Part shown: piece by piece, positions 1 through 61,872 of the stretch
Numbering within the stretch: the first letter of the stretch is position 1
How the letters are laid out: each line of letters begins with the position of its first letter
Program-made: the position numbers and the translations under genes
The notes under the pieces: model-generated
What the model saw: only the letters and a program-made list of their open reading frames with translations
The model's database searches: none
Told to the model about the DNA's origin: nothing
Source of the DNA: Candidatus Hydrothermus pacificus
Lineage (GTDB): Bacteria; Hydrothermota; Hydrothermia; Hydrothermales; Hydrothermaceae
Assembly (NCBI GenBank): GCA_002011615.1
Contig: MTOH01000002.1
Coordinates: forward strand, 271,526 to 333,397
Length of the DNA stretch: 61,872 nt
Direction of reading: 5' to 3'

Positions 1-1
1 T

Positions 2-1012
2 GTGTTTCCTGTTAACACTCAATTCTTAAAGGGTGAGGGGCTTGTCGGAACGGTTTTTGAGAAAGGTGAGACAATATATGTAAATGATGTCACTTCGTCA
101 AATAAATACAAGAAAGGAATTGAAGGGATAAAAAGTGAGATGTCCGTTCCTGTGTTCTGGCAAAACGAGTTGATAGGAGTTATAGACATTGGGCGAAAAA
201 AAGATTTTTCCTCAAATGAAATTTTTTTGTCAAATCTCCTTACCAACACTTTTTCTATTGCCTATCAAAATGTGAAATATTACGAGGAATTGAAAAGATA
301 CATAAATGAAATGGAAAAAGTTGTAGAGGAAAAAAGCCAGGAACTTGTAAAATCAGAAAAATTTGCTCTTATAGGCCAGATGAGTTCTGTTGTGATACAC
401 GAGATTAAAAATCTCTTATCAGGAATATCTGCAATGTCAGAACTTATCCTTTTGAAAGTAGATGATGAAAAAGTTAAGGAAATTGCTGAAATGATGAAAG
501 AAGAAGCCAAAAAAGCCTTTGCAAATCTTTCAAACATACTGGAATATGTAAGACCAATTGAATTGAAACTCGAAAAGGTGGACTTACAGGAAATACTGGA
601 CAAGTCAATACCTCTTTCAGAGGGATTTTTTAAAGATAAGAAAATAGATATGAAAATAGAAATTGCCAAAGATTTACCTGCAATACCTATGGATAAGGAG
701 AGAATCAAAGAGGTCTTTATTAACCTGATTTCAAATGCAGCTCAGGCAATAGAAAAGAAAGGATTTATAAAAATAAAAGGATATAAAGAGAATGGTTTTG
801 TGGTAATTGAAATAGAAGATAACGGCAAAGGTATTAAGAAGGAAGATTTGAAAAGAATATTTGAGCCCTTTTTTACAACCCGTAAAGGAGGAACGGGTAT
901 AGGGCTTGCCAGAGTGAAGAAGATTCTTGATTATCATTCATGGGATGTTAATGTTAAAAGTGAACCGGGTAAAGGAAGTGTATTTAGAATAAAAATACCT
1001 TTAAGAATTTAA
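2..1012 (+). CDS. GAF-domain sensor histidine kinase (5' partial)
   Basis: Cytoplasmic-type sensor kinase that would autophosphorylate on His and pass phosphate to the receiver encoded 11 bases downstream. The visible part begins inside a GAF-like sensory domain (residues 1-95), then a short coiled-coil linker (96-120). A HisKA region follows with H133 in the H-box (VIHEIKN), then a HATPase domain with N-box (N241/N245), G1 (DNGKGI, 273-278), F-box (FEPFF) and G2 (GTGIGLA, 297-303), so all catalytic boxes are intact. The frame is open to the window edge, so the GTG at base 2 need not be the real start. The C terminus is complete. The signal sensed is unknown. Confidence 0.9.
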   Translation: MFPVNTQFLKGEGLVGTVFEKGETIYVNDVTSSNKYKKGIEGIKSEMSVPVFWQNELIGVIDIGRKKDFSSNEIFLSNLLTNTFSIAYQNVKYYEELKRYINEMEKVVEEKSQELVKSEKFALIGQMSSVVIHEIKNLLSGISAMSELILLKVDDEKVKEIAEMMKEEAKKAFANLSNILEYVRPIELKLEKVDLQEILDKSIPLSEGFFKDKKIDMKIEIAKDLPAIPMDKERIKEVFINLISNAAQAIEKKGFIKIKGYKENGFVVIEIEDNGKGIKKEDLKRIFEPFFTTRKGGTGIGLARVKKILDYHSWDVNVKSEPGKGSVFRIKIPLRI

Positions 1013-1023
1013 AAGGAGGTTTT

Positions 1024-1407
1024 ATGAAAAAAGAGGTCAAAAGAATCCTGATAGTGGAGGACGAAAAGACTCTTGCATTGACTCTTTATGAAGTGTTGTT
1101 TACCGCATCAGGCGATTTTGAAGTGGTAGTTTGCGAGAAGGCTGAGGATGCTGCAGAAAAAATGAAAGATAAAGATTTTGACCTTCTTGTAACAGACCTT
1201 AAACTGCCGGGTGTAATGGATGGACTGGAGCTTATAAGGAGAGTCAGGAAGGAAAAACCTCAAACTGCAGTAATTTTGATGACTGCTTACGGAACCCAGG
1301 AAGTCAGAGACGAAGCACAAAAACTGGGAATAAAAGCATATTTTGAAAAACCATTTTCTCTTGTTGATTTCGTTGGGAAGATTAAAGAGATTCTGGGCGT
1401 AAAGTAA
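1024..1407 (+). CDS. Single-domain response regulator (CheY-like receiver)
   Basis: A 127-residue receiver domain with no output domain. The acidic pair E12/D13, phospho-acceptor D58 (VTDLK), T87 and K109 (FEKP) are all in place, so it should accept phosphate. A strong ribosome site (AAAAGGAGG) lies just before the ATG, and the kinase gene ends 11 bases upstream, so they form a cognate pair. Because it has no DNA-binding or enzyme domain, it must act through a protein partner. The DUF4388 protein encoded immediately downstream is a natural candidate, but that is inference. Confidence 0.93.
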   Translation: MKKEVKRILIVEDEKTLALTLYEVLFTASGDFEVVVCEKAEDAAEKMKDKDFDLLVTDLKLPGVMDGLELIRRVRKEKPQTAVILMTAYGTQEVRDEAQKLGIKAYFEKPFSLVDFVGKIKEILGVK

Positions 1408-1420
1408 AAGAGAGGCTGAC

Positions 1421-1723
1421 ATGGCACTTATCGGGGATCTGAGAGATATAAAAATGCAGGATATTTTGAGATTTTTAAAAAGAGTGGGTAAATCAGGAGT
1501 TTTAAGAATAATTGGTACTAAAAAAGGAGAAGTTTATTTCAAGGATGGTAAAATAGTTTGCATAAAAGTTGGTAAAGACCTCATTGAGCTGAGTAAAGCT
1601 CTTGAGCAATGTATAGAACTTTTAGGACAAATAGATGGAGAATTCAGGCTTGAACCCACAGAGAAAGATATAGAAGGGGTATATGAGCTGGATCCTGATT
1701 ACGTAGTAAGAAAAATGAGATGA
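1421..1723 (+). CDS. DUF4388 (PATAN-type) domain protein
   Basis: A 100-residue protein consisting almost only of a DUF4388 domain: an N-terminal GDLxDIxMxDILRFL-like helix, then the GEVYFKDGKIV beta hairpin typical of the family. DUF4388/PATAN domains are usually attached to receiver domains and are thought to mediate protein interactions in signalling, often in gliding or polarity systems. Here the domain stands alone directly after a stand-alone receiver, as if the usual fusion were split. It overlaps the next gene by 4 bases. The biochemical role is unknown. Confidence 0.8.
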   Translation: MALIGDLRDIKMQDILRFLKRVGKSGVLRIIGTKKGEVYFKDGKIVCIKVGKDLIELSKALEQCIELLGQIDGEFRLEPTEKDIEGVYELDPDYVVRKMR

Positions 1724-2172
1724 GTGAGAAGGTGGTTTTTTCTATGGGGCATTCAACAAGAGATTTCAAAGATTTTGTATTTCTTTTAAAAAAATATTAC
1801 ATAAAAAATGCGGTTGATATAAGAAGATACCCGTTTTCCAGAAAGTTCCCTCATTTTAACAGAGATTTTCTTGAAGACAACCTGAAAAGAAACGGTATCA
1901 ATTATTTATGGCTTGGCGAACTACTGGGAGGTAGGAGAAAAAGTGGAAAGGGCAAGTTATGGTCCGGTTATCTAAAACACATGCAAACAGAGGATTTTAA
2001 AAAGGGCATAGAAAAGATTGAAGAGCTGATAAAAAAAGGTAATACAGTTTTTTTCTGTGCAGAAAAACTATTTTTCAAATGCCATCGTAAATTTATTGCA
2101 AGAAAGTTTATTGAAAAGGGGTACAGTGTCATTGATATTGTGGATGATAAAAGAGAGTTGAAGATTAAATGA
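1720..2172 (+). CDS. DUF488 family protein
   Basis: 150 residues with the DUF488 hallmarks: N-terminal SMGHSTRDF, then VDIRRYPFSRKFPHFN, a central WLGELLGGRR, and a late Cys-His motif (FCAEKLFFKCHRKF). DUF488 proteins are small soluble proteins with a conserved R-x-P-x-S motif and no settled function. The ATG overlaps the preceding DUF4388 stop (ATGA) and the gene itself overlaps the next by 4 bases, so it is translated within the same operon. Nothing here says what it does. Confidence 0.85.
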   Translation: MSEKVVFSMGHSTRDFKDFVFLLKKYYIKNAVDIRRYPFSRKFPHFNRDFLEDNLKRNGINYLWLGELLGGRRKSGKGKLWSGYLKHMQTEDFKKGIEKIEELIKKGNTVFFCAEKLFFKCHRKFIARKFIEKGYSVIDIVDDKRELKIK

Positions 2173-3287
2173 AATGTTTTATATCCGGCTCCGAAGCAAT
2201 AGGTATTGCAGGGATTAAAGGGGGAATTAAATTTTATGCAGGTTATCCTATAACCCCTGCAAGTGGAATATACTCTTTTATGATGAAAAATATTTCAAAA
2301 GCAGGAGGAGTGGCAATAGGAGCAACCGATGAGATAAGCGCCCTTTCCTATTGCATAGGTGCATCTATGAGGGGGTTAAAGGCAATGACAGCAACTTCTG
2401 CTCCAGGATTTTCCCTGATGATTGAAAGCCTTTCCTATGCAGTTATGACAGAAACACCCCTTCTTCTTGTTCTATGTCAGAGAATGGGACCTGCTACAGG
2501 AGCTGCAACTCAATCTGCTCAGGGAGATCTGTTGTTTTCCACATTTTCAAACTCAGGAGCCTACCCTGTGCCTGTTTTTTCTCCGTCAAATATTAAGGAT
2601 TGTTTTAAAACAGTTATCCATGCTATAAATGTATCCGAAATTCTCCGAACACCTGTGATACTTCTTACTGAAAAAGAAATAACAATGACCTATGAAACTG
2701 TTGATCGAGATGAAATAGAAATACCAGAAAGATTTGAGAGAAAAATCTTCAGTAGAAAAAACTTTAAAACTCATAATTTCGAGAAACCTTCAGATATTCC
2801 ACTGTTTTCCTCTCTTGGAAAAGAGTATCAGGTGAGGGCTACAGGAAGTGCCCATGATAAGAAAGGCTTTCTTAAAAAAGATGACCCTGAAGTTATAGAA
2901 GTTTTGAAACACCTTGAATCCAAAATAATTGATAATATTGAGAATTATAATCTTTATGAATATTATGAAGGCAGTGGAGATATTCTCCTGATCAGCTACG
3001 GAGTTACTTCAAAGAGTGCAATTGAAGCCTTTGAAATTATAAAAAAGAGCAGAGATATAGGCCTTTTAATAATGAAATTGTTGTATCCAATCCCTTTAAA
3101 TTTCTTAAAGTCAATTATTAACAATTACAAAAAAGTGTTTGTCGTAGAAGAGAATATGACAGGTCAATATGCCATGCTTTTGAATATGAATGGACTTCTA
3201 TATGGCAAAGAGCTGGTTAAAATAAACAAAATAGGTGATTTGATTTCTCCTTCTGAAATTTTAGAAAGCATAGAACAAAATGAATAA
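2169..3287 (+). CDS. 2-oxoacid:ferredoxin oxidoreductase, alpha subunit
   Basis: 372-residue alpha subunit of a ferredoxin-dependent 2-oxoacid oxidoreductase of the KorA type, which decarboxylates a 2-oxoacid (2-oxoglutarate, pyruvate or a branched-chain acid) to its acyl-CoA. The pyrimidine-binding TPP half is seen in the AGYPITPASG motif (residues 24-33) and the ATSAPGFSLM region near 75-90. The C-terminal transketolase-like domain is near residues 260-370. No gamma domain is fused to its N terminus, unlike many KorA proteins. The next gene overlaps by 8 bases and supplies beta and gamma. The substrate cannot be told from sequence alone. Confidence 0.9.
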   Translation: MKCFISGSEAIGIAGIKGGIKFYAGYPITPASGIYSFMMKNISKAGGVAIGATDEISALSYCIGASMRGLKAMTATSAPGFSLMIESLSYAVMTETPLLLVLCQRMGPATGAATQSAQGDLLFSTFSNSGAYPVPVFSPSNIKDCFKTVIHAINVSEILRTPVILLTEKEITMTYETVDRDEIEIPERFERKIFSRKNFKTHNFEKPSDIPLFSSLGKEYQVRATGSAHDKKGFLKKDDPEVIEVLKHLESKIIDNIENYNLYEYYEGSGDILLISYGVTSKSAIEAFEIIKKSRDIGLLIMKLLYPIPLNFLKSIINNYKKVFVVEENMTGQYAMLLNMNGLLYGKELVKINKIGDLISPSEILESIEQNE

Positions 3288-4551
3288 ATTTTTACATACA
3301 GATTTAAAACTCCCTTATTGCAAGGGTTGTGGACATTCAAATGTTCTCAGAAATGTTGCAGCCGCTCTGGAGGAAATCAATATAGACCCTTTAAAATGTA
3401 TTGTAGTTACCGACATAGGGTGTGTTGGGCTTGCGGATAAATACTTAAAAACTCATACAGTTCACACACTTCATGGCAGAAGCACTGCAATTGCCACAGG
3501 TATTAAAATAGCAGAGAAATTGGACGATGAAGATACAAAAATTATTGTTCTAATAGGTGATGGTGGAGCAACAATAGGACTCCTTCATCTGGTAGAAGCA
3601 GCCAGGCTTAATGTTGATATAACTGTTCTCTTACATAACAACTTTCTTTATGGTATGACAGGGGGGCAACATTCTTCTCTCACACCTGAAAAGTTTATAA
3701 CCAGGACCACCCCCTATGGGAACCCTTCTCCCTCTCTTGACATACTGTCTCTTCTGGATTCTGCAAAAGCGGGTTTTCTTGCAAGAACACTGGCACAGAG
3801 CAGGGATTTAAAAGGGATAATTAAACAGGCGATATCTTTTAAGGGATTTTCTATTGTAGAAATTGTGGAAATATGTACGGGATACGCTGCGAGATTTAAC
3901 AAACTGAATAAAAGAGAAATTGAAGAAATTTTAAGAAAAGAGAAAAAACCTGCAGGTATATTAAAAAAAGAGGAGAGAGAATATATTTTTAAAAAGGAAG
4001 ATGTGGTTCCTGAAGACATAGAGATACCTTTTATAGAGAAAAAGTTTTCCAATTTTCTTGAAGATGATTTTTCAGTTCTTCTTGCAGGCAGTGCAGGAGA
4101 GGGGGTTCAATTTTCTGCTGAAATGTTTGCCAGGTCAGCAATAGCATGTGGGCTTTATGTTACACAGAAAAATGATAATCCTGTTACTGTGGGTTCAGGT
4201 TTTTCTACATGTGAATTGAAATTCTCAAAGAAAAAGATAAATTACACAGGTATTGTTAAACCTGACTATGTTATACTAACCTCAATGGATGGCTTTTTAA
4301 GAATTAAGAATAAATTAAACAAATTAAATTCAAAAATAATAGCTGATACGAGTATAAAAGAAGTCTATGGAGAGAAGAGAAATTTTAGAAAGTTTGGGAA
4401 CATAAGAAGCGGAGTAAATATATCTGCACTTTCATTTCTACTAAAATTAAAATCTTTTATTCCTTTTGAGGCTTTTGCATTTACCTTAAAAAAATATGGA
4501 GAAGAGCTTTTAAATGTTGCAAAGCTTTCTTATGACGACAATTTCCCATGA
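3280..4551 (+). CDS. 2-oxoacid:ferredoxin oxidoreductase, fused beta-gamma subunit
   Basis: 423 residues carrying two subunits. Residues 1-215 are the TPP-binding beta subunit: YCKGCGHSNV at 13-22, DIGCVG near 45-50, the GDG...NN thiamine diphosphate motif (GDG at 93-95, NN at 120-121) and the FLYGMTGGQ loop. After a lysine-rich linker, residues from about 263 are a gamma domain with a Rossmann-like AGSAGEGVQ motif at 269-277. In most bacteria gamma is separate or fused ahead of alpha, so a beta-gamma order is unusual. No ferredoxin-type 4Fe-4S (delta) subunit is encoded nearby. It overlaps the alpha gene by 8 bases and the next gene by 4. Confidence 0.9.
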   Translation: MNKFLHTDLKLPYCKGCGHSNVLRNVAAALEEINIDPLKCIVVTDIGCVGLADKYLKTHTVHTLHGRSTAIATGIKIAEKLDDEDTKIIVLIGDGGATIGLLHLVEAARLNVDITVLLHNNFLYGMTGGQHSSLTPEKFITRTTPYGNPSPSLDILSLLDSAKAGFLARTLAQSRDLKGIIKQAISFKGFSIVEIVEICTGYAARFNKLNKREIEEILRKEKKPAGILKKEEREYIFKKEDVVPEDIEIPFIEKKFSNFLEDDFSVLLAGSAGEGVQFSAEMFARSAIACGLYVTQKNDNPVTVGSGFSTCELKFSKKKINYTGIVKPDYVILTSMDGFLRIKNKLNKLNSKIIADTSIKEVYGEKRNFRKFGNIRSGVNISALSFLLKLKSFIPFEAFAFTLKKYGEELLNVAKLSYDDNFP

Positions 4552-4997
4552 AAAAGATAGCATCTGTAATAGGTCCTTCTAAAATTTCTGCTGAAGAATA
4601 CAGAAGAGTTGAGAGAATAGGCGAAATTCTTGCAGATAACAATTTTATAGTTGCAACTGGAGGGCTTTCAGGAGTAATGGAAGCTGCTTTGAAAGGAGCA
4701 AAAGGCAAAAATGGACTGACAATAGGCGTTGTTCCTCATATTGAAAAAAGAGCAAATGCCTATGTTGATATATGCATAACCACGGGACTCGGAACCTTCA
4801 GGAATTATCTTCTTGTTGCAATGGCAGATATTGTGGTGTGCACAGGGTTGAGTAAAGGTACATGGACAGAACTTACAATGGCATTTAATATAGGCAAGAA
4901 TATAATTTTTGCAGGCAAAGAGGAAATTCCCTTTGATAACATTATGAAAATAAAAGAATTTGATGAGTTTGAACAATATATAAAAAGTTTAATTTGA
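4548..4997 (+). CDS. TIGR00725 family SLOG/LOG-like Rossmann protein
   Basis: 149 residues with the TIGR00725 pattern: an N-terminal strand IASVIGPS, the nucleotide-phosphate loop ATGGLSGVMEAALKGA (about 38-53), and a late TGLSKGTWTELTMAF segment corresponding to the GT-x-E motif of LOG-type proteins. The family is related to cytokinin-activating LOG hydrolases, but its physiological substrate is not established. ATG overlaps the stop of the oxidoreductase gene. It is the last gene before a promoter-containing gap, so it probably ends the first transcription unit. Confidence 0.82.
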   Translation: MKKIASVIGPSKISAEEYRRVERIGEILADNNFIVATGGLSGVMEAALKGAKGKNGLTIGVVPHIEKRANAYVDICITTGLGTFRNYLLVAMADIVVCTGLSKGTWTELTMAFNIGKNIIFAGKEEIPFDNIMKIKEFDEFEQYIKSLI

Positions 4998-5023
4998 CAT
5001 AAGATTTTGTTTTATCTTATAAT
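4994..5023 (+). promoter_or_regulatory. Sigma70-type promoter of the rplM operon
   Basis: TTGACA at 4994-4999 and TATAAT at 5018-5023, both perfect consensus, separated by 18 bases. It lies 45 bases before the rplM start in the only gap of this part of the block. The -35 box overlaps the stop codon of the preceding gene. Expected for a highly expressed ribosomal protein/EF-Ts operon. Confidence 0.85.
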
Positions 5024-5068
5024 TAAAGGACTTCCATTAAATAAAAGTTAAAAATTAGGAGCCAGAGA

Positions 5069-5524
5069 TTGAAAAAAGAGGGAAATATTACAAAATTTAA
5101 AAATGTGGTAGAGAGTGAAAGAAAATGGTATCTTGTTGATGCAAAAGATAAAGTGCTGGGAAGGCTTGCTTCACGAATAGCCCTGCTTTTGATGGGAAAA
5201 AGGAAAACCATTTATTCTCCTCATACTGATCCAGGTGATTATGTGGTTGTTATAAATGCAGAAAAAGTTAAGTTAACCGGTAATAAATGGAAGAATAAAA
5301 TTTATTACAGGCATTCTTTTTATCCTGGTGGCCTTAAAGAAATACCTGCTGAAAAGATGAGGACCAGAAAACCTGAAAGTATAATTTATCTTGCAGTGAA
5401 AAGAATGTTGCCTAAGAATAAACTGGGAAGGAAGATGATGAAGAGATTAAAAGTTTATGCAGGGGATGACCATCCCCATGCAGCACAAAGACCTTTAAAA
5501 ATAGAACCTGAGGAGATTTTATAA
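5069..5524 (+). CDS. rplM: 50S ribosomal protein L13
   Basis: L13 of the large ribosomal subunit, 151 residues, slightly longer than usual because of a short N-terminal extension. Recognisable segments are [34 protein letters not shown] and MLPKNKLGR. The TTG start at 5069 is supported by AGGAG seven bases upstream (5057-5061), and there is no better start before the conserved region. It is the first gene after the consensus promoter and is followed with one base of overlap by rpsI, the usual L13-S9 pairing. Confidence 0.95.
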
Positions 5525-5913
5525 TGGCTGAAATTTATTTTGCTGCGGGTAGCAGAAAAAGCTCAAAGGCAAGAATAAGATTAAGACCCGGAAATGGTAA
5601 GATAGTTGTGAATGGAAAAAATGTAATGGATTACTTCAAGAGAGAAGACCTTGTGCTTCATCTCACAGAACCTCTGAGAATTTTGCAGAAAGAATCAGAG
5701 TTCGATGTGATTGCCAAAGTTAATGGGGGTGGACTTTCAGGACAGGCAGGTGCTTTGAGGCTTGCTATTGCCCGTGCCTTAACTGAATACAATGAAGGCT
5801 TTAGAAGGGTGTTGAAAACACAGGGGTTTTTAACAAGAGATCCAAGAAAAAAAGAGAGGATGAAATATGGACTTACAAAAAGAAGAAGGGCTCATCAGTA
5901 CTCAAAACGTTAA
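5524..5913 (+). CDS. rpsI: 30S ribosomal protein S9
   Basis: S9 of the small subunit, 129 residues. It has the [19 protein letters not shown] start, the [19 protein letters not shown] core and the conserved basic C-terminal tail ending in YSKR, which reaches into the ribosomal P site. The ATG overlaps the rplM stop by one base. The last 47 bases also encode the N terminus of S2 in another frame, an unusually long overlap. Confidence 0.96.
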
Positions 5914-6628
5914 ATCCATAGAGAATATTACAAAAGAGGATTTGCTAAAAGCAGGTGTTCATTTCGGACACAGAACTCACAAATGGAATCCCAAAATGAG
6001 CCCTTACATATATACTCAAAAAAATGGTTATCACATAATAGATATTTCCAGAACCTATGAAAATCTCATCCAGGCTTGTAATAAGATAAAAGAAGTTGCA
6101 CTCAAGGGAGGAAAATTCCTGTTTGTATGCACTAAGAAGCAAGGGAAGGATATAATAGAGGAAGAGGCTAAAAGATGTGGAGCCTTTTATGTTGTCGAGA
6201 GATGGCTTGGAGGAACTCTCACCAACTTTACCACTATTTCAGGAAGACTTGAGAGGATGAAGGAAATAGAAAGGATGAAAGAGGATGGTAAGTTTGAGCT
6301 GTTCCCGAAAAAAGAAAGGTTAAAAATGGAAAAGGAGTATGAGAGGCTTAATAAGTTTTTTATAGGAATAAAGGATATGGAAGATATTCCTGATATGGTT
6401 TATGTGATTGACCCGATCAAAGAAGAAATAGCAGTGAAAGAGGCAAAGAGACTTTCTATCCCTGTTGTTGCTTTGATAGATACTAACGGTGACCCTGAAA
6501 TGATTGACTATCCAATACCGGGCAATGACGATGCAATAAAGTCAATTTCCTTTATAACAAAAATAGTTACAGATACAATAATTGAAGGTAAGGAAGAATA
6601 TGAAAAAAGGGGGGTAGATGCAGATTGA
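5867..6628 (+). CDS. rpsB: 30S ribosomal protein S2
   Basis: S2 of the small subunit, 253 residues. Clear family signatures are [19 protein letters not shown], the [12 protein letters not shown] motif and PDMVYVIDP...ALIDTNGDP. The chosen ATG at 5867 lies inside rpsI but has a GAGAGGA ribosome site six bases ahead. There is no other ATG/GTG/TTG until 5942, which would remove residues just before the conserved AGVHFGH. The 47-base overlap with rpsI is therefore likely real. It is followed by tsf, the standard rpsB-tsf order, with an 11-base overlap. Confidence 0.95.
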
Positions 6629-7214
6629 TGCAAAACTTGTTAAAGAATTAAGAGACAGAACCGGTGCGGGCATAATGGATTGCAAAAAGGCCCTTCTGGA
6701 AACAAAGGGTGATATAGAAAAAGCAATTGAAGTTTTAAGAAAGATGGGGATAGCAAAAGCAGAAAAAAAACTTGATAGAGAAGCAAAAGATGGGATAGTT
6801 GATTCCTATATTCATCCGGGTTCAAAACTTGGTGTTCTTATAGAAGTAAACTGTGAAACGGATTTTGTTGCATCAACTGATGAGTTTAAGGAACTTGTTC
6901 ATAATCTTGCCATGCAGGTAGCTGCTTCAAATCCATTCGCTGTTAGAAGAGATGATTTGCCAGAAGAAATTTTAGAAAAAGAAAAGAAAATTTATGAAGA
7001 ACAGGCAAGAAAAGAAGGAAAGCCTGAAAAAGTAATAGAGAAAATTGTTCAGGGAAGACTGGAAAAATTTTATCAGGAAGCCTGTCTCCTTGAACAGTCC
7101 TATATAAAAGACCCCAGTATAACAGTTGGAGATTTGATAAAACAGTATATAGCAAAACTCGGTGAAAATATCGTTGTAAAGAGGTTTGCCCGTTTCAGGA
7201 TAGGCGAGAGTTAA
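6618..7214 (+). CDS. tsf: Elongation factor Ts
   Basis: Guanine nucleotide exchange factor for EF-Tu, 198 residues, the short form common in bacteria with a single dimerisation domain. The N-terminal UBA-like domain includes [16 protein letters not shown] (about 10-25), and the core has the NCETDFVA motif that contacts EF-Tu. The ATG lies within the end of rpsB and is preceded by a G-rich ribosome site. Translation is probably coupled to S2, giving matched amounts. Confidence 0.95.
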
Positions 7215-7218
7215 ATAA

Positions 7219-7932
7219 TTGGACTCAAAGAGGGTACTTCTTAAAATAAGTGGTCAGATTTTAGGGGAAAGTCATTCTGTTTTTTCTAAAAACATTTTTC
7301 ATTCAATTTGTGAGGAAATAGCCAGTGTTGTTAAAGATTATAATATAGAAATGGCAATTGTTGTTGGAGGAGGCAATATAATAAGAGGGAGTGAGAGTAG
7401 CAGGGTGGGCATAGATCGGGTAACAGGTGATTATATGGGAATGCTTGCAACTGTTATAAATGCTCTCGCCATGCAAAATATTCTTGAAAGTAAAGGACTT
7501 GCCACCAGAGTTCTTTCAGCAATAGAAATGAGTCAAATCGCAGAACCGTATATAAGGCGGAAGGCGATAAGACATCTTGAAAAGGGTAGAGTAGTTATAT
7601 TTGCCTGTGGTACCGGAAATCCTTATTTTTCAACAGACACAGCAGCTGCGCTTAGAGCAATAGAGATAGAGGCAACACTCTTTTTAAAAGGAACAAAAGT
7701 TGACGGGATATTTTCCAAGGACCCTGTTAAAAACCCTGATGCGAAATTTTATAATGAAATTGCTTACGACGAGATTTTACAGAAAAACCTTAGAATACTT
7801 GATGCTTCTGCAGTTGCTCTTTGTAGAGAAAACAATCTACCTATTATAGTGTTTAATTTTATAAAAAGAGGTAATCTTGAGAAAATATTTAAAGGAGAGA
7901 AAGTGGGAACAATTGTGAAAAGGAGGGATTGA
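7219..7932 (+). CDS. pyrH: UMP kinase
   Basis: Amino-acid-kinase-fold enzyme that phosphorylates UMP to UDP for RNA, DNA and cell-envelope precursor synthesis. The 237 residues show the N-terminal LLKISGQ, VVGGGNIIRG, DYMGMLATVINALAMQ and the late VDGIFSKDPVKNPDA segments. The start is TTG at 7219, four bases after tsf; an ATG within the conserved start is lacking. It forms the conserved rpsB-tsf-pyrH-frr cluster and is followed by frr one base later. Confidence 0.95.
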   Translation: MDSKRVLLKISGQILGESHSVFSKNIFHSICEEIASVVKDYNIEMAIVVGGGNIIRGSESSRVGIDRVTGDYMGMLATVINALAMQNILESKGLATRVLSAIEMSQIAEPYIRRKAIRHLEKGRVVIFACGTGNPYFSTDTAAALRAIEIEATLFLKGTKVDGIFSKDPVKNPDAKFYNEIAYDEILQKNLRILDASAVALCRENNLPIIVFNFIKRGNLEKIFKGEKVGTIVKRRD

Positions 7933-7933
7933 A

Positions 7934-8488
7934 ATGGATGAAATACTGGGTGATGCCAGAGGAAGAATGGAGAAAACTTTAAACAGTTTAAGGACAGAAT
8001 TTTCAAGAATACGAACTGGTAGAGCTTCTCCTGCTATCCTGGAAACAATAAAAGTTGATTACTACGGTAATCCTACTCCTCTGATTCAGCTGGCAGGTAT
8101 AAGTGCTCCTGAGCCACGTCTCCTCATTGTTCAACCATGGGATAAGACCGCAGTTCATGAAATAGAAAAAGCAATATTAAAATCAGGACTTGGTCTTACT
8201 CCCAGAGTTGAAGGTAATGTGATTAGAATCCCGATACCCCCCCTCTCTGAGGAGCGAAGAAAAGAGCTCAGCAAGCTTGTTAGAAAACTTGGAGAGGATT
8301 CAAAAATTGCTATAAGGAACATAAGAAGAGATGTTAATGAAAAATTAAAAAGTAAAAAGGATAACAAAGAAATTTCTGAAGATGATATGATCAGAATGCA
8401 GAAGAAAGTTCAGGAAATAACTGATGAGTACATAAAAAAAGTAGATGAGATTGTTGTAAGGAAAGAAAAAGAAATAGAGGAGGAATGA
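7934..8488 (+). CDS. frr: Ribosome recycling factor
   Basis: Splits the post-termination ribosome together with EF-G. At 184 residues it is the usual length, with the RTGRASPAILETIKVDYYG segment and the C-terminal RRDVNEKLK...DEYIKKVDEIV helices of the three-helix bundle. The ATG follows AAAAGGAGGGA directly after pyrH. The stop overlaps the uppS start (ATGA), continuing the tightly packed translation/envelope operon. Confidence 0.96.
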   Translation: MDEILGDARGRMEKTLNSLRTEFSRIRTGRASPAILETIKVDYYGNPTPLIQLAGISAPEPRLLIVQPWDKTAVHEIEKAILKSGLGLTPRVEGNVIRIPIPPLSEERRKELSKLVRKLGEDSKIAIRNIRRDVNEKLKSKKDNKEISEDDMIRMQKKVQEITDEYIKKVDEIVVRKEKEIEEE

Positions 8489-9186
8489 GAAAATTAGAAA
8501 GGCTTCCTTCTCATGTTGCTATAACAATGGACGGTAACGGAAGATGGGCTGAGAAGAGAGCTTTTAGTAGGTTTCTTGGTCACAGAGTGGGTGTTGAATC
8601 TGTAAGAGAAATTGTGGGTGTTTCAAGAAAACTGGGTGTCAAATATCTTACCCTCTATGTCTTTTCTATGGAAAACTGGAAAAGACCTCAGAGAGAAATA
8701 AAATTCCTATTTAATCTTTTAAAAGAGGCTCTTGAAGAAGAAATTCCCCGTTTAAAGAGAAATAACATAAAACTACTTATAATGGGAAAGATAGAGGAAC
8801 TACCCCGGGATATAAAAGAAGTTCTTGAAAGAGGAGTGCAGGAGACATCCGGGTGCAATGGTATGAATCTTATAATTGCTTTAAATTATAGCGGTAGAGT
8901 TGAAATAATTGACGCAATAAACCAGATTATAAAATCTCATAAGGTTTTGAAATCAGAGGAGGATTTTTCCAGATATCTTTATTTAAATAATATTCCTGAA
9001 CCCGATTTGCTTATAAGAACAAGTGGAGAACTGCGTATTTCAAACTTTATGCTCTGGCAGATTGCGTACACCGAGCTTTTTTTTACTGAGATTTTATGGC
9101 CCGATTTCAGAAGAAAAGAATTTTTGATGGCACTTGAAGAATTTTCAAAAAGGGAGAGAAGATTTGGAGGAGTTTCAATCACCTGA
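8485..9186 (+). CDS. uppS: Isoprenyl (undecaprenyl) diphosphate synthase
   Basis: Cis-prenyltransferase that builds the C55 (or similar) lipid carrier for peptidoglycan and glycan synthesis from FPP and IPP at the membrane surface. The 233 residues include the catalytic AITMDGNGRWA loop (D16), the LGHRVGVESV helix, YVFSMENWKRP, LNYSGR, and the C-terminal PDLLIRTSGELRISNFMLWQ signature. It overlaps frr by 4 bases and is followed by cdsA, whose start lies within its 3' end. Confidence 0.95.
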   Translation: MRKLERLPSHVAITMDGNGRWAEKRAFSRFLGHRVGVESVREIVGVSRKLGVKYLTLYVFSMENWKRPQREIKFLFNLLKEALEEEIPRLKRNNIKLLIMGKIEELPRDIKEVLERGVQETSGCNGMNLIIALNYSGRVEIIDAINQIIKSHKVLKSEEDFSRYLYLNNIPEPDLLIRTSGELRISNFMLWQIAYTELFFTEILWPDFRRKEFLMALEEFSKRERRFGGVSIT

Positions 9187-9973
9187 AAAAAAATCTTATG
9201 AGCACATAACAAGAATTGTTGTTGGTTTAATTCTTTTTATTCTGGCAACATTCTGCATTTACAGGGGCGGTATATTTTTACTGAGTTTTCTTACCCTCGT
9301 ATCTTTTGTTGCGATATTAGAATTTTGTAATATTCTGAAGGAAAAACTGGGTGAACAGAATTTGTTACCATTTGTCATAATTGTTTCTCTGTATCTCCCA
9401 TTCTATTATTTTATTCCCCTTACTGCTTATGAAACTGTTTTAATCTTTGTTCTCTTTCTATTCATTCTTTCCATAAGCTTTATAAAGATTGAAGAAGGTA
9501 TATACTGGGTGTTTTTCTTTTCTTTTGTTCTTCTTTATATACCATTTTTGCTTTCTTTTGCGATTGAAATAAGAGAGTTTGGATGGAAGCCCATATTTTA
9601 TCTTTTTCTTACTGTTGTAATTTATGATACCTTTGCTTTTTATACAGGGAAGTTTTTTGGTAAAACAAAATTTCTTGAATCAATAAGTCCCAATAAAACC
9701 CTTGAGGGTTTCATTGGTGGGCTTTCAGGAGTTGTGATTTTCAATATATTTTCCTTTAAATACTGGGGCCTACCTCTTTTTGCTATGCCTTTCTTTGCTG
9801 TCATAATTCCACTTCTTGCCCAGATGGGTGACTTTTTTGAATCCTATCTAAAGAGGTCATTAAAGATAAAAGATTTTTCAAATATTCTGCTTTCTCATGG
9901 AGGTTTTCTTGACAGAATAGATAGCTATCTTTTTGCTCTTCCCATATTCTATTTAATTTTAAGAATTTTTTAA
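9164..9973 (+). CDS. cdsA: Phosphatidate cytidylyltransferase
   Basis: Integral membrane enzyme making CDP-diacylglycerol from phosphatidate and CTP, the branch point of phospholipid synthesis. The protein has about eight hydrophobic segments. It has ISPNKTLEGFIGG and the complete C-terminal CDS signature, S-L-K-I-K-D-F then HGGFLDRID. I chose TTG at 9164 because AGGGAGAG (9150-9157) precedes it at good spacing; an upstream TTG at 9134 would add ten residues. It overlaps uppS by 23 bases. It is the last gene before the prfB promoter gap. Confidence 0.92.
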   Translation: MEEFQSPEKKSYEHITRIVVGLILFILATFCIYRGGIFLLSFLTLVSFVAILEFCNILKEKLGEQNLLPFVIIVSLYLPFYYFIPLTAYETVLIFVLFLFILSISFIKIEEGIYWVFFFSFVLLYIPFLLSFAIEIREFGWKPIFYLFLTVVIYDTFAFYTGKFFGKTKFLESISPNKTLEGFIGGLSGVVIFNIFSFKYWGLPLFAMPFFAVIIPLLAQMGDFFESYLKRSLKIKDFSNILLSHGGFLDRIDSYLFALPIFYLILRIF

Positions 9974-10021
9974 GTGAGCAGAATCTTATTTATTAAAGCA
10001 AGGCTTATATCCCTGATTTAT

Positions 10022-10050
10022 TTGACAAATAAATAAATTTAAGTTATACT
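10022..10050 (+). promoter_or_regulatory. Sigma70-type promoter of the prfB-lysS operon
   Basis: TTGACA at 10022-10027 and TATACT at 10045-10050 with a 17-base spacer, 34 bases before the prfB start codon. It sits in the 111-base gap after cdsA. No terminator-like hairpin was found upstream, so some read-through from the rplM operon is possible. Confidence 0.8.
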
Positions 10051-10084
10051 TAAAGAACTTTTTAAAAAGTGGGTAGATTGAAGT

Positions 10085-11171
10085 ATGGAAATTAAGAAGA
10101 TATATGAGCTGGAAAAAAGATTTAATGAAATAAGGGGGTTTCTTTGACCCTGACAAAATCAGGCATAGTATTGATAATCTTAGAAAAAAAGCCGAGGATG
10201 CTGATTTGTGGAAAGACCCTGAAAGAGCCAGGAACATTTTAAAAGAACTGTCTCGCAAAGAAGATATTTTGAGAAATATAGAACAGATTGAAAAAGAAGT
10301 GAAAGATATAAAGGAATTTATTAAGATTGCCGAAGAAGATGCTGATATTCTTAAAGATTTAGAAAAGGAAATTCAAAAACTTGAGCAAAAGATTGAGGAA
10401 ATTGAGATAAAAAGTGTGCTTGGTTCGCCTGATGATGAAAAAAATTGTATATTAACAATACACCCGGGAGCAGGAGGCACAGAGTCCCATGATTGGGCTG
10501 AAATGCTTTTAAGAATGTATTTAAGATTTTGTGAAATTAAAGGGTTCAGAGCAAATGTTGATGTTCAACCGGGTGAAGAAGCAGGGATTAAATCAGCCAC
10601 GCTTTTTGTTGAGGGGGATTATGCGTATGGAATTCTGAAAGCTGAAACAGGAGTTCACAGGCTTGTAAGGATATCGCCCTTTGATGCATCAAAGAGAAGA
10701 CATACTTCTTTTGCTGCTGTTTTCGTTTATCCTGAGAGAGAAGAGGTGGAAGTTAGTATCAGACCAGATGAGTTAAAAATGGAAACTTTTAGAGCTTCTG
10801 GTCCCGGTGGCCAGCATGTTCAAAAGGCATCAACAGCAATAAGAATAACACACATTCCCACAGGAATTACTGTATCATGCCAGAGTGAACGCTCTTTACA
10901 TCAGAATAGAGAAAATGCAATGAGACTCCTGAGAGCAAGAGTCTATGAATATTACAAGAAAATTGAAGATAAGAAGTTTGAAAAATTTGAAAAACAGAAA
11001 TCAGAGATTGCCTGGGGTAATCAGATAAGGTCATACATTTTACATCCCTATAAACTTGTTAAGGACCACAGGACAGATTATGAAACTTCAAATGTGGATG
11101 CTGTGCTGGATGGGAACATAGAGCCTTTTATAAGGAGTTTCCTGCTCAAGAAAGATTCAAAAGGAGAGTAA
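10085..11171 (+). CDS. prfB: Peptide chain release factor 2, with +1 programmed frameshift
   Basis: RF2 terminates translation at UGA and UAA. The gene reads ATG (10085) for 20 codons, then meets an in-frame TGA at 10145-10147. Reading resumes in the +1 frame from GAC at 10146 to the stop at 11171, about 361 residues in all, the normal RF2 length. The site AGGGGG-TTT-CTT-TGA-C (from 10133) matches the classical RF2 autoregulatory frameshift: an internal Shine-Dalgarno, the CTT slip codon and a poor-context TGA. Downstream are the SPF specificity motif (RISPFDASKRRH) and the catalytic GGQ (SGPGGQHVQK). Low RF2 should raise frameshifting. lysS follows after 1 base. Confidence 0.95.
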
Positions 11172-11172
11172 T

Positions 11173-12633
11173 ATGGAAAAACCTGAAGAATATTTTGTTC
11201 GTATGAAAAAACTTGAGGAAATAAAGAAAAACGGTGTCAACCCCTATCCTTATTCTTTTGAAACCAGCGCCAGAATAGAGAGCATAAAGGATAAATATGA
11301 AGATTTTGAAAATAAGGATGTGGCAGTAGCGGGCAGGGTAAAGGCAGTGAGAGATTTCGGAAAGGCACTATTTGTGGACCTTCTTGGTGAAAAGAACTGG
11401 ATTCAGATATATATTAAAAAAGATGTCGTAGGAGAGGACAAATTTAACTTTTTTAAAAAATACATAGATATAGGTGACATAATCGGTGTCAAGGGAAAGG
11501 TAATGAAATCCAAGAAAGGAGAAATCACTATTTTTGTGCAGGAATTTTCACTTCTTACAAAGTCTCTTCTTCCTTTGCCCGAAAAGTATCATGGTCTGAG
11601 AGACAAGGAAAAAAGATATAGACAGCGTTATCTTGACTTTATAATGAATGAAAAATCAAAAGAGATCCTTATAAAGAGAAGAGATATTCTTGATGCAATA
11701 AGGGAATTTTTAAACAGAGAAGGTTTTATTGAAATTGAGACCCCTGTTTTACAGCCGATATATGGAGGAGCAACAGCAAGACCTTTTACCACATATGCGA
11801 ATGCCCTTGATACAAAACTTTTTCTGAGAATTTCAAATGAACTTTATCTTAAAAGACTTATAGTGGGAGGATTTGAAAAAGTTTATGAGTTTTCAAAAGA
11901 TTTCAGAAACGAAGGCATAGACAAAGTCCATTACCCTGAATTTACACTTCTTGAAGGTTATATAGCTTATAAAGATTATTTTTTCCTCATGGAGCTGATG
12001 GAAAGGCTCTTTGAGTTTATGCTTGATAAGGTTTTTAACAAAAAAGAAATAGAATTTAATGGTAAAAGAATTTCTTTTAAAAGACCTTATAAGAAAATTT
12101 ACTTTACAGATGCTTTAAAAGAAGCCCTTGATACCAGAATAAGCAAAGATAATGAGAAGGAAATAAGGGAAAAGGGCATTGCAAAAGGTATCCATGAGAT
12201 AAAAGACCTTCCCTATCATAAGATGATAGATAAGCTTTTTGATGAGCTCATTGCAAAAGACCTCTGGGACCCCACATTTGTCCTTGACCATCCTGTTGAA
12301 ATTTCACCTCTTGCTAAACTCCATAGAGAAAAACAGGGACTTACAGAAAGATTCGAGATATTTATTGCGGGTATGGAGGTGGTGAACGCGTTTTCCGAAC
12401 TTAATGACCCTATTGACCAGAGAAAAAGGTTTGAAGAACAGGTAAAGTATAAAAAAGCAGGGGATGAGGAGGCTCATGTTATAGACGAGGACTTTCTTAC
12501 AGCCCTTGAAATTGGAATGCCTCCAACAGCAGGATTTGGCATAGGAGTAGACCGACTCTGTATGTTGTTATGTGATGCTGAAAATATAAGGGATGTTATT
12601 TCCTTTCCTCAGTTAAGACCGAAAACAGAATGA
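11173..12633 (+). CDS. lysS: Lysyl-tRNA synthetase, class II
   Basis: Charges tRNA-Lys with lysine. The 486 residues comprise an N-terminal OB-fold anticodon-binding domain (about 50-150, VAGRVKAVRDFGKALFVDL) and a class II catalytic core. The core has motif 1 near FIEIETPVLQPIYGGA, motif 2 FRNEGIDKVHYPEFT and motif 3 GFGIGVDRLCMLL at the end. ATG has an AAGGAGAG ribosome site within the end of prfB. The prfB-lysS pairing is widespread in bacteria. It overlaps the ABC permease gene by 4 bases. Confidence 0.96.
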   Translation: MEKPEEYFVRMKKLEEIKKNGVNPYPYSFETSARIESIKDKYEDFENKDVAVAGRVKAVRDFGKALFVDLLGEKNWIQIYIKKDVVGEDKFNFFKKYIDIGDIIGVKGKVMKSKKGEITIFVQEFSLLTKSLLPLPEKYHGLRDKEKRYRQRYLDFIMNEKSKEILIKRRDILDAIREFLNREGFIEIETPVLQPIYGGATARPFTTYANALDTKLFLRISNELYLKRLIVGGFEKVYEFSKDFRNEGIDKVHYPEFTLLEGYIAYKDYFFLMELMERLFEFMLDKVFNKKEIEFNGKRISFKRPYKKIYFTDALKEALDTRISKDNEKEIREKGIAKGIHEIKDLPYHKMIDKLFDELIAKDLWDPTFVLDHPVEISPLAKLHREKQGLTERFEIFIAGMEVVNAFSELNDPIDQRKRFEEQVKYKKAGDEEAHVIDEDFLTALEIGMPPTAGFGIGVDRLCMLLCDAENIRDVISFPQLRPKTE

Positions 12634-13844
12634 CACTGGAAAGGATTTTGATAAAGAAGCTTCTAAAATTTAGGGGTTCAGGTTATCTGAGTTTTTTATC
12701 TTTTTTCACAGTTGCAGGGATATTCGTGGGTGTTTCAGCTCTTGTAATAGTGATAGCGGTGATGACAGGTTTTCACAATGAGATAAAGAATCGGATACTG
12801 GGCATAACACCCCATATCGTGGTTTCACAATTCTTTGACAGACCTTTTAATGGCTACGAAAAAGTAGAGAGTGAAATAAAAATTATAAAAGGTGTTGAAG
12901 AGGTTATCCCCTTTGCAATTGCAAAAGTAATGATAAAGCATCAAGATTATGCCGATGGTGGTATAGTTAGAGGAATAATCAGAAAAAATAAGGCTCTGGG
13001 AGATTATTTAAAGAAAAGGATGGTTTTCGGAAAATTTGAAATAGAAGATAACAAAGTTGTTATGGGAGTGGATATAGCCAGCAGATTAAGAGTATCTGAC
13101 GGTGACACAATAGTTATTTACTCTCCTTTTCTTTCTAAAATTACTCCTCTTGGAACGGTTATGAAAGCGAAAAAATATATAGTTTCAGGAGTGTTTGATG
13201 CAGGGTATTTTGATTTTAATGCGACGCTCCTGATAACCAACATTAAAAATGTCCAGGAACTTCTTGGTTATGGGGATAACTATATTCAAGGGTTTGAGAT
13301 ATTTTTAAAAGACCCTTACAGTGCAAAAGCTCTATCTTCACGCATAGAAGATATTCTCGGGTATCCTTTCAGAGCAGATAACTGGATGGATATGAACAAA
13401 AGCCTTTTTTCTGCTTTAAAGCTTGAAAAACTTGCAATGTTTCTCATTCTTATTTTGATAATATTTGTTGCATCGTTTAATATGATAACTACATTGCTCA
13501 TGCTTTTAATAAGAAAAACAAGAGAAATAGGTATTTTAAGGAGTCTGGGTTATAAGAAAAAAGATGTTTTCAGGTTATTCATAATTCAGGGAATGTATCT
13601 GGGAAGCATAGGAGTTTTTCTCGGTGTCATTTTTGGTTCTCTTATCAGTATGATAGCGGATAAATTTAAAATTATAAAACTTCCACCTGATGTTTACTTT
13701 ATAGATTATATGCCTCTCAGCATAAAACCCCTTGATGTGGTCGTAATTATGCTCGCCGCCCTCTTTGTGATATTTCTATCTACCCTGTATCCTGCCAGAA
13801 AGGCTTCTTCAATAATATTAAAAGATGCAATAAAGTATGAGTGA
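12630..13844 (+). CDS. lolC: Lipoprotein-releasing ABC transporter permease (LolC/LolE family)
   Basis: Inner-membrane permease expected to extract mature lipoproteins for transfer to the outer membrane with the LolD ATPase encoded next. The 404 residues show one N-terminal transmembrane segment (about 18-42) and a large periplasmic MacB-like domain (45-260). Three C-terminal transmembrane segments follow, with the FtsX-type region REIGILRSLGYKKKDVFRLF. The IKLPPDVYFIDYMPL segment is typical of LolC/E. Only one permease is present, suggesting a homodimer (LolF-like) rather than LolCE, by inference. It overlaps lysS by 4 bases and lolD by 8. Confidence 0.9.
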   Translation: MTLERILIKKLLKFRGSGYLSFLSFFTVAGIFVGVSALVIVIAVMTGFHNEIKNRILGITPHIVVSQFFDRPFNGYEKVESEIKIIKGVEEVIPFAIAKVMIKHQDYADGGIVRGIIRKNKALGDYLKKRMVFGKFEIEDNKVVMGVDIASRLRVSDGDTIVIYSPFLSKITPLGTVMKAKKYIVSGVFDAGYFDFNATLLITNIKNVQELLGYGDNYIQGFEIFLKDPYSAKALSSRIEDILGYPFRADNWMDMNKSLFSALKLEKLAMFLILILIIFVASFNMITTLLMLLIRKTREIGILRSLGYKKKDVFRLFIIQGMYLGSIGVFLGVIFGSLISMIADKFKIIKLPPDVYFIDYMPLSIKPLDVVVIMLAALFVIFLSTLYPARKASSIILKDAIKYE

Positions 13845-14523
13845 GAATAACTTTATAATTGAAACAAAAGACTTGTGGAAATCTTATAGAAAAGGTGAGG
13901 ATAAAATAGAAGTTTTAAAAGGGATAGATTTCGCGATGGAAAGAGGTGGCAGGGCATTGATTCTTGGACCATCAGGTTCAGGTAAAACAACTTTCTTAAA
14001 TATTTTAGGCACAATAGATTTACCTGATAAAGGAGAGATATACATAAATTCCACAAAAATTGATACTCTTTCTGATAATAGCCTTTCAAAATTAAGAAAT
14101 GAACAGATAGGATTTGTATTTCAGTTTTACAATCTTATTCCTGAAATGACTGCCCTTGAAAATTGTATGGTTCCCCTTTTAATTAAGGGGTTATCTGTGC
14201 GAATAGCCAGAGAAAAAGCAGAATACTACCTTGAAAAAGTTGGTCTTGGAGAAAGAATGAACTATCTACCAAAAGACCTGTCAGGTGGAGAAGAACAACG
14301 TGTTGCAATAGCGAGAGCCATGGTAACCGAACCTGTACTGATTTTAGCAGATGAACCTACAGGAAACCTAGACAGAGAAAATGAGGATAGAGTTATGGAT
14401 ACTTTTATAAGCTTACAGGAAGAAAAAGGGGGGTCACTGCTTGTTGTCAGTCATAACCAGAGATTGAAAGAACGGTTTAAAATAGTGTATTATTTAGATA
14501 ATGGAAAGCTGAAAAGGGAGTGA
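13837..14523 (+). CDS. lolD: Lipoprotein-releasing ABC transporter ATPase
   Basis: ATP-binding subunit driving the adjacent LolC/E-type permease. The 228 residues contain Walker A GPSGSGKT (44-51), the Q-loop at FVFQFYNLIP, signature LSGGEEQR (148-155, with E in place of the more common Q at the fifth position), Walker B LILADEP (168-174) and the H-loop SHNQ. Length and motifs match the LolD/MacB subfamily. It overlaps the permease by 8 bases, so the pair is probably co-translated. Confidence 0.92.
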   Translation: MSENNFIIETKDLWKSYRKGEDKIEVLKGIDFAMERGGRALILGPSGSGKTTFLNILGTIDLPDKGEIYINSTKIDTLSDNSLSKLRNEQIGFVFQFYNLIPEMTALENCMVPLLIKGLSVRIAREKAEYYLEKVGLGERMNYLPKDLSGGEEQRVAIARAMVTEPVLILADEPTGNLDRENEDRVMDTFISLQEEKGGSLLVVSHNQRLKERFKIVYYLDNGKLKRE

Positions 14524-14526
14524 ATT

Positions 14527-14997
14527 ATGGAAGAGCTATGTGAAAAATGCAAGAAAAGAAAATCAGAGGTGGAACTTGTGGAAATTGTTGAGGGTGAGAA
14601 AAAACTGAGGAAATTGTGCAAGATATGTGCTCATGGGGAAGCAACAGGTGTTTCTATGAGCCCTGTCTTGCCTGTTAAGAAAGAAAAAGAGGAGTTGGGA
14701 GAAGAAAACAAAATATGTCCAAATTGCGGATTAAGCCTTTTTGAATTTTTTAAAAAAACAAAGGTGGGGTGTGAGTTCTGTTACGAAGCTTTTGGAGAAC
14801 CGATTATCAAACTGATACAGAAAATTCACGGAGATACTGTTCATAAAGGCAAAAAATATACACCAAAGTACAGGGTTACAAGAGAATTTAAAATGAGGGT
14901 TCTTGAAAGAGCTCTTAAAGATGCTGTTGAAAGGGAAGAGTTTGAAAGGGCTGCAAAATTAAGGGATATGTTGAAAAGTCTTCAAGAAGAAAAATGA
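14527..14997 (+). CDS. mcsA: McsA-like zinc-binding activator of protein arginine kinase
   Basis: 156 residues with four CxxC pairs (C5/C8, C31/C34, C64/C67, C82/C85) forming two zinc sites, and a C-terminal UVR motif (EREEFERAAKLRDMLKSL, about 135-152). McsA activates the McsB arginine kinase in Firmicutes and binds metal under stress. It is directly followed by mcsB with a 4-base overlap, which supports the assignment. The usual Firmicute neighbours ctsR and clpC are absent; here the pair follows the Lol transporter. Confidence 0.9.
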   Translation: MEELCEKCKKRKSEVELVEIVEGEKKLRKLCKICAHGEATGVSMSPVLPVKKEKEELGEENKICPNCGLSLFEFFKKTKVGCEFCYEAFGEPIIKLIQKIHGDTVHKGKKYTPKYRVTREFKMRVLERALKDAVEREEFERAAKLRDMLKSLQEEK

Positions 14998-16064
14998 TAG
15001 ATGAAAAATTGAAGTGGATGCTGGGCAAGTTGCCCGAGTGGATGAACGGTGAATTTACAAATAAGGATGATATAGTAATATCTTCAAGGGTAAGACTGGC
15101 AAGGAATATAAAAGGATTTCTTTTCCCTTCTGTTGCCTCTCCTGAAGAACTGGTAAGGCTCTATTATAGAATAGAGGATACTTTAAGGAGTTTGAAAGCA
15201 ATACACGGTATGAGAATTTATCCTGCATGGGAGCTTGATGAGCTGGGCAGGAAATTTTTTGTTGAAAGACATCTGGCAAGCATAGACCTTTTCAAAAAGA
15301 AAGAAGGAAGTGGAGTTGTTATAGATGAATCAGAAAAGGTGAGCATAATGATAAATGAAGAGGACCACCTCAGAATTCAATGCATATACGAAGATTTTAA
15401 AGTAGAGGAGGCTTTTATAAAACTTATGGAAATTGATGATGAGATCGGTTCAATGTTAAATTACGCCTACAAGGATACTCTGGGTTTTATAACCTCATGT
15501 CCCACCAATATTGGCACGGGTTTCAGAGTCTCAGCGCTTTTGCATATCCCTGCTCTTTTTGTATCCGGTAAGATTGAAGAAATTTTAAAAGAGACAATTT
15601 CTTCAGGTATTATGGTAAGAGGGTATTATGGAGAAGGCACAGAGGTGAGAGGCAACATATTTCAGTTTTCCACTTCACAGACTCTTGGCAGGTCAGAGGA
15701 AGATATAGTGCAGGAGTTTAAAACAAAAATCTATGATATAGCACATAACGAAAAAGAAGCAAGGAAAGAATTAATAGAGAAGAATCATACATTTATTGAA
15801 GACAAGGTTTACAGAGCTTATGGAATTCTGAAGAATGCCCGGATGCTTTCTTCCCTGGAAGTAATGGAACTAACATCTCATTTGAGATTGGGTATCAGTC
15901 TCGGTATCATAAAAGAAATCAATTATTCCACCCTTAACGAGATAATGCTCTTTCAGCAGCCTGCTCACCTTCAATTTAAATTTGGTAGAACACTTAAACA
16001 GGAAGAAAGGGACTATTTAAGAAGTCTTTTTGTAAGGAGAAAGTTAACCGAAAGTGGAATTTAA
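14994..16064 (+). CDS. mcsB: Protein arginine kinase McsB
   Basis: Phosphagen-kinase-fold enzyme that phosphorylates arginine residues on proteins; in Firmicutes this marks them for ClpCP degradation. The 356 residues keep the SSRVRLARNIKGFLFP start (30-45), the INEEDHLRIQ loop (120-129), the active-site Cys motif TSCPTNIGTG (C169) and an arginine-rich ATP site. This supports McsB rather than a creatine/arginine metabolite kinase. It is co-translated with mcsA. The degradation partner is not visible in the window. The GTG start of the next gene lies inside its last codons. Confidence 0.93.
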   Translation: MIDEKLKWMLGKLPEWMNGEFTNKDDIVISSRVRLARNIKGFLFPSVASPEELVRLYYRIEDTLRSLKAIHGMRIYPAWELDELGRKFFVERHLASIDLFKKKEGSGVVIDESEKVSIMINEEDHLRIQCIYEDFKVEEAFIKLMEIDDEIGSMLNYAYKDTLGFITSCPTNIGTGFRVSALLHIPALFVSGKIEEILKETISSGIMVRGYYGEGTEVRGNIFQFSTSQTLGRSEEDIVQEFKTKIYDIAHNEKEARKELIEKNHTFIEDKVYRAYGILKNARMLSSLEVMELTSHLRLGISLGIIKEINYSTLNEIMLFQQPAHLQFKFGRTLKQEERDYLRSLFVRRKLTESGI

Positions 16065-16404
16065 GAAAAACTACTATACAATAAGTGAAGTAACAGAGTT
16101 TACAGGAATTAAGGACTATGTTCTCAGATACTGGGAAACAGAGTTTCCTGGACTTAAACCCAAAAAAATAAAGGGGAGAAGACTCTATACCCCTGATGAC
16201 ATAAAGCTTATAATATTCATTAAAAGGCTTTTATATGAAGAAGGTTTTACCATAGAAGGTGCTCGTAAGAAAATACTGAATTACAGAGAAGAAAATGAAC
16301 AACTTGATTTGCCTCTTCCCCCTATTGATATAAACTTTGTAAAAGAAATAAAATCAGAACTTGAAAAAATACTTGATAAAATTCAGAAAATTAAGGACCT
16401 GTGA
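16054..16404 (+). CDS. MerR-family transcriptional regulator
   Basis: 116 residues with an N-terminal winged-helix MerR DNA-binding domain (YYTISEVTEFTGIKDYVLRY, then GRRLYTPDDIKLI) and a short C-terminal helix for dimerisation. No ligand-binding domain follows, so it resembles the small MerR/HTH proteins of chaperone or nucleoid type (HspR/Mlr-like). The GTG start at 16054 overlaps the mcsB stop. Its position after mcsAB invites a role in regulating the stress genes, but no operator could be assigned. Confidence 0.85.
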   Translation: MEFKKNYYTISEVTEFTGIKDYVLRYWETEFPGLKPKKIKGRRLYTPDDIKLIIFIKRLLYEEGFTIEGARKKILNYREENEQLDLPLPPIDINFVKEIKSELEKILDKIQKIKDL

Positions 16405-17321
16405 AAACCTATAAAGATTTTTTTGAGAGTGTAAAAAAGGGTAGTTTGAGTAAAATTCTCGTATTTGAAGGAGAAGGTTATTATCTTATGAGAAGAGGAT
16501 GGGAAGCTTTATGTGAAAGGTTTAATGCGGAATATCATTTTTATATTCTTGATGATTTAAAAAATGAGGAAAGAAGGGAAGAGTTTATAAAAAATTTTAT
16601 GGAAAGTGATATATTTTCCAGTAAAAAAGTTGTATTTATAATTTATCTGAGCAGGGTGCCGGGTTATTTAAGAAAGATTTTAATAAGCATAGATAAAGCC
16701 AGTTCTCCCAACTTTTTGATACTTATTGTTGACTCCGATAAAAACATGCGTTTTATCACATCCTATAAATTAAATAACATGGATGTTTACAAATTTTCTG
16801 AACTCAGCGAAAGCGATTCTACCCGATGGATTACAAGAGAATTTACTCGCAGAGGTAAATTGGTTTCCCCCAGAACAGTTCGTTTTTTATACGAAATAAG
16901 TGGTGGAAATCTCGGTATAATGAGAAATGTTGTTGATATAATATCCCTTGCTTTTGAAGAAAAGTCAATTCCTTCACCTGCTTACATCAAAGACATTGTA
17001 AAAAAGAGTTATTCTCTACAGGAGTTTATTGAAGTTTTAAAACCTGGTGAAGAAACAGATTTATTTTTAAAAAAGCTTTATGTTGCAGATTTTTCAGGAT
17101 ATGAGATAAACACTTTTTTGAATAGCATAGCAAAGAGGCTTTATAATAATAAAAAACAATTTTTGGAAGAGAAGACTGTGTATGATGTGATTTATGAACT
17201 TGTTCTGATACAAAAAATTATGCAAACAAAAAGTGTTAACAAAAAAATTTATTTTTTAAATGAAATCACAAAAATATTGCTTAAAAAGGAGGTGGATTTT
17301 GGAATCTCCAGAACTTATTGA
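16401..17321 (+). CDS. holA: DNA polymerase III subunit delta
   Basis: Clamp-loader subunit that opens the beta sliding clamp. The 306-residue length is near normal, and the protein is divergent. Supporting segments are the N-terminal ILVFEGEGYYLMRRGW (clamp-contact region), SDIFSSKKVVFI near 80-90 and the domain II/III boundary LYEISGGNLGIMRNVVD. The GTG start overlaps the previous stop. The last 23 bases overlap the TTG start of the next gene, which uses a ribosome site inside holA. Confidence 0.82.
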   Translation: MKTYKDFFESVKKGSLSKILVFEGEGYYLMRRGWEALCERFNAEYHFYILDDLKNEERREEFIKNFMESDIFSSKKVVFIIYLSRVPGYLRKILISIDKASSPNFLILIVDSDKNMRFITSYKLNNMDVYKFSELSESDSTRWITREFTRRGKLVSPRTVRFLYEISGGNLGIMRNVVDIISLAFEEKSIPSPAYIKDIVKKSYSLQEFIEVLKPGEETDLFLKKLYVADFSGYEINTFLNSIAKRLYNNKKQFLEEKTVYDVIYELVLIQKIMQTKSVNKKIYFLNEITKILLKKEVDFGISRTY

Positions 17322-18066
17322 ATTAAGAGAACTGTTAGCACAGAAAAAAGAGGTAGTAACAAGACTGGATAAATTAAAGGCTTTAAAGAGCAAAACAAAG
17401 CCTCATGTTTTTAAAAAGGTATATGAAGATTATTCAATAAGACTGAATGAATTAAATTCTCAAATTGAAAAGAAAAAAGAGGTAGTCAGAAAGTTGTATT
17501 CCCAGTATGAGAAGACCAGGATGCAATATCTTAAAGAAAAATCTTCTCATGAGGATGAGCTGGAAGAGGCAAAGTTAAGGCACATGGTAGGTGAATATGA
17601 AGATGGGGTTTTTAAAGAACTTGAAAAAGAAAAAAGAGTAGAAATAGGTGCCTTAAAGGAAAAAATAAAAGAGATTGATGATAAAATGAAGTTTCTGAAG
17701 GAAATACTTGAAGAAAAAACTTTTGTTAAAGAGAAAGTAAAACCGACAGAGGTTAAGAAAGAAGAGACTTATGTAGAGGAGGTAATAGAACCAATTGCTG
17801 AGGCAGAAACAATAGAAGAGGACCTGGAAGAAATAGAGAGTATACTTGAAGAAAGCCTTACACCTGTTGAAAAAACCGAAGAACCAAAAGAAACCGACAA
17901 AAAGGAAGATGTTCTTGTTGAAGAGAAATTCATGGATGAGCTGGGTAAAGGTGAAGAAAAGAAGAAAACAATTGTATGTCCGAAGTGCGGACATGAAAAT
18001 CCTCCTGATAGTTATTTCTGTGAGGAATGCGGAAGCGAGCTCATTCCTGAAGACATTGAAATCTAA
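17299..18066 (+). CDS. Coiled-coil protein with C-terminal zinc ribbon
   Basis: About 255 residues, all charged and helical. A long coiled coil runs over residues 1-145, followed by an acidic low-complexity linker (145-215). A double-Cys zinc ribbon ends the protein (CPKCGHENPPDSYFCEECG). The start is set at TTG 17299 because a perfect AAAGGAGG lies at 17285-17292; an ATG at 17260 in the same frame lacks such a site. Zinc ribbons of this kind occur in many unrelated proteins and no enzymatic domain is visible. It might be a scaffold or nucleic-acid-binding adaptor. I do not recognise the family. Confidence 0.75.
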   Translation: MESPELIELRELLAQKKEVVTRLDKLKALKSKTKPHVFKKVYEDYSIRLNELNSQIEKKKEVVRKLYSQYEKTRMQYLKEKSSHEDELEEAKLRHMVGEYEDGVFKELEKEKRVEIGALKEKIKEIDDKMKFLKEILEEKTFVKEKVKPTEVKKEETYVEEVIEPIAEAETIEEDLEEIESILEESLTPVEKTEEPKETDKKEDVLVEEKFMDELGKGEEKKKTIVCPKCGHENPPDSYFCEECGSELIPEDIEI

Positions 18067-18068
18067 TA

Positions 18069-19697
18069 ATGACAAAATTCATATCAGCCATTTTCTTTAT
18101 AACAACATCCTGTTTATTTATTTCAGAAAAAAATAGTAAAGAAAGTAAAGATTATCTTTATCTTCTCTATGAAAATTATTATAATTTTTCTGAATTTCAA
18201 AAAGCAGAATCTGTTCTGAAAAAGCTGGTTTCACTTTATCCTGAAGAAAAATATATCAAGGAGTATATCAAATTTCTTTATTATGTAAAAAAATATAAAG
18301 ATGTTATAAATGTTTATAAAAAATACAAAGATAAACTTTCACTGTCAAAAGAATTACTTACATATCTGATGGCTTCTGCTCTTTTATCAGGAGATAAGAA
18401 TACTTACGATAATTTAAAAGACTACTTTTTGAGCTTATCGCCTTTTCAGGAAAGAGATGCTGTATTCCTTATTAACATGGAAATTTTAAAAGGAGACAAA
18501 AAAGGCGCTCTGGAACTTGCAAAATCAATGGAAAAACAATTTGAGGAAAGTGATGAGATTTCCAGGCTAAAAGGCCGAATTTTGATAGAAATGGGTAATC
18601 ATTCTGAAGGCGTGAAAATTCTTGAGAATGTAAAAATCAGGAATGATAGAGATTTCTTAATTCTTTCACAAGCTTATACAGAGATGAAGGATTACGATAA
18701 AGCCCTTTTTTATCTTTTAAAAACCGACAGTCTGAGAAAAAATGACATGGGGGTGAAAAGAACCCTTATAGACATCTTTATTGAAAAAAGAGATTTTAAA
18801 AAGGCTGACTCCCTCACAGATATCCTGCTTAAGACGGATGAATTAAATCCTGGTTATTTAAGACTAAAAGGCTATCTGCAATATGAAATGGGTAATTATG
18901 CCGAGTCAATAAAGAATCTCCTGCTTGCCATTGAAGTAAATCCGAATGACGACCTGTCAAACTATTATATCTCTCGTATATATTACAGGCTCGGAATATA
19001 CGATAAATCTCTTGAATATCTAAAAAAAGCCATGGAGATAAATCCACAGTCAGTTGAATATAAAAGCTATAAGATATTCATTCTGGTAGTGAAAAGAGAT
19101 TACAGAAAAGCTTTTTACGAGTTAAGAAAAGCTATGTCCAGATATCCCGATGACCCGGGCATAAATTATCTCGCGGGATTTCTTTTTTCAGAAATGGGCA
19201 GAAAACAAAAGGCAATTAATTTCTATTTACGCTCTCTTGAAAAAGACTCCCTGAATCATCAGAAATGGTTTGAACTGGGTGCACTATATGAGTCTTTAAA
19301 TATGATAGAAGAGGCTGAAGAATGTTTTAAGAAGGTTATAGAGCTTGATTCTTTAAATGCAAAAGCTTACAATTACTGGGGATATATGCTTGCAGAAAGA
19401 GGTATAAAACTTGAACTCGCAGTAAAATTAATTGAAAGAGCTCTTGAAATATCACCCGGAAATGGTTTTTATCTCGATAGTTTGGGATGGGTCTATTATC
19501 AGATGGGCGATTACAGGAAGGCAAAAGAGGTTTTACTTCAGGCATCTCAAATACAGCCTGAAGACCCCGTTATATTAGAGCATTGTGGTGATGTTCTGAT
19601 GAAACTGGGAGAGATGAAACAGGCAAAGGAATTTTATAAAAAAGCTCTTAAAATAAATCCTGATAACAAATCTTTGCAGAAAAAAATTGAAAAATAA
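18069..19697 (+). CDS. Secreted TPR-repeat protein
   Basis: 542 residues. An N-terminal hydrophobic segment (residues 3-18, ending TTSCLFIS) looks like a signal peptide; the Cys could be a weak lipobox. From about residue 30 to the end it is a solenoid of TPR units, for example MGNYAESIKNLLLAIEVNPNDD and YDKSLEYLKKAMEINPQS, roughly 13 to 15 in number. Such proteins in Gram-negative bacteria act as periplasmic or outer-membrane assembly scaffolds. It starts 2 bases after the zinc-ribbon gene. Its stop overlaps the coaE start. Confidence 0.85.
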   Translation: MTKFISAIFFITTSCLFISEKNSKESKDYLYLLYENYYNFSEFQKAESVLKKLVSLYPEEKYIKEYIKFLYYVKKYKDVINVYKKYKDKLSLSKELLTYLMASALLSGDKNTYDNLKDYFLSLSPFQERDAVFLINMEILKGDKKGALELAKSMEKQFEESDEISRLKGRILIEMGNHSEGVKILENVKIRNDRDFLILSQAYTEMKDYDKALFYLLKTDSLRKNDMGVKRTLIDIFIEKRDFKKADSLTDILLKTDELNPGYLRLKGYLQYEMGNYAESIKNLLLAIEVNPNDDLSNYYISRIYYRLGIYDKSLEYLKKAMEINPQSVEYKSYKIFILVVKRDYRKAFYELRKAMSRYPDDPGINYLAGFLFSEMGRKQKAINFYLRSLEKDSLNHQKWFELGALYESLNMIEEAEECFKKVIELDSLNAKAYNYWGYMLAERGIKLELAVKLIERALEISPGNGFYLDSLGWVYYQMGDYRKAKEVLLQASQIQPEDPVILEHCGDVLMKLGEMKQAKEFYKKALKINPDNKSLQKKIEK

Positions 19698-20253
19698 AAT
19701 AATAATAGGTATTACAGGTCTTCCTGGCACAGGAAAGACAGAAGTTTTGCGAATTATGGAGGAAGAAGATTTTTTTGTAATAGAAGGTGACAGAATAGCT
19801 CACGAAATTTTCCATGAAAAAAAAGAACACATAGATAAAATTTTTGGAAAAAAGGGGATAACAAAAAAGGAAGTTGCCAGAATAATTTTTGAAGACAGGA
19901 TAAAAAGGCAGGAGTTTGAATCTTTTATCCACCCCATTATTATAAACAGGATATTTACCGAGGTGCAGGAGATTAAACACACTTATATTGCAATTGAAGG
20001 AACATTGATATTTGAACTCAAAACAGAGGAGAAATTTGACCTTATAATCACCGTGGCTTCTGATATAAGTTCTATTTATGATAGAATGAGAAGAAAAGGA
20101 TTTGATAACTCTGTTATAAATTCCATGATAGAAAGAGGATTCAGTCAGGATGAAAAGATAAAGAGGGCGGATATATGTATTGACAATAGAGGCACTCTTG
20201 ATGATTTAAGAAAGAAAGTTAAGAGATTATGCAGGGTTATAAAGGGCAAATAA
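19687..20253 (+). CDS. coaE: Dephospho-CoA kinase
   Basis: Final step of coenzyme A synthesis: ATP-dependent phosphorylation of dephospho-CoA. 188 residues with P-loop GLPGTGKT (10-17), the EGDRIAHEI motif, FIHPIIINRI (the conserved HP segment), and a lid region with IYDRMRRKGF. The start is a TTG inside the preceding gene with only a weak ribosome site, so it probably depends on translational coupling. An ATG is absent before the P-loop. Confidence 0.92.
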   Translation: MKNKIIIGITGLPGTGKTEVLRIMEEEDFFVIEGDRIAHEIFHEKKEHIDKIFGKKGITKKEVARIIFEDRIKRQEFESFIHPIIINRIFTEVQEIKHTYIAIEGTLIFELKTEEKFDLIITVASDISSIYDRMRRKGFDNSVINSMIERGFSQDEKIKRADICIDNRGTLDDLRKKVKRLCRVIKGK

Positions 20254-20696
20254 AGTTGATGGTTGATGAAACATGTGTTAAACATGGCAGATGGCTAAGA
20301 CTCATGGGATTTGATACAGAGATATTTATTAATATAGAGGACCTGAAAAGCAACACAGACAAAAGAATCCTTATTACAAGAAATAAAAAGCTGGAAAAGA
20401 TGTTAAAAGGCAATATTGTGCTTTTACCGGAGATGCCTTTCTGGAAGGCAATGAGTTTCATAGTAAAAAAATTAAATCTTGAAAAATTTATAAAACCCTT
20501 TACAAGATGTTCCAGGTGTAACAGAGAGGTTATAAAAGTAGAAAAAGAAAAAGTAAAAGGAAAGGTGCCTTATCATGTCTATGAGATTCAGGATAGCTTT
20601 CACATGTGTCCTGATTGTGGACAGATATACTGGGGTGGAAGTCATTATCAAAATTTTTTGAGAGACATAAAATCAAAAATAGGGCTGGATATATGA
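20229..20696 (+). CDS. Mut7-C RNAse-domain protein
   Basis: 155 residues matching the Mut7-C family: an N-terminal PIN-like fold with early acidic residues (D13/E14) and HGRWLRLMGFDTE, then ILITRNKKL, followed by a C-terminal zinc ribbon (C94/C97 and C127/C130) with GQIYWGGSHY. These are predicted RNases on structural grounds, with a substrate not defined. The ATG at 20229 lies in coaE; an ATG at 20259 would give a start nearer to the family norm. It ends in an ATGA overlap with the SpoIID gene. Confidence 0.85.
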   Translation: MQGYKGQIKLMVDETCVKHGRWLRLMGFDTEIFINIEDLKSNTDKRILITRNKKLEKMLKGNIVLLPEMPFWKAMSFIVKKLNLEKFIKPFTRCSRCNREVIKVEKEKVKGKVPYHVYEIQDSFHMCPDCGQIYWGGSHYQNFLRDIKSKIGLDI

Positions 20697-21919
20697 GAAA
20701 CCTGTGCATTTTACTTATATTAACTTTTTTTGCAATTTTCTCCTGTAAACGTATGGAAAGACCTTCAAGACCAGTGGTAAAAAAGCCCACCTATAAAAAA
20801 GAGAAGTTTAAAGAACCTGAACTAAAAGTCCTGTTAAAAGAAGGCAAAGGACCATTTCACATCTCGGCAACTTCTAAATACATGCTTATTACAAAAAGTA
20901 AGAAATATTCTCTTAAAGCGGGCGATTTTTTAAAGTGTGAATACATATCTTTTAATCAGGTTGCTCTTAATTACGCGGGTAAAAAATTTGTTTTTAAAAC
21001 ACCCTTTATATTTGAATCTAAACAGGGGTATGTAATTTTAAACAACAGGAGATACAGAGGCAGAATTTTGTTTGACAAGGGAGAAAAAGTCATAAACCTT
21101 GTCAGAATGGAAAGTTATTTACTTTCTGTTGTCCCACCTGAGATTGGTGGAGTAAGACCTTCTCTCATTGAAGCTGCCAAAGCTCAGGCAGTCTGCGCAA
21201 GAAGTTATGCATTGAGAAAATATCTTGAAAGGAAAGATAACCTTTTCCACCTTTACGCTGATGTGAAAGACCAGGTTTATCTTGGAAGAGACTTTGAAAA
21301 CCCGTGGGCATCTGTTGCTGTTGAGGCGACAAAAGGAGAAATTCTCATGTATAGAAACGAAGTAGTTCTTACCATGTACCACTCAACCTGTGGTGGCAGG
21401 ACAGCGGATTTCAGGGAGGCTTTTCCTGCAATGCCCTATATTCCCTATCTAAGGAGTGTTAAGTGCAATGTCAGAGGAAAGGACCTGTGTTCTGTATCTC
21501 CCTATTACAAATGGGAGCGAAAATATCCAAGAAGTGTTTTTATAAACATGTTGAAAAGGAATATTTCCAGAATTATGGGCATCAATTTAAACAGTAAGGA
21601 TATTAAATCCTTCAGAATATCAAGAAGAAGCAAAAATGGTAGAGTTTTTGAAGCCATGGTCAGGCTTGGTAAAGGAAATCAGGTATTTAAAGGCAATGAA
21701 ATACGGCACATTTTTTCTGATGCAAGAGGGGCTCTTCCTTCTACTTGGTTTAATTTGATTCAAAGGGGTTCTGATATTATAATTAAAGGTAAAGGTTTTG
21801 GTCATGGGGTAGGTATGTGCCAGTACGGAGCAAGAGAATTATCAAAAATGGGGTGGAATTATGAAAAAATTGTTAAGTTTTATTACCCGGGCACAAAAAT
21901 TAAAAAAATATATAACTGA
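20693..21919 (+). CDS. SpoIID/LytB domain lipoprotein
   Basis: 409 residues from ATG 20693, which overlaps the previous stop. A hydrophobic signal (MRNLCILLILTFFAIFSC) ends in a lipobox-like IFSC, suggesting an outer-membrane or periplasmic lipoprotein. The body is a SpoIID/LytB domain with VPPEIGG, AAKAQAVCARSYALR, MYHSTCGGRT and the C-terminal GHGVGMCQYGARELSKMG motif. SpoIID relatives are lytic transglycosylases acting on glycan strands lacking peptides. In a non-sporulating Gram-negative setting a role in cell-wall turnover or division is likely, by inference. Confidence 0.9.
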   Translation: MRNLCILLILTFFAIFSCKRMERPSRPVVKKPTYKKEKFKEPELKVLLKEGKGPFHISATSKYMLITKSKKYSLKAGDFLKCEYISFNQVALNYAGKKFVFKTPFIFESKQGYVILNNRRYRGRILFDKGEKVINLVRMESYLLSVVPPEIGGVRPSLIEAAKAQAVCARSYALRKYLERKDNLFHLYADVKDQVYLGRDFENPWASVAVEATKGEILMYRNEVVLTMYHSTCGGRTADFREAFPAMPYIPYLRSVKCNVRGKDLCSVSPYYKWERKYPRSVFINMLKRNISRIMGINLNSKDIKSFRISRRSKNGRVFEAMVRLGKGNQVFKGNEIRHIFSDARGALPSTWFNLIQRGSDIIIKGKGFGHGVGMCQYGARELSKMGWNYEKIVKFYYPGTKIKKIYN

Positions 21920-23924
21920 GAATTACATAAAGGTCCTTATTTATATTATCTCGTTTTTTGTGTATGTTTTGCTTTTATCAGGAATTCTTTTAAGAAATTA
22001 CTTCAGTTACTGGATTTTTGCCCTGTTTCTGTTAATTATTTCTTTGCTCTTTTTTTATACAAAACTTCCAGAACACACGAAAAACAGTTTAAATCTACCC
22101 CTATCGGTTATTCTCATAATGCTTTCTCATCTAACCGGGGGTATATCGGGTGCTCTAAAGGGTCTTCCCTATTATCTCTTCTTCATCACATCCCAAAAAA
22201 CAAAGTATAGAATTTTCTTTTCCTGTCTTTTTCTGGTCGCCGAAGTTATGCCCGCGGTTTTAAAAAACAGGGTTCCAGAAATAATTATTCCGGGTTTAAT
22301 ATTTATTGCTGTTTCTGCATTCTTTATTACTTTACTTCATTCAATAGAGAATTTAATTCAGGAAAAGGACAGGAAAATAGATGACCTTTCATCAAAACTG
22401 AGATTTTTTGATGGTCTTAAATTAAAAAAAGAAGAAGTTTTTAAAGGTCTTAAAGAAACACCTTTACCTGCAGAGCCCTATGCTCTTTTAAGAAGAGCAC
22501 TCAATTACTTTACAGAGATTTATTTTTCCATTTACAAACCTCAAACTTTGCTTTTTTTATTTTATGACAGGACAAAAGGTGGTTTTAGATTTGAAGCAGG
22601 AGACTCAAGGGTATCAAAGTTCTCATCCTCCTATATAGTTTATGAGAATGCTCCTTTACTCTCTCTTGGTGTTAGACAAAAAAAATCCCTTTTTCTTTCA
22701 GAGGTCGGTTCTGATGGGAAAAATATTGGAATTTATGAACAAAAATCAATATATGTGGGTTCCTGTATCCTTACTCCTATAATTCATGAAGGTAATCTGT
22801 ATGGATTTGTGTATATGGATTCTGATAAGGTCAACTATTTTTCCACTGAAGTGAAAGAAATCATGGAAAGAGTTTCAAAAAAAATAAGCATAATGCTTAA
22901 GTTCTTCTTTGAATTGAAGGAAAACAAAATCAAGTCTCAGAGATTCAGAGCTCTATTTGAACTTGCAAGAGACACTTCAGGACAACTTGAAAAAAAAGAT
23001 ATATTTGAGAGAATCTTTAAAATATGTCAGGATGTTTTTGAATTTGATATTTTTATATTTTCTCAGAAAAAGGAAGAGAATGCAGAGATAGTATTTATTT
23101 ATGACCCCAAAAAAATTGTAAGAGACAGGAGTATTTATTTCACAGAAGATTCCCTTTTTTCCTTTGCCTATCAAAATGAATATCCTGTGATTTTGAAAAA
23201 GATAAGAAGAGAGATGCCTGTTATCAATAAGGAAAATTATGGTATAAGAAGTGGTTGCTTTATTCCTCTCAAAACAGTAAGTGATGTAAAATATGTTTTC
23301 TCTCTTTTCTCATTCTTTTCTGAAAATTTCACAGAAGATGATAAAGAAATTTTAAACTTCCTTCAGAGCCAGTGTGAGATAGTTCTTGAAAAGGCTGAAA
23401 TCTATGAGAGTGAAAAAGAGAAGGCAACGAGAGACAGTCTTACAGGTCTTTATAATCACAGAATGTTTCAGGAGTTACTTGAAAAGAGGATTCAAAAAGC
23501 CAGTCCTTTCACACTTATTATGCTTGATGTAGATGATTTTAAAAAACTCAATGATTTTTACGGGCATCCAAAAGGAGACAGGATTTTAATTGAGATTTCA
23601 AAAATCCTGGAAGAAGAAACTAAAGCCACAGGGTTTGCTGCAAGATACGGAGGAGAGGAGTTTGCAATATGTGTTGATTTACCCAAGTATGAGGGGGCCA
23701 AAAGAGCCGATGAAATACGAAGTCTTATAGAAGAATGGGATTTTTACATAGAGGAGGGTGAAAAAGTTAATCTAACAGTAAGTTTTGGTGTTGCTGGATT
23801 TCCTGATGATGCCAGCAAGAGAAACGAACTTATTGAGAAAGCTGACAAAGCTCTCTATCTTGCCAAGAGAAAAGGTAAGAACATGGTTTATATATACGAG
23901 ATGGAAGAAACAGGTCTTTTTTAA
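21861..23924 (+). CDS. Membrane-anchored GAF-GGDEF diguanylate cyclase
   Basis: 687 residues. The first 165 hold about five to six transmembrane segments, followed by a short coiled coil. Two GAF-like sensory domains follow (about 200-350 and 360-505). The C-terminal GGDEF domain starts near 515 (TRDSLTGLYNHRMF) and has active-site YGGEEF at 596-601 plus the LDVDDFKKLND metal motif. It should make cyclic di-GMP from GTP; no RxxD inhibitory site is obvious just before the active site. The ATG at 21861 lies 59 bases inside the SpoIID gene but has GGGGTGG upstream. Confidence 0.9.
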   Translation: MKKLLSFITRAQKLKKYITENYIKVLIYIISFFVYVLLLSGILLRNYFSYWIFALFLLIISLLFFYTKLPEHTKNSLNLPLSVILIMLSHLTGGISGALKGLPYYLFFITSQKTKYRIFFSCLFLVAEVMPAVLKNRVPEIIIPGLIFIAVSAFFITLLHSIENLIQEKDRKIDDLSSKLRFFDGLKLKKEEVFKGLKETPLPAEPYALLRRALNYFTEIYFSIYKPQTLLFLFYDRTKGGFRFEAGDSRVSKFSSSYIVYENAPLLSLGVRQKKSLFLSEVGSDGKNIGIYEQKSIYVGSCILTPIIHEGNLYGFVYMDSDKVNYFSTEVKEIMERVSKKISIMLKFFFELKENKIKSQRFRALFELARDTSGQLEKKDIFERIFKICQDVFEFDIFIFSQKKEENAEIVFIYDPKKIVRDRSIYFTEDSLFSFAYQNEYPVILKKIRREMPVINKENYGIRSGCFIPLKTVSDVKYVFSLFSFFSENFTEDDKEILNFLQSQCEIVLEKAEIYESEKEKATRDSLTGLYNHRMFQELLEKRIQKASPFTLIMLDVDDFKKLNDFYGHPKGDRILIEISKILEEETKATGFAARYGGEEFAICVDLPKYEGAKRADEIRSLIEEWDFYIEEGEKVNLTVSFGVAGFPDDASKRNELIEKADKALYLAKRKGKNMVYIYEMEETGLF

Positions 23925-25987
23925 TGAAAATAGAAGAGAAGATAATCAGAATTCTGAACAAAAAGAAAAAAGGAGTCAGTCTCGGTTATTTAAAGAAAAA
24001 ATTCGGCAGGAAAAAAGTAGAATCGGTTATTGAAAAACTTGTTAATATGCAGGAGATTTATCTTAGAGATAATAGGATTTATCCTGTAAAAAGAGGAATG
24101 AGAATAAGAGGCAGGATTGAGATAAAAAAGGAGGGGTATGGGTTTCTGTTGAGAGAAGAAGGAGAAGATATTTTTATTCCGGGCAGATTTTTATCAGGCG
24201 CAATGGATGGAGATTATGTAGAGGCTGAAATATTAAAGAAAAGAAAAGGAAAAAGACTTGAAGGGAGAGTGGTCAGGATACTTGAAAAATCAAAACGAAA
24301 ATTTGTCGGGACAATTTTAAAAGATTCTGCAGGATTTTACATATTCCCTGATGACCCGTTATTCCCGCCAAGAGTTAGTATATTAAAAAGACCAGGAGAC
24401 GTAAAACTCCAGGAGAATTTGAGAATTACATTTATTCCTTTTAAAGGTGGCAATTATGGAGAGATACTCAAGGTTCTCGGGAAATCTGATGACCCTGAAG
24501 TAGACTATAAGGTTGTCATCGAAAGATTCGGCATAAGAACCGAATTCCCAAAAAAAGTTTTAAATTTCTCTAAGAAACTACCTTCCAGGATAAATATGCA
24601 AAAAAGATTTGATATAAGAAATTTAACCCTCTTTACAATAGACCCTGAAACCGCAAAAGATTTTGATGACGCCATATCCTGTGAAAAATACAATGACGGA
24701 TACAGGCTGGGCGTCCACATTGCTGATGTTTCATTTTATGTCGACACAGAAAGCCCTGTTTTTAAAGAAGCCTATAAAAGAGGCAACTCTTTTTATCTTC
24801 TTGATAAGGCAATACCCATGTTACCTGAAAGATTATCCTCCAACCTCTGCAGTCTTGTTCCCGCAAGAAACAGATATGCAATTTCAATATTTATCTATCT
24901 TGACAAAAAAGGCAGAATAAGGAATCATGAAATTTTTGAAAGTGTTATAAAGAGTAGGGCAAGGCTCAATTACAGGGAGGCTCAAAAAATTCTTGAAGGA
25001 AAGAAAATAAGAAGAAAATTGCCTGATGAAGTGGTAGACACAGTTAAACTATGCGGTGAAGTTGCAGAACTCCTTAAAGAGAAAAGATATAAAAGGGGGT
25101 CTCTTGACTTTGATATGCCCGAACCCGAAGTGTTTTTTGATAAAAATGGCAAGGTTGAAAATGTCAGAAAAAAATTGAACTTCTTTTCTCATTCATTAAT
25201 AGAAGAGTTTATGATACTTGCAAATAGAGTTATTGCAATGCATCTTGAAAAAAAGGGTTATTCTTTGATATTCAGAATTCATGAAGAGCCCGATGAGAAG
25301 AAACTAAAAGAACTTGAGAAGGTATTGAGCTTTCTTTTAAAATCAAAGTATCCGTCAAAATTTCTAAAACACGGTATTACAGAAATATTTGACCTTCAGG
25401 AGATTATACAGAGTGTAAAAGGCGAGCCAGAAGAGTTTATTGTTCAGAAAATGATTTTAAGGTCAATGAAACAGGCAAAATACAGTGTTGAGAATAAAGG
25501 ACATTACGGGCTCGGTCTTGATAAATATCTCCATTTTACATCTCCTATAAGAAGATTCCCTGACCTTATTATTCACCACATACTCAGAGGAGATATAAAA
25601 GGAGAAGAAACCTTTTCTGAAAAAGAACTTGAAGACTATGCAGAAAAGTCAAGCATGATGGAAAGAGTTGCACAGCAGGCAGAATGGGATATAATCACCT
25701 TAAAATCTCTTGAATATTTAAAGCAAAATATGGGTAAAAAACTCAGAGGAATAATATCAAGGGTAATTCCTGCAGGGTTCTATGTAAGCCTTTTAAACGA
25801 ACTTGTTGATGTGTTTGTCCCTTTAAGGGAGTTAAAAGGGAGATTTAAATTCAGAGAGCATAGTTTTTCAATAGAATCAAAGAAAAACAGGTATACACTG
25901 GGTGATGAAATTGATTTGATTGTAACGAGGATAATAAAAGAGAGAAGGTATGCAGAGGGTATTCCTGTAGCTTCATATAAAATCTAA
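23924..25987 (+). CDS. rnr: Ribonuclease R
   Basis: 3'-5' exoribonuclease that degrades structured RNA. The 687 residues include an N-terminal helix-turn-helix-like region (1-55) and cold-shock domains (about 60-210). The RNB catalytic domain has IDPETAKDFDDAI (metal-binding aspartates around 240-250). The C-terminal S1 domain is near 605-685 (GIISRVIPAGFYVSL). It starts with ATG overlapping the GGDEF stop by one base. It is the last gene of the long co-directional block and is followed directly by an insertion-sequence relic. Confidence 0.93.
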   Translation: MKIEEKIIRILNKKKKGVSLGYLKKKFGRKKVESVIEKLVNMQEIYLRDNRIYPVKRGMRIRGRIEIKKEGYGFLLREEGEDIFIPGRFLSGAMDGDYVEAEILKKRKGKRLEGRVVRILEKSKRKFVGTILKDSAGFYIFPDDPLFPPRVSILKRPGDVKLQENLRITFIPFKGGNYGEILKVLGKSDDPEVDYKVVIERFGIRTEFPKKVLNFSKKLPSRINMQKRFDIRNLTLFTIDPETAKDFDDAISCEKYNDGYRLGVHIADVSFYVDTESPVFKEAYKRGNSFYLLDKAIPMLPERLSSNLCSLVPARNRYAISIFIYLDKKGRIRNHEIFESVIKSRARLNYREAQKILEGKKIRRKLPDEVVDTVKLCGEVAELLKEKRYKRGSLDFDMPEPEVFFDKNGKVENVRKKLNFFSHSLIEEFMILANRVIAMHLEKKGYSLIFRIHEEPDEKKLKELEKVLSFLLKSKYPSKFLKHGITEIFDLQEIIQSVKGEPEEFIVQKMILRSMKQAKYSVENKGHYGLGLDKYLHFTSPIRRFPDLIIHHILRGDIKGEETFSEKELEDYAEKSSMMERVAQQAEWDIITLKSLEYLKQNMGKKLRGIISRVIPAGFYVSLLNELVDVFVPLRELKGRFKFREHSFSIESKKNRYTLGDEIDLIVTRIIKERRYAEGIPVASYKI

Positions 25988-26132
25988 TTTTGTTTGGAAG
26001 AGTAAAAAATACCGCACTGAAAAGGAATTGGAGTCAGATGTTTCTTTCTGCAAGAAACAAAACCGGGTCAGAATTTTTGTATGTCCCTCTTCAACTTTGT
26101 TTTTCTATCTCGGTTAGATTTTTGATGAGATA
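25988..26132 (-). mobile_element. Degenerate insertion-sequence relic 1 (terminus plus transposase C-terminal fragment)
   Basis: On the minus strand this reads as a terminal repeat, CTCATCAAAAATCTAACC (26129 to 26112), followed by a decayed stretch. That stretch aligns with the 3' part of the transposase relic at 40310-40460: shared words include AGAAAAACAAAG, ACATACAAAAAT, GACCCGGTTT and CTTGCA. Relative to that copy it has internal deletions and many substitutions, and no open frame. It begins at the rnr stop, so the element seems to have landed just behind this gene. It is one of three copies in the window. Confidence 0.7.
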
Positions 26133-26154
26133 ATCCCCCTCGCATATTTTATAT

Positions 26155-26772
26155 TCAAAGGGTAAACTTTGTTCCGAGAATCAACAGAACCCCGTTTGAA
26201 AGCCACACATTTGAAGGGTCATTATCAACATCTATAACACCCCCGGATACTCTCAGACCGGAGAATAAAATTATACCGGGTTTAATCCTGTAACTGAGCT
26301 CCAGCCCTAAATCAAGGGCAAAATCAATCAAATTTGTTCTGTCGCTATAATCATAAAATGTCCCATCTTCAGTTTTAAGACCCGCTTTCAGACGCACTCC
26401 AAAATCAGGACCTAAATTGAGATTCATTTTAAATTTTGAAAATCCAAACCCTGCTTTCAGCAATATGGGAAATGTAATATAATCGTATATCCTGGTGCCG
26501 ACAAACAATCCTGAAAAGGGAGGAGATATTTTTGCACCCTTTTGAACATACATAAGTTCATTCTGGATAGCAAAGAACCTGTTGAACTCTATTTCCATAA
26601 TACCACCCATGATAAATCCTTTTCTGTTTTCAAGTTCCACAGATTCATTATCAACCGTAGCATTTGCCATATTAACCCCTGTTTGAATACCAAGATTGAC
26701 AGATATCTTTGAGAAAAGAACACCTGTGAACAGGAATAAAAGTATAAATATTGTTTTAGAGCAATGCTTCAC
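26155..26772 (-). CDS. Outer-membrane beta-barrel protein (PorT-like)
   Basis: 205 residues beginning with a signal peptide (positively charged start, hydrophobic LLFLFTGVLFS). Amphipathic strands typical of a small outer-membrane beta-barrel (OMP_b-brl type) follow. The early motif LGIQTGVNMAN and the MEIEFNRFFAIQNELMYVQKG pattern are common in Bacteroidetes-type PorT/OMP barrels. The GTG start at 26770-26772 is preceded by AAGGAGAA. It is a single gene with its own promoter at 26846-26875. The function, beyond a likely eight-strand barrel, is unknown. Confidence 0.78.
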   Translation of the reverse strand: MKHCSKTIFILLFLFTGVLFSKISVNLGIQTGVNMANATVDNESVELENRKGFIMGGIMEIEFNRFFAIQNELMYVQKGAKISPPFSGLFVGTRIYDYITFPILLKAGFGFSKFKMNLNLGPDFGVRLKAGLKTEDGTFYDYSDRTNLIDFALDLGLELSYRIKPGIILFSGLRVSGGVIDVDNDPSNVWLSNGVLLILGTKFTL

Positions 26773-26845
26773 ACTTTCTCCTTTTTAGTTTGAATGAATG
26801 GGTGGATTTGAGCCACAATGCTCATACCAACTTTTCATAACTCAT

Positions 26846-26875
26846 ATTATATATTTTATCAATACTTTCAATCAA
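26846..26875 (-). promoter_or_regulatory. Promoter of the PorT-like barrel gene
   Basis: On the minus strand TTGATT (26875-26870) and TATAAT (26851-26846), spacer 18 bases, about 75 bases before the GTG start. It lies in the gap shared with the 3' end of the aldo/keto reductase gene. Confidence 0.55.
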
Positions 26876-26901
26876 ATAGAACCAGATATCATCAGAGTGA
26901 A

Positions 26902-27708
26902 TTAAAAAGCTTTTTTTATCTTCTCTATATCTTCTTTTTCAATCTTAAATTTAAGAGAGTCCAGGTTTTCTTTCAGATGCTCAATCTTTTCTGTTTTAAA
27001 TATTAAAAATATTTTACCGGTTCTTAACAAAAAGTTTAGCACAATCTGGAAAGGTGTTGCTTCATACTTTTTAGCAACTTCCTCAAGAACTTCCCATTTA
27101 TTTGTTCCTCTGGGCGGTTTTTTCTGCCACAGTGGAGAATAACCTGAAATTATAATTTTATTTTTTTCACAAAAAGGTGCGAGCTCCTTTTCAACATGTC
27201 TGAAATTGTCAAGATTATATTCAACCTGATTGTTAACTATTTTAAAAGGTTTAAAAACCTGTATTGCCCTTTCAAGTTCAGATATTTTAAAGTTACTCAC
27301 ACCCGCATATCTTATTTTACCTGTTTCAATCAACTTTGAGAATGCTGAAAAGGTTTCCTCAAGATTTAAAAAGGGTTCATACCAGTGAATTAAATAAAGG
27401 TCTATGTATTCAGTTTTAAGCCTTTTCAAACTCTTTTCACACGCAGATATTGTTCCCTTAAAAGATGCATTGTAAGGTGCAACTTTACTGGTTATAAATA
27501 CCCTGTCCCTTTCAATACCCTGTATTGCCTCTCCAACAACATCCTCTGCAATTCCATATATCTCTGCGGTATCTATATGATTTAAGCCGATTTCTATAGA
27601 ATATCTTATTGTATCTATCATGGATTTCCTGTTTCTTATATCCCATGTTCCGAGACTGAAAACAGGAATTTCTTTTCCTGTATCCGACAGGTTAATTTTT
27701 GGTATCAT
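26902..27708 (-). CDS. Aldo/keto reductase
   Basis: 268-residue NAD(P)H-dependent oxidoreductase of the AKR superfamily (TIM barrel). The catalytic tetrad is complete: D46, Y51, K75 and H108 (DTAEIY, SKVAPY, LIHWYEP). GVSNF and the C-terminal nucleotide-binding region (LLRTGKIFLIFKTEKIEHLKEN) are also seen, although the usual IPGS of that region reads as IFKT. Substrate is unknown. The ATG has no ribosome site and lies only 9 bases after a -10 box, so the mRNA may be leaderless. Confidence 0.9.
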   Translation of the reverse strand: MIPKINLSDTGKEIPVFSLGTWDIRNRKSMIDTIRYSIEIGLNHIDTAEIYGIAEDVVGEAIQGIERDRVFITSKVAPYNASFKGTISACEKSLKRLKTEYIDLYLIHWYEPFLNLEETFSAFSKLIETGKIRYAGVSNFKISELERAIQVFKPFKIVNNQVEYNLDNFRHVEKELAPFCEKNKIIISGYSPLWQKKPPRGTNKWEVLEEVAKKYEATPFQIVLNFLLRTGKIFLIFKTEKIEHLKENLDSLKFKIEKEDIEKIKKAF

Positions 27709-27717
27709 AGATTAAAA

Positions 27718-27747
27718 AGTATAAAACACCGGATAAAGAGTTTTCAA
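27718..27747 (-). promoter_or_regulatory. Promoter of the aldo/keto reductase (leaderless arrangement)
   Basis: Minus strand TTGAAA (27747-27742), 18-base spacer, TATACT (27723-27718). The ATG begins nine bases later (27708), so transcription would start at or within a few bases of the start codon. No Shine-Dalgarno sequence lies between. The -35 box lies about five bases from the edge of insertion-sequence relic 2. Confidence 0.6.
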
Positions 27748-27751
27748 ATTA

Positions 27752-27820
27752 GCGAGTTGTTTCATCAAAAATCTAACCGAAATAAAAAAGTTAGATTTTT
27801 ATATAAGCCTGCAGATTTAA
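27752..27820 (+). mobile_element. MITE-like insertion-sequence relic 2 (two termini only)
   Basis: About 70 bases. The left end, GCGAGTTGTTTCATCAAAAATCTAACCG in outline (27752-27779), matches the left end of relic 3. The right end, GTTAGATTTTTATATAAGCCTGCAG in outline (27790-27814), matches its right end. Everything between is missing. AAAAATCTAAC (27767-27777) and GTTAGATTTTT (27790-27800) form a perfect 11-bp inverted repeat around a 12-base loop. This is either an internal-deletion derivative or a mobilised miniature element. It sits in the 542-base gap between the reductase and the propeller gene. Confidence 0.7.
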
Positions 27821-28000
27821 ATCTTCTGTTTCAAATTTTCTAAAGAACCTGATGTTGAGTTTGAGAACATTCTGAGTATTTCATTAAGCAAATATATTCA
27901 GATTTCAATATATTTACAGTTCTTTTACGACAAAGAGCAGAGTAAGGGAGTGCAGATAAAGGAAAATCTTGCTCTTGGGTTAATTTATAAAATGTTTTGA
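27821..28000 (+). pseudogene. 3' stump of a DUF3078-like outer-membrane protein gene
   Basis: An open stretch of 59 codons directly after relic 2, with a stop just upstream and no start or ribosome site. Its translation has the look of the last strands of a DUF3078-type barrel: KFSKEPDVEFENILSISLSK, then a YLQFFYDKE segment, and the characteristic ending VQIKENLALGLIYKMF. It is most simply the surviving 3' end of a gene whose 5' part was lost at the insertion-sequence junction. The family assignment is from memory of its C-terminal pattern and needs a profile search. Confidence 0.55.
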
Positions 28001-28074
28001 AGTCTAATCCGTATCTTTAATTTAAAAAAAGGCTATAATATATCGGTATCAGTTGCAAAAAATTTTAAACTTTT

Positions 28075-28104
28075 TTGAAAAAAGCAATCTTTTTGCTTTA
28101 TACT
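28075..28104 (+). promoter_or_regulatory. Promoter with inverted-repeat spacer upstream of the propeller protein
   Basis: TTGAAA at 28075-28080 and TATACT at 28099-28104 with an 18-base spacer, about 147 bases before the start codon at 28251. The spacer contains a perfect 7-bp inverted repeat, AAAGCAA (28081-28087) and TTGCTTT (28093-28099), a possible operator. The remaining leader (28105-28250) holds no other feature I can support. Confidence 0.5.
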
Positions 28105-28250
28105 ACTCTATAATGCTATATGAAAAAGGGGTGTTTTGTAGATTCTTTTCTGGGTGGTGGTCGGTCTATGTTTTATGCCACTTTTCTGTAATTTAAAAGT
28201 TCTATAAAATATTCCCTTATTGTATGGCATTTTTTAAAGAAGGAGGTATT

Positions 28251-28874
28251 ATGAATATTAAAGAATATATGATAAGCATGGCGGTGTGTATAATGGCAGG
28301 CACAGGCATTCTAAGAGCAGGCTACTGGACCCATGAGACCGTGGATGCAACCGGAATTGTTGGCTCTTATACCTCCATAGCGCTTGATGCGAATGGAAAT
28401 CCTCATATCAGTTATTGTGACTACACAAACAATGACCTGAAGTATGCCCACAAATCCGGAGGTTCCTGGACTATTGAGACCGTGGATGCAACCGGAGATG
28501 TTGGCTATTCTACCTCAATAGCGCTTGACGCGAATGGGAATCCTCATATCAGTTATTCTGATGACATAAATGCTGACCTCAGGTATGTTACCACAGCCAT
28601 ACGGCTTGAATACCCGAATGGAGGAGAGGTATGGCATCCGGGTGAAACCCAGAATATAAGGTGGTATGGAAAGGGTGAAATAGATATTTACTTTTCATCT
28701 GATGGTTACAATTTCAGATCGCTTGCAGAGAATGTCTCAGGTGGTTCCTATCCTGTGACAGTTCCGGGTGATATAACAGAAAGTGCTGTTATAAAGATTG
28801 TTAGAGACTCTTTTCCCTCAACACAGGATTTATCAGATGGAAGTTTCAGTATAAGACCTGATATTTTCCTGTGA
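28251..28874 (+). CDS. Secreted propeller-repeat protein, upstream copy (probably 3' truncated)
   Basis: About 207 residues from ATG 28251, chosen for the AGAAGGAGG ribosome site directly upstream. The N-terminal signal peptide ends near AGTGILRAG. Two repeats of about 43 residues follow, of the type [25 protein letters not shown]. Next comes an Ig-like (Kre9/KNH-type) module starting [22 protein letters not shown], and then an abrupt stop. The neighbouring paralogue carries a longer version ending in a sorting domain, which this one lacks. Such repeats form beta-propeller-like structures on surface proteins. The function is unknown. Confidence 0.75.
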
Positions 28875-30445
28875 GAAATTTTAAAAATCAGACCATTGAT
28901 GCAACCGGAGATGTTGGCGAGTATACCTCCATAGCCCTTGACGCCAGTGGTAATCCCCATATAAGTTATTACTATGCAACAGGTGGTGATCTGAAATATG
29001 CATACAAATCAGGAGGTTCATGGATAACAGAAACTGTTGATGCGGGTGGAGATGTTGGCGAGTATACCTCCATAGCGTTTGATGCCAGTGGTAATCCTCA
29101 TATCAGTTATTATGATGCAACAAATGGCGACCTGAAGTATGCATATAAATCCGGTGGTTCATGGAATATTGAGACCGTTGATGCAACCGGAAATGTAGGA
29201 CTCTATACTTCAATAGCGATTGATACGGATGGAGCCCCTCACATAAGTTATTCTAGGTACAGTTGGCCAAATTACTTTCTAAAATATGCTTATAGATCTG
29301 GTTCTTCCTGGATAGTTGAAAATCTTGACACAACCAAGGCAAATGGTTATTACACTTCAATTGCTCTTGATACAAAAGGCAACCCTCATATAAGCTATTA
29401 CGATCTGGGCCCTGCGGATTTGGAATATGCCTATAAATCAGGCGGTTCCTGGAGTATTGAAACTGCTGAGGCAGGTGGGGATGTTGGCAGGTATACCTCA
29501 ATAGCACTTGATGCAAATAACATTCCTCATATAAGTTATCATGATAACACAAATGGTGACCTGAAATATGCAACAACTGCAATAGATTTAATTTCGCCAT
29601 CAGGTGGTGAAACCTGGAATGTGGGTGCGAATGCGAGTATTTTATGGTCAGGCCCTGCAAGGATTGATGTTTATATGAGTTTACAGGGTGGTGATGAATA
29701 TCAAGTTCTTCTGGAAGATATCTCGGGTGTGTGGGACAACACAAACCAGAGATACAGTTTTTCATTTCAGGTTCCTCATTTTCCAACGAGATTTGCAAAG
29801 TTAAAAATTGTTTATGCTGATTATCCCCCTGATATTCCTGTTAATTTTTCTGTTTCTGATTCCTTTTTCAGGATAAATTCAACAATAACCCTTTTAAGTT
29901 TTAATGCAAAGCCGGGTGATAAAGGAGTTGTTCTTGAATGGAATACAGAACCCTCTGTTCCTGAGATTGCAGGATATAATCTTTATGTAAGTTCAACCGG
30001 TAAGGATTATGTTAAACTCAATCAGGATTTAATAACAGAAACAGAATTTGAGGATACCGCTACAAAGAATGTATTTTCAATTTATAAACTCGGTGCTGTT
30101 AATGGACTGGGAATGGAGTATATAATAGGGGAAACACAATCTCTTTTACCCAATAAACCTCTTTTTGTTTATCCAAATCTTTCAATGGGTAAAGGTATGA
30201 TTATTGTGAGGGTTCCTGATATTTACTCACCCGGAACACCTGTAAAGATTGATGTTTCAGTTTATAATTCATCCGGACAGAGGATAAGAAAAATAGCAGA
30301 AGGGTATTTTAATCCCGGGATATATAAGTTTGATTTTGACGGAAAAACCGATTCAGGAAAAGAAATTCAGGCAGGCACCTATTTTATCCTTTTTAAAGGT
30401 CCGAAAAATTACAGAGAAAAAACAAAATTCACGGTTCTGAAATGA
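28862..30445 (+). pseudogene. Propeller-repeat protein with FlgD/T9SS-like C terminus, lacking its 5' end
   Basis: The frame opens at 28862 and the first possible start is GTG 28871, overlapping the stop of the previous copy. Encoded in order are five repeats of about 43 residues ([19 protein letters not shown] type), an Ig-like module ([20 protein letters not shown]) and a fibronectin-III-like domain (about 340-410 of the product). A C-terminal FlgD/T9SS-like domain follows ([19 protein letters not shown] ... GTYFILFKG). No signal peptide is present although the domain content is extracellular, and the first repeat is incomplete. A deletion fused it to the upstream paralogue. Coupled translation from the GTG remains possible. 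Confidence 0.7.
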
Positions 30446-31707
30446 AAAGCATAATTTTATTTTTTATTCTGCTTTTACCTTTGCCCCTTTATTCAACCCT
30501 TTATCTTGCAACCGAGAAAGGGGAACTTGCCTATTCTGATGATGGTGGAAGAACCTGGCAATGGAGGACCAGTTATATGCCTTCACAGGAAGTCTCGGAC
30601 ATCGCATCTGATACGAGTGGGAATTTATATTTTGTATCTTTAAAAGGCGAGGTTTACAAATCAACGGACTAGGGCAATTCCTGGCAGAACCTTCAAAATC
30701 TTCCTTTAAGTGATGCAAAAGCAATATGGGTTGATAAATTTGATAACATCTATGTTCTCGGTGAGAAGGGAGATTTGTATGTTTATGATGGCAGTTCCTG
30801 GGGTCTGAGTCTCAATGCGGGTTTAAGTGATTTTGTTGATTTAATCCCGACCGTTGGGCTTGGTTTTCTTGCGATTACCGGTTCAGGCGATCTGGTTCTT
30901 ATAAGCGGGGGGAGCGCCTCCCTTATCGGGAATATCGGTCTATCAGGGGTTGTATCATCTGCAAACAAAAACGACACGATTTACATAATAACTGAATACG
31001 GTGATGTTGTAAGGTCGGTTGATGGAACAAAATTCAGTTTAATAGGGACAATTTCCCAGACAGGAATAAACGGTTTATGTGCTGATAAAAATGATACCCT
31101 TTATACAACGAGTATATGGGGTGAGGTGGCAGGAAGTAATGACGGAATAAACTGGGACTGGAAAGGAAGTGCAAATCAGCCTGTTATTGCGGGAATAATA
31201 TCAGACAGTTTGTCAATTCTCGGTGAAGAAGAGGTTTTCTTTACCCTCTCTGTTATGGAGACAGGAATCCTTATAAGATTCACAGGAAGCCATTACTGGG
31301 ACATTTACAGGGCTGAAAAGGGGAAAGAGTTTGAATTTTTAAAGAATATTTCAGGCAGTTATGAATATCTTGATAAGGATGTTGAGCCGGGTAAAACATA
31401 CGGATACAAGATTTTCTCGGATGGAAAATGGTTCGGTCCTGTCTGGATAGAATTTCCGGAGAGATTCAGGGAAAGGATTTTAAGCGTTTATCCGAATATT
31501 TCAGAAGGGAGATTCTATGTTATCTTGAGAATAACAGGGGAGTCATTAAAGAAGATATTTATCTGTGATGAATCCGGCAGAAAAAAGTATATATACAAAG
31601 GGTTTTTATATCCCGGGACTTACAAAATTAAATTTGAACTTAAAAGAAAAGCGGGAATATATTTTATAATTTTTGGAGGAGACAGGGAAAAAATAGTAAT
31701 AAGATAA
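30442..31707 (+). pseudogene. Secreted BNR-type protein interrupted by an in-frame amber codon
   Basis: Apart from one TAG (30670-30672, codon 77) the frame is open for 421 codons. The signal peptide is [18 protein letters not shown]. Sialidase-type (BNR) repeats follow, one reading SDDGGRTW and the broken one STD*GNSW. Further repeats (SVDGTKF, SNDGINWDW), a fibronectin-like domain and a C-terminal FlgD-like sorting domain (VYPNISEGRFYVILRITG onward) end the product. The stop sits where Gly, Trp or similar is expected; TGG to TAG is a single change. ATG overlaps the preceding stop. Either a recent nonsense mutation or read-through. Confidence 0.8.
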
Positions 31708-31757
31708 TCTTGTCCATGTCATTAATTTCGTTTATGTGTTAGAAGATAGTGAATGGA

Positions 31758-31785
31758 TGAGATTTTTGAGAAAAGGGAAATCTCA
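31758..31785. terminator. Possible bidirectional terminator hairpin
   Basis: Perfect 8-bp inverted repeat TGAGATTT (31758-31765) and AAATCTCA (31778-31785) with a 12-base loop, in the 127-base gap between convergent genes. No clean T-run follows directly, so this is tentative. Confidence 0.3.
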
Positions 31786-31834
31786 GGAAACCTTTGCTTT
31801 TTGTTTCACTCTGTTTTTATTCGCCTTTCAAAAT

Positions 31835-32431
31835 CTAAAACAATTCTTTCATCATTCTGTAGAAATGTAGAATTTCCTTCTTATGGATAAATATTGAGAA
31901 TTCATTTATTATCTTATAATGGAGTTTTTTATAAAAGTTAATTGCATTCACATTTTCTTTTTCAACATCCAGAACCATCTTTTTTGCGTCGCACACTTTT
32001 GCCTGATTCTCTGCTTTCAACATTAATCTTCTTCCTATGCCTTTTCCCCTGTAGTCCCTGTATACTGCTATATTACTGATATAATACTCGTACTCCTTTA
32101 ATTGTCCCACCGTGGAAAAAAATCTCATCCATACGGGCAGTTTAAAAATGGTTTTTATACCCAATCTGGTAATAAGTAAAAATCCAGTTTTTAAATTTTC
32201 TTCTTTCTTAGTTTTCCAATCGTATGATAAAATCATACCTGCTTTTTCTCCTTCAATTTCTGCAAAATGTACATGTTTAAAACTGAAAAGATTAGAAGGA
32301 TGGGAAAATAAATCCTGTAATATCCGAGTTATTTCTTTTCCAAAAAGAGCCGGAAAAAAAGGAGCAGATATTAATATCAGCTCACTGAATTCTTTTTTAT
32401 CTTTCGGTACAGCTTCCCTGATTTTTACCAT
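31835..32431 (-). CDS. GNAT family N-acetyltransferase
   Basis: 198 residues with the acetyl-CoA binding motif A: ISNIAVYRDYRGKGIGRRLMLKAE (V-x-x-x-x-R-G-x-G-I-G-R at about 121-137), then LDVEKENVNAINFYKKLHY, typical of RimI-like GNATs. The N-terminal segment FFPALFGKEITRILQDLF is seen in GNATs annotated near lipid or hopanoid genes. Substrate is unknown. It lies 39 bases behind the MMPL exporter on the same strand and may belong to that operon. The gap is a run of imperfect GGTTAA repeats. Confidence 0.82.
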   Translation of the reverse strand: MVKIREAVPKDKKEFSELILISAPFFPALFGKEITRILQDLFSHPSNLFSFKHVHFAEIEGEKAGMILSYDWKTKKEENLKTGFLLITRLGIKTIFKLPVWMRFFSTVGQLKEYEYYISNIAVYRDYRGKGIGRRLMLKAENQAKVCDAKKMVLDVEKENVNAINFYKKLHYKIINEFSIFIHKKEILHFYRMMKELF

Positions 32432-32436
32432 TTCTA

Positions 32437-32467
32437 ACCCCTTAACCTTAACCTCAACCTTAATCCC
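32437..32467. repeat. Imperfect hexanucleotide repeat (GGTTAA-type)
   Basis: On the minus strand the short gap between the MMPL stop and the GNAT start reads as successive AAGGTT/GAGGTT/AAGGTT/AAGGGG units. It is G-rich near the GNAT start and may double as a ribosome-binding region. Otherwise it looks like slippage-prone simple sequence. Confidence 0.5.
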
Positions 32468-32470
32468 ACC

Positions 32471-35230
32471 TTACCTTTTCCTCAAAAACTTCGGTTTTAT
32501 CAGGAATACAAGCACCGGAAGGAAAAGGAGTGCAGAAAGAGAAGAGATTAGCATTGCTATGAATGTCATGAGCCCGAATCTTTTTATGGGTATGAGATTA
32601 CCGAAAATCAAAACCAGAAATCCGAGCCCGACCGATAGAGCATTTATTAAAACCGCTCTTCCTGTGGTTTTAAAAAGCATTTCAAATGCCTCTTCGTAAT
32701 TATTATCTTTTATCTCTTTTTTTAATCTTGACAGGACATGTATGGTGTAATCTATTCCTATGCCTATTACAATAGGAGCAATCATCACGGTAACCGTATC
32801 AAGCGGGATTTTTAAAAATCCGAGAAGACCGAAGTACAGGAGAATTGTAAAGGCAATGGGTATAATGGAGATAAGACCGCCTACCCCCGACCTCCATTCA
32901 ATTGATACAAGGACGAAGACAAGAGCCATAACCATGAAAAGGCTCTGAAACTGGCTTTTCAAAAGATTTTCATCAAGTCTTGTGTATATAAGAGGTAATC
33001 CTGAATGATAGAATTTCAATTTTACAAACTCTCCCTTTTTTAATTCTCTTTTATAGGGCAAAATCCATCTGTCTCCTGTGAATTCGTAGATGTAATCTTC
33101 AATACCTTCGGGCAAACCTTTTTTGAAATTTCTTATAGAATTTTTAACAAATCCTTCCCTTTTTGCCTCTTTTAAAATCTCTTTTACATCAGCACAGGTT
33201 GCCTCTATGTCCTCTTTATCATAATTTTTGAAATATTTTTCTAAAACCCTCTGAATGTCTTTTCCTTTTAAAATTTCCCTGATAATTCTTTCTCTCTTTT
33301 TAACATCTTCTATTTTTATAAAAGCCTCATCACTTTTAAAATATCCGTCAAGTTTTTCAAAGGCTATTTTTTTTGACAGATTTTCAAATTTTTTATTCTG
33401 TGAAAAAGAGTAGAGGAGTTTATAAATCCCTGATGTATCTTTTAAATCAAATACTTCACATATAATACGGGCATAGAACTTCACATATTCTTTGAATATC
33501 TTTTTCCTTTCAGCGGGATTTAATTCCCTGGAATCAACAATCAGGTAAGTAGTATCCAGTTTGTTTAAAATTTTTTCAATTTCTTGGGCAACTTCTCTGT
33601 TAGTCTTTGTTTTGCCTATTCCTGAAACCGCCTGTATAACAGCCTTTTTACCGTCTTTTGTTATCATCATATCAATCTGGGGCTGTCCTTCAAGTAGAAA
33701 ATATAGATTATCTATTTTTTCCTTTGACTCGGGTATTGAATTGTAATCCGTGAGAAGTTCGTTCATTTCTGCAATGAGGTCTGCAATGGACTGGGGATGA
33801 TTTATGTGAGGATTTTTTTCAAGGAGTTTTTCTACATATCTCATTATTTTTAAAACAAGAGGGTTTTTAATATCATCTGTCTCAAAAACTATATAGGAAG
33901 GACTGCTACCTCCAAATTTTTCTTTAACAAGTTCAGCATAAATCCTTACAGGGTTATTCCAGGGGAAATAGGAGAGCATGTCCACTTCTCTTGTTATCTT
34001 TAAAATCCCAAGAATACTCGTGATAGTGAGAATTAAACAAATTTTAATTACAAAATCCCTGCCTTTTTTTATGATTTTTGAAAATTTAACCATCATGGCT
34101 TCGGGCGGGAAGTCAAGTTCATATTTTTTGGAAGGACCGGTTTTTATAAAGGATAGAATTACAGGAATCAGGGTAAGGGTTAAAATCAGGGCGAATATAA
34201 CTCCTATGGAGGAAAATATTCCGAATTTCTTTATTACATCAAGTTGTGTAAATATCAATGATAAAAATCCGAAAAATGTTGTTATCCCTGCCATAAATAT
34301 TGGAACCCATATTTGATTCACAGTTTCTTTTATGTTTTTCTCTTTTTCTCCTTCCCTGAATTCCCTGTATTTGTTTAAAAGGTGGATGCCATAAGCAGAA
34401 CCCACAACCAGCAGAACAACAGGAAGTATGTTTGAGACTATGGAAAGAGGCACATTGAGATAACCCATAAGACCGAGCGTCCAGATGATGGAGATTAAAA
34501 CCACTGTGAGGGGCAAAAGAACTCCCTGCAGGTTTCTGAAACCGGAGAACAAAATAAGGGCGAGAACAATCCCTGCAAATGGTATTAATTTTATGACTTC
34601 CCTGCTTATGGTTTCATTGACAAATATCACAATGAAAGGAAAACCGCTGTAATAGACTTTAAAATCTCCCTTTTTTTTCTCCGTAATTTCTCTTATTTTT
34701 AATGCGGTTTTCTCCCTTTCCTTTTCCTTTGAAAATCTTATTATTATTGAAGCATATTTCCCATCCTCTGAAACTATTACACCCTTTAACCTCTTTTTTG
34801 ACATCACATAATTTTTTAAACTGTCATATTCTTCTTTTGTCTCTGGAATGTATCCTGCAGGAAGAAGTTTTCCGACCTCTATTCCTCCTTCTATTTTTTT
34901 AATGTCCATGATATCTGTGATGCTTATTACATTTGAAACTCCTTCAATCTTTTTGTACTCCTCTGTGAGTTCGTGAATTTTTCTGAAAGTTTTCTTATTA
35001 AAAACATCAGGGTTTCCTTTTAAAATGACCATTCCGAGCATGTTGCCTTCAAATTCATCACCTATTTTATCAAAGAGTTTTACATAGGGGTCCTGAGGTG
35101 GAAGTGCCTTTAAGACATCACCCTGAATTTGAAGTTTTAATGTTCCTGATGCAAAAAATAGAGTAAGTAGAACAATGAAAATTATATAAAAAACCCTGAT
35201 TCTGAGTAAAAAATCTATAATTTTTTTCAA
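32471..35230 (-). CDS. RND superfamily exporter, MMPL/SSD type
   Basis: 919 residues in two homologous halves, each with one transmembrane helix, a large periplasmic loop and five more helices (12 in total). Halves begin near IDFLLRIRVFYIIFIVLL and LLKSQFQSLFMVMALVFV. Hallmarks are VVLLVVGSAYGIHLLNKYRE and VIGIGIDYTIHVLSRLKKE, the conserved G-x-x-x-D/Y-type motifs of MMPL and HpnN-like exporters, and PIKRFGLMTFIAMLISSLSALLFLPVL. A long charged insertion occupies the first loop. It follows LolA-like, barrel and PhaR-like genes with 2-8-base gaps, suggesting transport of a lipid or hydrophobic compound to the outer membrane. Confidence 0.88.
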   Translation of the reverse strand: MKKIIDFLLRIRVFYIIFIVLLTLFFASGTLKLQIQGDVLKALPPQDPYVKLFDKIGDEFEGNMLGMVILKGNPDVFNKKTFRKIHELTEEYKKIEGVSNVISITDIMDIKKIEGGIEVGKLLPAGYIPETKEEYDSLKNYVMSKKRLKGVIVSEDGKYASIIIRFSKEKEREKTALKIREITEKKKGDFKVYYSGFPFIVIFVNETISREVIKLIPFAGIVLALILFSGFRNLQGVLLPLTVVLISIIWTLGLMGYLNVPLSIVSNILPVVLLVVGSAYGIHLLNKYREFREGEKEKNIKETVNQIWVPIFMAGITTFFGFLSLIFTQLDVIKKFGIFSSIGVIFALILTLTLIPVILSFIKTGPSKKYELDFPPEAMMVKFSKIIKKGRDFVIKICLILTITSILGILKITREVDMLSYFPWNNPVRIYAELVKEKFGGSSPSYIVFETDDIKNPLVLKIMRYVEKLLEKNPHINHPQSIADLIAEMNELLTDYNSIPESKEKIDNLYFLLEGQPQIDMMITKDGKKAVIQAVSGIGKTKTNREVAQEIEKILNKLDTTYLIVDSRELNPAERKKIFKEYVKFYARIICEVFDLKDTSGIYKLLYSFSQNKKFENLSKKIAFEKLDGYFKSDEAFIKIEDVKKRERIIREILKGKDIQRVLEKYFKNYDKEDIEATCADVKEILKEAKREGFVKNSIRNFKKGLPEGIEDYIYEFTGDRWILPYKRELKKGEFVKLKFYHSGLPLIYTRLDENLLKSQFQSLFMVMALVFVLVSIEWRSGVGGLISIIPIAFTILLYFGLLGFLKIPLDTVTVMIAPIVIGIGIDYTIHVLSRLKKEIKDNNYEEAFEMLFKTTGRAVLINALSVGLGFLVLIFGNLIPIKRFGLMTFIAMLISSLSALLFLPVLVFLIKPKFLRKR

Positions 35231-35232
35231 TT

Positions 35233-35874
35233 TTATTTAATCTTTTTAAGAATCTTTTTGAGGTCCTGTTTTATTTCCTTTAAATCTTCTTTGATTTCAT
35301 CCATTTCCTTTATCTTTTTTTCAGAAACCCCGATTTCCGAAAGAATATCCCTTATGTTGTTTTTCATCTGCTCTTCCAGTTCTTTCTTTGATGTTACTCC
35401 TATTTTTTTAAGGGCTTCATCAAGAACAGTTTTTATCTTTTCCTCGAGAAATTTCTCTCTTTCCCTTGCCGTTTCAATAAGCATATTTTTCAGTTCTTCT
35501 CCTTCTTTTTCGGTTATCTTTTTTCTGTCTATCAGATTTCTTACGATTTCTTTTGCTTTTTTCTCTGTAAGGGAGATGGCATCAATTGATGCAAGAAGCG
35601 AATTTTTTATAAATTCAACAACCGTTGACTTGCCCGATTTTATAAGTTCCCTTAAAATATAAGGGGCTGATGAAAATTCCTTTCTGTCCTTGACAATTTC
35701 CATCAGTATCTGAACAAGGGTTAAATCGATGATATCCTCTCCTGTTTCATTGTCAATAACCTGAAAGTCAATCCCATCTTTTATGTAATTTGCAAGTTCT
35801 GAAAGGGTTATCATCCTGGAAGCCTCTGTGTCGTATAACTTCCTGTTGGAATATTTTTTAATTAATCTTTTCAT
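35233..35874 (-). CDS. PhaR-type DNA-binding domain protein with phasin-like helical tail
   Basis: 213 residues. Residues 3-60 match the polyhydroxyalkanoate accumulation-regulator DNA-binding domain: IKKYSNRKLYDTEASRMITL, then VIDNETGEDIIDLTLVQIL. The remainder is a long amphipathic, charged coiled coil (85-213) like phasins or polar-granule proteins. PhaR proteins bind PHA granules and DNA to control phasins, yet no PHA synthase is in this window. It is encoded between an outer-membrane barrel and an MMPL exporter with 1-2-base spacing, so it may regulate or couple that export operon. Confidence 0.85.
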   Translation of the reverse strand: MKRLIKKYSNRKLYDTEASRMITLSELANYIKDGIDFQVIDNETGEDIIDLTLVQILMEIVKDRKEFSSAPYILRELIKSGKSTVVEFIKNSLLASIDAISLTEKKAKEIVRNLIDRKKITEKEGEELKNMLIETAREREKFLEEKIKTVLDEALKKIGVTSKKELEEQMKNNIRDILSEIGVSEKKIKEMDEIKEDLKEIKQDLKKILKKIK

Positions 35875-35875
35875 T

Positions 35876-37168
35876 TTAAAACTCCACCTTTAAATTTAAA
35901 TAAAACTGGTCAAAATCCTTCCATGAGCCGAGGAGGGTGCCTGTGGTGCCGTCAAGTATAATAGCCCCCATGTTTATTTCTACATTATCATGAGGCTTAT
36001 AGGAAATTTCCGGTACAACAGCACCTCCATAGTCTTCTTCTGCACCTTCCCCGATACACGCAATTCCTGTTTTTAACCTATCCCTTAAGAATTTTTTCTC
36101 AATTCTACCTACTAGATATTCGTGAAGTTCTTCTCCTTTTTCAAAGAAAAATCCGTGATTCCACTGGAGGTTTATATAGATTCCATTGGTAAATGTATAA
36201 TCAAATCCGATAGTTGATTTCAAATAAGGGTTTTCAAACTTTTCTGGCATAATATGGGAAGATAAAGGAAAAGGAAGTTTTATCTTGTCGATAGGCATGA
36301 AGTATCCCAATTCCCCCCATATTCCGATGGAATAGAGTTCTCCCGCAAAATCAAAACCTATCATTTGAATTCTGGGGAAAAAGTATTCAATTATGGTCCG
36401 TTCAACTCCTGAGGTGTCCGGATAGATGAGTATGTTTTTAATCAGGGGAATGTTATCAAATCCGTAGAAGTATGATAATGAAAAATCCCACTTAAAAAGC
36501 TTTCCGTAAATTTTTCCTGCAAACATTGAGTTTTTGAAATTTTTTGATTCCGGATATATTATAGTATCTTTTATTCCGGGAGATAAGGAAGGAGAAAAAG
36601 AGTCTATTACCGGAAGTCTTGCCTGAAATATCGGAAAGCCTTCGGGCAAAAGTGGGGGAACAAATTCTGGAATAAGTACGCCTTCAAAAGTAAATTCCTT
36701 GGGTAAATACAGGTCAAAAACAACTGCTTCTGAAGGCATTTTTTTGCCGAAATCAAAAGGGTTCTGCAGGTCATAAGGGTTTAAAATGTCTGTGGGATTA
36801 AGTTTATCCGCAGTTCCCCATGATATTCTCTGCTTTCCTATCTTGAGGTCAAGGTTATTAAATATAAATCCGTAAATAGTAAGGTATAGTTCCCATATAT
36901 GAGGTTTTACATTAAAAGAAGGGGTTGAGAGTTCTGAAATACTGAATGCACTATTCTGTGCCCATAATCTAAAAAGTAAAGAGCCCGTAAAATCATATTT
37001 TTCAGCGGTCTGTGAGAATTCAATTTCAAATTGATGAAACATGTAGGGGACGGGTTTTATACTGTCCGTGGAAAAGATGTAATAGAAATTGTTTAATTTT
37101 GCTTCACCTCCTATTTCAACAGAGTAGAGGAGCCCTGAGAAAATTAAAAGACTGAATAATTTTCTCAT
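35876..37168 (-). CDS. DUF1302-like outer-membrane protein
   Basis: 430 residues with a signal peptide (MRKLFSLLIFSGLLYS) and repeated amphipathic strands ending in an aromatic-rich, F-terminated strand (FYLNLKVEF), as expected for a large outer-membrane barrel. The diagnostic segment KIGKQRISWGTADKLNPTD...NPYDLQNPF (about 107-133) is characteristic of DUF1302-like proteins, which accompany LolA-like (DUF1329-like) and MMPL genes. The likely role is the outer-membrane step of an RND-driven lipid pathway. It lies 8 bases after the LolA-like gene. Confidence 0.8.
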   Translation of the reverse strand: MRKLFSLLIFSGLLYSVEIGGEAKLNNFYYIFSTDSIKPVPYMFHQFEIEFSQTAEKYDFTGSLLFRLWAQNSAFSISELSTPSFNVKPHIWELYLTIYGFIFNNLDLKIGKQRISWGTADKLNPTDILNPYDLQNPFDFGKKMPSEAVVFDLYLPKEFTFEGVLIPEFVPPLLPEGFPIFQARLPVIDSFSPSLSPGIKDTIIYPESKNFKNSMFAGKIYGKLFKWDFSLSYFYGFDNIPLIKNILIYPDTSGVERTIIEYFFPRIQMIGFDFAGELYSIGIWGELGYFMPIDKIKLPFPLSSHIMPEKFENPYLKSTIGFDYTFTNGIYINLQWNHGFFFEKGEELHEYLVGRIEKKFLRDRLKTGIACIGEGAEEDYGGAVVPEISYKPHDNVEINMGAIILDGTTGTLLGSWKDFDQFYLNLKVEF

Positions 37169-37176
37169 CTTTCCCC

Positions 37177-37881
37177 CTATTTTGCCCTTTTTAAATTTCT
37201 CTTTGTGAAAATCTTGTCAGAAAGCCCCACATCAACATCTTCTTTAATGGTTTGCATTATGGTTTTATGTTTATCCTTTACATTTTCCATCTCAACCTCT
37301 CCGATTACCCAGTAGCTTTTTATCTGATTGAATTTTCTGTTCCTCATTATTTTGAAAAAATTGCCTCCTTTATCAAAGAACTTTATTGAATCCGGAAGAA
37401 AGACCTTTTTGTTTACAAACATTATGAGTTTTGAATAATTGACATCAGACTCGGGCTTGGGTAAGAGTTCAAGAACATACTGATTCTCGTTTTCTTCAAG
37501 AATTTTTGCATTATAATTTTTTGTAAACTCACTTTTTGCAAAGTCATTGTATGAAAAATCTGTTCCCATAAAAGGCTCGTTTTTAACATGAGATGCAATC
37601 CTCCTTATTTTCTTAAAAGCAGGCAGGTAAAGATAAAGTTCATTATCCGAAAGCACGAGAAATCCCACACCCTTTACATCCGCAGGGGCTCTGAAGACAA
37701 AGAGTTTTTTGTGCTTTCCCTTCATCCAGAACTTCATCTCTCTCTCCTTTTGAGAACCGTCAGATTCAACCAGAATCATCTTTACTTCAGAAACCCTGTC
37801 CTCTGGGGCATTGTAGGTATCCTCAACCTTTTTTAAAATCTCATTCCCTGTAAGCATTAAAAGTGCAAGAACAAAATTCAT
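37177..37881 (-). CDS. Outer-membrane lipoprotein-sorting (LolA-like) protein
   Basis: 234 residues with a short signal-like N terminus (MNFVLALLMLTG). It then follows the LolA_like family pattern: DGSQKEREMKFWMKGKHKKLFVFRAP, GVGFLVLSDNELYLYLPAFKKIRRI, MGTDFSYNDF, and late Tyr-Trp strands. Such proteins have a LolA/LppX half-barrel that carries lipid through the periplasm and are encoded with MMPL exporters. It is the first gene of the operon, with AAAAGGAGG before its ATG and a strong promoter about 200 bases upstream. Confidence 0.85.
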   Translation of the reverse strand: MNFVLALLMLTGNEILKKVEDTYNAPEDRVSEVKMILVESDGSQKEREMKFWMKGKHKKLFVFRAPADVKGVGFLVLSDNELYLYLPAFKKIRRIASHVKNEPFMGTDFSYNDFAKSEFTKNYNAKILEENENQYVLELLPKPESDVNYSKLIMFVNKKVFLPDSIKFFDKGGNFFKIMRNRKFNQIKSYWVIGEVEMENVKDKHKTIMQTIKEDVDVGLSDKIFTKRNLKRAK

Positions 37882-37928
37882 TCTAAAAACCTCCTTTTAT
37901 TCAAAACGGGAGTATGGGGAAAGAGTAG

Positions 37929-37995
37929 AAGGAAAATTTCCACACCCTTAACCCCATACCCCTCCTTCCCCGGGAGGAAGGAAAGTTTGCTTCGC
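37929..37995 (-). promoter_or_regulatory. Structured leader of the LolA-like/MMPL operon
   Basis: The roughly 200-base leader contains two adjacent hairpins: CCTTCC/GGAAGG around CCGGGA (about 37963-37980) and TTGC-TTC-GCAA (about 37988-37998). A pyrimidine-rich ACCCCATACCCCT stretch lies beside them. They may be a repeat-type palindrome or an attenuator-like structure. No recognised riboswitch was seen. Confidence 0.3.
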
Positions 37996-38087
37996 AAGCA
38001 CCAATGGTTAATGGTTTGTACTTAATTATTTTATTTTTACACTTCGCATCATTATTACGCATCAGTTTTACGCAATGCATAATTAAT

Positions 38088-38116
38088 ATAATACGGGAAA
38101 ATTTTGAATTTGTCAA
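38088..38116 (-). promoter_or_regulatory. Promoter of the LolA-like/DUF1302/PhaR/MMPL operon
   Basis: Minus strand TTGACA (38116-38111) and TATTAT (38093-38088) with a 17-base spacer. It lies just beyond the stop of the broken hepT gene and about 200 bases before the first gene of the export operon. Confidence 0.75.
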
Positions 38117-38123
38117 GGGGGTA

Positions 38124-38578
38124 TTATTTAGATTTACCAAATTTAGAGGTCATATAGTTTTTCACTTCTTCTATAAAATTTTGATAAACTTTTTTCCCTT
38201 CTTTGATAAATTTTTTTACGGAATTCCATCTTATATCCAGATATTCGTGAGCAAGTATGTTTCGCAATTTTACCCATTTCGAAATCTTTTGTATATTTTG
38301 CTTGTTAAATTCTTTAATAAAGGAAAGAGAAAGAACTATTTCTCTATAAGTTTCTGGGAAGTTTCTGGGAGTGTGAGATTTTCCATCTCAATAATTAATT
38401 TGGCAATATCTATGGATGAATTTATTATATTCTCAATCCACCTTTCCAGTTCTCTTCTTTTTCTGCGATCTTTGTTATATATCTCCCATGTAATTTCTTC
38501 ATAGATTTTCCAATCCTTTACTTCATTTTTCAGGAAAGAAAGATGTTTTAAAAGTCTTTCCTTTATTTCTTCTTTCAT
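38124..38578 (-). pseudogene. HepT-like HEPN toxin, frameshifted by an 11-bp tandem duplication
   Basis: HepT (DUF86) is the HEPN-type RNase toxin of MntA-HepT pairs. The first 80 codons from ATG 38578 encode the N-terminal helices and end LTLPETSQKLIEK-stop (38336). The rest of the family, including the catalytic RxxxxH as RNILAH and the end EEVKNYM, continues in another frame to a stop at 38124-38126. The cause is visible: AAGTTTCTGGG occurs twice in tandem at 38348-38369. Removing one copy restores LPETYREIVLSLSF and one frame of about 147 residues. As read, the toxin is inactive. Confidence 0.88.
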
Positions 38579-38982
38579 AACTTTTTAATTAATTCATTTA
38601 TAACTTCTTCCCGATAGTCTATTGCCTGGGAACTTACATAGATAAGAAAGTCAAGGAAAAGTCCAGCGTCCTTTATTATAATGGGTTTTCCCCTTAACGC
38701 ACTGAACGCGATTGAAGCAGGTGCTCTGTTCAAAACAAGTAGTTCCACATTTCTTTTCAAAATTTTTTCCAAATCCTCCCAAATCTCGTCTTCCTTCTCA
38801 TAATAAACAGGTTCTTCAAATTCACAGGGTTTTCTTGTGGAAGGATAGAAATATACTGCTATATCAACATCGGACAATTTACCCGCCCTCCCCTTTGCGT
38901 AGGAACCGAAAAGAAAAGCAAATGCTATATCTTCCCTTTGTAAAAAATATTTTTTTAATCTATTTATCGGAAGGCCTGCCAT
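38575..38982 (-). CDS. MntA-like nucleotidyltransferase antitoxin
   Basis: 135 residues from ATG 38982 (a TTG at 39021 would add 13 residues and overlap the neighbour). The minimal nucleotidyltransferase motif is present: GSYAKGRAGKLSDVDIAV, with G26-S27 and D38/D40. A C-terminal helical region follows. MntA antitoxins AMPylate a tyrosine in the HepT toxin to neutralise it. The stop overlaps the hepT start by 4 bases, the normal arrangement. The antitoxin is intact while its toxin is broken. Confidence 0.88.
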   Translation of the reverse strand: MAGLPINRLKKYFLQREDIAFAFLFGSYAKGRAGKLSDVDIAVYFYPSTRKPCEFEEPVYYEKEDEIWEDLEKILKRNVELLVLNRAPASIAFSALRGKPIIIKDAGLFLDFLIYVSSQAIDYREEVINELIKKL

Positions 38983-38992
38983 CTGATATTTA

Positions 38993-39941
38993 TCATAAAG
39001 AAAACAGAAATCCCTTTTCAAACAAGTTCCTTATCATAAGCAAATATGCTGAAAATTCCTCCTGTATGCAAAAATAAGATTTTTTTAATTCTTTTGATTC
39101 ATTGAGCATTCCGTAAAAGGCTTTGCCCGTATAAACAGGGTCGAGAATTATGCCATATTTTGCCATCTCTTTAATTGTTTCAATTTCCTCTTCATAGGGG
39201 ATTGCATATCCTGCTCCTATATAACCTTCTATTAATTCAATATCTTCTGGAGTTACACTCACAGGAAGCCCGTATTTCTCTATTGCCCTTTCACAAATTT
39301 GCTCTATTTTCCCTTTGAAGAATTTTATTGAATCGCAGACAATTATGCCTATGAGCCTAACATTCACATTTAAAAGTTTTTTACCCAGCAGAAGACCTGC
39401 ATATGTTCCTCCGGAGCCCACGGCAAGATAAATAGCCTCTATATTTTCTTTTTCAACAAATTCTTTAATCTCTTCCATCCGGAATTATATAGGGTTTCCT
39501 GCCCTGTCTTTTCAATTCCTCTGCAAGTTCTTCCATTATCTCATTTATTCTTTCCTTATATTCTTCACAGGTGACATATTTTATCTTTGCTGACATGAGT
39601 TTATCCAGCAGGAGGTTTCCCTGAGGAATTTCTGGAGGAATGCCTCTTAAAACAAGGTGAACATCAAAATCCGTTTTTCTACCTGCATATACGGTTGCCC
39701 TGCAATGGTTGGATTGTATTCCACCACAGGTTATAAGTGCATCACATCCTTTTTCTTTTGCATCGGAAAGACAGTATTCAAGTTTCCTTATCTTGTTCCC
39801 GGATGATATAAAACCTGTATAGTCATCCCTTTTTATATATATTTTCACAGAGTGAGGAAAATTTTCCAGGAGTTCAATGGGAGTGGGCTTCCATGCAAGA
39901 TTTATCTTCCTCTTTTTTAATTTTTCCACTATCTCTTTCAT
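38993..39941 (-). pseudogene. D-cysteine desulfhydrase/ACC deaminase-like PLP enzyme, disrupted
   Basis: Two frames together cover one PLP fold-type II enzyme. The first (39941-39465) has WKPTPIELL, the PLP-lysine segment SGNKIRKLEY and GGIQSNHCRA, and runs out at KPYIIPDGRD. The second (39478-38993) starts in the following domain with EEIKEF...AIYLAVGSGGTYAGLLLG and continues to LDPVYTGKAF. Between them the family normally has GGSNxxGxxGY of about a dozen residues, which is missing, so a short deletion shifted the frame. The 5' end lacks a ribosome site. The product cannot be a normal enzyme as read. Confidence 0.8.
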
Positions 39942-39980
39942 AGTTTTTAATTATTAAGAAAATCAAAAACTGAATTCCAC

Positions 39981-40500
39981 CCCGCAAGTTGACTCATCAA
40001 AAATCTAACCGAAATAGATTCGTTAAACATCACATAAGAATCTAACCCAACGTTGGAGGATGAAATCCCCCAAACCCCTGAAATAAAAAATTAAATTATA
40101 TTAAATTAAAATAAAAATATTGGGGGAGTTTGAGGGGGTTTTACCCCTCAACACCCAGGTATGGACATGAGAGCGAGGAATCAATTGACAAAAGTGGTGA
40201 AAGAAAGATATATGAGGGCGTCCAAGAAGGAAAAAGGTGAGATTCTGTTGGAAAACGCTGAATTTCATGTCTTCTCATAGATTGAAGCCATTTATAACAG
40301 AAAAACAAAGATAAAACTAAAGAAGGATATACAAAAATCTTGATCCGGTTTCGCTTCTTGCAAAAATAAACAAAATTTTAAACGAACCCTTTAAAATAGA
40401 AAAAAATAAAAAGAAATATTTGACCCCAACCTGCTCTATACAGTATTTTTTATCTTTTCTAAAGAAAATTAGATTTTTATATGAGCCTGCAGGTATTTAA
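39981..40500 (+). mobile_element. Degenerate insertion sequence, relic 3 (most complete copy)
   Basis: About 520 bases that fill most of the gap 39942-40557. The left terminus is CTCATCAAAAATCTAACC (39993-40010). The right terminus is TTAGATTTTTATATGAG (40469-40485), its imperfect inverse. Inside are an imperfect G/C-run inverted repeat (about 40060-40150), a 39-codon transposase N-terminal remnant, a large deletion and the transposase C-terminal remnant. The last transposase codons overlap the right inverted repeat (reading KKIRFLYEPAGI, stop at 40498-40500). It is not functional. Confidence 0.75.
40161..40500 (+). pseudogene. Transposase remnant (N- and C-terminal pieces)
   Basis: ATG 40161 opens 39 codons, starting MDMRARNQLTKVVKERYM and continuing RASKKEKGEILLEN. 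This N terminus is of the kind seen in integrase-core DDE transposases. It stops at TAG 40278. Out of frame further on, codons from about 40338 encode LDPVSLLAKINKIL...KIRFLYEPAGI, a plausible C terminus. The catalytic core is absent. The family is uncertain; IS481/ISNCY-like is my best guess. Confidence 0.6.
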
Positions 40501-40502
40501 AT

Positions 40503-40532
40503 TTGAAATAAAACCTTTTCCTTCCCTATAAT
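40503..40532 (+). promoter_or_regulatory. Promoter of the small barrel gene, abutting the IS relic
   Basis: TTGAAA at 40503-40508 and TATAAT at 40527-40532 with an 18-base spacer. The -35 box begins three bases beyond the transposase stop codon at the right end of relic 3, so the element may have contributed to the promoter. Confidence 0.55.
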
Positions 40533-40557
40533 TTTATTGCTTAAAAAAGGAGGCAAA

Positions 40558-41106
40558 ATGAAAAAGTTGTTTGCAGTGGTAGTAATAATGAGTATGGCTG
40601 GTGCTGTAGATGCAAAAAGCCTGCGGGGCTCTCTGGGGCTCGGTATAGGCTGGACCCCAACTGCATATATGAATGCGATTGGATTTCCTGGGCCTGATTT
40701 TGTGATGATGAAATTTGGATTCTCAGAAAAACTTACCTTTGAGCCCATGCTCGGGTTTAATTTTAAATCAGTTTCAGATGGGACCTCTGATTCAGGTAGT
40801 AAAATAGAACTTCAGTTTCTAATTGATTATTTATTCAGGGGACACAAGAAAACAAATCTTTACTTAAAAGGTGGACTTGGATTTATGGTTGACTCTCCTT
40901 TATATGACACCCCTTATTCCTCAGCCTTTACCTTTGGAATTCCCTTTGGATTTGGAATAGAGCATTTTGTATCTGATTACTTCTCCATAGGTCTTGATGC
41001 AGTTTCAGGGTTTTACTATACAAGCCAGAATGACCCTGATGGGAACATTACTTCCTTCAATCTTGGAAACAACCAGATAAATCTCTATCTTATGTGGTAC
41101 TACTAA
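40558..41106 (+). CDS. Small outer-membrane beta-barrel protein
   Basis: 182 residues. ATG 40558 is chosen because AAAAGGAGG lies just upstream and a clean signal peptide follows (MKKLFAVVVIMSMAGAVDAKS). The mature part alternates hydrophobic and polar residues in glycine-rich strands (SLGLGIGWTP, FLIDYLFRGHKKTNLYLKGGLGF, PFGFGIEHFVSDYFSIGLD) and ends in the aromatic strand INLYLMWYY, as in eight-strand barrels. The function is not recognised. It stands alone between the IS relic and a convergent gene. Confidence 0.75.
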   Translation: MKKLFAVVVIMSMAGAVDAKSLRGSLGLGIGWTPTAYMNAIGFPGPDFVMMKFGFSEKLTFEPMLGFNFKSVSDGTSDSGSKIELQFLIDYLFRGHKKTNLYLKGGLGFMVDSPLYDTPYSSAFTFGIPFGFGIEHFVSDYFSIGLDAVSGFYYTSQNDPDGNITSFNLGNNQINLYLMWYY

Positions 41107-41135
41107 AATTATAGAATAGAGAGGGGGAGAGGAGT

Positions 41136-41555
41136 TTAATCAAGCTTTATATAAAATTTTTTGATATTTTTTCTTCCTTTTCTTTCAAAGTCAAATTTAC
41201 TTGTGATTTTTTGAACAATAAAAAGCCCCAATCCTCTTTCTTTTTTTGAAACTTTTTTCTCATCAAAACTCATTTCTTTACCTTTTTTAAAAATAAAGGG
41301 TTTGCCCTGGTCTTCAAAGCATATAATAAGATTTTTATCGTCTTTTTCTATTTTAAGTTTTACAGGACCTTTTTTAAATTTGTAAGAGTGTTCCACTATG
41401 TTTGATAAAATTTCATCAACCACGGTGATACAATCGTATATTTTATCTTGAGAAACCCTGTAATTTTCAAGATTTTCTTTTAAAATCTTTCTCAATTCAT
41501 TAAATTTTGTAAAAGGAGCGATTGTATGAAATTCAAATATTTTTTTCTTTCTCAT
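41136..41555 (-). CDS. RsbW/SpoIIAB-like ATP-binding (anti-sigma) protein
   Basis: 139-residue stand-alone HATPase_c_2 domain. N-box VVDEILSNIVEHSY (about 45-58), G1 box FEDQGKPF and G2 box ERGLGLFIVQKI are all present. Such proteins are serine kinases of anti-anti-sigma factors or anti-sigma factors in partner-switching systems. No STAS-domain antagonist or sigma factor is encoded beside it, so the target is unknown. It begins 2 bases after the preceding barrel gene on the same strand and could be co-transcribed with it. Confidence 0.82.
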   Translation of the reverse strand: MRKKKIFEFHTIAPFTKFNELRKILKENLENYRVSQDKIYDCITVVDEILSNIVEHSYKFKKGPVKLKIEKDDKNLIICFEDQGKPFIFKKGKEMSFDEKKVSKKERGLGLFIVQKITSKFDFERKGRKNIKKFYIKLD

Positions 41556-41557
41556 AA

Positions 41558-43021
41558 TTAATCCCAGAGATTTGCCGATGCAAAAAGTGTAAAATGGGTT
41601 GAGTAAAAGTTAAAACCTTCAAGCAGGTAAAACTTCTGGTTAAAAATATTGTTTACCCTGAAAGTTATAAAAAGGGCATCAAAAAAGTTTGCCTTGACCT
41701 CGCAGGAGTTCATATTTGTTTTTTCTGTTAAAAAGGTGGAGTATTCAAAAACAAGTTTTACTTTTTCCTTAACTTTCTTTTCCAGTCCCACGCTTATCTT
41801 TGTGCTTAGATTTGGATAGAAATTTTCAAGGGTATTGTATATTAATGAGGATTTCAAATAACTGTTATTGAGAAATAAAAGATTCCCTGTATCCATATAG
41901 ATGTTGGTTTGAAAAGAATGAAATCTGGCACTCAGTGTGTCATAGCGGGGAATATCATAAGTAAAAGTATCAATTTCATAGGGCAGGATTTTTAAAATTC
42001 GCATGTCTTTAACATCTGCGTATTCATAAACAAAATTTATGTTTTTAAAGTTTTCATCAAAAATATAAATGCCAGAAGAGTTTCTCCTTTCTCTTTCAGG
42101 ATAAGGGGTAGAGTAGAGAGGAAAAATACCTGATTCTATTACAGGATTGGGGAATAAAAGCATGGACGAAAAAAAAGGAACAAATACAACCCTTTTTATT
42201 GTGAAATTAAATGCGGTTTCAATTAAAAATTGGTTGTGAAGCTTTTTGTCTCTTTCATAATCAAAATTTATGTAAAAAAACCTCTTGAAGTTGACTCCAA
42301 ACTCTCCACCGAATCTGTATTTTTCTTTCTCCTTTTGGTATTTCAGAACCTTGTTTCTTAAAGTTAAATTGAAATTCAACAATTTATAAGTAAAATTTAA
42401 AGTAATTTCTGATTTTAACTGAGAAATAGAGGAGTGTTCTAAAAGGTTATTAATATATTGATAATCAGTATAAATCTTTAAATTCCTAATGTAATAGTTG
42501 AATTTGTATGCTTCAAATCTCTCTTTCTGAGGCAGATTAATCGTCAAATAATAGAAGGGGTAATCAAAATCTGAATGATAATAAAGAAAATCAAAGGTAT
42601 TTTCCCTGTATCCCTGGAAAAAATAATGATGCTGAACAACTGTGCCCATTTCAGAAAAAACCTTTGAAGTATATATATCATAGCCGGTTCTGAACCTGAG
42701 AAAATTTCTAAAAAGTTCTCTTTGAAAGGAAAAACCATTCAAATTGCTTTCATATCTGTCTCTTTCAGAATAGACAGATACAATTGTCTGGGAATCAGGA
42801 TAGGTTATTTTATTGTCTTTAAACAATAGAAGGCTTTTATGAGCAGAATTAATTGCGAGTTCAAAATCCTTATTTAGAGGCATGAAAAAAGGAATTCCAT
42901 CCTTAAAATAATCCCATCTTAAAGAATAATCAGAGGAGAAATAGTTATAAAAATCCTGTGAGCCTGCAAAAGGTTCTTTTGAAAAGAGAAAATTAATCAA
43001 AAATAATAAAACCCAATTCAT
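41558..43021 (-). CDS. Putative large outer-membrane beta-barrel protein
   Basis: 487 residues with a short signal peptide (MNWVLLFLINFLFSKEP). The rest is dense in aromatic residues arranged as alternating amphipathic strands (FRTGYDIYTSKVF, YYIRNLKIYTDYQYI, FGVNFKRFFYINFDYE), ending in FTLFASANLWD. The late VNNIFNQKFYLLEGF resembles the final strands of TonB-dependent receptors, but no plug domain or TonB box is present. I do not recognise the family. It is 2 bases ahead of the RsbW-like gene on the same strand. Confidence 0.65.
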   Translation of the reverse strand: MNWVLLFLINFLFSKEPFAGSQDFYNYFSSDYSLRWDYFKDGIPFFMPLNKDFELAINSAHKSLLLFKDNKITYPDSQTIVSVYSERDRYESNLNGFSFQRELFRNFLRFRTGYDIYTSKVFSEMGTVVQHHYFFQGYRENTFDFLYYHSDFDYPFYYLTINLPQKERFEAYKFNYYIRNLKIYTDYQYINNLLEHSSISQLKSEITLNFTYKLLNFNLTLRNKVLKYQKEKEKYRFGGEFGVNFKRFFYINFDYERDKKLHNQFLIETAFNFTIKRVVFVPFFSSMLLFPNPVIESGIFPLYSTPYPERERRNSSGIYIFDENFKNINFVYEYADVKDMRILKILPYEIDTFTYDIPRYDTLSARFHSFQTNIYMDTGNLLFLNNSYLKSSLIYNTLENFYPNLSTKISVGLEKKVKEKVKLVFEYSTFLTEKTNMNSCEVKANFFDALFITFRVNNIFNQKFYLLEGFNFYSTHFTLFASANLWD

Positions 43022-43118
43022 AATGAAAAGAGGAGTTAATTAGAAAAATATCATAATGCTTTGAATTCAGAATATTCAATTAAATCAGGGTTTATATGTC
43101 AAGTTAACATAAGATAAA

Positions 43119-45170
43119 TTATCGGAAGTGAGAGAGGTAAAAAAGGGGTTGGGATGAGGTGTTATGAATGTGGAAAAGAGATAATTGCTCCTGAGCCTGT
43201 CTCCATTCTGTATTCATATCAAGCAGATTTACGAAGAAATCATTGGTAAGAGTTTCTGGCTTATCTGTAAGAACACCGTATTTTTCATATCTGTAAACCG
43301 CTCCAAGAACTTTCAGACCACCAAGGAGAACTGTCATCTCAGGCACTGTAAGCTGTAACAACTGGGCTTTATCAACAAGGAAATACTCAGGAGTGGTGTA
43401 AACATCTTGCTCGTTAATAGTTTCTGGATACTTGAAGTAATTTCTGAAACCGTCAGCAAATGGCTCTATTTTTTCATAAAACTCAACCTCAACCTGCTCC
43501 TGCGATGCATCCATCCTTCCGGGAATGAATGGGACTTTTACGTTTATACCGGCATCTTTGGCAGCTTTTTCAATCGCAGCACAGCCTCCGAGAACAATAA
43601 GGTCTGCTATAGACACCCTCTTTCCACTTCCCTTACTCCCCTGCTCTTCGTTGAACTCCTTCTGGATTTTCTCGTAAACCTTGATAATCTTTTTAAGATC
43701 TTCTGGATGGTTAACCTCCTATTCGTTCATCGGGTAAAGCCTTATTCTGGCTCCGTTTGCTCCTCCTCTTCTGTCAGAATGCCTGTAGCTTGCAGCAGAA
43801 GACCAGGCAGTATAAACAAGCCGGGAAATACTTAATCCTGAAGCCAGAATTCTCTTCTTCAGTTCTTCAACATTGCCTTCGTCAATCAATTCATAGTCTC
43901 TTTCGGGAAGTGAATCAAGCCAGATAAAATCTTCCTTTGGGACATAAGGACCCATGTGCCATCCTTTTGGTCCCATATCTCTGTGGGTGAGCTTAAACCA
44001 TGCCCTTGCAAAAGCCTTTTCAAATTCCTCCGGGTTCTCTAAAAATCTTCTGGCTATCCTGGCGTACTTCTCATCGTATTTTAAAGCCAGATCAGCGGTA
44101 AGCATTCTGGGTTTGTGTTTCTTGTCTGGGTCGTGAGCATCAGGAATTATTTCCGGTGCATCTTTGGCAACCCACTGAGGTTTTCCTGCAGGGCTTTTTT
44201 CCAACTCATACTCGTATTCAAAAAGCATTTCAAGGTATCCTATCCCGAACTTTGTGGGGGTGGGAGTCCAGGCAAGTTCAAAGCCTGAGGTAAAGGTGTC
44301 AGGACCCTTTCCTGTTTTGTATTCAAACTTCCAGCCCAGCCCCTGAGACTCTAACGGTGAAGAGGTTGGGTCAGGACCAAGATATTTCTCAGGAGCTGCA
44401 CCGTGACATTTTCCAAAGGAATGTCCTCCGGCAATTAAAGCCACTGTGTCTTCATCGTTCATTCCCATTTTAGCGAAAACAGCCCTTATCTCCTGAGCGG
44501 ATGCTCTGGGGTCGGGAACTCCTCCGGGTCCTGCAGGATTAACATAGATGAGCCCCATTTCTGTTGCGGAATAAGGTTCCCTTACCTCACCCTCTTCAGT
44601 TAAACGCTCTCTGGCTGTGAGCATTTCTTCTTCCGGACCCCAGTCCGGGCTTTCATCCGGCTCATATATATCTTCCCTTCCAAGAGAGAATCCGATAATC
44701 TTGACTCCCATGTCTTCCATTGCAACAGTCCCGGAAAGAATTATCAAGTCTGCCCATGAGAGTTTCCTGCCATACTTTTTCTTTATAGGCCAGAGAAGTC
44801 TTATAGCCTTGTCAAGAGCTATGTTGTCGGGCCAGTTGATTCTCGGCGGAAAGCGAATACTTCCGTCCCTTGCTCCTCCTCTGCCATCAAAAATTCTGTA
44901 ACTTCCGGCACTGTGCCAGGCAAGTCTTATGAAAAGCCCGCCATAGTGCCCGAAATCTGCAGGCCACCAGTCCTGAGATTTTTTCATAAGTTCTTTTAAA
45001 TCCTTTATAACAGAATTAACATCAAGTTCCTGAACTTCTTTAAGGTAGTCATAGTCAACCCTGTAAGGATTCGAGTTCGGGCAGTTTTGTCTTAAAATTT
45101 TTAAATTCAGCCTGTTCGGCCAGTAATCGGTTATCCATCTTTTTCTATGCCTGGAGCTTTTGTTTTTCAT
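43119..45170 (-). pseudogene. katG: Catalase-peroxidase, disrupted by an amber codon and C-terminal truncation
   Basis: The first 483 codons from ATG 45170 encode the catalytic half with R82-W85-H86 (IRLAWHSAG), Y209 (YVNPAGP) and M235 for the Trp-Tyr-Met adduct, and proximal H250 (AGGHSFGK). TAG at 43719-43721 interrupts at PMNE*EVN, where Trp is usual (one base from TGG). The same frame then continues through [31 protein letters not shown] and [17 protein letters not shown]. It ends after about 20 unrelated residues, lacking some 85 C-terminal residues. A good AGGAGG site precedes the start. Probably inactive or residual. Confidence 0.9.
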
Positions 45171-45257
45171 GTAACACCTCCTATGTTTAAATATCCCTCT
45201 TCTGAATATTTTTTAGTTTTCTCAATGGTCATTAATAGTTTTAACCTCTTTTTAATA

Positions 45258-45274
45258 TACCAGAAAGTCTGGTA
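45258..45274. promoter_or_regulatory. Candidate operator in the katG promoter region
   Basis: Perfect 7-bp inverted repeat TACCAGA-AAG-TCTGGTA. On the minus strand it lies immediately before a TATATT -10-like box, in the spacer after a weak TTAAAG -35-like box, about 90 bases upstream of katG. It is not a canonical PerR, Fur or OxyR site by eye. Confidence 0.4.
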
Positions 45275-45415
45275 CCCTTTAACATCACATAGTATTTTAT
45301 AGCAAATAAAAAGGAAAAATCAAATTCTTTAATTGGAAAACTTTTCAGAACAAAATAAATTTTTGAATAATTCCCTATTTCCTGGCACTACGTGCGTGTA
45401 AGAGACTCCCCTGCT

Positions 45416-45901
45416 CTACAATTCAACCAGATATTTTTCAAAATCAACAACCACCCATTTTTTACCTTTTCGGATGATTTTATGTCCCTCTTTTTCCAGA
45501 AGTTTTTTTTGAAGTTCTATCCCGCCTGGATATTTTTCATTTATCACCCCTCCTGCTCTAATCGTTCGCCAGTAAGGAGTGATATTCTTTTTACCCTGTT
45601 TTGCCTCCTCATCTGCCGCGCCTGCTGCTATTCTTGCAAAGATACCACAGGTAATAGGACAGCCTATGGTTGCATTATGTCTTTTAGCAATTATCTCACG
45701 AATCTGGTTTATGGTAATCAATTTACCTTCTGGCACACTTCTCATAATCTCATCTACCTCCCTTGGAGATGGGATAGCGACAGTATCACCGAGTTTTGTG
45801 CCCCATCTACCCGCCATTTTTTTTGTTATTTTCTCAATCCTCGGGAGCCCTTTACTCTTATTCAGTTTTTCTTTCCATGTTTTTCGTTGTCTACCAGTCA
45901 T
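45416..45901 (-). CDS. MGMT-family, alkyltransferase-like protein (no catalytic Cys)
   Basis: 161 residues with the MGMT DNA-binding fold: VPEGKLITINQIREIIAKRH, then ATIGCPITCGIFARIAAGAA. A C-terminal GGVINEKYPGGIELQKKLLEKEGH segment follows. The PCHR active-site motif of O6-methylguanine methyltransferases reads PYWR here, so the alkyl-accepting Cys is missing. In ATL proteins it is also replaced (usually by Trp), and those proteins bind alkylated bases and recruit excision repair. The gene stands alone behind katG on the same strand with a GGGAGA ribosome site. Confidence 0.82.
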   Translation of the reverse strand: MTGRQRKTWKEKLNKSKGLPRIEKITKKMAGRWGTKLGDTVAIPSPREVDEIMRSVPEGKLITINQIREIIAKRHNATIGCPITCGIFARIAAGAADEEAKQGKKNITPYWRTIRAGGVINEKYPGGIELQKKLLEKEGHKIIRKGKKWVVVDFEKYLVEL

Positions 45902-46032
45902 ATTTTCGCATCTCCCTGTAATTCATATTTTAAATATAAAGCAGAGAGGGTTCAATTATCAAAAAGGTTCTGTTCTTTTAAAGAAATGAAAACGCAGAAA
46001 AAAGATATACTCTAAATTTTTCACCTATTACC

Positions 46033-46473
46033 TTACACTTCTTCATACTTTCTTTTAGTAAAATATATTATATCCTTGTGTTCTTTATAACCCATTCTTT
46101 TGAAAAACTCCATTGAACTTTTATTCCAGTCCTCTATCAAACATGCTATTATTTCAATGCCTTCTTTATAAAGTTTTTTTTCAACCTCCTCTATCAGTTT
46201 TTTTGCTATTCCCTGTCTTCTGTATTCAGGGTCAACCGCTAATCTGTTTATCCATCCTTTTCTTCCGTCATGAGTTCCAATAATAGAACCTGCTATTTTA
46301 CCGTTTATTTCAGCAACAAGAAATATTGCAATTCCTCTTTCAAGTTCTTTTTTGATTTTATCTTTTCTGTCCCTTCCTTCTGGTTTATAAGGAAGACCCG
46401 CTCTTTTCCATAGTTCAATAAGGTTTTCGTAATCTTCTATTTTAAATTTTCTTATTTTCAAATTTTCTGACAT
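46033..46473 (-). CDS. GNAT family N-acetyltransferase
   Basis: 146 residues, compact GNAT fold. Acetyl-CoA motif: INRLAVDPEYRRQGIAKKLIEEVEKK (R-R-Q-G-I-A at about 86-91), followed by IACLIEDWNKSSMEFFKRMGY. It resembles small RimI/YpeA-type acetyltransferases. The N terminus (KIRKFKIEDYENLIELWKRAGLP) is typical of these. Substrate unknown. It starts 1 base after the EamA transporter gene stop, so it ends the envelope operon. Confidence 0.85.
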   Translation of the reverse strand: MSENLKIRKFKIEDYENLIELWKRAGLPYKPEGRDRKDKIKKELERGIAIFLVAEINGKIAGSIIGTHDGRKGWINRLAVDPEYRRQGIAKKLIEEVEKKLYKEGIEIIACLIEDWNKSSMEFFKRMGYKEHKDIIYFTKRKYEEV

Positions 46474-46474
46474 T

Positions 46475-47359
46475 TTAGCACGCTATTTTAACTTTTGATT
46501 TTTTATCAAGAAATTGTAAAACCACTCCTGCAGTAATCATAAGGAGTCCAAGCAAAGAGGAAAGCATTATCTTTTCATTTAAAAATAATTTTATATAGAT
46601 AAGAGAAATAAAGGGAGTCAGATATATAGAAGTTGAAATAATCGCAGTATTTTTTATTTCAAGTGCTTTAAGCCAGAAAATGTAACTTATTCCGTTTATC
46701 ATTATCCCGTTGAACAAAAGCCAGAAAAGGACCTTAAAAGAGGGTGTCTTTAATGAACCTTTGAAAATGATTGTAAAAAAGACAAGAATAAGGGCTGTTA
46801 AAAAAAAGATAAATACGCTTACAGTTCTATCAAAATTGTATTTTTTGCCGGTAAGTGAAAATGATGCCCATACAAATGCTCCAATGAGTGCAAGGAGATT
46901 ACCCTTAATATTTGTGAATGAGAAAGAATGCACTTTGCCTTTGGTAATAATAATAAATATTCCCAGAAAACTTATGATAACTGCAACTACTTTTCTCCAG
47001 GTGATTTGTTCCTTAAGAAAAATAAAAGAAAGTAATAAAAGCAGGATAGGCCATATATAAATTATGAGATACGCTTCCTGAGCGGTTGTTAAAGAGAAGG
47101 CTTTATAAAGAATGATGTAATAAATATAAGCTCCGAGAAAACCCATGAAAGCCATGATTATGTAATCTTTTGTAGAATACATTTTAAAGACCTTTAATTT
47201 ATTCTTAATAAAAAGCACAAATAGCATCGTTATAAAGGAAAAGATAGTGGAATAAAAAAGCATCTGGATATTATCAAGTTCTTTTAAAATTTTTTTGGAC
47301 GCAACGGGTATAAAAGCCCACAGAACTACACACAGAGCAAGATAAATATAAGAAATCAT
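46475..47359 (-). CDS. EamA/DMT-family transporter
   Basis: 294 residues with ten transmembrane segments in two EamA repeats. The first repeat ends near FIIITKGK; the second begins GNLLALIGAFVWASFSLTGKKY and ends LGLLMITAGVVL. DMT transporters of this type export amino acids, metabolites or sugar-nucleotide-related compounds. The neighbours do not fix the substrate, although a glycan-related role would fit. It is 4 bases after the YfhO-like gene on the same strand. Confidence 0.88.
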   Translation of the reverse strand: MISYIYLALCVVLWAFIPVASKKILKELDNIQMLFYSTIFSFITMLFVLFIKNKLKVFKMYSTKDYIIMAFMGFLGAYIYYIILYKAFSLTTAQEAYLIIYIWPILLLLLSFIFLKEQITWRKVVAVIISFLGIFIIITKGKVHSFSFTNIKGNLLALIGAFVWASFSLTGKKYNFDRTVSVFIFFLTALILVFFTIIFKGSLKTPSFKVLFWLLFNGIMINGISYIFWLKALEIKNTAIISTSIYLTPFISLIYIKLFLNEKIMLSSLLGLLMITAGVVLQFLDKKSKVKIAC

Positions 47360-47363
47360 TTTA

Positions 47364-49751
47364 TTACACGGATTTTTTCCTCTTCAAAACTTTTTTTGAA
47401 AAAGGATAAAATATAAGAGAAATAATGAATATAATATAACCTATGAGACTCAGTGTTAATCCAAGTGTGTGTGCTCTTGAATTGAATTCCATATACACCC
47501 TGTGATTGCCTGACGGTGCAACAAAGCCAGTTAGTGTATAGTCTACAGGAAAACTTTTAACTCTTTCACCATTTATTTTTACTTTCCATCCAGGATGCCA
47601 GTTCTGAGAAATCACACATATTGCGCTTTCAGAAAGAGAGTATTCAAATTCAAGCCTGTCGGGCTCATATTGGGTTATGTTATATGAAAAGCTTATTGAA
47701 TCTTTCTGCTCAGGAATTTCTATGTCTTCTAATTTATCTTTTTCAAGATAGGCGTATTCAAGATTTCTATCAACAATAAGATTTTCAAGCACCTCATCTT
47801 CAGAAGAAACTGTTTTCCATTTGCCATAAAAGAAGATTCTTCCTTTATTAAAAGGGTTTTTATAAATTACATACTGATTCCCTGAAAATATCTTTTCATA
47901 GTTTTTGTAAAATTCTTTCCAGAAAATTATCTGTCTCTGTACATTCTGAGGGTATCTTTCAATATCTTCGGGTAAAGGAACATCAACTATGTATTTAACA
48001 TCCACAATGTTTAATAAATGAGGATATTGCACAAGGTTTGCTGGAGAAAACATCACCGACTTTCCTGCACCTATAAAATCCTGATATCTCTGCAGAGGAT
48101 TTGCTACATAACCTGCTATGCTTTCAATATTATAGAGCATTAAAAGTCCTTCGTCAGACCTTCTATATCTTAAAGGAAATACCCTGTAAAAGGAATTATC
48201 ATTCTCGAGAAATTCAACAACCTCATCCTTTGCAAAATAAATTTCAGGCGGTTCTATTGATTTTACAAAGTCTTTTTCAATTCTCCATACATCAAACAAA
48301 AATACAGGGATAAACCCGAGAAGCACAATTTCCCTGAGTTTTTTAGTGTAAATCAGATAGGTTAAAGCAGAGAAAATAGTGTAAATCAGAAAACCGAGCC
48401 ATACATCTTTTATTAAAAGAGAATATGCCGAGGCAAGCGCATTTTCTCTTTTTGAAATATTTTCACCCTTTATAAATCCTGAGAAGAAATTTATAAATCC
48501 TGATTTGAAAAGGGAAAAAATAATCGCAAGCAAAAAGAGTGCTCCCACACTGATAATCAAGAGTTTTCTTAAATCAATTTCTTTGAAATTCTTGACTCTG
48601 TCAATAAAAATTGCAGATGAAATTGCAAATATAAAGTTTATCTGATAAAATATTAAAGAAGGTGCTCGGAATTTTTTAACTCCTGGTAAAAGATAGTAAA
48701 ATATTTTAAAAACAGGCGTATATCCTCCTATTGTGTAAAAGAAAACCACTATGAACCATATAATTAGAAATTTTATTTTTCTTTCTTTAAAAAAGTATAT
48801 AAATGAGCAAATGCCCAGAACAAAGGGCACTATACCCATATACTCAATATGCAATCTGAAAAATGTAGGACCCCAGTAACTATCAAGATAGCCCGAGAAA
48901 TGGGGGTATAGAAGGTTTAATATCTCAAAAGGTGGTAATGACCATGAAACACTGTATTCATATCCTCTCTCAGCTCCTCTTGCAGCATATTTAAGATTCT
49001 CAAGAACAGGAAATATATAGAAGGAATACATCAGAAAGGCAACGACCACACCTGCAATGGCGTATAGAGAAAGCCTGATAATATTCCATGGTTTTGATTT
49101 TTTAATCCCTATAACATAGAAGTAAAAATAGAAAAGTGATATAACAAAGGCAAAATAGGTAAGCTGGAAATGTCCCTGTAAGAACCCCAGTCCTCCGAAT
49201 CCCCCTGCAATCAGAAAGGGAAATATATTGTTTTTATTCACCCCTTTTGTCAAAAAGAAAAGCATAAAAGGTAGCATGCATGCACTCACGCTTCTACCGA
49301 GATGACCTCCGTATATTGTTGTTACAATTGTGCCTGAAAACATGTAAAAAATACCTGCAAAGAATGCTGAAAGTGAATTTAATTTCCACTCTTTTGCAAA
49401 AAGATACATTCCAAGTCCACCTAAGGAGAAATAAAAGATATAACCGAAGACCTGTGCCTTATGAGTGGCTATAACAAGTCTTAAAAGATTTAGAGGAGTT
49501 AAAACATCCATAAAAAAGGCTGCAATAGTGGGGATTCCACATCTTAAATAGGGATTCCACAGAGGTATTCTTCCGTGTGTTTTTATAAAGTTGCTTATCC
49601 ATGTTTTGTCGGTATAGGCACCTAAAAGCCAGTCAGAGCCGTATAAAAGAACGTTTTTAAAAAGAATATTCGCAAGAAATATGAGTGAAAAGAAAAAATA
49701 TATCAAAAATACAGCCCACCAGTTGTCCAGTATCTTTTCAAATTTTTTCAT
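47364..49751 (-). CDS. YfhO-family polytopic membrane protein
   Basis: 795 residues with about 12 to 14 transmembrane helices in the first 480. A soluble beta-rich domain (500-760) and one last helix before a basic tail (FYPFSKKVLKRKKS) complete it. Features of the YfhO/GT-C-like fold are GSDWLLGAYTDKTWISNF...IPLWNPYLRCGIP near residues 38-75, GGHLGRSVSACMLPFMLF and YPHFSGYLDSYWGP. YfhO proteins are linked to glycosylation of lipoteichoic acid or other surface glycans using lipid-linked sugars. It overlaps the phosphodiesterase gene by 4 bases. Confidence 0.85.
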   Translation of the reverse strand: MKKFEKILDNWWAVFLIYFFFSLIFLANILFKNVLLYGSDWLLGAYTDKTWISNFIKTHGRIPLWNPYLRCGIPTIAAFFMDVLTPLNLLRLVIATHKAQVFGYIFYFSLGGLGMYLFAKEWKLNSLSAFFAGIFYMFSGTIVTTIYGGHLGRSVSACMLPFMLFFLTKGVNKNNIFPFLIAGGFGGLGFLQGHFQLTYFAFVISLFYFYFYVIGIKKSKPWNIIRLSLYAIAGVVVAFLMYSFYIFPVLENLKYAARGAERGYEYSVSWSLPPFEILNLLYPHFSGYLDSYWGPTFFRLHIEYMGIVPFVLGICSFIYFFKERKIKFLIIWFIVVFFYTIGGYTPVFKIFYYLLPGVKKFRAPSLIFYQINFIFAISSAIFIDRVKNFKEIDLRKLLIISVGALFLLAIIFSLFKSGFINFFSGFIKGENISKRENALASAYSLLIKDVWLGFLIYTIFSALTYLIYTKKLREIVLLGFIPVFLFDVWRIEKDFVKSIEPPEIYFAKDEVVEFLENDNSFYRVFPLRYRRSDEGLLMLYNIESIAGYVANPLQRYQDFIGAGKSVMFSPANLVQYPHLLNIVDVKYIVDVPLPEDIERYPQNVQRQIIFWKEFYKNYEKIFSGNQYVIYKNPFNKGRIFFYGKWKTVSSEDEVLENLIVDRNLEYAYLEKDKLEDIEIPEQKDSISFSYNITQYEPDRLEFEYSLSESAICVISQNWHPGWKVKINGERVKSFPVDYTLTGFVAPSGNHRVYMEFNSRAHTLGLTLSLIGYIIFIISLIFYPFSKKVLKRKKSV

Positions 49752-51307
49752 ATATACCCCAGCCCTTTTAAATGTTTTTTTACACTTTCTGCTTCTTCGT
49801 CTTTCATCTCATACTCCTCTGCTCCTCTATAAGGTATGCTCACAAAATCTGGTTTTATCCTTTCTTTGAATAAAATTTCAGGAATTTTACCATCAACATC
49901 ATCAGGGATTTTCTCTCCAAGAAGATAGAGAAAAGTGGGAAAAATATCATAAAGTTTTATTTTTTTTTCATAAACTTTCTTTTTTATTTTTTCAGCTTTT
50001 ATAAAAAATATGCCGTCCATATCAGCATGATGATGTCCTTTTAAATCGGGTCTGTCAATTCTTACATCAAAAAGTTTATCAGCCAGGTTGGGATTTATTC
50101 TAAAATCTTCCTCTGTGGTATAAACGACTTCAGGCATAAGGTCAAAATAGGGTCCTTTGAAGAGTTCGTATTTTGTGTGAACAATTTTGAAAACTTTTCT
50201 TCCTTTTTCGTCTTTCAAATTCAGAAAATCTTTTTTTATTTGCTCTGCAAATTTTTTCCTTTCTTCCTGAGTTCTGAAAAATTTTTCGTTAAAATAAACC
50301 CCCGCATACCAGTTTGCAAAACATTTTGAGTTATCCCAGTCAATCCTGTGAATTATGTGTTCCCTTGCAACCTTGTATTTTGCTTTTTCAGGGATTAAAT
50401 TTCTTAAAAAAGGCATTATTCTTAAAACTTTTTCACCCAGCTTGTAAATAGAGATAGAGGCTCTTCCTTTGAGTGTTTTTGCTCTTTTCAAGTATCCTTT
50501 TTTTTCAAGAAAACTGTTTATATAAAAATAAGTTCTGGGAACTTTGTGAAATCCATGGTCCGACATAATAACAAAAATGTCAGGGTTTAAAAGTTCATAT
50601 ATTTTCTGTGTATAGGAATCTGCAATTTTATAAACCTCAAGGATTTTTTCTTCATCGCCGTAAAAGAAATGCATAAAATCATCCAGTTCTTTAAAATTTA
50701 TTATAAAAAAATCAGGAGAATATTCTTTTATAAGTTTCAGAGCCCATTCGCCGTGCTCTTTTAAAACACCTGTTAAGTCTTTTTTCATTTTCTCAAGATC
50801 AACCTTTGAATCAGGATGTCCATATCTGCCTATGTCAAGGTCAGGAGAAATCCTGTAATCTTTCAGTTTCTGTGTAAGTTCGGGTGGATAAGCAAAATTT
50901 TCTGCTCCCTTTGGTGTCAAAAAATCTGTAATTAAAAAACCTTTAACCTTCTTAGGTGGATATGTAACAGGCACATTCATAACACCAACTTTATATCCAA
51001 GATGAGATAAATACTCCCATATTGTCCATGTTTTTATGTCGGTTGAGTTCACAAAAAAAGATTTTGCAAAGGCGGAAGGGTCAAACCCTTTTGATTTTAT
51101 TAAAAAAGGTCCTATTTTGGCAGGGTTTTTACCTGTGTAAAAGCAGGGCCATGCAATCATTGTGTAGGCGGGAATAACTGATTCAAGAACCCCGAACGCG
51201 CCTTCTTTATAAATTTTTGAGAAAAAAGGAAGTTTATCTTCTTTCAAAAACTTATCAATCATTTTGAAGGGAGCACCGTCAAAACCTATTATAACTCCTT
51301 TTTTCAT
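49748..51307 (-). CDS. Type I phosphodiesterase/alkaline-phosphatase-superfamily protein
   Basis: 519 residues with the alkaline phosphatase superfamily core: IIGFDGAPFKMID (metal-binding Asp near residue 9), nucleophile region IPAYTMIAWPCFYTGKNPAKIG (Thr), FFIINFKELDDFMHFFYGD, and IVMSDHGFHKVPRTYFYINSFL (Asp-His pair), then DRPDLKGHHHADMDG. No signal peptide is obvious, so it may be cytoplasmic. Relatives hydrolyse phosphodiester bonds in nucleotides or glycolipids. It lies between the glycosyltransferase and YfhO-like genes, which suggests work on a lipid- or nucleotide-linked sugar; that is inference. Confidence 0.85.
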   Translation of the reverse strand: MKKGVIIGFDGAPFKMIDKFLKEDKLPFFSKIYKEGAFGVLESVIPAYTMIAWPCFYTGKNPAKIGPFLIKSKGFDPSAFAKSFFVNSTDIKTWTIWEYLSHLGYKVGVMNVPVTYPPKKVKGFLITDFLTPKGAENFAYPPELTQKLKDYRISPDLDIGRYGHPDSKVDLEKMKKDLTGVLKEHGEWALKLIKEYSPDFFIINFKELDDFMHFFYGDEEKILEVYKIADSYTQKIYELLNPDIFVIMSDHGFHKVPRTYFYINSFLEKKGYLKRAKTLKGRASISIYKLGEKVLRIMPFLRNLIPEKAKYKVAREHIIHRIDWDNSKCFANWYAGVYFNEKFFRTQEERKKFAEQIKKDFLNLKDEKGRKVFKIVHTKYELFKGPYFDLMPEVVYTTEEDFRINPNLADKLFDVRIDRPDLKGHHHADMDGIFFIKAEKIKKKVYEKKIKLYDIFPTFLYLLGEKIPDDVDGKIPEILFKERIKPDFVSIPYRGAEEYEMKDEEAESVKKHLKGLGYI

Positions 51308-51319
51308 GAGTTGAATATA

Positions 51320-52543
51320 TTATTTTATATCTTTTGCTTTTGTCAAACTGGTGTAAATCTGGATTAGCCTCTCTGTTATCACATCCCAGCTGAATCTCTC
51401 TTTTATATATTTCTTTGCATTCTTGACTAACTCTTGTCTTAATTCTTTATTTTTTATAAGTTTTATAATTGCATCTGCCAGAGCATCAGGGTCTTTTTCA
51501 GGCACAAGTAATCCGTTGTAACCATCTTTTACAACATCAGGTATGCCTCCCACGTTTGTGGCAACAACAGGAACACCGAACTCCATTGCTTCTATAAGAA
51601 CGACTCCCAGAGTTTCTGTATCACCTTTTTTATCATGTATTGAAGGTAAAACAAATATATCTGATTTTTTATACTCCTGCTCAAGATTTTCTGATGTAAG
51701 ATGTCCCCTAAATTTTATGTTTTCTTTGAGATTAAATTTTGCGCACAGATTTTCCAGTTTTTCTTTCCAGGGACCATCCCCGGCTATAATTAACTCCACA
51801 TCAGGGAAAAACTTTCTGACCTTTATAAAGGAGTTAATGAGTATATGTACACCCTTTCTTTCTATTAATCTTCCTGCAAAAAGTAACCTGATGCCTTTTT
51901 TGTTCTCTTTATAATTTTTCTCATTTCGCCCTTTTAAAGTTATACCAAAAGGGACAATAGAAATTCTATTTTCTCCTGTGTTTCTAATTATCTCCATTAA
52001 TTTATTTTTTGTGAAAGATGAATTGACTGTGAAAAAATCGGCAAATTTCAGTAAAGTTCCAAAAAGTTTTTTGAATATATAAGGTAAGTTTCCCAGAAAA
52101 ATTATTTCTCCTCCGTGAAAGGAACACACCAGTGGTTTTCTCTTCAGTATTTTTAGAATAAGACCAAAGATTATATGGGGGAAAGGCCAGTGGACATGAA
52201 TAATATCAAAATCTTCCTTAAAGGAAAACCATATTGAATTTAAGAAACCTGCTATCATATAGGGAATAACCATAAGTTTATATTTTATTCCCATTTTAAC
52301 ACGCTCCGGGACAGCAACATCGTGGGTCAGTATTTCAATATTCGCAGGCAAATACCTGAATCTGTATATTTCTATACCATCAATTTCTTTTTGTTTTAAA
52401 CCCTTATAAGAAGAAGTGAAAACAGTTATCTTAAGTTTTTTATGCAAAAGTCTTTTTATCGTTTCAAAAAGCCAGGGATTTATTCTGTCATTTTGATGTC
52501 TTGGAAAGGCAGTTGATATATAGACAATTTTCATAATTGACAT
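51320..52543 (-). CDS. Glycosyltransferase family 4 protein
   Basis: 407-residue GT-B glycosyltransferase. The N-terminal half begins MKIVYISTAFPRHQNDRINPWLFETIKRL. The C-terminal donor-binding half has LLFAGRLIERKGVHILINSF, LIIAGDGPWKEKLENL, LPSIHDKKGDTETLGVVLIEAMEFGVPVVAT (E-x7-E motif) and VKDGYNGLLVPEKDPDAL. It probably adds a sugar to a surface glycan, glycolipid or protein. Two ATGs (52543 and 52534) are possible and neither has a ribosome site; a TATAAT box 4 bases before the first suggests a leaderless message. Confidence 0.92.
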   Translation of the reverse strand: MSIMKIVYISTAFPRHQNDRINPWLFETIKRLLHKKLKITVFTSSYKGLKQKEIDGIEIYRFRYLPANIEILTHDVAVPERVKMGIKYKLMVIPYMIAGFLNSIWFSFKEDFDIIHVHWPFPHIIFGLILKILKRKPLVCSFHGGEIIFLGNLPYIFKKLFGTLLKFADFFTVNSSFTKNKLMEIIRNTGENRISIVPFGITLKGRNEKNYKENKKGIRLLFAGRLIERKGVHILINSFIKVRKFFPDVELIIAGDGPWKEKLENLCAKFNLKENIKFRGHLTSENLEQEYKKSDIFVLPSIHDKKGDTETLGVVLIEAMEFGVPVVATNVGGIPDVVKDGYNGLLVPEKDPDALADAIIKLIKNKELRQELVKNAKKYIKERFSWDVITERLIQIYTSLTKAKDIK

Positions 52544-52565
52544 TTAAATTATAATGTATTATAAT
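52537..52565 (+). promoter_or_regulatory. Consensus promoter of the giant FG-GAP gene
   Basis: TTGACA at 52537-52542 and TATAAT at 52560-52565 with a 17-base spacer: a perfect sigma70-type promoter, 38 bases before the start at 52604. It overlaps the first codons and the promoter of the divergent glycosyltransferase gene. Confidence 0.8.
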
Positions 52566-52575
52566 TGTAGACCAA
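52548..52575 (-). promoter_or_regulatory. Divergent promoter of the glycosyltransferase operon
   Basis: Minus strand TTGGTC (52575-52570), 16-base spacer, TATAAT (52553-52548). It is interleaved with the plus-strand promoter. The first ATG lies four bases after the -10 box and the second thirteen. Confidence 0.45.
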
Positions 52576-52603
52576 AATAATATTTGTAGTTATGGGGGGA
52601 GAG

Positions 52604-55600
52604 ATGGATGCTTTGTTATACCTTATAATAGGGATGATGTGGATTTAAACAACTCACCAGGATTTCATCGATGGTAAGATAAGTGATGGTCTTTATATAT
52701 CAAAGGCAATTTATCAGGAACAGGATTCAGGATGTATTGAATTTGTTAAAAGTTTTGATGTTAATGAAGATGGTTATTTTGACCTGACTTCTTCTGATGA
52801 GGGAGGTCCTTATTTAAGAATATGGCTCGGTTCATCTTCTGGTTATTCACAGAATAACTCTATACTGCTTCCCAGTACAAGAGGAGCAGATGTGTTTATT
52901 GCGGACCTGAATCTTGATGGTTATCCCGAACTCATTCATTCAGGACATGAACTTCCCTATGCCATTATTTTTTGGGGAACTCCTGATGGACCCACACCGG
53001 GAAATTTCACCACTCTTGCTTCTGGTAAGTGTGAAGCGATATACTGCGATGATATAAATAAAGATGGATGGCTTGATATAATACTTCCAGGAAGAGAACC
53101 TACAGGGATAAGAATATACTGGGGAAGTGCAAACGGATATTCCGATTATCTTTTTATACCATATGGGGAATGGATAAATCATAATGTGGAAGTTGCAGAC
53201 CTGAATAAAGACGGATGGAAAGACATGGTTTTTATAACAGAGGATTTAGGAACTGAATTAATTGTATACTGGGGACCAAATAACAATTATACCATGTAAT
53301 TTATTCAAACAGGAGTTAACTCCACACATGGTGCATCTCTTGCAGATCTGGATGGGAATGGATGGCTTGATATAGTAATCACTGCTTACAGAACTTATCA
53401 ACAATCTTCAGTAGTATGGGGAAGTTCACAGGGATTTGATTCAATCCCTCCAACTATTATCAATACAGGTTATTCGACAGGGGGGAGTGCTGTATGGGAT
53501 TTTAATCAGGATGGTCTTTTTGACATTGTATCCCTTCGCATAAACTGGACAAAACCTGAGATTTATTACAATACTGGAACATATCCTTATTTTGGTGACA
53601 CTCATTCTCAAGAAATCGGTCCGGTCTATCTATGGGCTACAGGTGGGTTTACAGGAGATTTCAACTTTGATGGAAATATTGATATATGGATAAATAACCG
53701 CAGTGATTATTCCTATATTTTATGGGGACCCAACTATACAAATTATACCCAGCTTCCTGTAAGCAGTGACCATCATGGCTCCTTCATGGAAATAGGTAAT
53801 ACCTATAACAGGGCTTTCTATGAAGAATACATTTCATCCTTATTTTACCTGGGTCCTGATTCTGTAATCTACGGCGGAACTGTATCCTGGGTCGCAAACG
53901 AACCCGAAGGTTCAAAAGTGGAGGTTTACCTCAGGGCAGGAAATAGTCCACAGATAGATACTTCATGGACTAACTGGGTTTATATTCAAAATAACGGAGA
54001 CTCAATTCCTCAAACACTCTTCGGAAAACATTATTTACAATACAGACTCTGGCTTACATACCAGAAACCAACCCTTGTTCCCAATTTAGAAAAAATCTCT
54101 TTCAACATCCTGACCTCACCCCCCTCTCTTTTAAAAATTTTCCCTGATACATCCTTCTTTGTTCATCCCAGTGATTCTGTTATCTATGAAATCAAAGCAG
54201 TATATACAGGTGAAAATAATGAAATGGTTTACCTCTACACACAGGGAACTCACGCAGGATGGAACGCAAAATTAACCGATACAACGGGTAGCCTGATTGA
54301 TACAATCCTTTTAATACCCGATGATACTTTACTTTTTAATTTAAAAATATATTCACCTCAATTTCCTTCGCCTTTTGAAGCAGATACAACTTTTGTAAAA
54401 GGTTATCTAATCTCAAATCCTTTAAAAAGGGATTCTGCAATGATAATTACAAGCATAACAGGAAATCTCTCACTCATAGTTGAACCTGATACACAGGGAG
54501 TAACAAACCCGGGTATTACAATATCTTATCCGTTAAGAATTATAAATACAGGTGAATTCAAAGATTCAATCTTGTTATCCCACACAAACAGTTCAACCAG
54601 TTATGCGACTTATATTACAGATTCAACCGGGGCAACCATAATAGATTTCGCTAAAACATTCCCCTCTGATACAGCAAAAATAATTCTCTGGGTTACTCCC
54701 TTGCCTTCCACCCCTGATTCACAGAATACCACTGAGGTTTTCGCAAAATCCTCATGGGATACACTTATTTACGACTCCGCTCTGGTAACAACCTATCTAT
54801 ACCATCTCCCCTTCCTCATGGTCGAACCCGACACATTTTCCTATGCAAACCCCCAGGATACCGTTAAATATAAACTCAGAGTAATCAACAACACAGATTC
54901 AAACGATACTGTCCAACTCTCCTTCCATCACACCCAGAACTGGGACGCAAGAATTACCGATACTCTCGGAAACCCCATCAATAACATCTATGTCTCAGCA
55001 CGTGATACAGAATTTTTATTCTTTGAACTTTATACACCACAAAATGTTCAGGGGGGGATAAGAGATACAGCATTTGTAAAGGGTATCTCCGAAAATAATG
55101 GTATCACTGATTCAGCAAGATGTATAACAGAAATAAATCTAAGCGCACTCGTCCTTATAGAACCTGACCAGCAAAAAACAGCACCTCCGGGCTCAAGTAT
55201 AACTTATTATCTTAAAGTCATAAACTCAGGGAATGCACAGGACATAATAAATGTATTTATCTTATCAACTCAGTGGGCTCAAAACCTCCTGTATGATAGC
55301 CTGACAAATTCGCCTTTACCTGATTATAACAATGATGGATATCAGGATGTCGTATTATATCCGGGTACATCTCAAACAATATTTGTAAATGTTAATGTGC
55401 CTCAAAATGCCACACCCTCTCAACAGGATTTAACAACAGTTCAGGCAGTATCAACAAATGTGCCCAATGTGTGGGACAATGCCACACTTCTGACAACCGT
55501 TGAAAAGATATTCTATTTACTGGAATTTGAACCTGATACAGAAATATCCTTACCTTATAATTCCTCTGCCTTAATACCATTATACGCCCTGTTTCAGGGA

Positions 55601-56187
55601 AATTCCTCTGATTATGTTGAAATAGAATGGAACTATTCGGACACAAACCTTAACATTGAACTCAGAGATTCATCAGGAATTAACCCGCTGATTGATAATA
55701 ACCAGAACGGTAATGCAGATATGGGTATATGTCAGCCGGGTGATAAAAATTACCTCTCACTCTATGTGAAAACACCCGGGTTTAATTATTCAGCATCGGA
55801 TACTCATGATATGTGTAATATAAACTTTAAAGCCTATCTCTCATCATATCCCACTCTCTATGACTCAGCAAAAGTGAAAATATATCTCATACCACCCCTT
55901 CACATACATAACTATGCCTCTCCTTTCTCCGCAAAAGAAGGCACCAACTTCTTCATATCGGTCCCTGAGAATGGTAGAGGAGCACTGGAAATTTATTCAA
56001 GACTGGGGAAAAAATAACTACATTGTTTAAAAATAAGCCTCTGAACAGGGGTATTCATATGATATACTGGAATGGAAAAAATGAAAAAGGTCATTATGTC
56101 ACACCAGGGGTTTATATATACATATTTGAATTTAAAGGTCAAAAAACTTCCAAAACAATAAGTAAAAAAACAGCGGTAAAAGAATGA
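52604..56187 (+). pseudogene. Giant secreted FG-GAP/NEW3-like surface protein, disrupted
   Basis: One gene of about 1195 codons with three lesions. ATG 52604 (after GGGGGGAGAG) begins a signal peptide that hits TAA at 52646. The same frame continues through FG-GAP/VCBS-type repeats (ADLNLDGYPELIHSG, DINKDGWLDIILPG, DFNFDGNIDIWINN) with another TAA at 53297. From about 54110 come five repeats of about 110 residues of CARDB/NEW3 type (VEPDTQGVTNPGITISYPLRIINTG). After an A6 run (56009-56014) the frame ends at TAA 56015. A -1 shift gives a FlgD/T9SS-like C terminus ending at 56187. The FG-GAP repeats suggest an adhesin or ligand-binding propeller. Confidence 0.82.
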
Positions 56188-57674
56188 TAAAGTTAATTTT
56201 AATTATCCTTTTGAATGAGGGGGAGGTTGTTTTCCCTCTTTTAAGGGTTGGAATAGGAGCAAGACCTTCTGCTCTTGGAGAAAGTTTCGTCGGCATTACC
56301 GATGACATTCAGGGAGTGTGGTGGAACCCTGCATCAAATGTTCTTGTGAAGAAAAAAGGTATTTTTTTCTCCTATAATCACTGGTTTATGGATTTCAAAG
56401 ACTTTTATTCTGGTGGTTTTTTACCTACAAAATACATTAATACAGGAATAAGCTTCTTATATTCTGGAACGCAGGACATAGAGCTGAGAGACCCTGAAGG
56501 AAATTATCTTGGTAAGGGAAATCAGAATGCATATATAATACAACTCACATTATCAAAGGATTTTTCAGCTTATTTTATGCCAGGAGTCAGCTTTAAATAT
56601 CTTTATGAAAAATTACCTGAATCCGAAGGTATAGGAGGTTGTCTTGATATAGGTTTTACCTCAAAAATAACAAAAGACCTATCTTTTGGTCTTGCTGTGA
56701 AAAACGCAGGACCTGATATGAGATACTCTACAGGAGACTATCCTCTGCCCTTTGAGATAAAGACAGGTGTTTACCAGAAAATAAAAAACATGGTTGGAAT
56801 TTTTCTTGACTTCACATTTCCCAGGGGAAAAAGATATCATATAAATGCGGGTATGGAATTCTGGATAAAAAACCTTGTTGCTTTAAGGACAGGATACAGA
56901 TATATTGATGAAACAAACAAATTTACATTCGGGGGTGGTATAAACTGGAAAGATATCGGAGTTGATTATGCTTTTGCCGATTATGGAAAGCTTGGAATGA
57001 CTCATAGAATTTCGCTGTCTTTCCTGTTTCCCGAACATATAAAAATTACTCCTCCAAGAGAGCCTTATGAAGGTATGATTAAAGGAAAGGTCTATGATGC
57101 AGAAACAGGTGAGGAACTAAAAGCAACGGTTGGATATAAAGGTAAAATAGAGGGAGAATCTTATACTCAGAAGGGTAAATACTTAATAACAAGATTACCT
57201 GCAGGGAAATATAAACTGAAAGTTATTCCTGAAAACAAACTCTATTATATCCAAGAAAAAGAAGTTGAAGTTTTGCCTGAAAAAACCGTAAGGGAAGACT
57301 TTGCCCTTTTTAAAAAGGGACAGAAACTTGTAATTCACAGAATTTACTTTGAAACAGGTAAAGCAGAAATAATTCCTCTTTCATACCCTCTCCTCGAGGA
57401 AATAGGGAAAATTCTCCTGACAAATCCTGATTTAAAAATAGAAATAGAAGGACATACTGACAATGTTCCAATAAATACACCAGAATATCCTTCAAATCTT
57501 GAACTCTCCAGAGCAAGAGCAGAAGCGGTTAAAAAATATATTGTCAATAAATTCAAAATAGCTTCTGATAGAATAAAAACAACAGGATACGGGGATACAA
57601 GACCAATTGCTTCAAATGAAACTGAAGAAGGAAGAGCCTTAAACAGAAGGATAGAAATAAAGTTTTTAAAATAA
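56184..57674 (+). CDS. PorV/PorQ-like barrel fused to carboxypeptidase-regulatory and OmpA domains
   Basis: 496 residues. Residues 1-290 are a PorV/PorQ (UPF0164)-type outer-membrane barrel: VGIGARPSALGESFVGITDDIQGVWWNPAS at the N terminus, repeated strands and SFLFPEH at its end. Residues 300-375 are a carboxypeptidase regulatory-like beta sandwich (IKGKVYDAETGEELKATV). Residues 385-496 are an OmpA peptidoglycan-binding domain (IEIEGHTDNVP, NLELSRARAEAVKKYIV, GYGDTRPIASNETEEGRALNRRIEI). The signal peptide is short. PorV normally shuttles T9SS substrates, so this may be a peptidoglycan-anchored version. ATG overlaps the preceding stop. Confidence 0.87.
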   Translation: MIKLILIILLNEGEVVFPLLRVGIGARPSALGESFVGITDDIQGVWWNPASNVLVKKKGIFFSYNHWFMDFKDFYSGGFLPTKYINTGISFLYSGTQDIELRDPEGNYLGKGNQNAYIIQLTLSKDFSAYFMPGVSFKYLYEKLPESEGIGGCLDIGFTSKITKDLSFGLAVKNAGPDMRYSTGDYPLPFEIKTGVYQKIKNMVGIFLDFTFPRGKRYHINAGMEFWIKNLVALRTGYRYIDETNKFTFGGGINWKDIGVDYAFADYGKLGMTHRISLSFLFPEHIKITPPREPYEGMIKGKVYDAETGEELKATVGYKGKIEGESYTQKGKYLITRLPAGKYKLKVIPENKLYYIQEKEVEVLPEKTVREDFALFKKGQKLVIHRIYFETGKAEIIPLSYPLLEEIGKILLTNPDLKIEIEGHTDNVPINTPEYPSNLELSRARAEAVKKYIVNKFKIASDRIKTTGYGDTRPIASNETEEGRALNRRIEIKFLK

Positions 57675-57692
57675 AAATTCCAGTTTGTTCCT

Positions 57693-57769
57693 GAGCCCAT
57701 AGCTCAGGTGGTTGGAGTGTCACCTGAGAAAAGGTGAGGTTGATGTGTTAATCTATTCAATAACGGCTC
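57693..57769 (+). ncRNA. Degenerate tRNA-like sequence (77 nt)
   Basis: Starts GAGCCCATAGCTCAGGTGGTTG, nearly identical to the first 22 bases of the tRNA-Ile at 57879. It can form an acceptor GAGCC/GGCTC, a D arm, an anticodon-like arm TCACC/GGTGA with an abnormal 8-base loop, and a weak T arm (TGTTA/CAATA) lacking the TTC consensus. The length is exactly tRNA-like. It has no own promoter visible. Probably a decayed tRNA duplicate. An alternative 8-bp hairpin (57703-57710 with 57721-57728) exists. Confidence 0.5.
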
Positions 57770-57834
57770 TATTATTTAATACATCACATTACCTTTAAAT
57801 ACTATGTAAAAGAAAAATTGAAATCATTTGAATT

Positions 57835-57864
57835 TTGAAATATTTTTTGCTTTTACCTTATAAT
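57835..57864 (+). promoter_or_regulatory. Promoter of tRNA-Ile
   Basis: TTGAAA at 57835-57840 and TATAAT at 57859-57864 with an 18-base spacer; the tRNA begins 15 bases after the -10 box. Confidence 0.7.
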
Positions 57865-57878
57865 TTAACCTCTTTTTT

Positions 57879-57952
57879 GGGCCCATAGCTCAGGTGGTTA
57901 GAGCGCGCGCCTGATAAGCGCGAGGTCGGTGGTTCAAGTCCACCTGGGCCCA
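57879..57952 (+). tRNA. tRNA-Ile (anticodon GAT)
   Basis: A canonical 74-nt cloverleaf: acceptor GGGCCCA/TGGGCCC, D arm GCTC/GAGC, anticodon arm CGCGC-CTGATAA-GCGCG with anticodon GAT, 5-base variable loop and T arm GGTGG-TTCAAGT-CCACC. The discriminator is A and CCA is not encoded. The very GC-rich stems in an AT-rich genome suggest a heat-loving host. The next start codon is only 25 bases downstream, so processing from a tRNA-mRNA transcript is possible. Confidence 0.97.
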
Positions 57953-57977
57953 TTAAATTTTTCAAAGGAGAAGGTTT

Positions 57978-59162
57978 ATGAAAAAATTTGCAGTATTAAT
58001 GGTGAGCATGTGTTGTTTGTTTGCTTCTGAATCAAGAGTTAAATCATTGGGAGATGTAAAGGATTTTCTGGTTGACCCTTCACTCACTTATCTTTATCCG
58101 TCTTTACTTGTTCGATTTCCTGATATGCTCTGGGTTGAATTCACAGACTCTTCTATTCAAAACCTGCCCTATGTTTCCTTTGCAGGCGTTAATATAAAAT
58201 TTCATGAAAAAGCAGGTGTATTCTCTTTTATCTATAACTATCCTTCTTATACCTATCCTTATGTCACTTCTTATCCATTAAAAGAACAGAGAGAATCAAG
58301 GGGATTTGAAATAATATGGGCAAAAAGTATAACCCAAAAGATAGACTTGGGAACAGCTATTTCTTTAAATTATATCAACGAAGAGATAACTGACACAACC
58401 CTTTCAGAAAACCCCATCCTTACGGTAAGAAACATAGAATTTATGCCAGGTATATCCTATACAATTTCAAAAGATAAAAAAATTGATTTCTCTTTACACT
58501 TTTCAACAAACTCATTTTATCAGGAATACTACTCTCCTGCAATCTCAGATACAATTGATGGCAAAGGAAATTCATTTTACGGTTTGAATATAAGATATAC
58601 AATGGGCATTGGTGAGTATTCAAACTTCATATTCGGTCTGCACTATTATTCCTATCCACAGAAATACACGGAGTCTTCAGGAACAAGCCTGATTGAATTT
58701 AATCAGAAAAAAAGTGAGTTAAACTTTAACCTTGGTTATTATACAGAGCCCCTTGAAAACCTTAAGGTAATAACAGGAATTAATTTAAGCTATACAACAA
58801 TTGATACAACACATACAGAGGGTGTTACTCAGGGGAAAGGCAGCCTGGATGCTTTTTATATAAATGGAATCCTTGGAGCAGAAATTGAGTTCGGAAAACA
58901 TTTTGAGTTCAGAAGCGGTGTTAGAAAAAGCCTTTTGAAGAGTATAAAAGATAAGGATTATGATATTGGCGGGACAGGTAAAGACGCATTGAATCAGGAA
59001 GAATTTAACATAGAACTGGGGTTTTCCTTCATTAAAGACGACCTTAGATTTGATGGAGTTATGGGAAAACAAGTTCTTTTTAGAGGGCCATTTTTTATTT
59101 CAGGGAAGGAATCAGGACTCTTCAGCACCCTTTCAATATCCTATAATTTTAGTCTTTTTTAA
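57978..59162 (+). CDS. Putative outer-membrane beta-barrel protein
   Basis: 394 residues. Signal peptide MKKFAVLMVSMCCLFASE, then SRVKSLGDVKDFLVDPSLTYLYPSLLVRFPDMLWVEF. That motif recurs in predicted outer-membrane barrels of candidate phyla, where it resembles the start of PorV/UPF0164-type proteins. The body is made of alternating strands (GLNIRYTMGIGEYSNFIFGLHYYS) and ends with FSTLSISYNFSLF. An AAAGGAGAAGG ribosome site precedes ATG 57978. No enzymatic motif. The family is not firmly recognised. Confidence 0.7.
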   Translation: MKKFAVLMVSMCCLFASESRVKSLGDVKDFLVDPSLTYLYPSLLVRFPDMLWVEFTDSSIQNLPYVSFAGVNIKFHEKAGVFSFIYNYPSYTYPYVTSYPLKEQRESRGFEIIWAKSITQKIDLGTAISLNYINEEITDTTLSENPILTVRNIEFMPGISYTISKDKKIDFSLHFSTNSFYQEYYSPAISDTIDGKGNSFYGLNIRYTMGIGEYSNFIFGLHYYSYPQKYTESSGTSLIEFNQKKSELNFNLGYYTEPLENLKVITGINLSYTTIDTTHTEGVTQGKGSLDAFYINGILGAEIEFGKHFEFRSGVRKSLLKSIKDKDYDIGGTGKDALNQEEFNIELGFSFIKDDLRFDGVMGKQVLFRGPFFISGKESGLFSTLSISYNFSLF

Positions 59163-59181
59163 ATTTTAAAAGGGAATAAAA

Positions 59182-59736
59182 ATGCCTGTAAAAAATGATA
59201 AATGGATAAGGAAGATGGTTAAAGAATTCAAAATGATAGACCCCTTCTGTGAGTCTCTGATACAAAAAGGAGTAATATCTTATGGTATTTCTTCATACGG
59301 TTACGATATAAGAGTTTCCGATGAATTTAAAATATTTACCAATGTTTTCTCAACGGTTGTTGACCCCAAGAACTTTGACCCCCGTTCCTTTGTTGATTTT
59401 AAAGGCGATATATGTGTAATCCCGCCAAACTCTTTCTGCCTTACGAGAAGTGTTGAGTATTTCAGGATTCCGAGAAATGTGATAGGTATATGTCTTGGAA
59501 AGTCCACTTATGCAAGATGTGGAATTGTAATAAACATCACCCCTCTTGAGCCTGAATGGGAAGGTCATATAACAATTGAAATTTCAAACACAACCCCTCT
59601 GCCTGCAAGGATATATGCAAACGAAGGAATAGCCCAGGTAATATTTATAGAATCTGATGATATATGCGAGACTTCATATAAGGATAGAAAAGGAAAGTAT
59701 CAATCCCAGAAAGGTATAACTCTGCCAAAAATTTAA
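59182..59736 (+). CDS. dcd: dCTP deaminase
   Basis: Trimeric dUTPase-fold enzyme that deaminates dCTP to dUTP, supplying dUMP for thymidylate synthesis. 184 residues with [66 protein letters not shown]. The motifs around the catalytic Glu and nucleotide-binding Arg are intact. An AAAAGGGA ribosome site lies before the ATG. It follows the barrel gene by 19 bases and overlaps the next gene by one base. Confidence 0.94.
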
Positions 59737-60701
59737 TGCTCTCCCTTATCCTGTTTTCTCTTTTTATAAAAGAAAATCCTTCCTATGTGGACTCAACTTT
59801 GAATCTTCTGTGGGTTGAAAAATATAAGGAAGTGAGACAGAGAATAAGTTTTTTAAAGTCCAAACTCGATGATAATGACCCACTCCCCTATCTTTTGAGA
59901 ACAGTTTATCTATTTCATTTCATTCAGGATTATTCAACATTAGATTCAGAAAAAGTTTTTTTAGAAGCAATTGAAAAAACTATTAAGGTTGCAGAAAAAC
60001 ACAAAGAAGATAAATTATGGGGTAAGTTTTGCAAGGCAGGTGCTATTGCTTATAAGTCAATGTGGCTCGGAGATAAAGAGAGCTATTTTTCTGCGATAAA
60101 AGAAGGACTGAATGCTGTTAATCTATTTACGGAATGTATAAAGAAAAAATTCTTTTTAAAAGATTCTTATCTTGCACTGGGTATATATAACTATGGCACA
60201 AGTGTAATCCAGAAATACACAGGAAGACTGATTTTTAGAGGAGAGAGGAAAGAAAAAGGGATAGAACAAATTGAAATGGCTTATAAAGAAGGTAAATTTA
60301 TATGGCCTCTTGCTGTAGATGCATTAATCTACATCTATTCAAAAGAAAGAAGAAGGAAAGAGGCAGTGAAACTTGCTGAAAAACTATATGAAAAATTCCC
60401 TGATTCAAGAAGCTTTTTATGGACGATTGCCCAGGCTTATGCCTCACGAGGATACTGGGAAAAAGCAGAATGGGCCTTTAAAGAACTTTACTACAATATA
60501 GAAAAAAATCAGAAAGATTCTCCCTACTCGAGAGCAGCGGTGAGATACTGGCTTGCAAAGGCAAGTTATGTTTTAAATAAAAAAGATATTGCGAGGAAAT
60601 ATCTAACAGAATGTATCCCCTATTTAAAAAAATCAAACTGGCATAAGAAAAAATATCTGGAAAAGAATGTTGAAAATCTGAGAAAATTGCTTTCACGCTA
60701 A
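59736..60701 (+). CDS. Secreted TPR-like helical repeat protein
   Basis: 321 residues with a short N-terminal hydrophobic segment ([15 protein letters not shown]), consistent with export. Helical repeats follow over the whole length (LLRTVYLFHFIQDYST, ALGIYNYGTSVIQKY, SFLWTIAQAYASRGYWEKAEWAFKEL). The GIYNYG...KYTGRLIFRGERKEKGIEQIEMA segment resembles tetratricopeptide proteins annotated as outer-membrane associated. ATG overlaps the dcd stop (TAATG), so translation is coupled. Function unknown. Confidence 0.72.
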   Translation: MLSLILFSLFIKENPSYVDSTLNLLWVEKYKEVRQRISFLKSKLDDNDPLPYLLRTVYLFHFIQDYSTLDSEKVFLEAIEKTIKVAEKHKEDKLWGKFCKAGAIAYKSMWLGDKESYFSAIKEGLNAVNLFTECIKKKFFLKDSYLALGIYNYGTSVIQKYTGRLIFRGERKEKGIEQIEMAYKEGKFIWPLAVDALIYIYSKERRRKEAVKLAEKLYEKFPDSRSFLWTIAQAYASRGYWEKAEWAFKELYYNIEKNQKDSPYSRAAVRYWLAKASYVLNKKDIARKYLTECIPYLKKSNWHKKKYLEKNVENLRKLLSR

Positions 60702-60795
60702 TTGTGCCAGTTGTGCTATTCACATTTATTCGAAATAGTTTATGGCTTATAGTTGATAGTTTTTAGTTTTTACTTTTTAGCTTTTACTTTTTCCT

Positions 60796-61527
60796 TCATC
60801 CTGTATCCTGCATCATTTTTTCAAATGTCTCCCCTGCTCTACCCAGAATACTTATATCAGCAATACCTGAAACAGGTGTGGGTTCCATGTTTATTTCAAA
60901 AACTCTTCCGCCTTTTTCTTTCACATAATAAGGGATCGAGGCAGCGGGATAAACAACTGCGGAAGTTCCTACAACAAGAACCGCAGAACATTTTAAAGCA
61001 AATTCCATAACTTTTGAAATAACAAGCTGGTCAAGAGGCTCTCCGAACCATACAACATCCGGTCTTAAAAGACTTCCGCATTCCTTACATCCGGGTGGTA
61101 ATTCTTCTTCATCAAAAATTTTCTTTTCAAACTCTATTTTTCCGCAACCTGTGCATCTTGTTCTGAAGATATTTCCATGAAGTTCTAAAATATTTTTTGA
61201 GCCTGCGGTTCTGTGTAAATCATCGACATTCTGGGTTGCAAGTAAAAACTCGGGTATGATTTCTTCAAGTTTTTTTATACCATAATGAGCAGAGTTTGGT
61301 TCTGCATTTAAAATTTTACCTCTTCTCCAGTTATACCATTCCCAGACCAGTTTTGGATCTCTTTCAAATGCATGGGGTGTTGCAAGCTGTGTTGCATCGT
61401 AATTTTTCCAGAGTCCGTCCTTCCCTCTGAATGTTGGAATACCGCTTTCCTGAGATACGCCTGCTCCTGTGAGAACAAGAAGTGAATCCACACATAGAAT
61501 TTCTTTTTTTAGTTTCTCAATTTCCAT
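60796..61527 (-). CDS. cobB: NAD-dependent protein deacylase (class III-like sirtuin)
   Basis: 243 residues of the Sir2 family, removing acyl groups from lysines at the expense of NAD. NAD-binding GAGVSQESGIPTFRG (21-35), catalytic H117 (TQNVDDLHRTAGS...ELHGN) and zinc Cys C125/C128/C147/C150 are present. Y65 and R68 (WYNWRR) match the Tyr-x-x-Arg pair that gives class III sirtuins a preference for succinyl/malonyl groups. No ribosome site precedes the ATG; a TATAAT box lies 8 bases upstream, so the message may be leaderless. Confidence 0.92.
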   Translation of the reverse strand: MEIEKLKKEILCVDSLLVLTGAGVSQESGIPTFRGKDGLWKNYDATQLATPHAFERDPKLVWEWYNWRRGKILNAEPNSAHYGIKKLEEIIPEFLLATQNVDDLHRTAGSKNILELHGNIFRTRCTGCGKIEFEKKIFDEEELPPGCKECGSLLRPDVVWFGEPLDQLVISKVMEFALKCSAVLVVGTSAVVYPAASIPYYVKEKGGRVFEINMEPTPVSGIADISILGRAGETFEKMMQDTG

Positions 61528-61535
61528 AGAAATAA

Positions 61536-61541
61536 ATTATA
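61536..61541 (-). promoter_or_regulatory. -10 box of cobB (leaderless arrangement)
   Basis: TATAAT on the minus strand eight bases before the cobB ATG. A good -35 was not found; TTAAAT lies at 17-base spacing. Confidence 0.45.
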
Positions 61542-61681
61542 AAATAAACTTAATTAAAATTTAAATTATTTTAAGTAAAAAGTTTAAAATAAATTTCATA
61601 AACCACGGGCTATTCCAGCAGATCGAGATTGAAAAATGCAGGTATTTAACTTTAAAATTTTATTTGAAAGTAAATTTAAAA

Positions 61682-61872
61682 ATGAAAACTGATAATAAAA
61701 AAGCAGAAATGCGAGTGTATGTGATGTTAAAAGAAATTTTATTGTTATTTATGTTAAATACACTTTTATCTGCTCAGATAAATGGTGCAAAATATCTTAT
61801 AATTACTGCTGATAATTTTTATAACCAGGTGCTTCCCCTTGCAAACTGGAAGCATAAAAAGGGTGTTCCCAC
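61682..61872 (+). CDS. Gingipain-type (C25) peptidase, 5' end
   Basis: The frame from ATG 61682 is open to the window edge. After a hydrophobic segment (LKEILLLFMLNTLLSAQ), probably the signal peptide, comes INGAKYLIITADNFYNQVLP, continuing to LANWKHKKGVP. This is the beginning of the caspase-like domain of peptidase family C25 (gingipain/PorU). Such proteins are secreted, often by the type IX system. A later ATG at 61724 would give a cleaner signal peptide. The catalytic His and Cys lie outside the window. Confidence 0.75.
   Translation, partial: MKTDNKKAEMRVYVMLKEILLLFMLNTLLSAQINGAKYLIITADNFYNQVLPLANWKHKKGVP

Follow-up and report, generated by a model that had tools for sequence, protein, structure and literature searches.

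The operon described here probably places an exporter related to AmeABCD under the control of a PhaR-family repressor whose tail is phasin-like and whose ligand is hydrophobic but not PHA, and we put the probability of this reading at about 0.6. It lies in the window, the whole 61,872-nucleotide stretch of DNA that was analysed, on contig 2 of a WOR-3 (candidate division) genome that measures 2.06 Mb and is 95% complete. The kind of pump is known and so is the family of the regulator; the combination and its setting are new, as are the predicted tandem PhaR-type boxes that follow the -10 element in four PhaR-exporter cassettes. What can be read from the sequence is the gene content, its recurrence, a regulator gene in the slot otherwise held by TetR, candidate operators at the promoter and the absence of a recognisable PHA synthase.

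The exporter operon and its known relatives

The features of the operon are as follows.

38088..38116, minus strand: sigma-70-like promoter, TTGACA-17-TATTAT, 11/12 consensus positions
38071..38079, minus strand: PhaR-type box 1, TGCATTGCG, a perfect YGCRNYGCR
38058..38066, minus strand: PhaR-type box 2, ACTGATGCG, right half-site TGCG perfect, left degenerate, 5/8; 13-bp period
38045..38053, minus strand: PhaR-type box 3, AATGATGCG, right half-site perfect, left degenerate, 5/8; 13-bp period
37177..37881, minus strand: LolA_like periplasmic carrier, 234 aa (PF17131)
35876..37168, minus strand: DUF1302 protein, 430 aa, presumed outer-membrane component, AmeA-like (PF06980)
35233..35874, minus strand: PhaR-family regulator, 213 aa (PF07879)
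32471..35230, minus strand: MMPL/HAE3-type inner-membrane pump, 919 aa, TTG start (PF03176, TIGR00921)

The four genes are tightly packed, with gaps of 8, 1 and 2 nt between ORFs, the first three have plausible ribosome sites, and the promoter at 38116-38088 is the joint-best sigma-70 match in the region (11/12). This agrees with the initial annotation, which described four genes spaced by 1-8 bases under one strong promoter; its extent of 32471-37881 was correct for the genes but left out the promoter and operator region (38045-38116). The leader between the operator and the first start codon (37882-38044) is about 160 nt long, whereas the leaders of the other three cassettes are under 50 nt; it contains a G+C-rich low-complexity stretch (37945-37985) that is perhaps an inserted repeat. 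Elsewhere in the window, two overlapping minus-strand ORFs of 158 and 161 aa (38993-39941) resemble by eye the halves of one PLP-dependent desulfhydrase/deaminase, a gene that a frameshift or an assembly error may have broken in two.

The LolA_like protein matches PF17131 (E=6e-54) and, weakly, DUF1329 (24.0 bits, cut-off 23.1), scores that place it with the DUF1329/LolA-superfamily periplasmic proteins of AmeABCD-type exporters; its solved relatives include 9tp6 (E=4e-25) and 3bk5 (E=1.5e-22). The DUF1302 protein scores above the PF06980 cut-off (E=1.5e-7), a domain that seven of nine relatives match too, and it ends in a C-terminal Phe. We presume it to be an outer-membrane barrel; a profile search found no PDB relative, and a structure model built from two sequences was useless (pLDDT 27). 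The pump matches MMPL (PF03176, E=4.1e-49), has about 12-13 membrane segments by hydropathy and resembles the MmpL4/5, Patched and HpnN structures. Its best NCBIfam match is HAE3 (TIGR00921, E=5e-91), at 305.9 bits and under the cut-off of 351.9. The hopanoid and sterol RND transporters HpnN and BstA belong to the same superfamily of lipid-moving pumps, but the pump here falls far under both equivalog cut-offs.

The characterised relative is AmeABCD of Castellaniella defragrans, an exporter of apolar monoterpenes that combines in one operon a DUF1302 protein, a LolA-superfamily periplasmic protein and an HAE3 pump, the last corresponding to the HAE3-type pump here (PMC6394551). Export of apolar compounds, known for AmeABCD, would be the corresponding function here. 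The two systems differ in that AmeB is a DUF1329 protein whereas its counterpart here is PF17131 with a weak DUF1329 match, in that an AmeC-like (COG4447) protein is missing from the operon, which has no fourth periplasmic gene, and in the PhaR-type gene, which has not been described with ameABCD. The MMPL, LolA_like and DUF1302 genes are clustered in dozens of WOR-3 genomes, mostly in that order with LolA_like second, and MMPL is often preceded by a gene of about 190-210 aa that was TetR wherever it was tested against Pfam. The same genome has a paralogous TetR-MMPL-LolA-DUF1302 operon on contig 8 (G000:C8, L254 4983-9852), at which we found no PhaR-type boxes. These TetR modules have the same three transport proteins and a regulator gene directly 5' of MMPL; they differ in having TetR instead of PhaR, usually another gene order and no PhaR-type boxes. 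Because the trio is widespread in the phylum and has a characterised relative in AmeABCD (PMC6394551), the transport part is of a known kind, and the earlier suggestion of an undescribed export system is not supported. The pump trio is an AmeABCD-like module normally controlled by TetR, and only the regulator is unusual; a PhaR-family protein would here replace the usual TetR.

Recurrence of the PhaR-exporter cassette

Twenty-five of 147 WOR-3 genomes have a PF07879 match, and most PF07879 genes of the phylum sit outside the trio. Recurrence elsewhere had been proposed as the check on this arrangement, and a PhaR-domain gene does accompany DUF1302, LolA_like and MMPL genes in three genomes besides that of the window (G002, G076 and G016). 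The order is LolA-DUF1302-PhaR-MMPL in the window, G002 and G076 and PhaR-MMPL-LolA-DUF1302 in G016, with the PhaR-type gene in all four directly 5' of MMPL, the TetR position in other trios. In G128 and G121 the genes share a strand but are more loosely arranged, separated by radical SAM and CrtC-like genes. In the MMPL tree the four PhaR-cassette pumps cluster with that of G059 (92/92). In the PhaR tree, a quick tree with SH-aLRT support only, the window groups with G002 and G076 (88), and G016 branches with an unlinked gene of G047 (95), apart from the other three; the PhaR-type gene has therefore probably been recruited to the trio twice, as judged from these branchings.

The regulator and its candidate operators

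The DNA-binding domain of the regulator is a well-conserved PHB_acc_N (residues 4-60; PF07879, 81.8 bits against a cut-off of 25, E=3.6e-23), and this is the one PF07879 gene in the window's genome. Against the PhaR equivalog TIGR01848 the protein scores 70.1 bits, under the cut-off of 109.45. In its AlphaFold model (mean pLDDT 88) the N-domain is compact and long helices extend from residue 49 to 212; no PDB relative was found by sequence or by fold. The long amphipathic tail of the initial annotation survives as a predicted long helical tail (pLDDT 88), but its likeness to phasins is weak, the match to PF05597 (E=0.004, 17.7 bits) lying under the cut-off of 28.8. The tail also aligns with a WOR-3 phasin-family protein at locus L088 (28% identity over 86 columns, E=2e-5), which itself matches PF05597 with E=2e-13. 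We found no literature on PhaR or phasins in WOR-3.

The published PhaR motif of S. meliloti is YGCRNYGCR (PMC12542648), with which the R. eutropha PhaR site YTKNTGCRNYGCANMAR, one copy of which lies near the phaP1 start, agrees (PMC12542648, PMC12849132). Predicted sites of this form are present at the promoters of all four PhaR cassettes, each of which matches sigma-70 at 11 or 12 of 12 positions. They form tandem arrays with a 13-bp period that start 2-8 nt downstream of the -10 element.

Window, after -10: TGCATTGCGTAAAACTGATGCGTAATAATGATGCG, YGCRNYGCR form
G002, after -10: TGCAATGCGTAAATTCAATGCG, YGCRNYGCR form
G016, after -10: TGCAATGCATAAATGCAATGCACAAGTGCAGTGCG, YGCRNYGCR form
G076, after -10: TGCAATGTGTAAATACAGTACATTAAAGCATTGCAGTAAGGCACTGCA, YGCRNYGCR form

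Against 3000 random 250-bp segments, the three-box scores at period 13 gave p = 0.01, 0.01, 0.0007 and 0.0007 for the four promoters, values that are optimistic because the period was noticed first and then tested on the same sequences. Periods of 11, 12, 14 and 15 gave nothing comparable except a two-box value of 0.03 at 15 for the window, and about 30 other trio promoters had no comparable tandem boxes. In a test with the published motif, the choice of which owed nothing to these genes, 9 of 26 PhaR-type genes had a perfect box in the 80 bp upstream, compared with 4 of 310 other genes at the same loci (p=2.5e-11, which is optimistic because related genomes are not independent). Outside the phylum the enrichment is weaker, with a box within 150 bp of 26/82 PhaR-type genes and 108/1000 other genes. 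Boxes precede PhaR-type genes in Chloroflexota, Acidobacteriota, Rokubacteria and others (among them L130, L136, L142, L149, L153, L165 and L193), and their presence in other phyla suggests that PhaR-type autoregulation is old. A palindrome in the window's leader, TTGCGAAGCAA (37987-37997), fits TGCN3GCA and was not counted as a box because it does not match YGCRNYGCR.

YGCRNYGCRNAA has 12 occurrences in the window's genome, and only the one at the operon promoter looks intergenic; a further site, on contig 8, falls within a doubtful ORF and looks like coding sequence on the opposite strand. Trio promoters in genomes with an unlinked PhaR-type gene have no boxes. Because of this, and because most PF07879 genes lie elsewhere, the tie between PhaR and the exporter appears to be local. 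The regulator most likely controls its own operon. Its action at the operon promoter, which had been proposed earlier, is supported by the candidate boxes immediately after the -10 element.

PhaR/AniA proteins of Sinorhizobium, Ralstonia and Paracoccus share the PHB_acc_N domain and YGCRNYGCR operators with the WOR-3 regulator, and the position of the site at the transcription start is as at phaP1 (PMC12542648, PMC12849132). The WOR-3 protein differs from them in belonging to a phylum without PHA synthase, in scoring under the equivalog cut-off, in having a phasin-like tail rather than a PHB_acc tail, in the tandem 13-bp array and in being encoded inside an exporter operon. PhaR is titrated off DNA by a hydrophobic ligand (PMC12542648), and by analogy we propose that the protein would repress its own operon by binding the tandem boxes that lie at the operon's start, that its helical tail would bind a lipid or a hydrophobic surface other than PHA, and that this ligand would draw the repressor off the DNA and so switch the exporter on. 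The cargo would probably be apolar and of a kind that accumulates in membranes, either an acyl lipid or another such compound. In favour of the repressor model we count the recurrence in the TetR slot in four genomes, the TetR paralogue, the boxes, the single PF07879 gene and single likely intergenic box site in the genome, the lack of a PHA synthase, the phasin-like tail, the phasin and acyl-lipid genes near related trios, the export of apolar compounds by AmeABCD and the titration of PhaR; against it we count boxes 2 and 3 of the window, perfect in one half-site only, the tail's score under the phasin cut-off, the box-free trio promoters of genomes with an unlinked PhaR-type gene, the location of the lipid genes outside this window and the ability of PhaR also to activate (PMC12849132).

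What the regulator may sense

Genes near related trios, outside this window, point indirectly to acyl lipids; those flanking the window cassette gave no clue to the cargo. Eight genomes, some of them close relatives, have both the trio and free-standing phasins, and in six of them the two are 2.4-15 kb apart; some of these loci also carry genes for PlsC acyltransferases, ACP, patatin and radical SAM proteins. The phasin-family proteins of 95 aa near the trio are encoded at L088 3021-3308, L090 3599-3889 and 5066-5353, and L095 2036-2326. Elsewhere in the phylum, PhaR-type genes adjoin genes for PlsC, ACP or patatin-like proteins, and in several genomes (L044, L048, L049, L052-L056) they adjoin look-alike radical SAM/SPASM proteins, possibly concerned with lipid or peptide modification; the one such neighbour that we checked had only a partial PDB match, to SkfB. 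A more specific proposal, which we advance tentatively and with the odds somewhat against it, is that a PHA-independent PhaR/phasin branch acts as a lipid-surface sensor, such that an unusual acyl lipid, as it accumulates, would titrate the phasin-tailed repressor off the tandem 13-bp operators and so induce the pump that moves that same lipid to the outer membrane.

The regulator could instead be a simple local repressor with a small soluble hydrophobic molecule as its ligand, much as TetR acts at the paralogous pump; its tail would then only oligomerise, and the pump would serve ordinary detoxification. The TetR position of its gene, the TetR-run paralogue in the same genome and the protection against monoterpenes that AmeABCD provides (PMC6394551) all fit such a repressor, but the PhaR proteins known so far respond to a hydrophobic surface (PMC12542648), the tail is similar to WOR-3 phasins, and related trios repeatedly have phasins and acyl-lipid genes nearby, so that we consider a soluble ligand rather unlikely. 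It is quite improbable that the tail is a structural phasin coating cargo or membrane near the pump and that DNA binding is vestigial: the length of the helical tail and the free-standing phasins near related trios are compatible with a coat, but the DNA-binding domain is well conserved and operators have been kept in four divergent promoters.

A genuine PHA regulator coupling PHA storage to envelope export would account for the PHB_acc_N domain and the PhaR-type operators, but we regard it as very improbable, given the TIGR01848 score and the searches for a synthase. PhaC_N (PF07167) was absent from the window's genome by profile search and from 147 of 147 WOR-3 genomes, an identical search does recover Caulobacter, and TIGR01836 gave three weak matches, all below cut-off. 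These searches speak against a hidden PHA pathway and extend the lack of phaC noted at first for this DNA to these 147 genomes of the phylum. Because the synthase is absent and the TIGR01848 cut-off is not reached, the regulator is assigned to the PhaR family with PhaR function only putative. A chance neighbour with no functional tie to the operon has a negligible likelihood and is largely refuted by the four genomes, two gene orders, two PhaR-tree branches and boxes at the operon promoter, even though the majority of the phylum's PF07879 genes are not at the trio and 79 loci from outside the phylum (from the best 80 of at least 567 relatives) showed no cassette. The gene is thus neither confined to this genome by chance nor a poorly kept extra copy alongside a phaC-phaR pair elsewhere, these being the two outcomes that the initial annotation had set against its own proposal.

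The PhaR family is usually taken as a mark of PHA storage. The presence of the same predicted DNA motif at an exporter operon in a phylum without PHA synthase would break the annotation rule that PhaR means PHA, and suggests that the family senses other lipids besides PHA. The operon offers a small one-operon model for what PhaR-type proteins sense in general, and if its regulator does prove to be a lipid-surface sensor, the control of PHA would be a special case within a more ancient means of sensing lipids.

Follow-up and report, generated by a model that had tools for sequence, protein, structure and literature searches.

Organization of the locus

The window, that is, the whole stretch of DNA analysed here (61,872 nt from Candidatus Hydrothermus pacificus, contig MTOH01000002.1), contains near its end a gene for a three-domain protein that we interpret as a putative T9SS carrier. 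It overlaps a broken gene, immediately upstream, for its candidate cargo. The features of this region are:

52604..56187 (start approximate), + strand: cargo gene, broken, with FG-GAP repeats, an Ig-like stretch and a T9SS-type CTD (profile matches, tblastn)
55912..56184 (start approximate), + strand: sorting domain (CTD) of the cargo, divided between two frames (CTD model, weak Pfam matches)
56184..56187, + strand: ATGA overlap between carrier start and cargo stop (sequence)
56184..57674, + strand: putative carrier gene, 496 aa, with a PorV/PorQ-family barrel, a carboxypeptidase-regulatory-like domain (CRD) and an OmpA domain (ORF coordinates confirmed exactly)
56229..57026, + strand: PorV/PorQ-family barrel, aa 16–281 (NF033709, predicted strands)
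57069..57308, + strand: CRD, aa 296–375 (sub-threshold Pfam matches, beta domain in the model)
57345..57665, + strand: OmpA-type peptidoglycan-binding domain, aa 388–494 (PF00691, PDB matches)

Domains, fold and family of the carrier

The three-part architecture of the original prediction held up. The signal peptide of the carrier, judged by eye, seems short. The barrel scored 151.8 bits (154.7 for the barrel alone) with the family model PorV_fam (NF033709, cut-off 90), and the OmpA domain 80.3 bits with PF00691 (aa 388–488, cut-off 27.2). The CRD was weak in Pfam, with 26.6 bits for CarbopepD_reg_2 (cut-off 32.2) and 20.4 bits for CarboxypepD_reg (cut-off 32.3); in the AlphaFold2 model it is a separate, confident beta domain, and it is also present in relatives. 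The barrel stayed below the cut-offs of the PorQ equivalog, the second-best barrel model (NF033711, 78.8 bits, or 82.2 for the barrel alone, cut-off 220), of the PorV equivalog (NF033710, 59.9 bits, cut-off 250) and of the Pfam PorV family (PF19572, 14.2 to 16.4 bits, cut-off 27). NCBIfam and Pfam both contain models for PorP/SprF, and none of these was among the barrel matches at E ≤ 10 (four in NCBIfam, one in Pfam).

The AlphaFold2 model of the carrier (pLDDT 90.2, pTM 0.62, 47 sequences) has 14 long barrel strands (aa 58–282) after short N-terminal helices, as in barrels of the FadL type. Its best solved matches in Foldseek were 8gl6_F (2.4e-15) and 6h3i_F (1.4e-14), both T9SS translocon entries in which chain F is named PorV, and FadL was the next barrel (4.2e-09). 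VIA-align gave the same order, with Z 34.3 and 33.3 for these two PorV chains and Z 31.2 for FadL (3pgr), although by this measure PorV leads only modestly. A profile built from 18 such barrels found solved PorV at 3.7e-18 and its top FadL-type channel at 0.0021. The fold is indeed common to FadL and to BAM-complex barrels (Z 31 and 27), and could thus suit a FadL-like uptake channel or a BamG-like barrel unconnected with secretion. We regard this as very improbable, because the barrel passed the PorV_fam cut-off, both the profile and Foldseek rank PorV before FadL, and the gene is linked to CTD genes (see below). The profile search, which could have placed the barrel in an unrelated family and so undone the original prediction, instead placed it with PorV; together with the PorV_fam score and the top structural match, this leads us to reject a barrel unrelated to the T9SS. 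The carrier is a member of the PorV/PorQ family, and not of PorP/SprF or PorE.

In the OmpA domain, D426, N438 and R445 probably occupy the places of PorE Asp576, Asn584 and Arg591, the side chains described as holding peptidoglycan (PMC7192894); the correspondence was assigned with the residue pattern GHTD...N..LS..RA and not by alignment with PorE. In a conservation analysis of 18 fusions the D and the R were invariant and the N was present in at least 90%. With a PF00691 score over the cut-off and the Asp, Asn and Arg ligand residues in place, the domain has what is expected of a peptidoglycan anchor.

The cargo gene is broken in the window

The original prediction had placed the carrier directly behind a sorted surface protein, with overlapping codons. 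The overlap is there (ATGA, with the cargo TGA at 56185–56187 and the carrier ATG at 56184–56186), as is a CTD, but the cargo is not intact in the window: two in-frame TAA codons interrupt it, at 52646 and 53297, and a frameshift follows at about 55999–56017. In tblastn comparisons three of five cargo relatives (L045, L119 and L125) align in a single frame through both TAA codons, a fourth (L128) spans the second, and the alignment of the last (L116) starts at 54119; with all five, the CTD resumes in a different frame beyond about 55999–56014. What can be recognized of the product includes an FG-GAP_3 match (52892–53296, 60.6 bits) and the second piece of the CTD, found by a model of partner CTDs at E 3.6e-19 and by CHU_C (20.3 bits) and FlgD_ig (14.7 bits), both under cut-off. 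Among five paired cargoes CHU_C passes in one, FlgD_ig in one and Por_Secre_tail in none, which gives no clear CTD type. FG-GAP repeats occur in four of the five cargoes of CRD-type barrels that were scanned, and DUF11-type repeats in the fifth.

The lesions may reflect either a pseudogene or an assembly error. If they are genuine, the pair in the window could be a relic, with a dead cargo and a carrier either kept by chance or used for some other CTD protein; the genome has others (23 places match the CTD model). The two stop codons and the frameshift speak for this; the carrier ORF is nevertheless intact and keeps the conserved positions, and the lesions may come from the assembly. We hold a relic to be possible but not the likely state of this pair, and it is compatible with the explanation that we favour for the family as a whole. 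The cargo next to another fusion (L137, G123:C394) seemingly also ends in a shifted frame, so that the window may not be the sole case of this kind.

Two further observations were made in the window. The 5′ part of a tRNA-Ile gene is repeated just past the carrier stop codon (57696–57720 and 57878–57953), possibly as the scar of an insertion or duplication, and positions 28862–30445 code for a further protein with a CTD-like tail.

Distribution of the fusion

By phylum, the window groups with candidate division WOR-3. A single-sequence scan of genome contigs with the carrier returned no relative. The search for the PorV-CarbopepD_reg-OmpA architecture, proposed with the original prediction, recovered 42 full-length barrel-to-OmpA fusions besides that of the window, spread over 34 of 147 genomes from this phylum. 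The scan split the window protein itself in two, since most relatives have two CRDs and it has a single one. The 91 stretches analysed contain 89 barrel ORFs, 45 of them with barrel, CRD and OmpA domain, 17 with barrel and CRD, and 27 of other kinds. In a FastTree phylogeny the CRD-bearing barrels, including that of the window, form one fork of 64 rows, three of which are other barrels (support 82%, unstarred, with a FastTree warning of long branches), and presence of the OmpA domain switches several times across the barrel tree.

No barrel-to-OmpA fusion was among the matches listed for 49 genomes of other loci, and none was found at E ≤ 1e-85 in 395 genomes of another phylum (that of an Ignavibacteriales record, L207/G168), a test in which three candidates were scored per genome among the rows listed, against nine in the 147-genome scan, so that absence of the fusion outside the phylum is not proven. 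PorV-family barrels directly behind CTD genes were also seen in records from Zixibacteria, Elusimicrobia, Gemmatimonadota and others (L182–L254). A further locus (L063, G000:C2:57251–62922) codes for a Sortilin-Vps10 protein with a Por_Secre_tail, which passes PF18962, followed by a PorV-family barrel whose tail has weak TPR-type matches; this is a second kind of cargo-carrier pair.

These data bear on whether the protein is instead part of the secretion machine, a PorE-like scaffold linking translocon and wall. The CRD and OmpA tail is indeed PorE-like, matching the PorE model NF052230 over the tail region alone with 63.5 bits, far under the cut-off of 600. We nevertheless consider a scaffold quite unlikely, since the barrel is of the PorV/PorQ family, TPR or propeller models are absent from the matches listed, and matches at E ≤ 1e-85 occur in only 46 of the 147 genomes, some of which have multiple copies. 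Genome G126, for example, has three CRD-type barrels with a CTD gene upstream of each.

Linkage to CTD genes

The stretches compared had been picked by their barrel match and not by their neighbouring genes. Among those with at least 300 bp of sequence in front, 31 of 43 fusions and 15 of 17 sisters without OmpA domain directly follow a CTD gene, against 7 of 27 other PorV-type barrels and 21 of 785 background ORFs. The first CTD model was seeded with the tail of the window cargo, which favours the rates of partners, and misses CTDs of the Por_Secre_tail type, which makes the 7 of 27 a lower bound. Two of the 31 upstream CTDs are weak (L137, E 5e-3, and L144, 2e-5). In six whole genomes, a listed CTD lies within 500 bp upstream of 8 of 9 CRD-type barrels and of 2 of 56 other PorV-type barrels, again a lower bound for the latter and a favoured rate for the former, since the model was built from partner CTDs and included those of five of the eight pairs. 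This contrast used 150 listed of 341 CTD places and 65 of 76 barrel rows, the 11 dropped rows being second halves of split matches and short fragments. Among CRD-type barrels whose partner CTD was outside the model, three of four were paired. The genes are also closely spaced: 30 of 48 pairs offer the carrier an ATG between −4 and +10 bp of the cargo stop, and the −4 gap of the window recurs in other pairs. Taken together, the two contrasts lead us to reject a chance neighbour.

The original prediction had raised the question of whether the fusion always follows a cargo gene; it usually does, but not always. Twelve of the 43 fusions are without a recognisable upstream CTD gene, five of them from one genus (g41) and two from a second genus of the same family, which rules out a universal cargo-carrier rule. 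Since sisters without OmpA domain retain the linkage, anchoring is not needed for pairing.

Paired CTDs also differ in sequence from unpaired ones. All 24 aligned rows of paired CTDs have an R at the second position ahead of a conserved G, as have six of seven rows of a second, overlapping paired set, in which the remaining row is the other half of the split CTD of the window. The R occurs in 3 of 25 unpaired rows, and one of these three is a tandem cargo from a paired locus; the last two counts are over distinct rows, and one unpaired row is gapped at the site. Distances among barrels correlated with distances among their CTDs (r 0.774, 41 pairs), nearest neighbours agreed in 25 of 41 cases, and none of 2000 within-family shuffles reached this r (mean 0.524, maximum 0.622). 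The test comprised 41 of the 48 pairs, excluding the window, with its split tail, and L137, L139, L144, L145, L146 and L163, with weak, partial or odd CTDs. The match does not prove contact between the two proteins, since it is also expected of two co-inherited genes.

A general outer-membrane tether has to be weighed here, in which a PorV-derived barrel would tie the outer membrane to the wall and the neighbouring cargo would reflect operon history and not a ligand. It would account for an OmpA domain with all ligand residues and for the five fusions of genus g41 and the seven others without a recognised CTD gene. It accords poorly with the contrast between CRD-type and other barrels in the same six genomes, even allowing for a CTD model built in part from partners, with the cargo genes kept by sisters that lack the OmpA domain, and with the distinct CTD signature beside CRD-type barrels. 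We therefore judge a tether unlikely.

Secretion machinery in the genome

The genome to which the window belongs (2.06 Mb, 95% complete) contains a gene for the SprA translocon (TIGR04189, 377.4 bits, cut-off 200). It also contains two PorU-like sortases, at 412.4 and 412.3 bits (cut-off 420) in frames clipped by the locus edge, and a PorV-like free barrel that scores 110.5 bits with the PorV equivalog (cut-off 250). The presence of the usual motor is unproven, because a search for GldM_1st, run without a positive control, gave no match at E ≤ 10 in this genome.

The same genome codes for another protein of 811 aa (L072, 5269–7701), composed of a barrel that resembles PorV weakly, three CRDs and an OmpA domain; it lacks an upstream CTD gene and falls outside the fork of CRD-bearing barrels. 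A Peptidase_C25 fragment match is identical at the end of contig C2 and the start of contig C7 of G000, which suggests that these contigs overlap or share a repeat.

A probable wall-anchored carrier for a dedicated cargo

We consider it probable that the protein serves the T9SS as a carrier for one dedicated cargo and brings its own anchor to the cell wall. Its barrel would dock on SprA in the manner of PorV and would catch the CTD of a single cargo, the large FG-GAP/Ig-type surface protein encoded directly upstream, after which carrier and cargo would exit the translocon together; carrier docking and energy-driven extraction have been described (PMC10994853, PMC12635249). A 14-strand barrel has both termini on the periplasmic side, so that the CRD would be a spacer in the periplasm and the OmpA domain would hold peptidoglycan. 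The carrier would then be a fixed surface socket and not a recycled shuttle, and, being fused to a wall-binding domain and encoded right behind its cargo, it probably nails that cargo to the wall. A cell-wall-fixed receptor, as originally proposed, is the best reading, since the barrel passed as PorV/PorQ family, a cargo gene is usually upstream and the peptidoglycan side chains are conserved; from these we infer the docking, the binding of the cargo, the fixation to the wall in vivo and the one-to-one use of carrier and cargo. Several points count against this reading: the twelve fusions without a CTD gene, the linkage kept by sisters that lack the OmpA domain, the negative GldM search, the broken cargo of the window, the seeding of the CTD models with partners, the mixed Pfam matches of the CTDs and the short signal peptide.

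A bolder version, prompted by the negative GldM search, would make the carriers of the WOR-3 T9SS wall-locked and single-use. Capture of peptidoglycan by the OmpA domain, in place of a moving track, would pull or ratchet the carrier-cargo pair out of SprA, and each cargo would be fixed on the spot. This is speculative, and we give it little credence.

Comparison with known systems

The carrier shares with OmpA/OprF the combination of a barrel and a periplasmic OmpA domain. The barrel of OmpA/OprF has eight strands, however, and we know of no linkage of these proteins to a cargo. PorQ, whose equivalog cut-off the window barrel misses, has to our knowledge no OmpA tail. With PorV the carrier shares the family, the fold and, likely, CTD binding. 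PorV is described as a single shared shuttle, used by all type A CTDs and thought to be recycled (PMC12618676), whereas the barrels reported here are present in several copies, most of them next to a cargo gene, and bear a CRD and OmpA tail. PorE has the same order of CRD and OmpA domain and the same peptidoglycan residues, but it is a lipoprotein of the periplasm that carries TPR and propeller domains and has no barrel (PMC9143113).

The closest parallels are PorP/SprF carriers with PorE-like partners, namely PorE-PorP-PG1035 of Porphyromonas gingivalis and the type B pairs of Flavobacterium johnsoniae, which likewise combine a dedicated 14-strand FadL-type barrel with a CRD/OmpA wall anchor (PMC9143113, PMC12618676). 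Type B cargoes use cognate PorP/SprF carriers, and in the first two cases the carrier gene lies directly downstream of that of the cargo (PMC12618676). PorE-PorP-PG1035 and SprF-SprB are precedents, six porP-like genes of F. johnsoniae adjoin porE-like genes, and wall anchoring of non-mobile cargo through a PorP-PorE bridge has been postulated (PMC9143113). PorP-like carriers dedicated to type B cargo, some of them encoded next to PorE-like anchors, were already known in Bacteroidota, and the idea is less isolated than the original prediction implied (PMC9143113, PMC12618676). PorP/SprF-like genes of F. johnsoniae are often directly behind cargo genes (PMC9143113, PMC12618676), as is the carrier of the window and as are 31 of the 43 fusions. 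The carrier described here differs in that carrier and anchor are one chain, in its PorV/PorQ-family barrel, in having neither TPR nor propeller domains and in its phylum.

Our literature search, with subscription papers and preprints outside it, found neither a PorV-OmpA fusion nor a link of WOR-3 to 'type IX secretion', and WOR-3 does not appear in the list of T9SS phyla in the available part of PMC11285876. The present data place an SprA-based system in WOR-3 and suggest that PorV-family barrels can become dedicated to a cargo. They also bear on how non-mobile T9SS cargo stays on the surface: in tens of genomes carrier and anchor are naturally joined, for the most part next to the gene of a cargo. 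This speaks for a single functional unit of the two, which the fusion makes testable as a one-gene system. The fusion is best read as a one-chain counterpart of the PorP-PorE pair of Bacteroidota.
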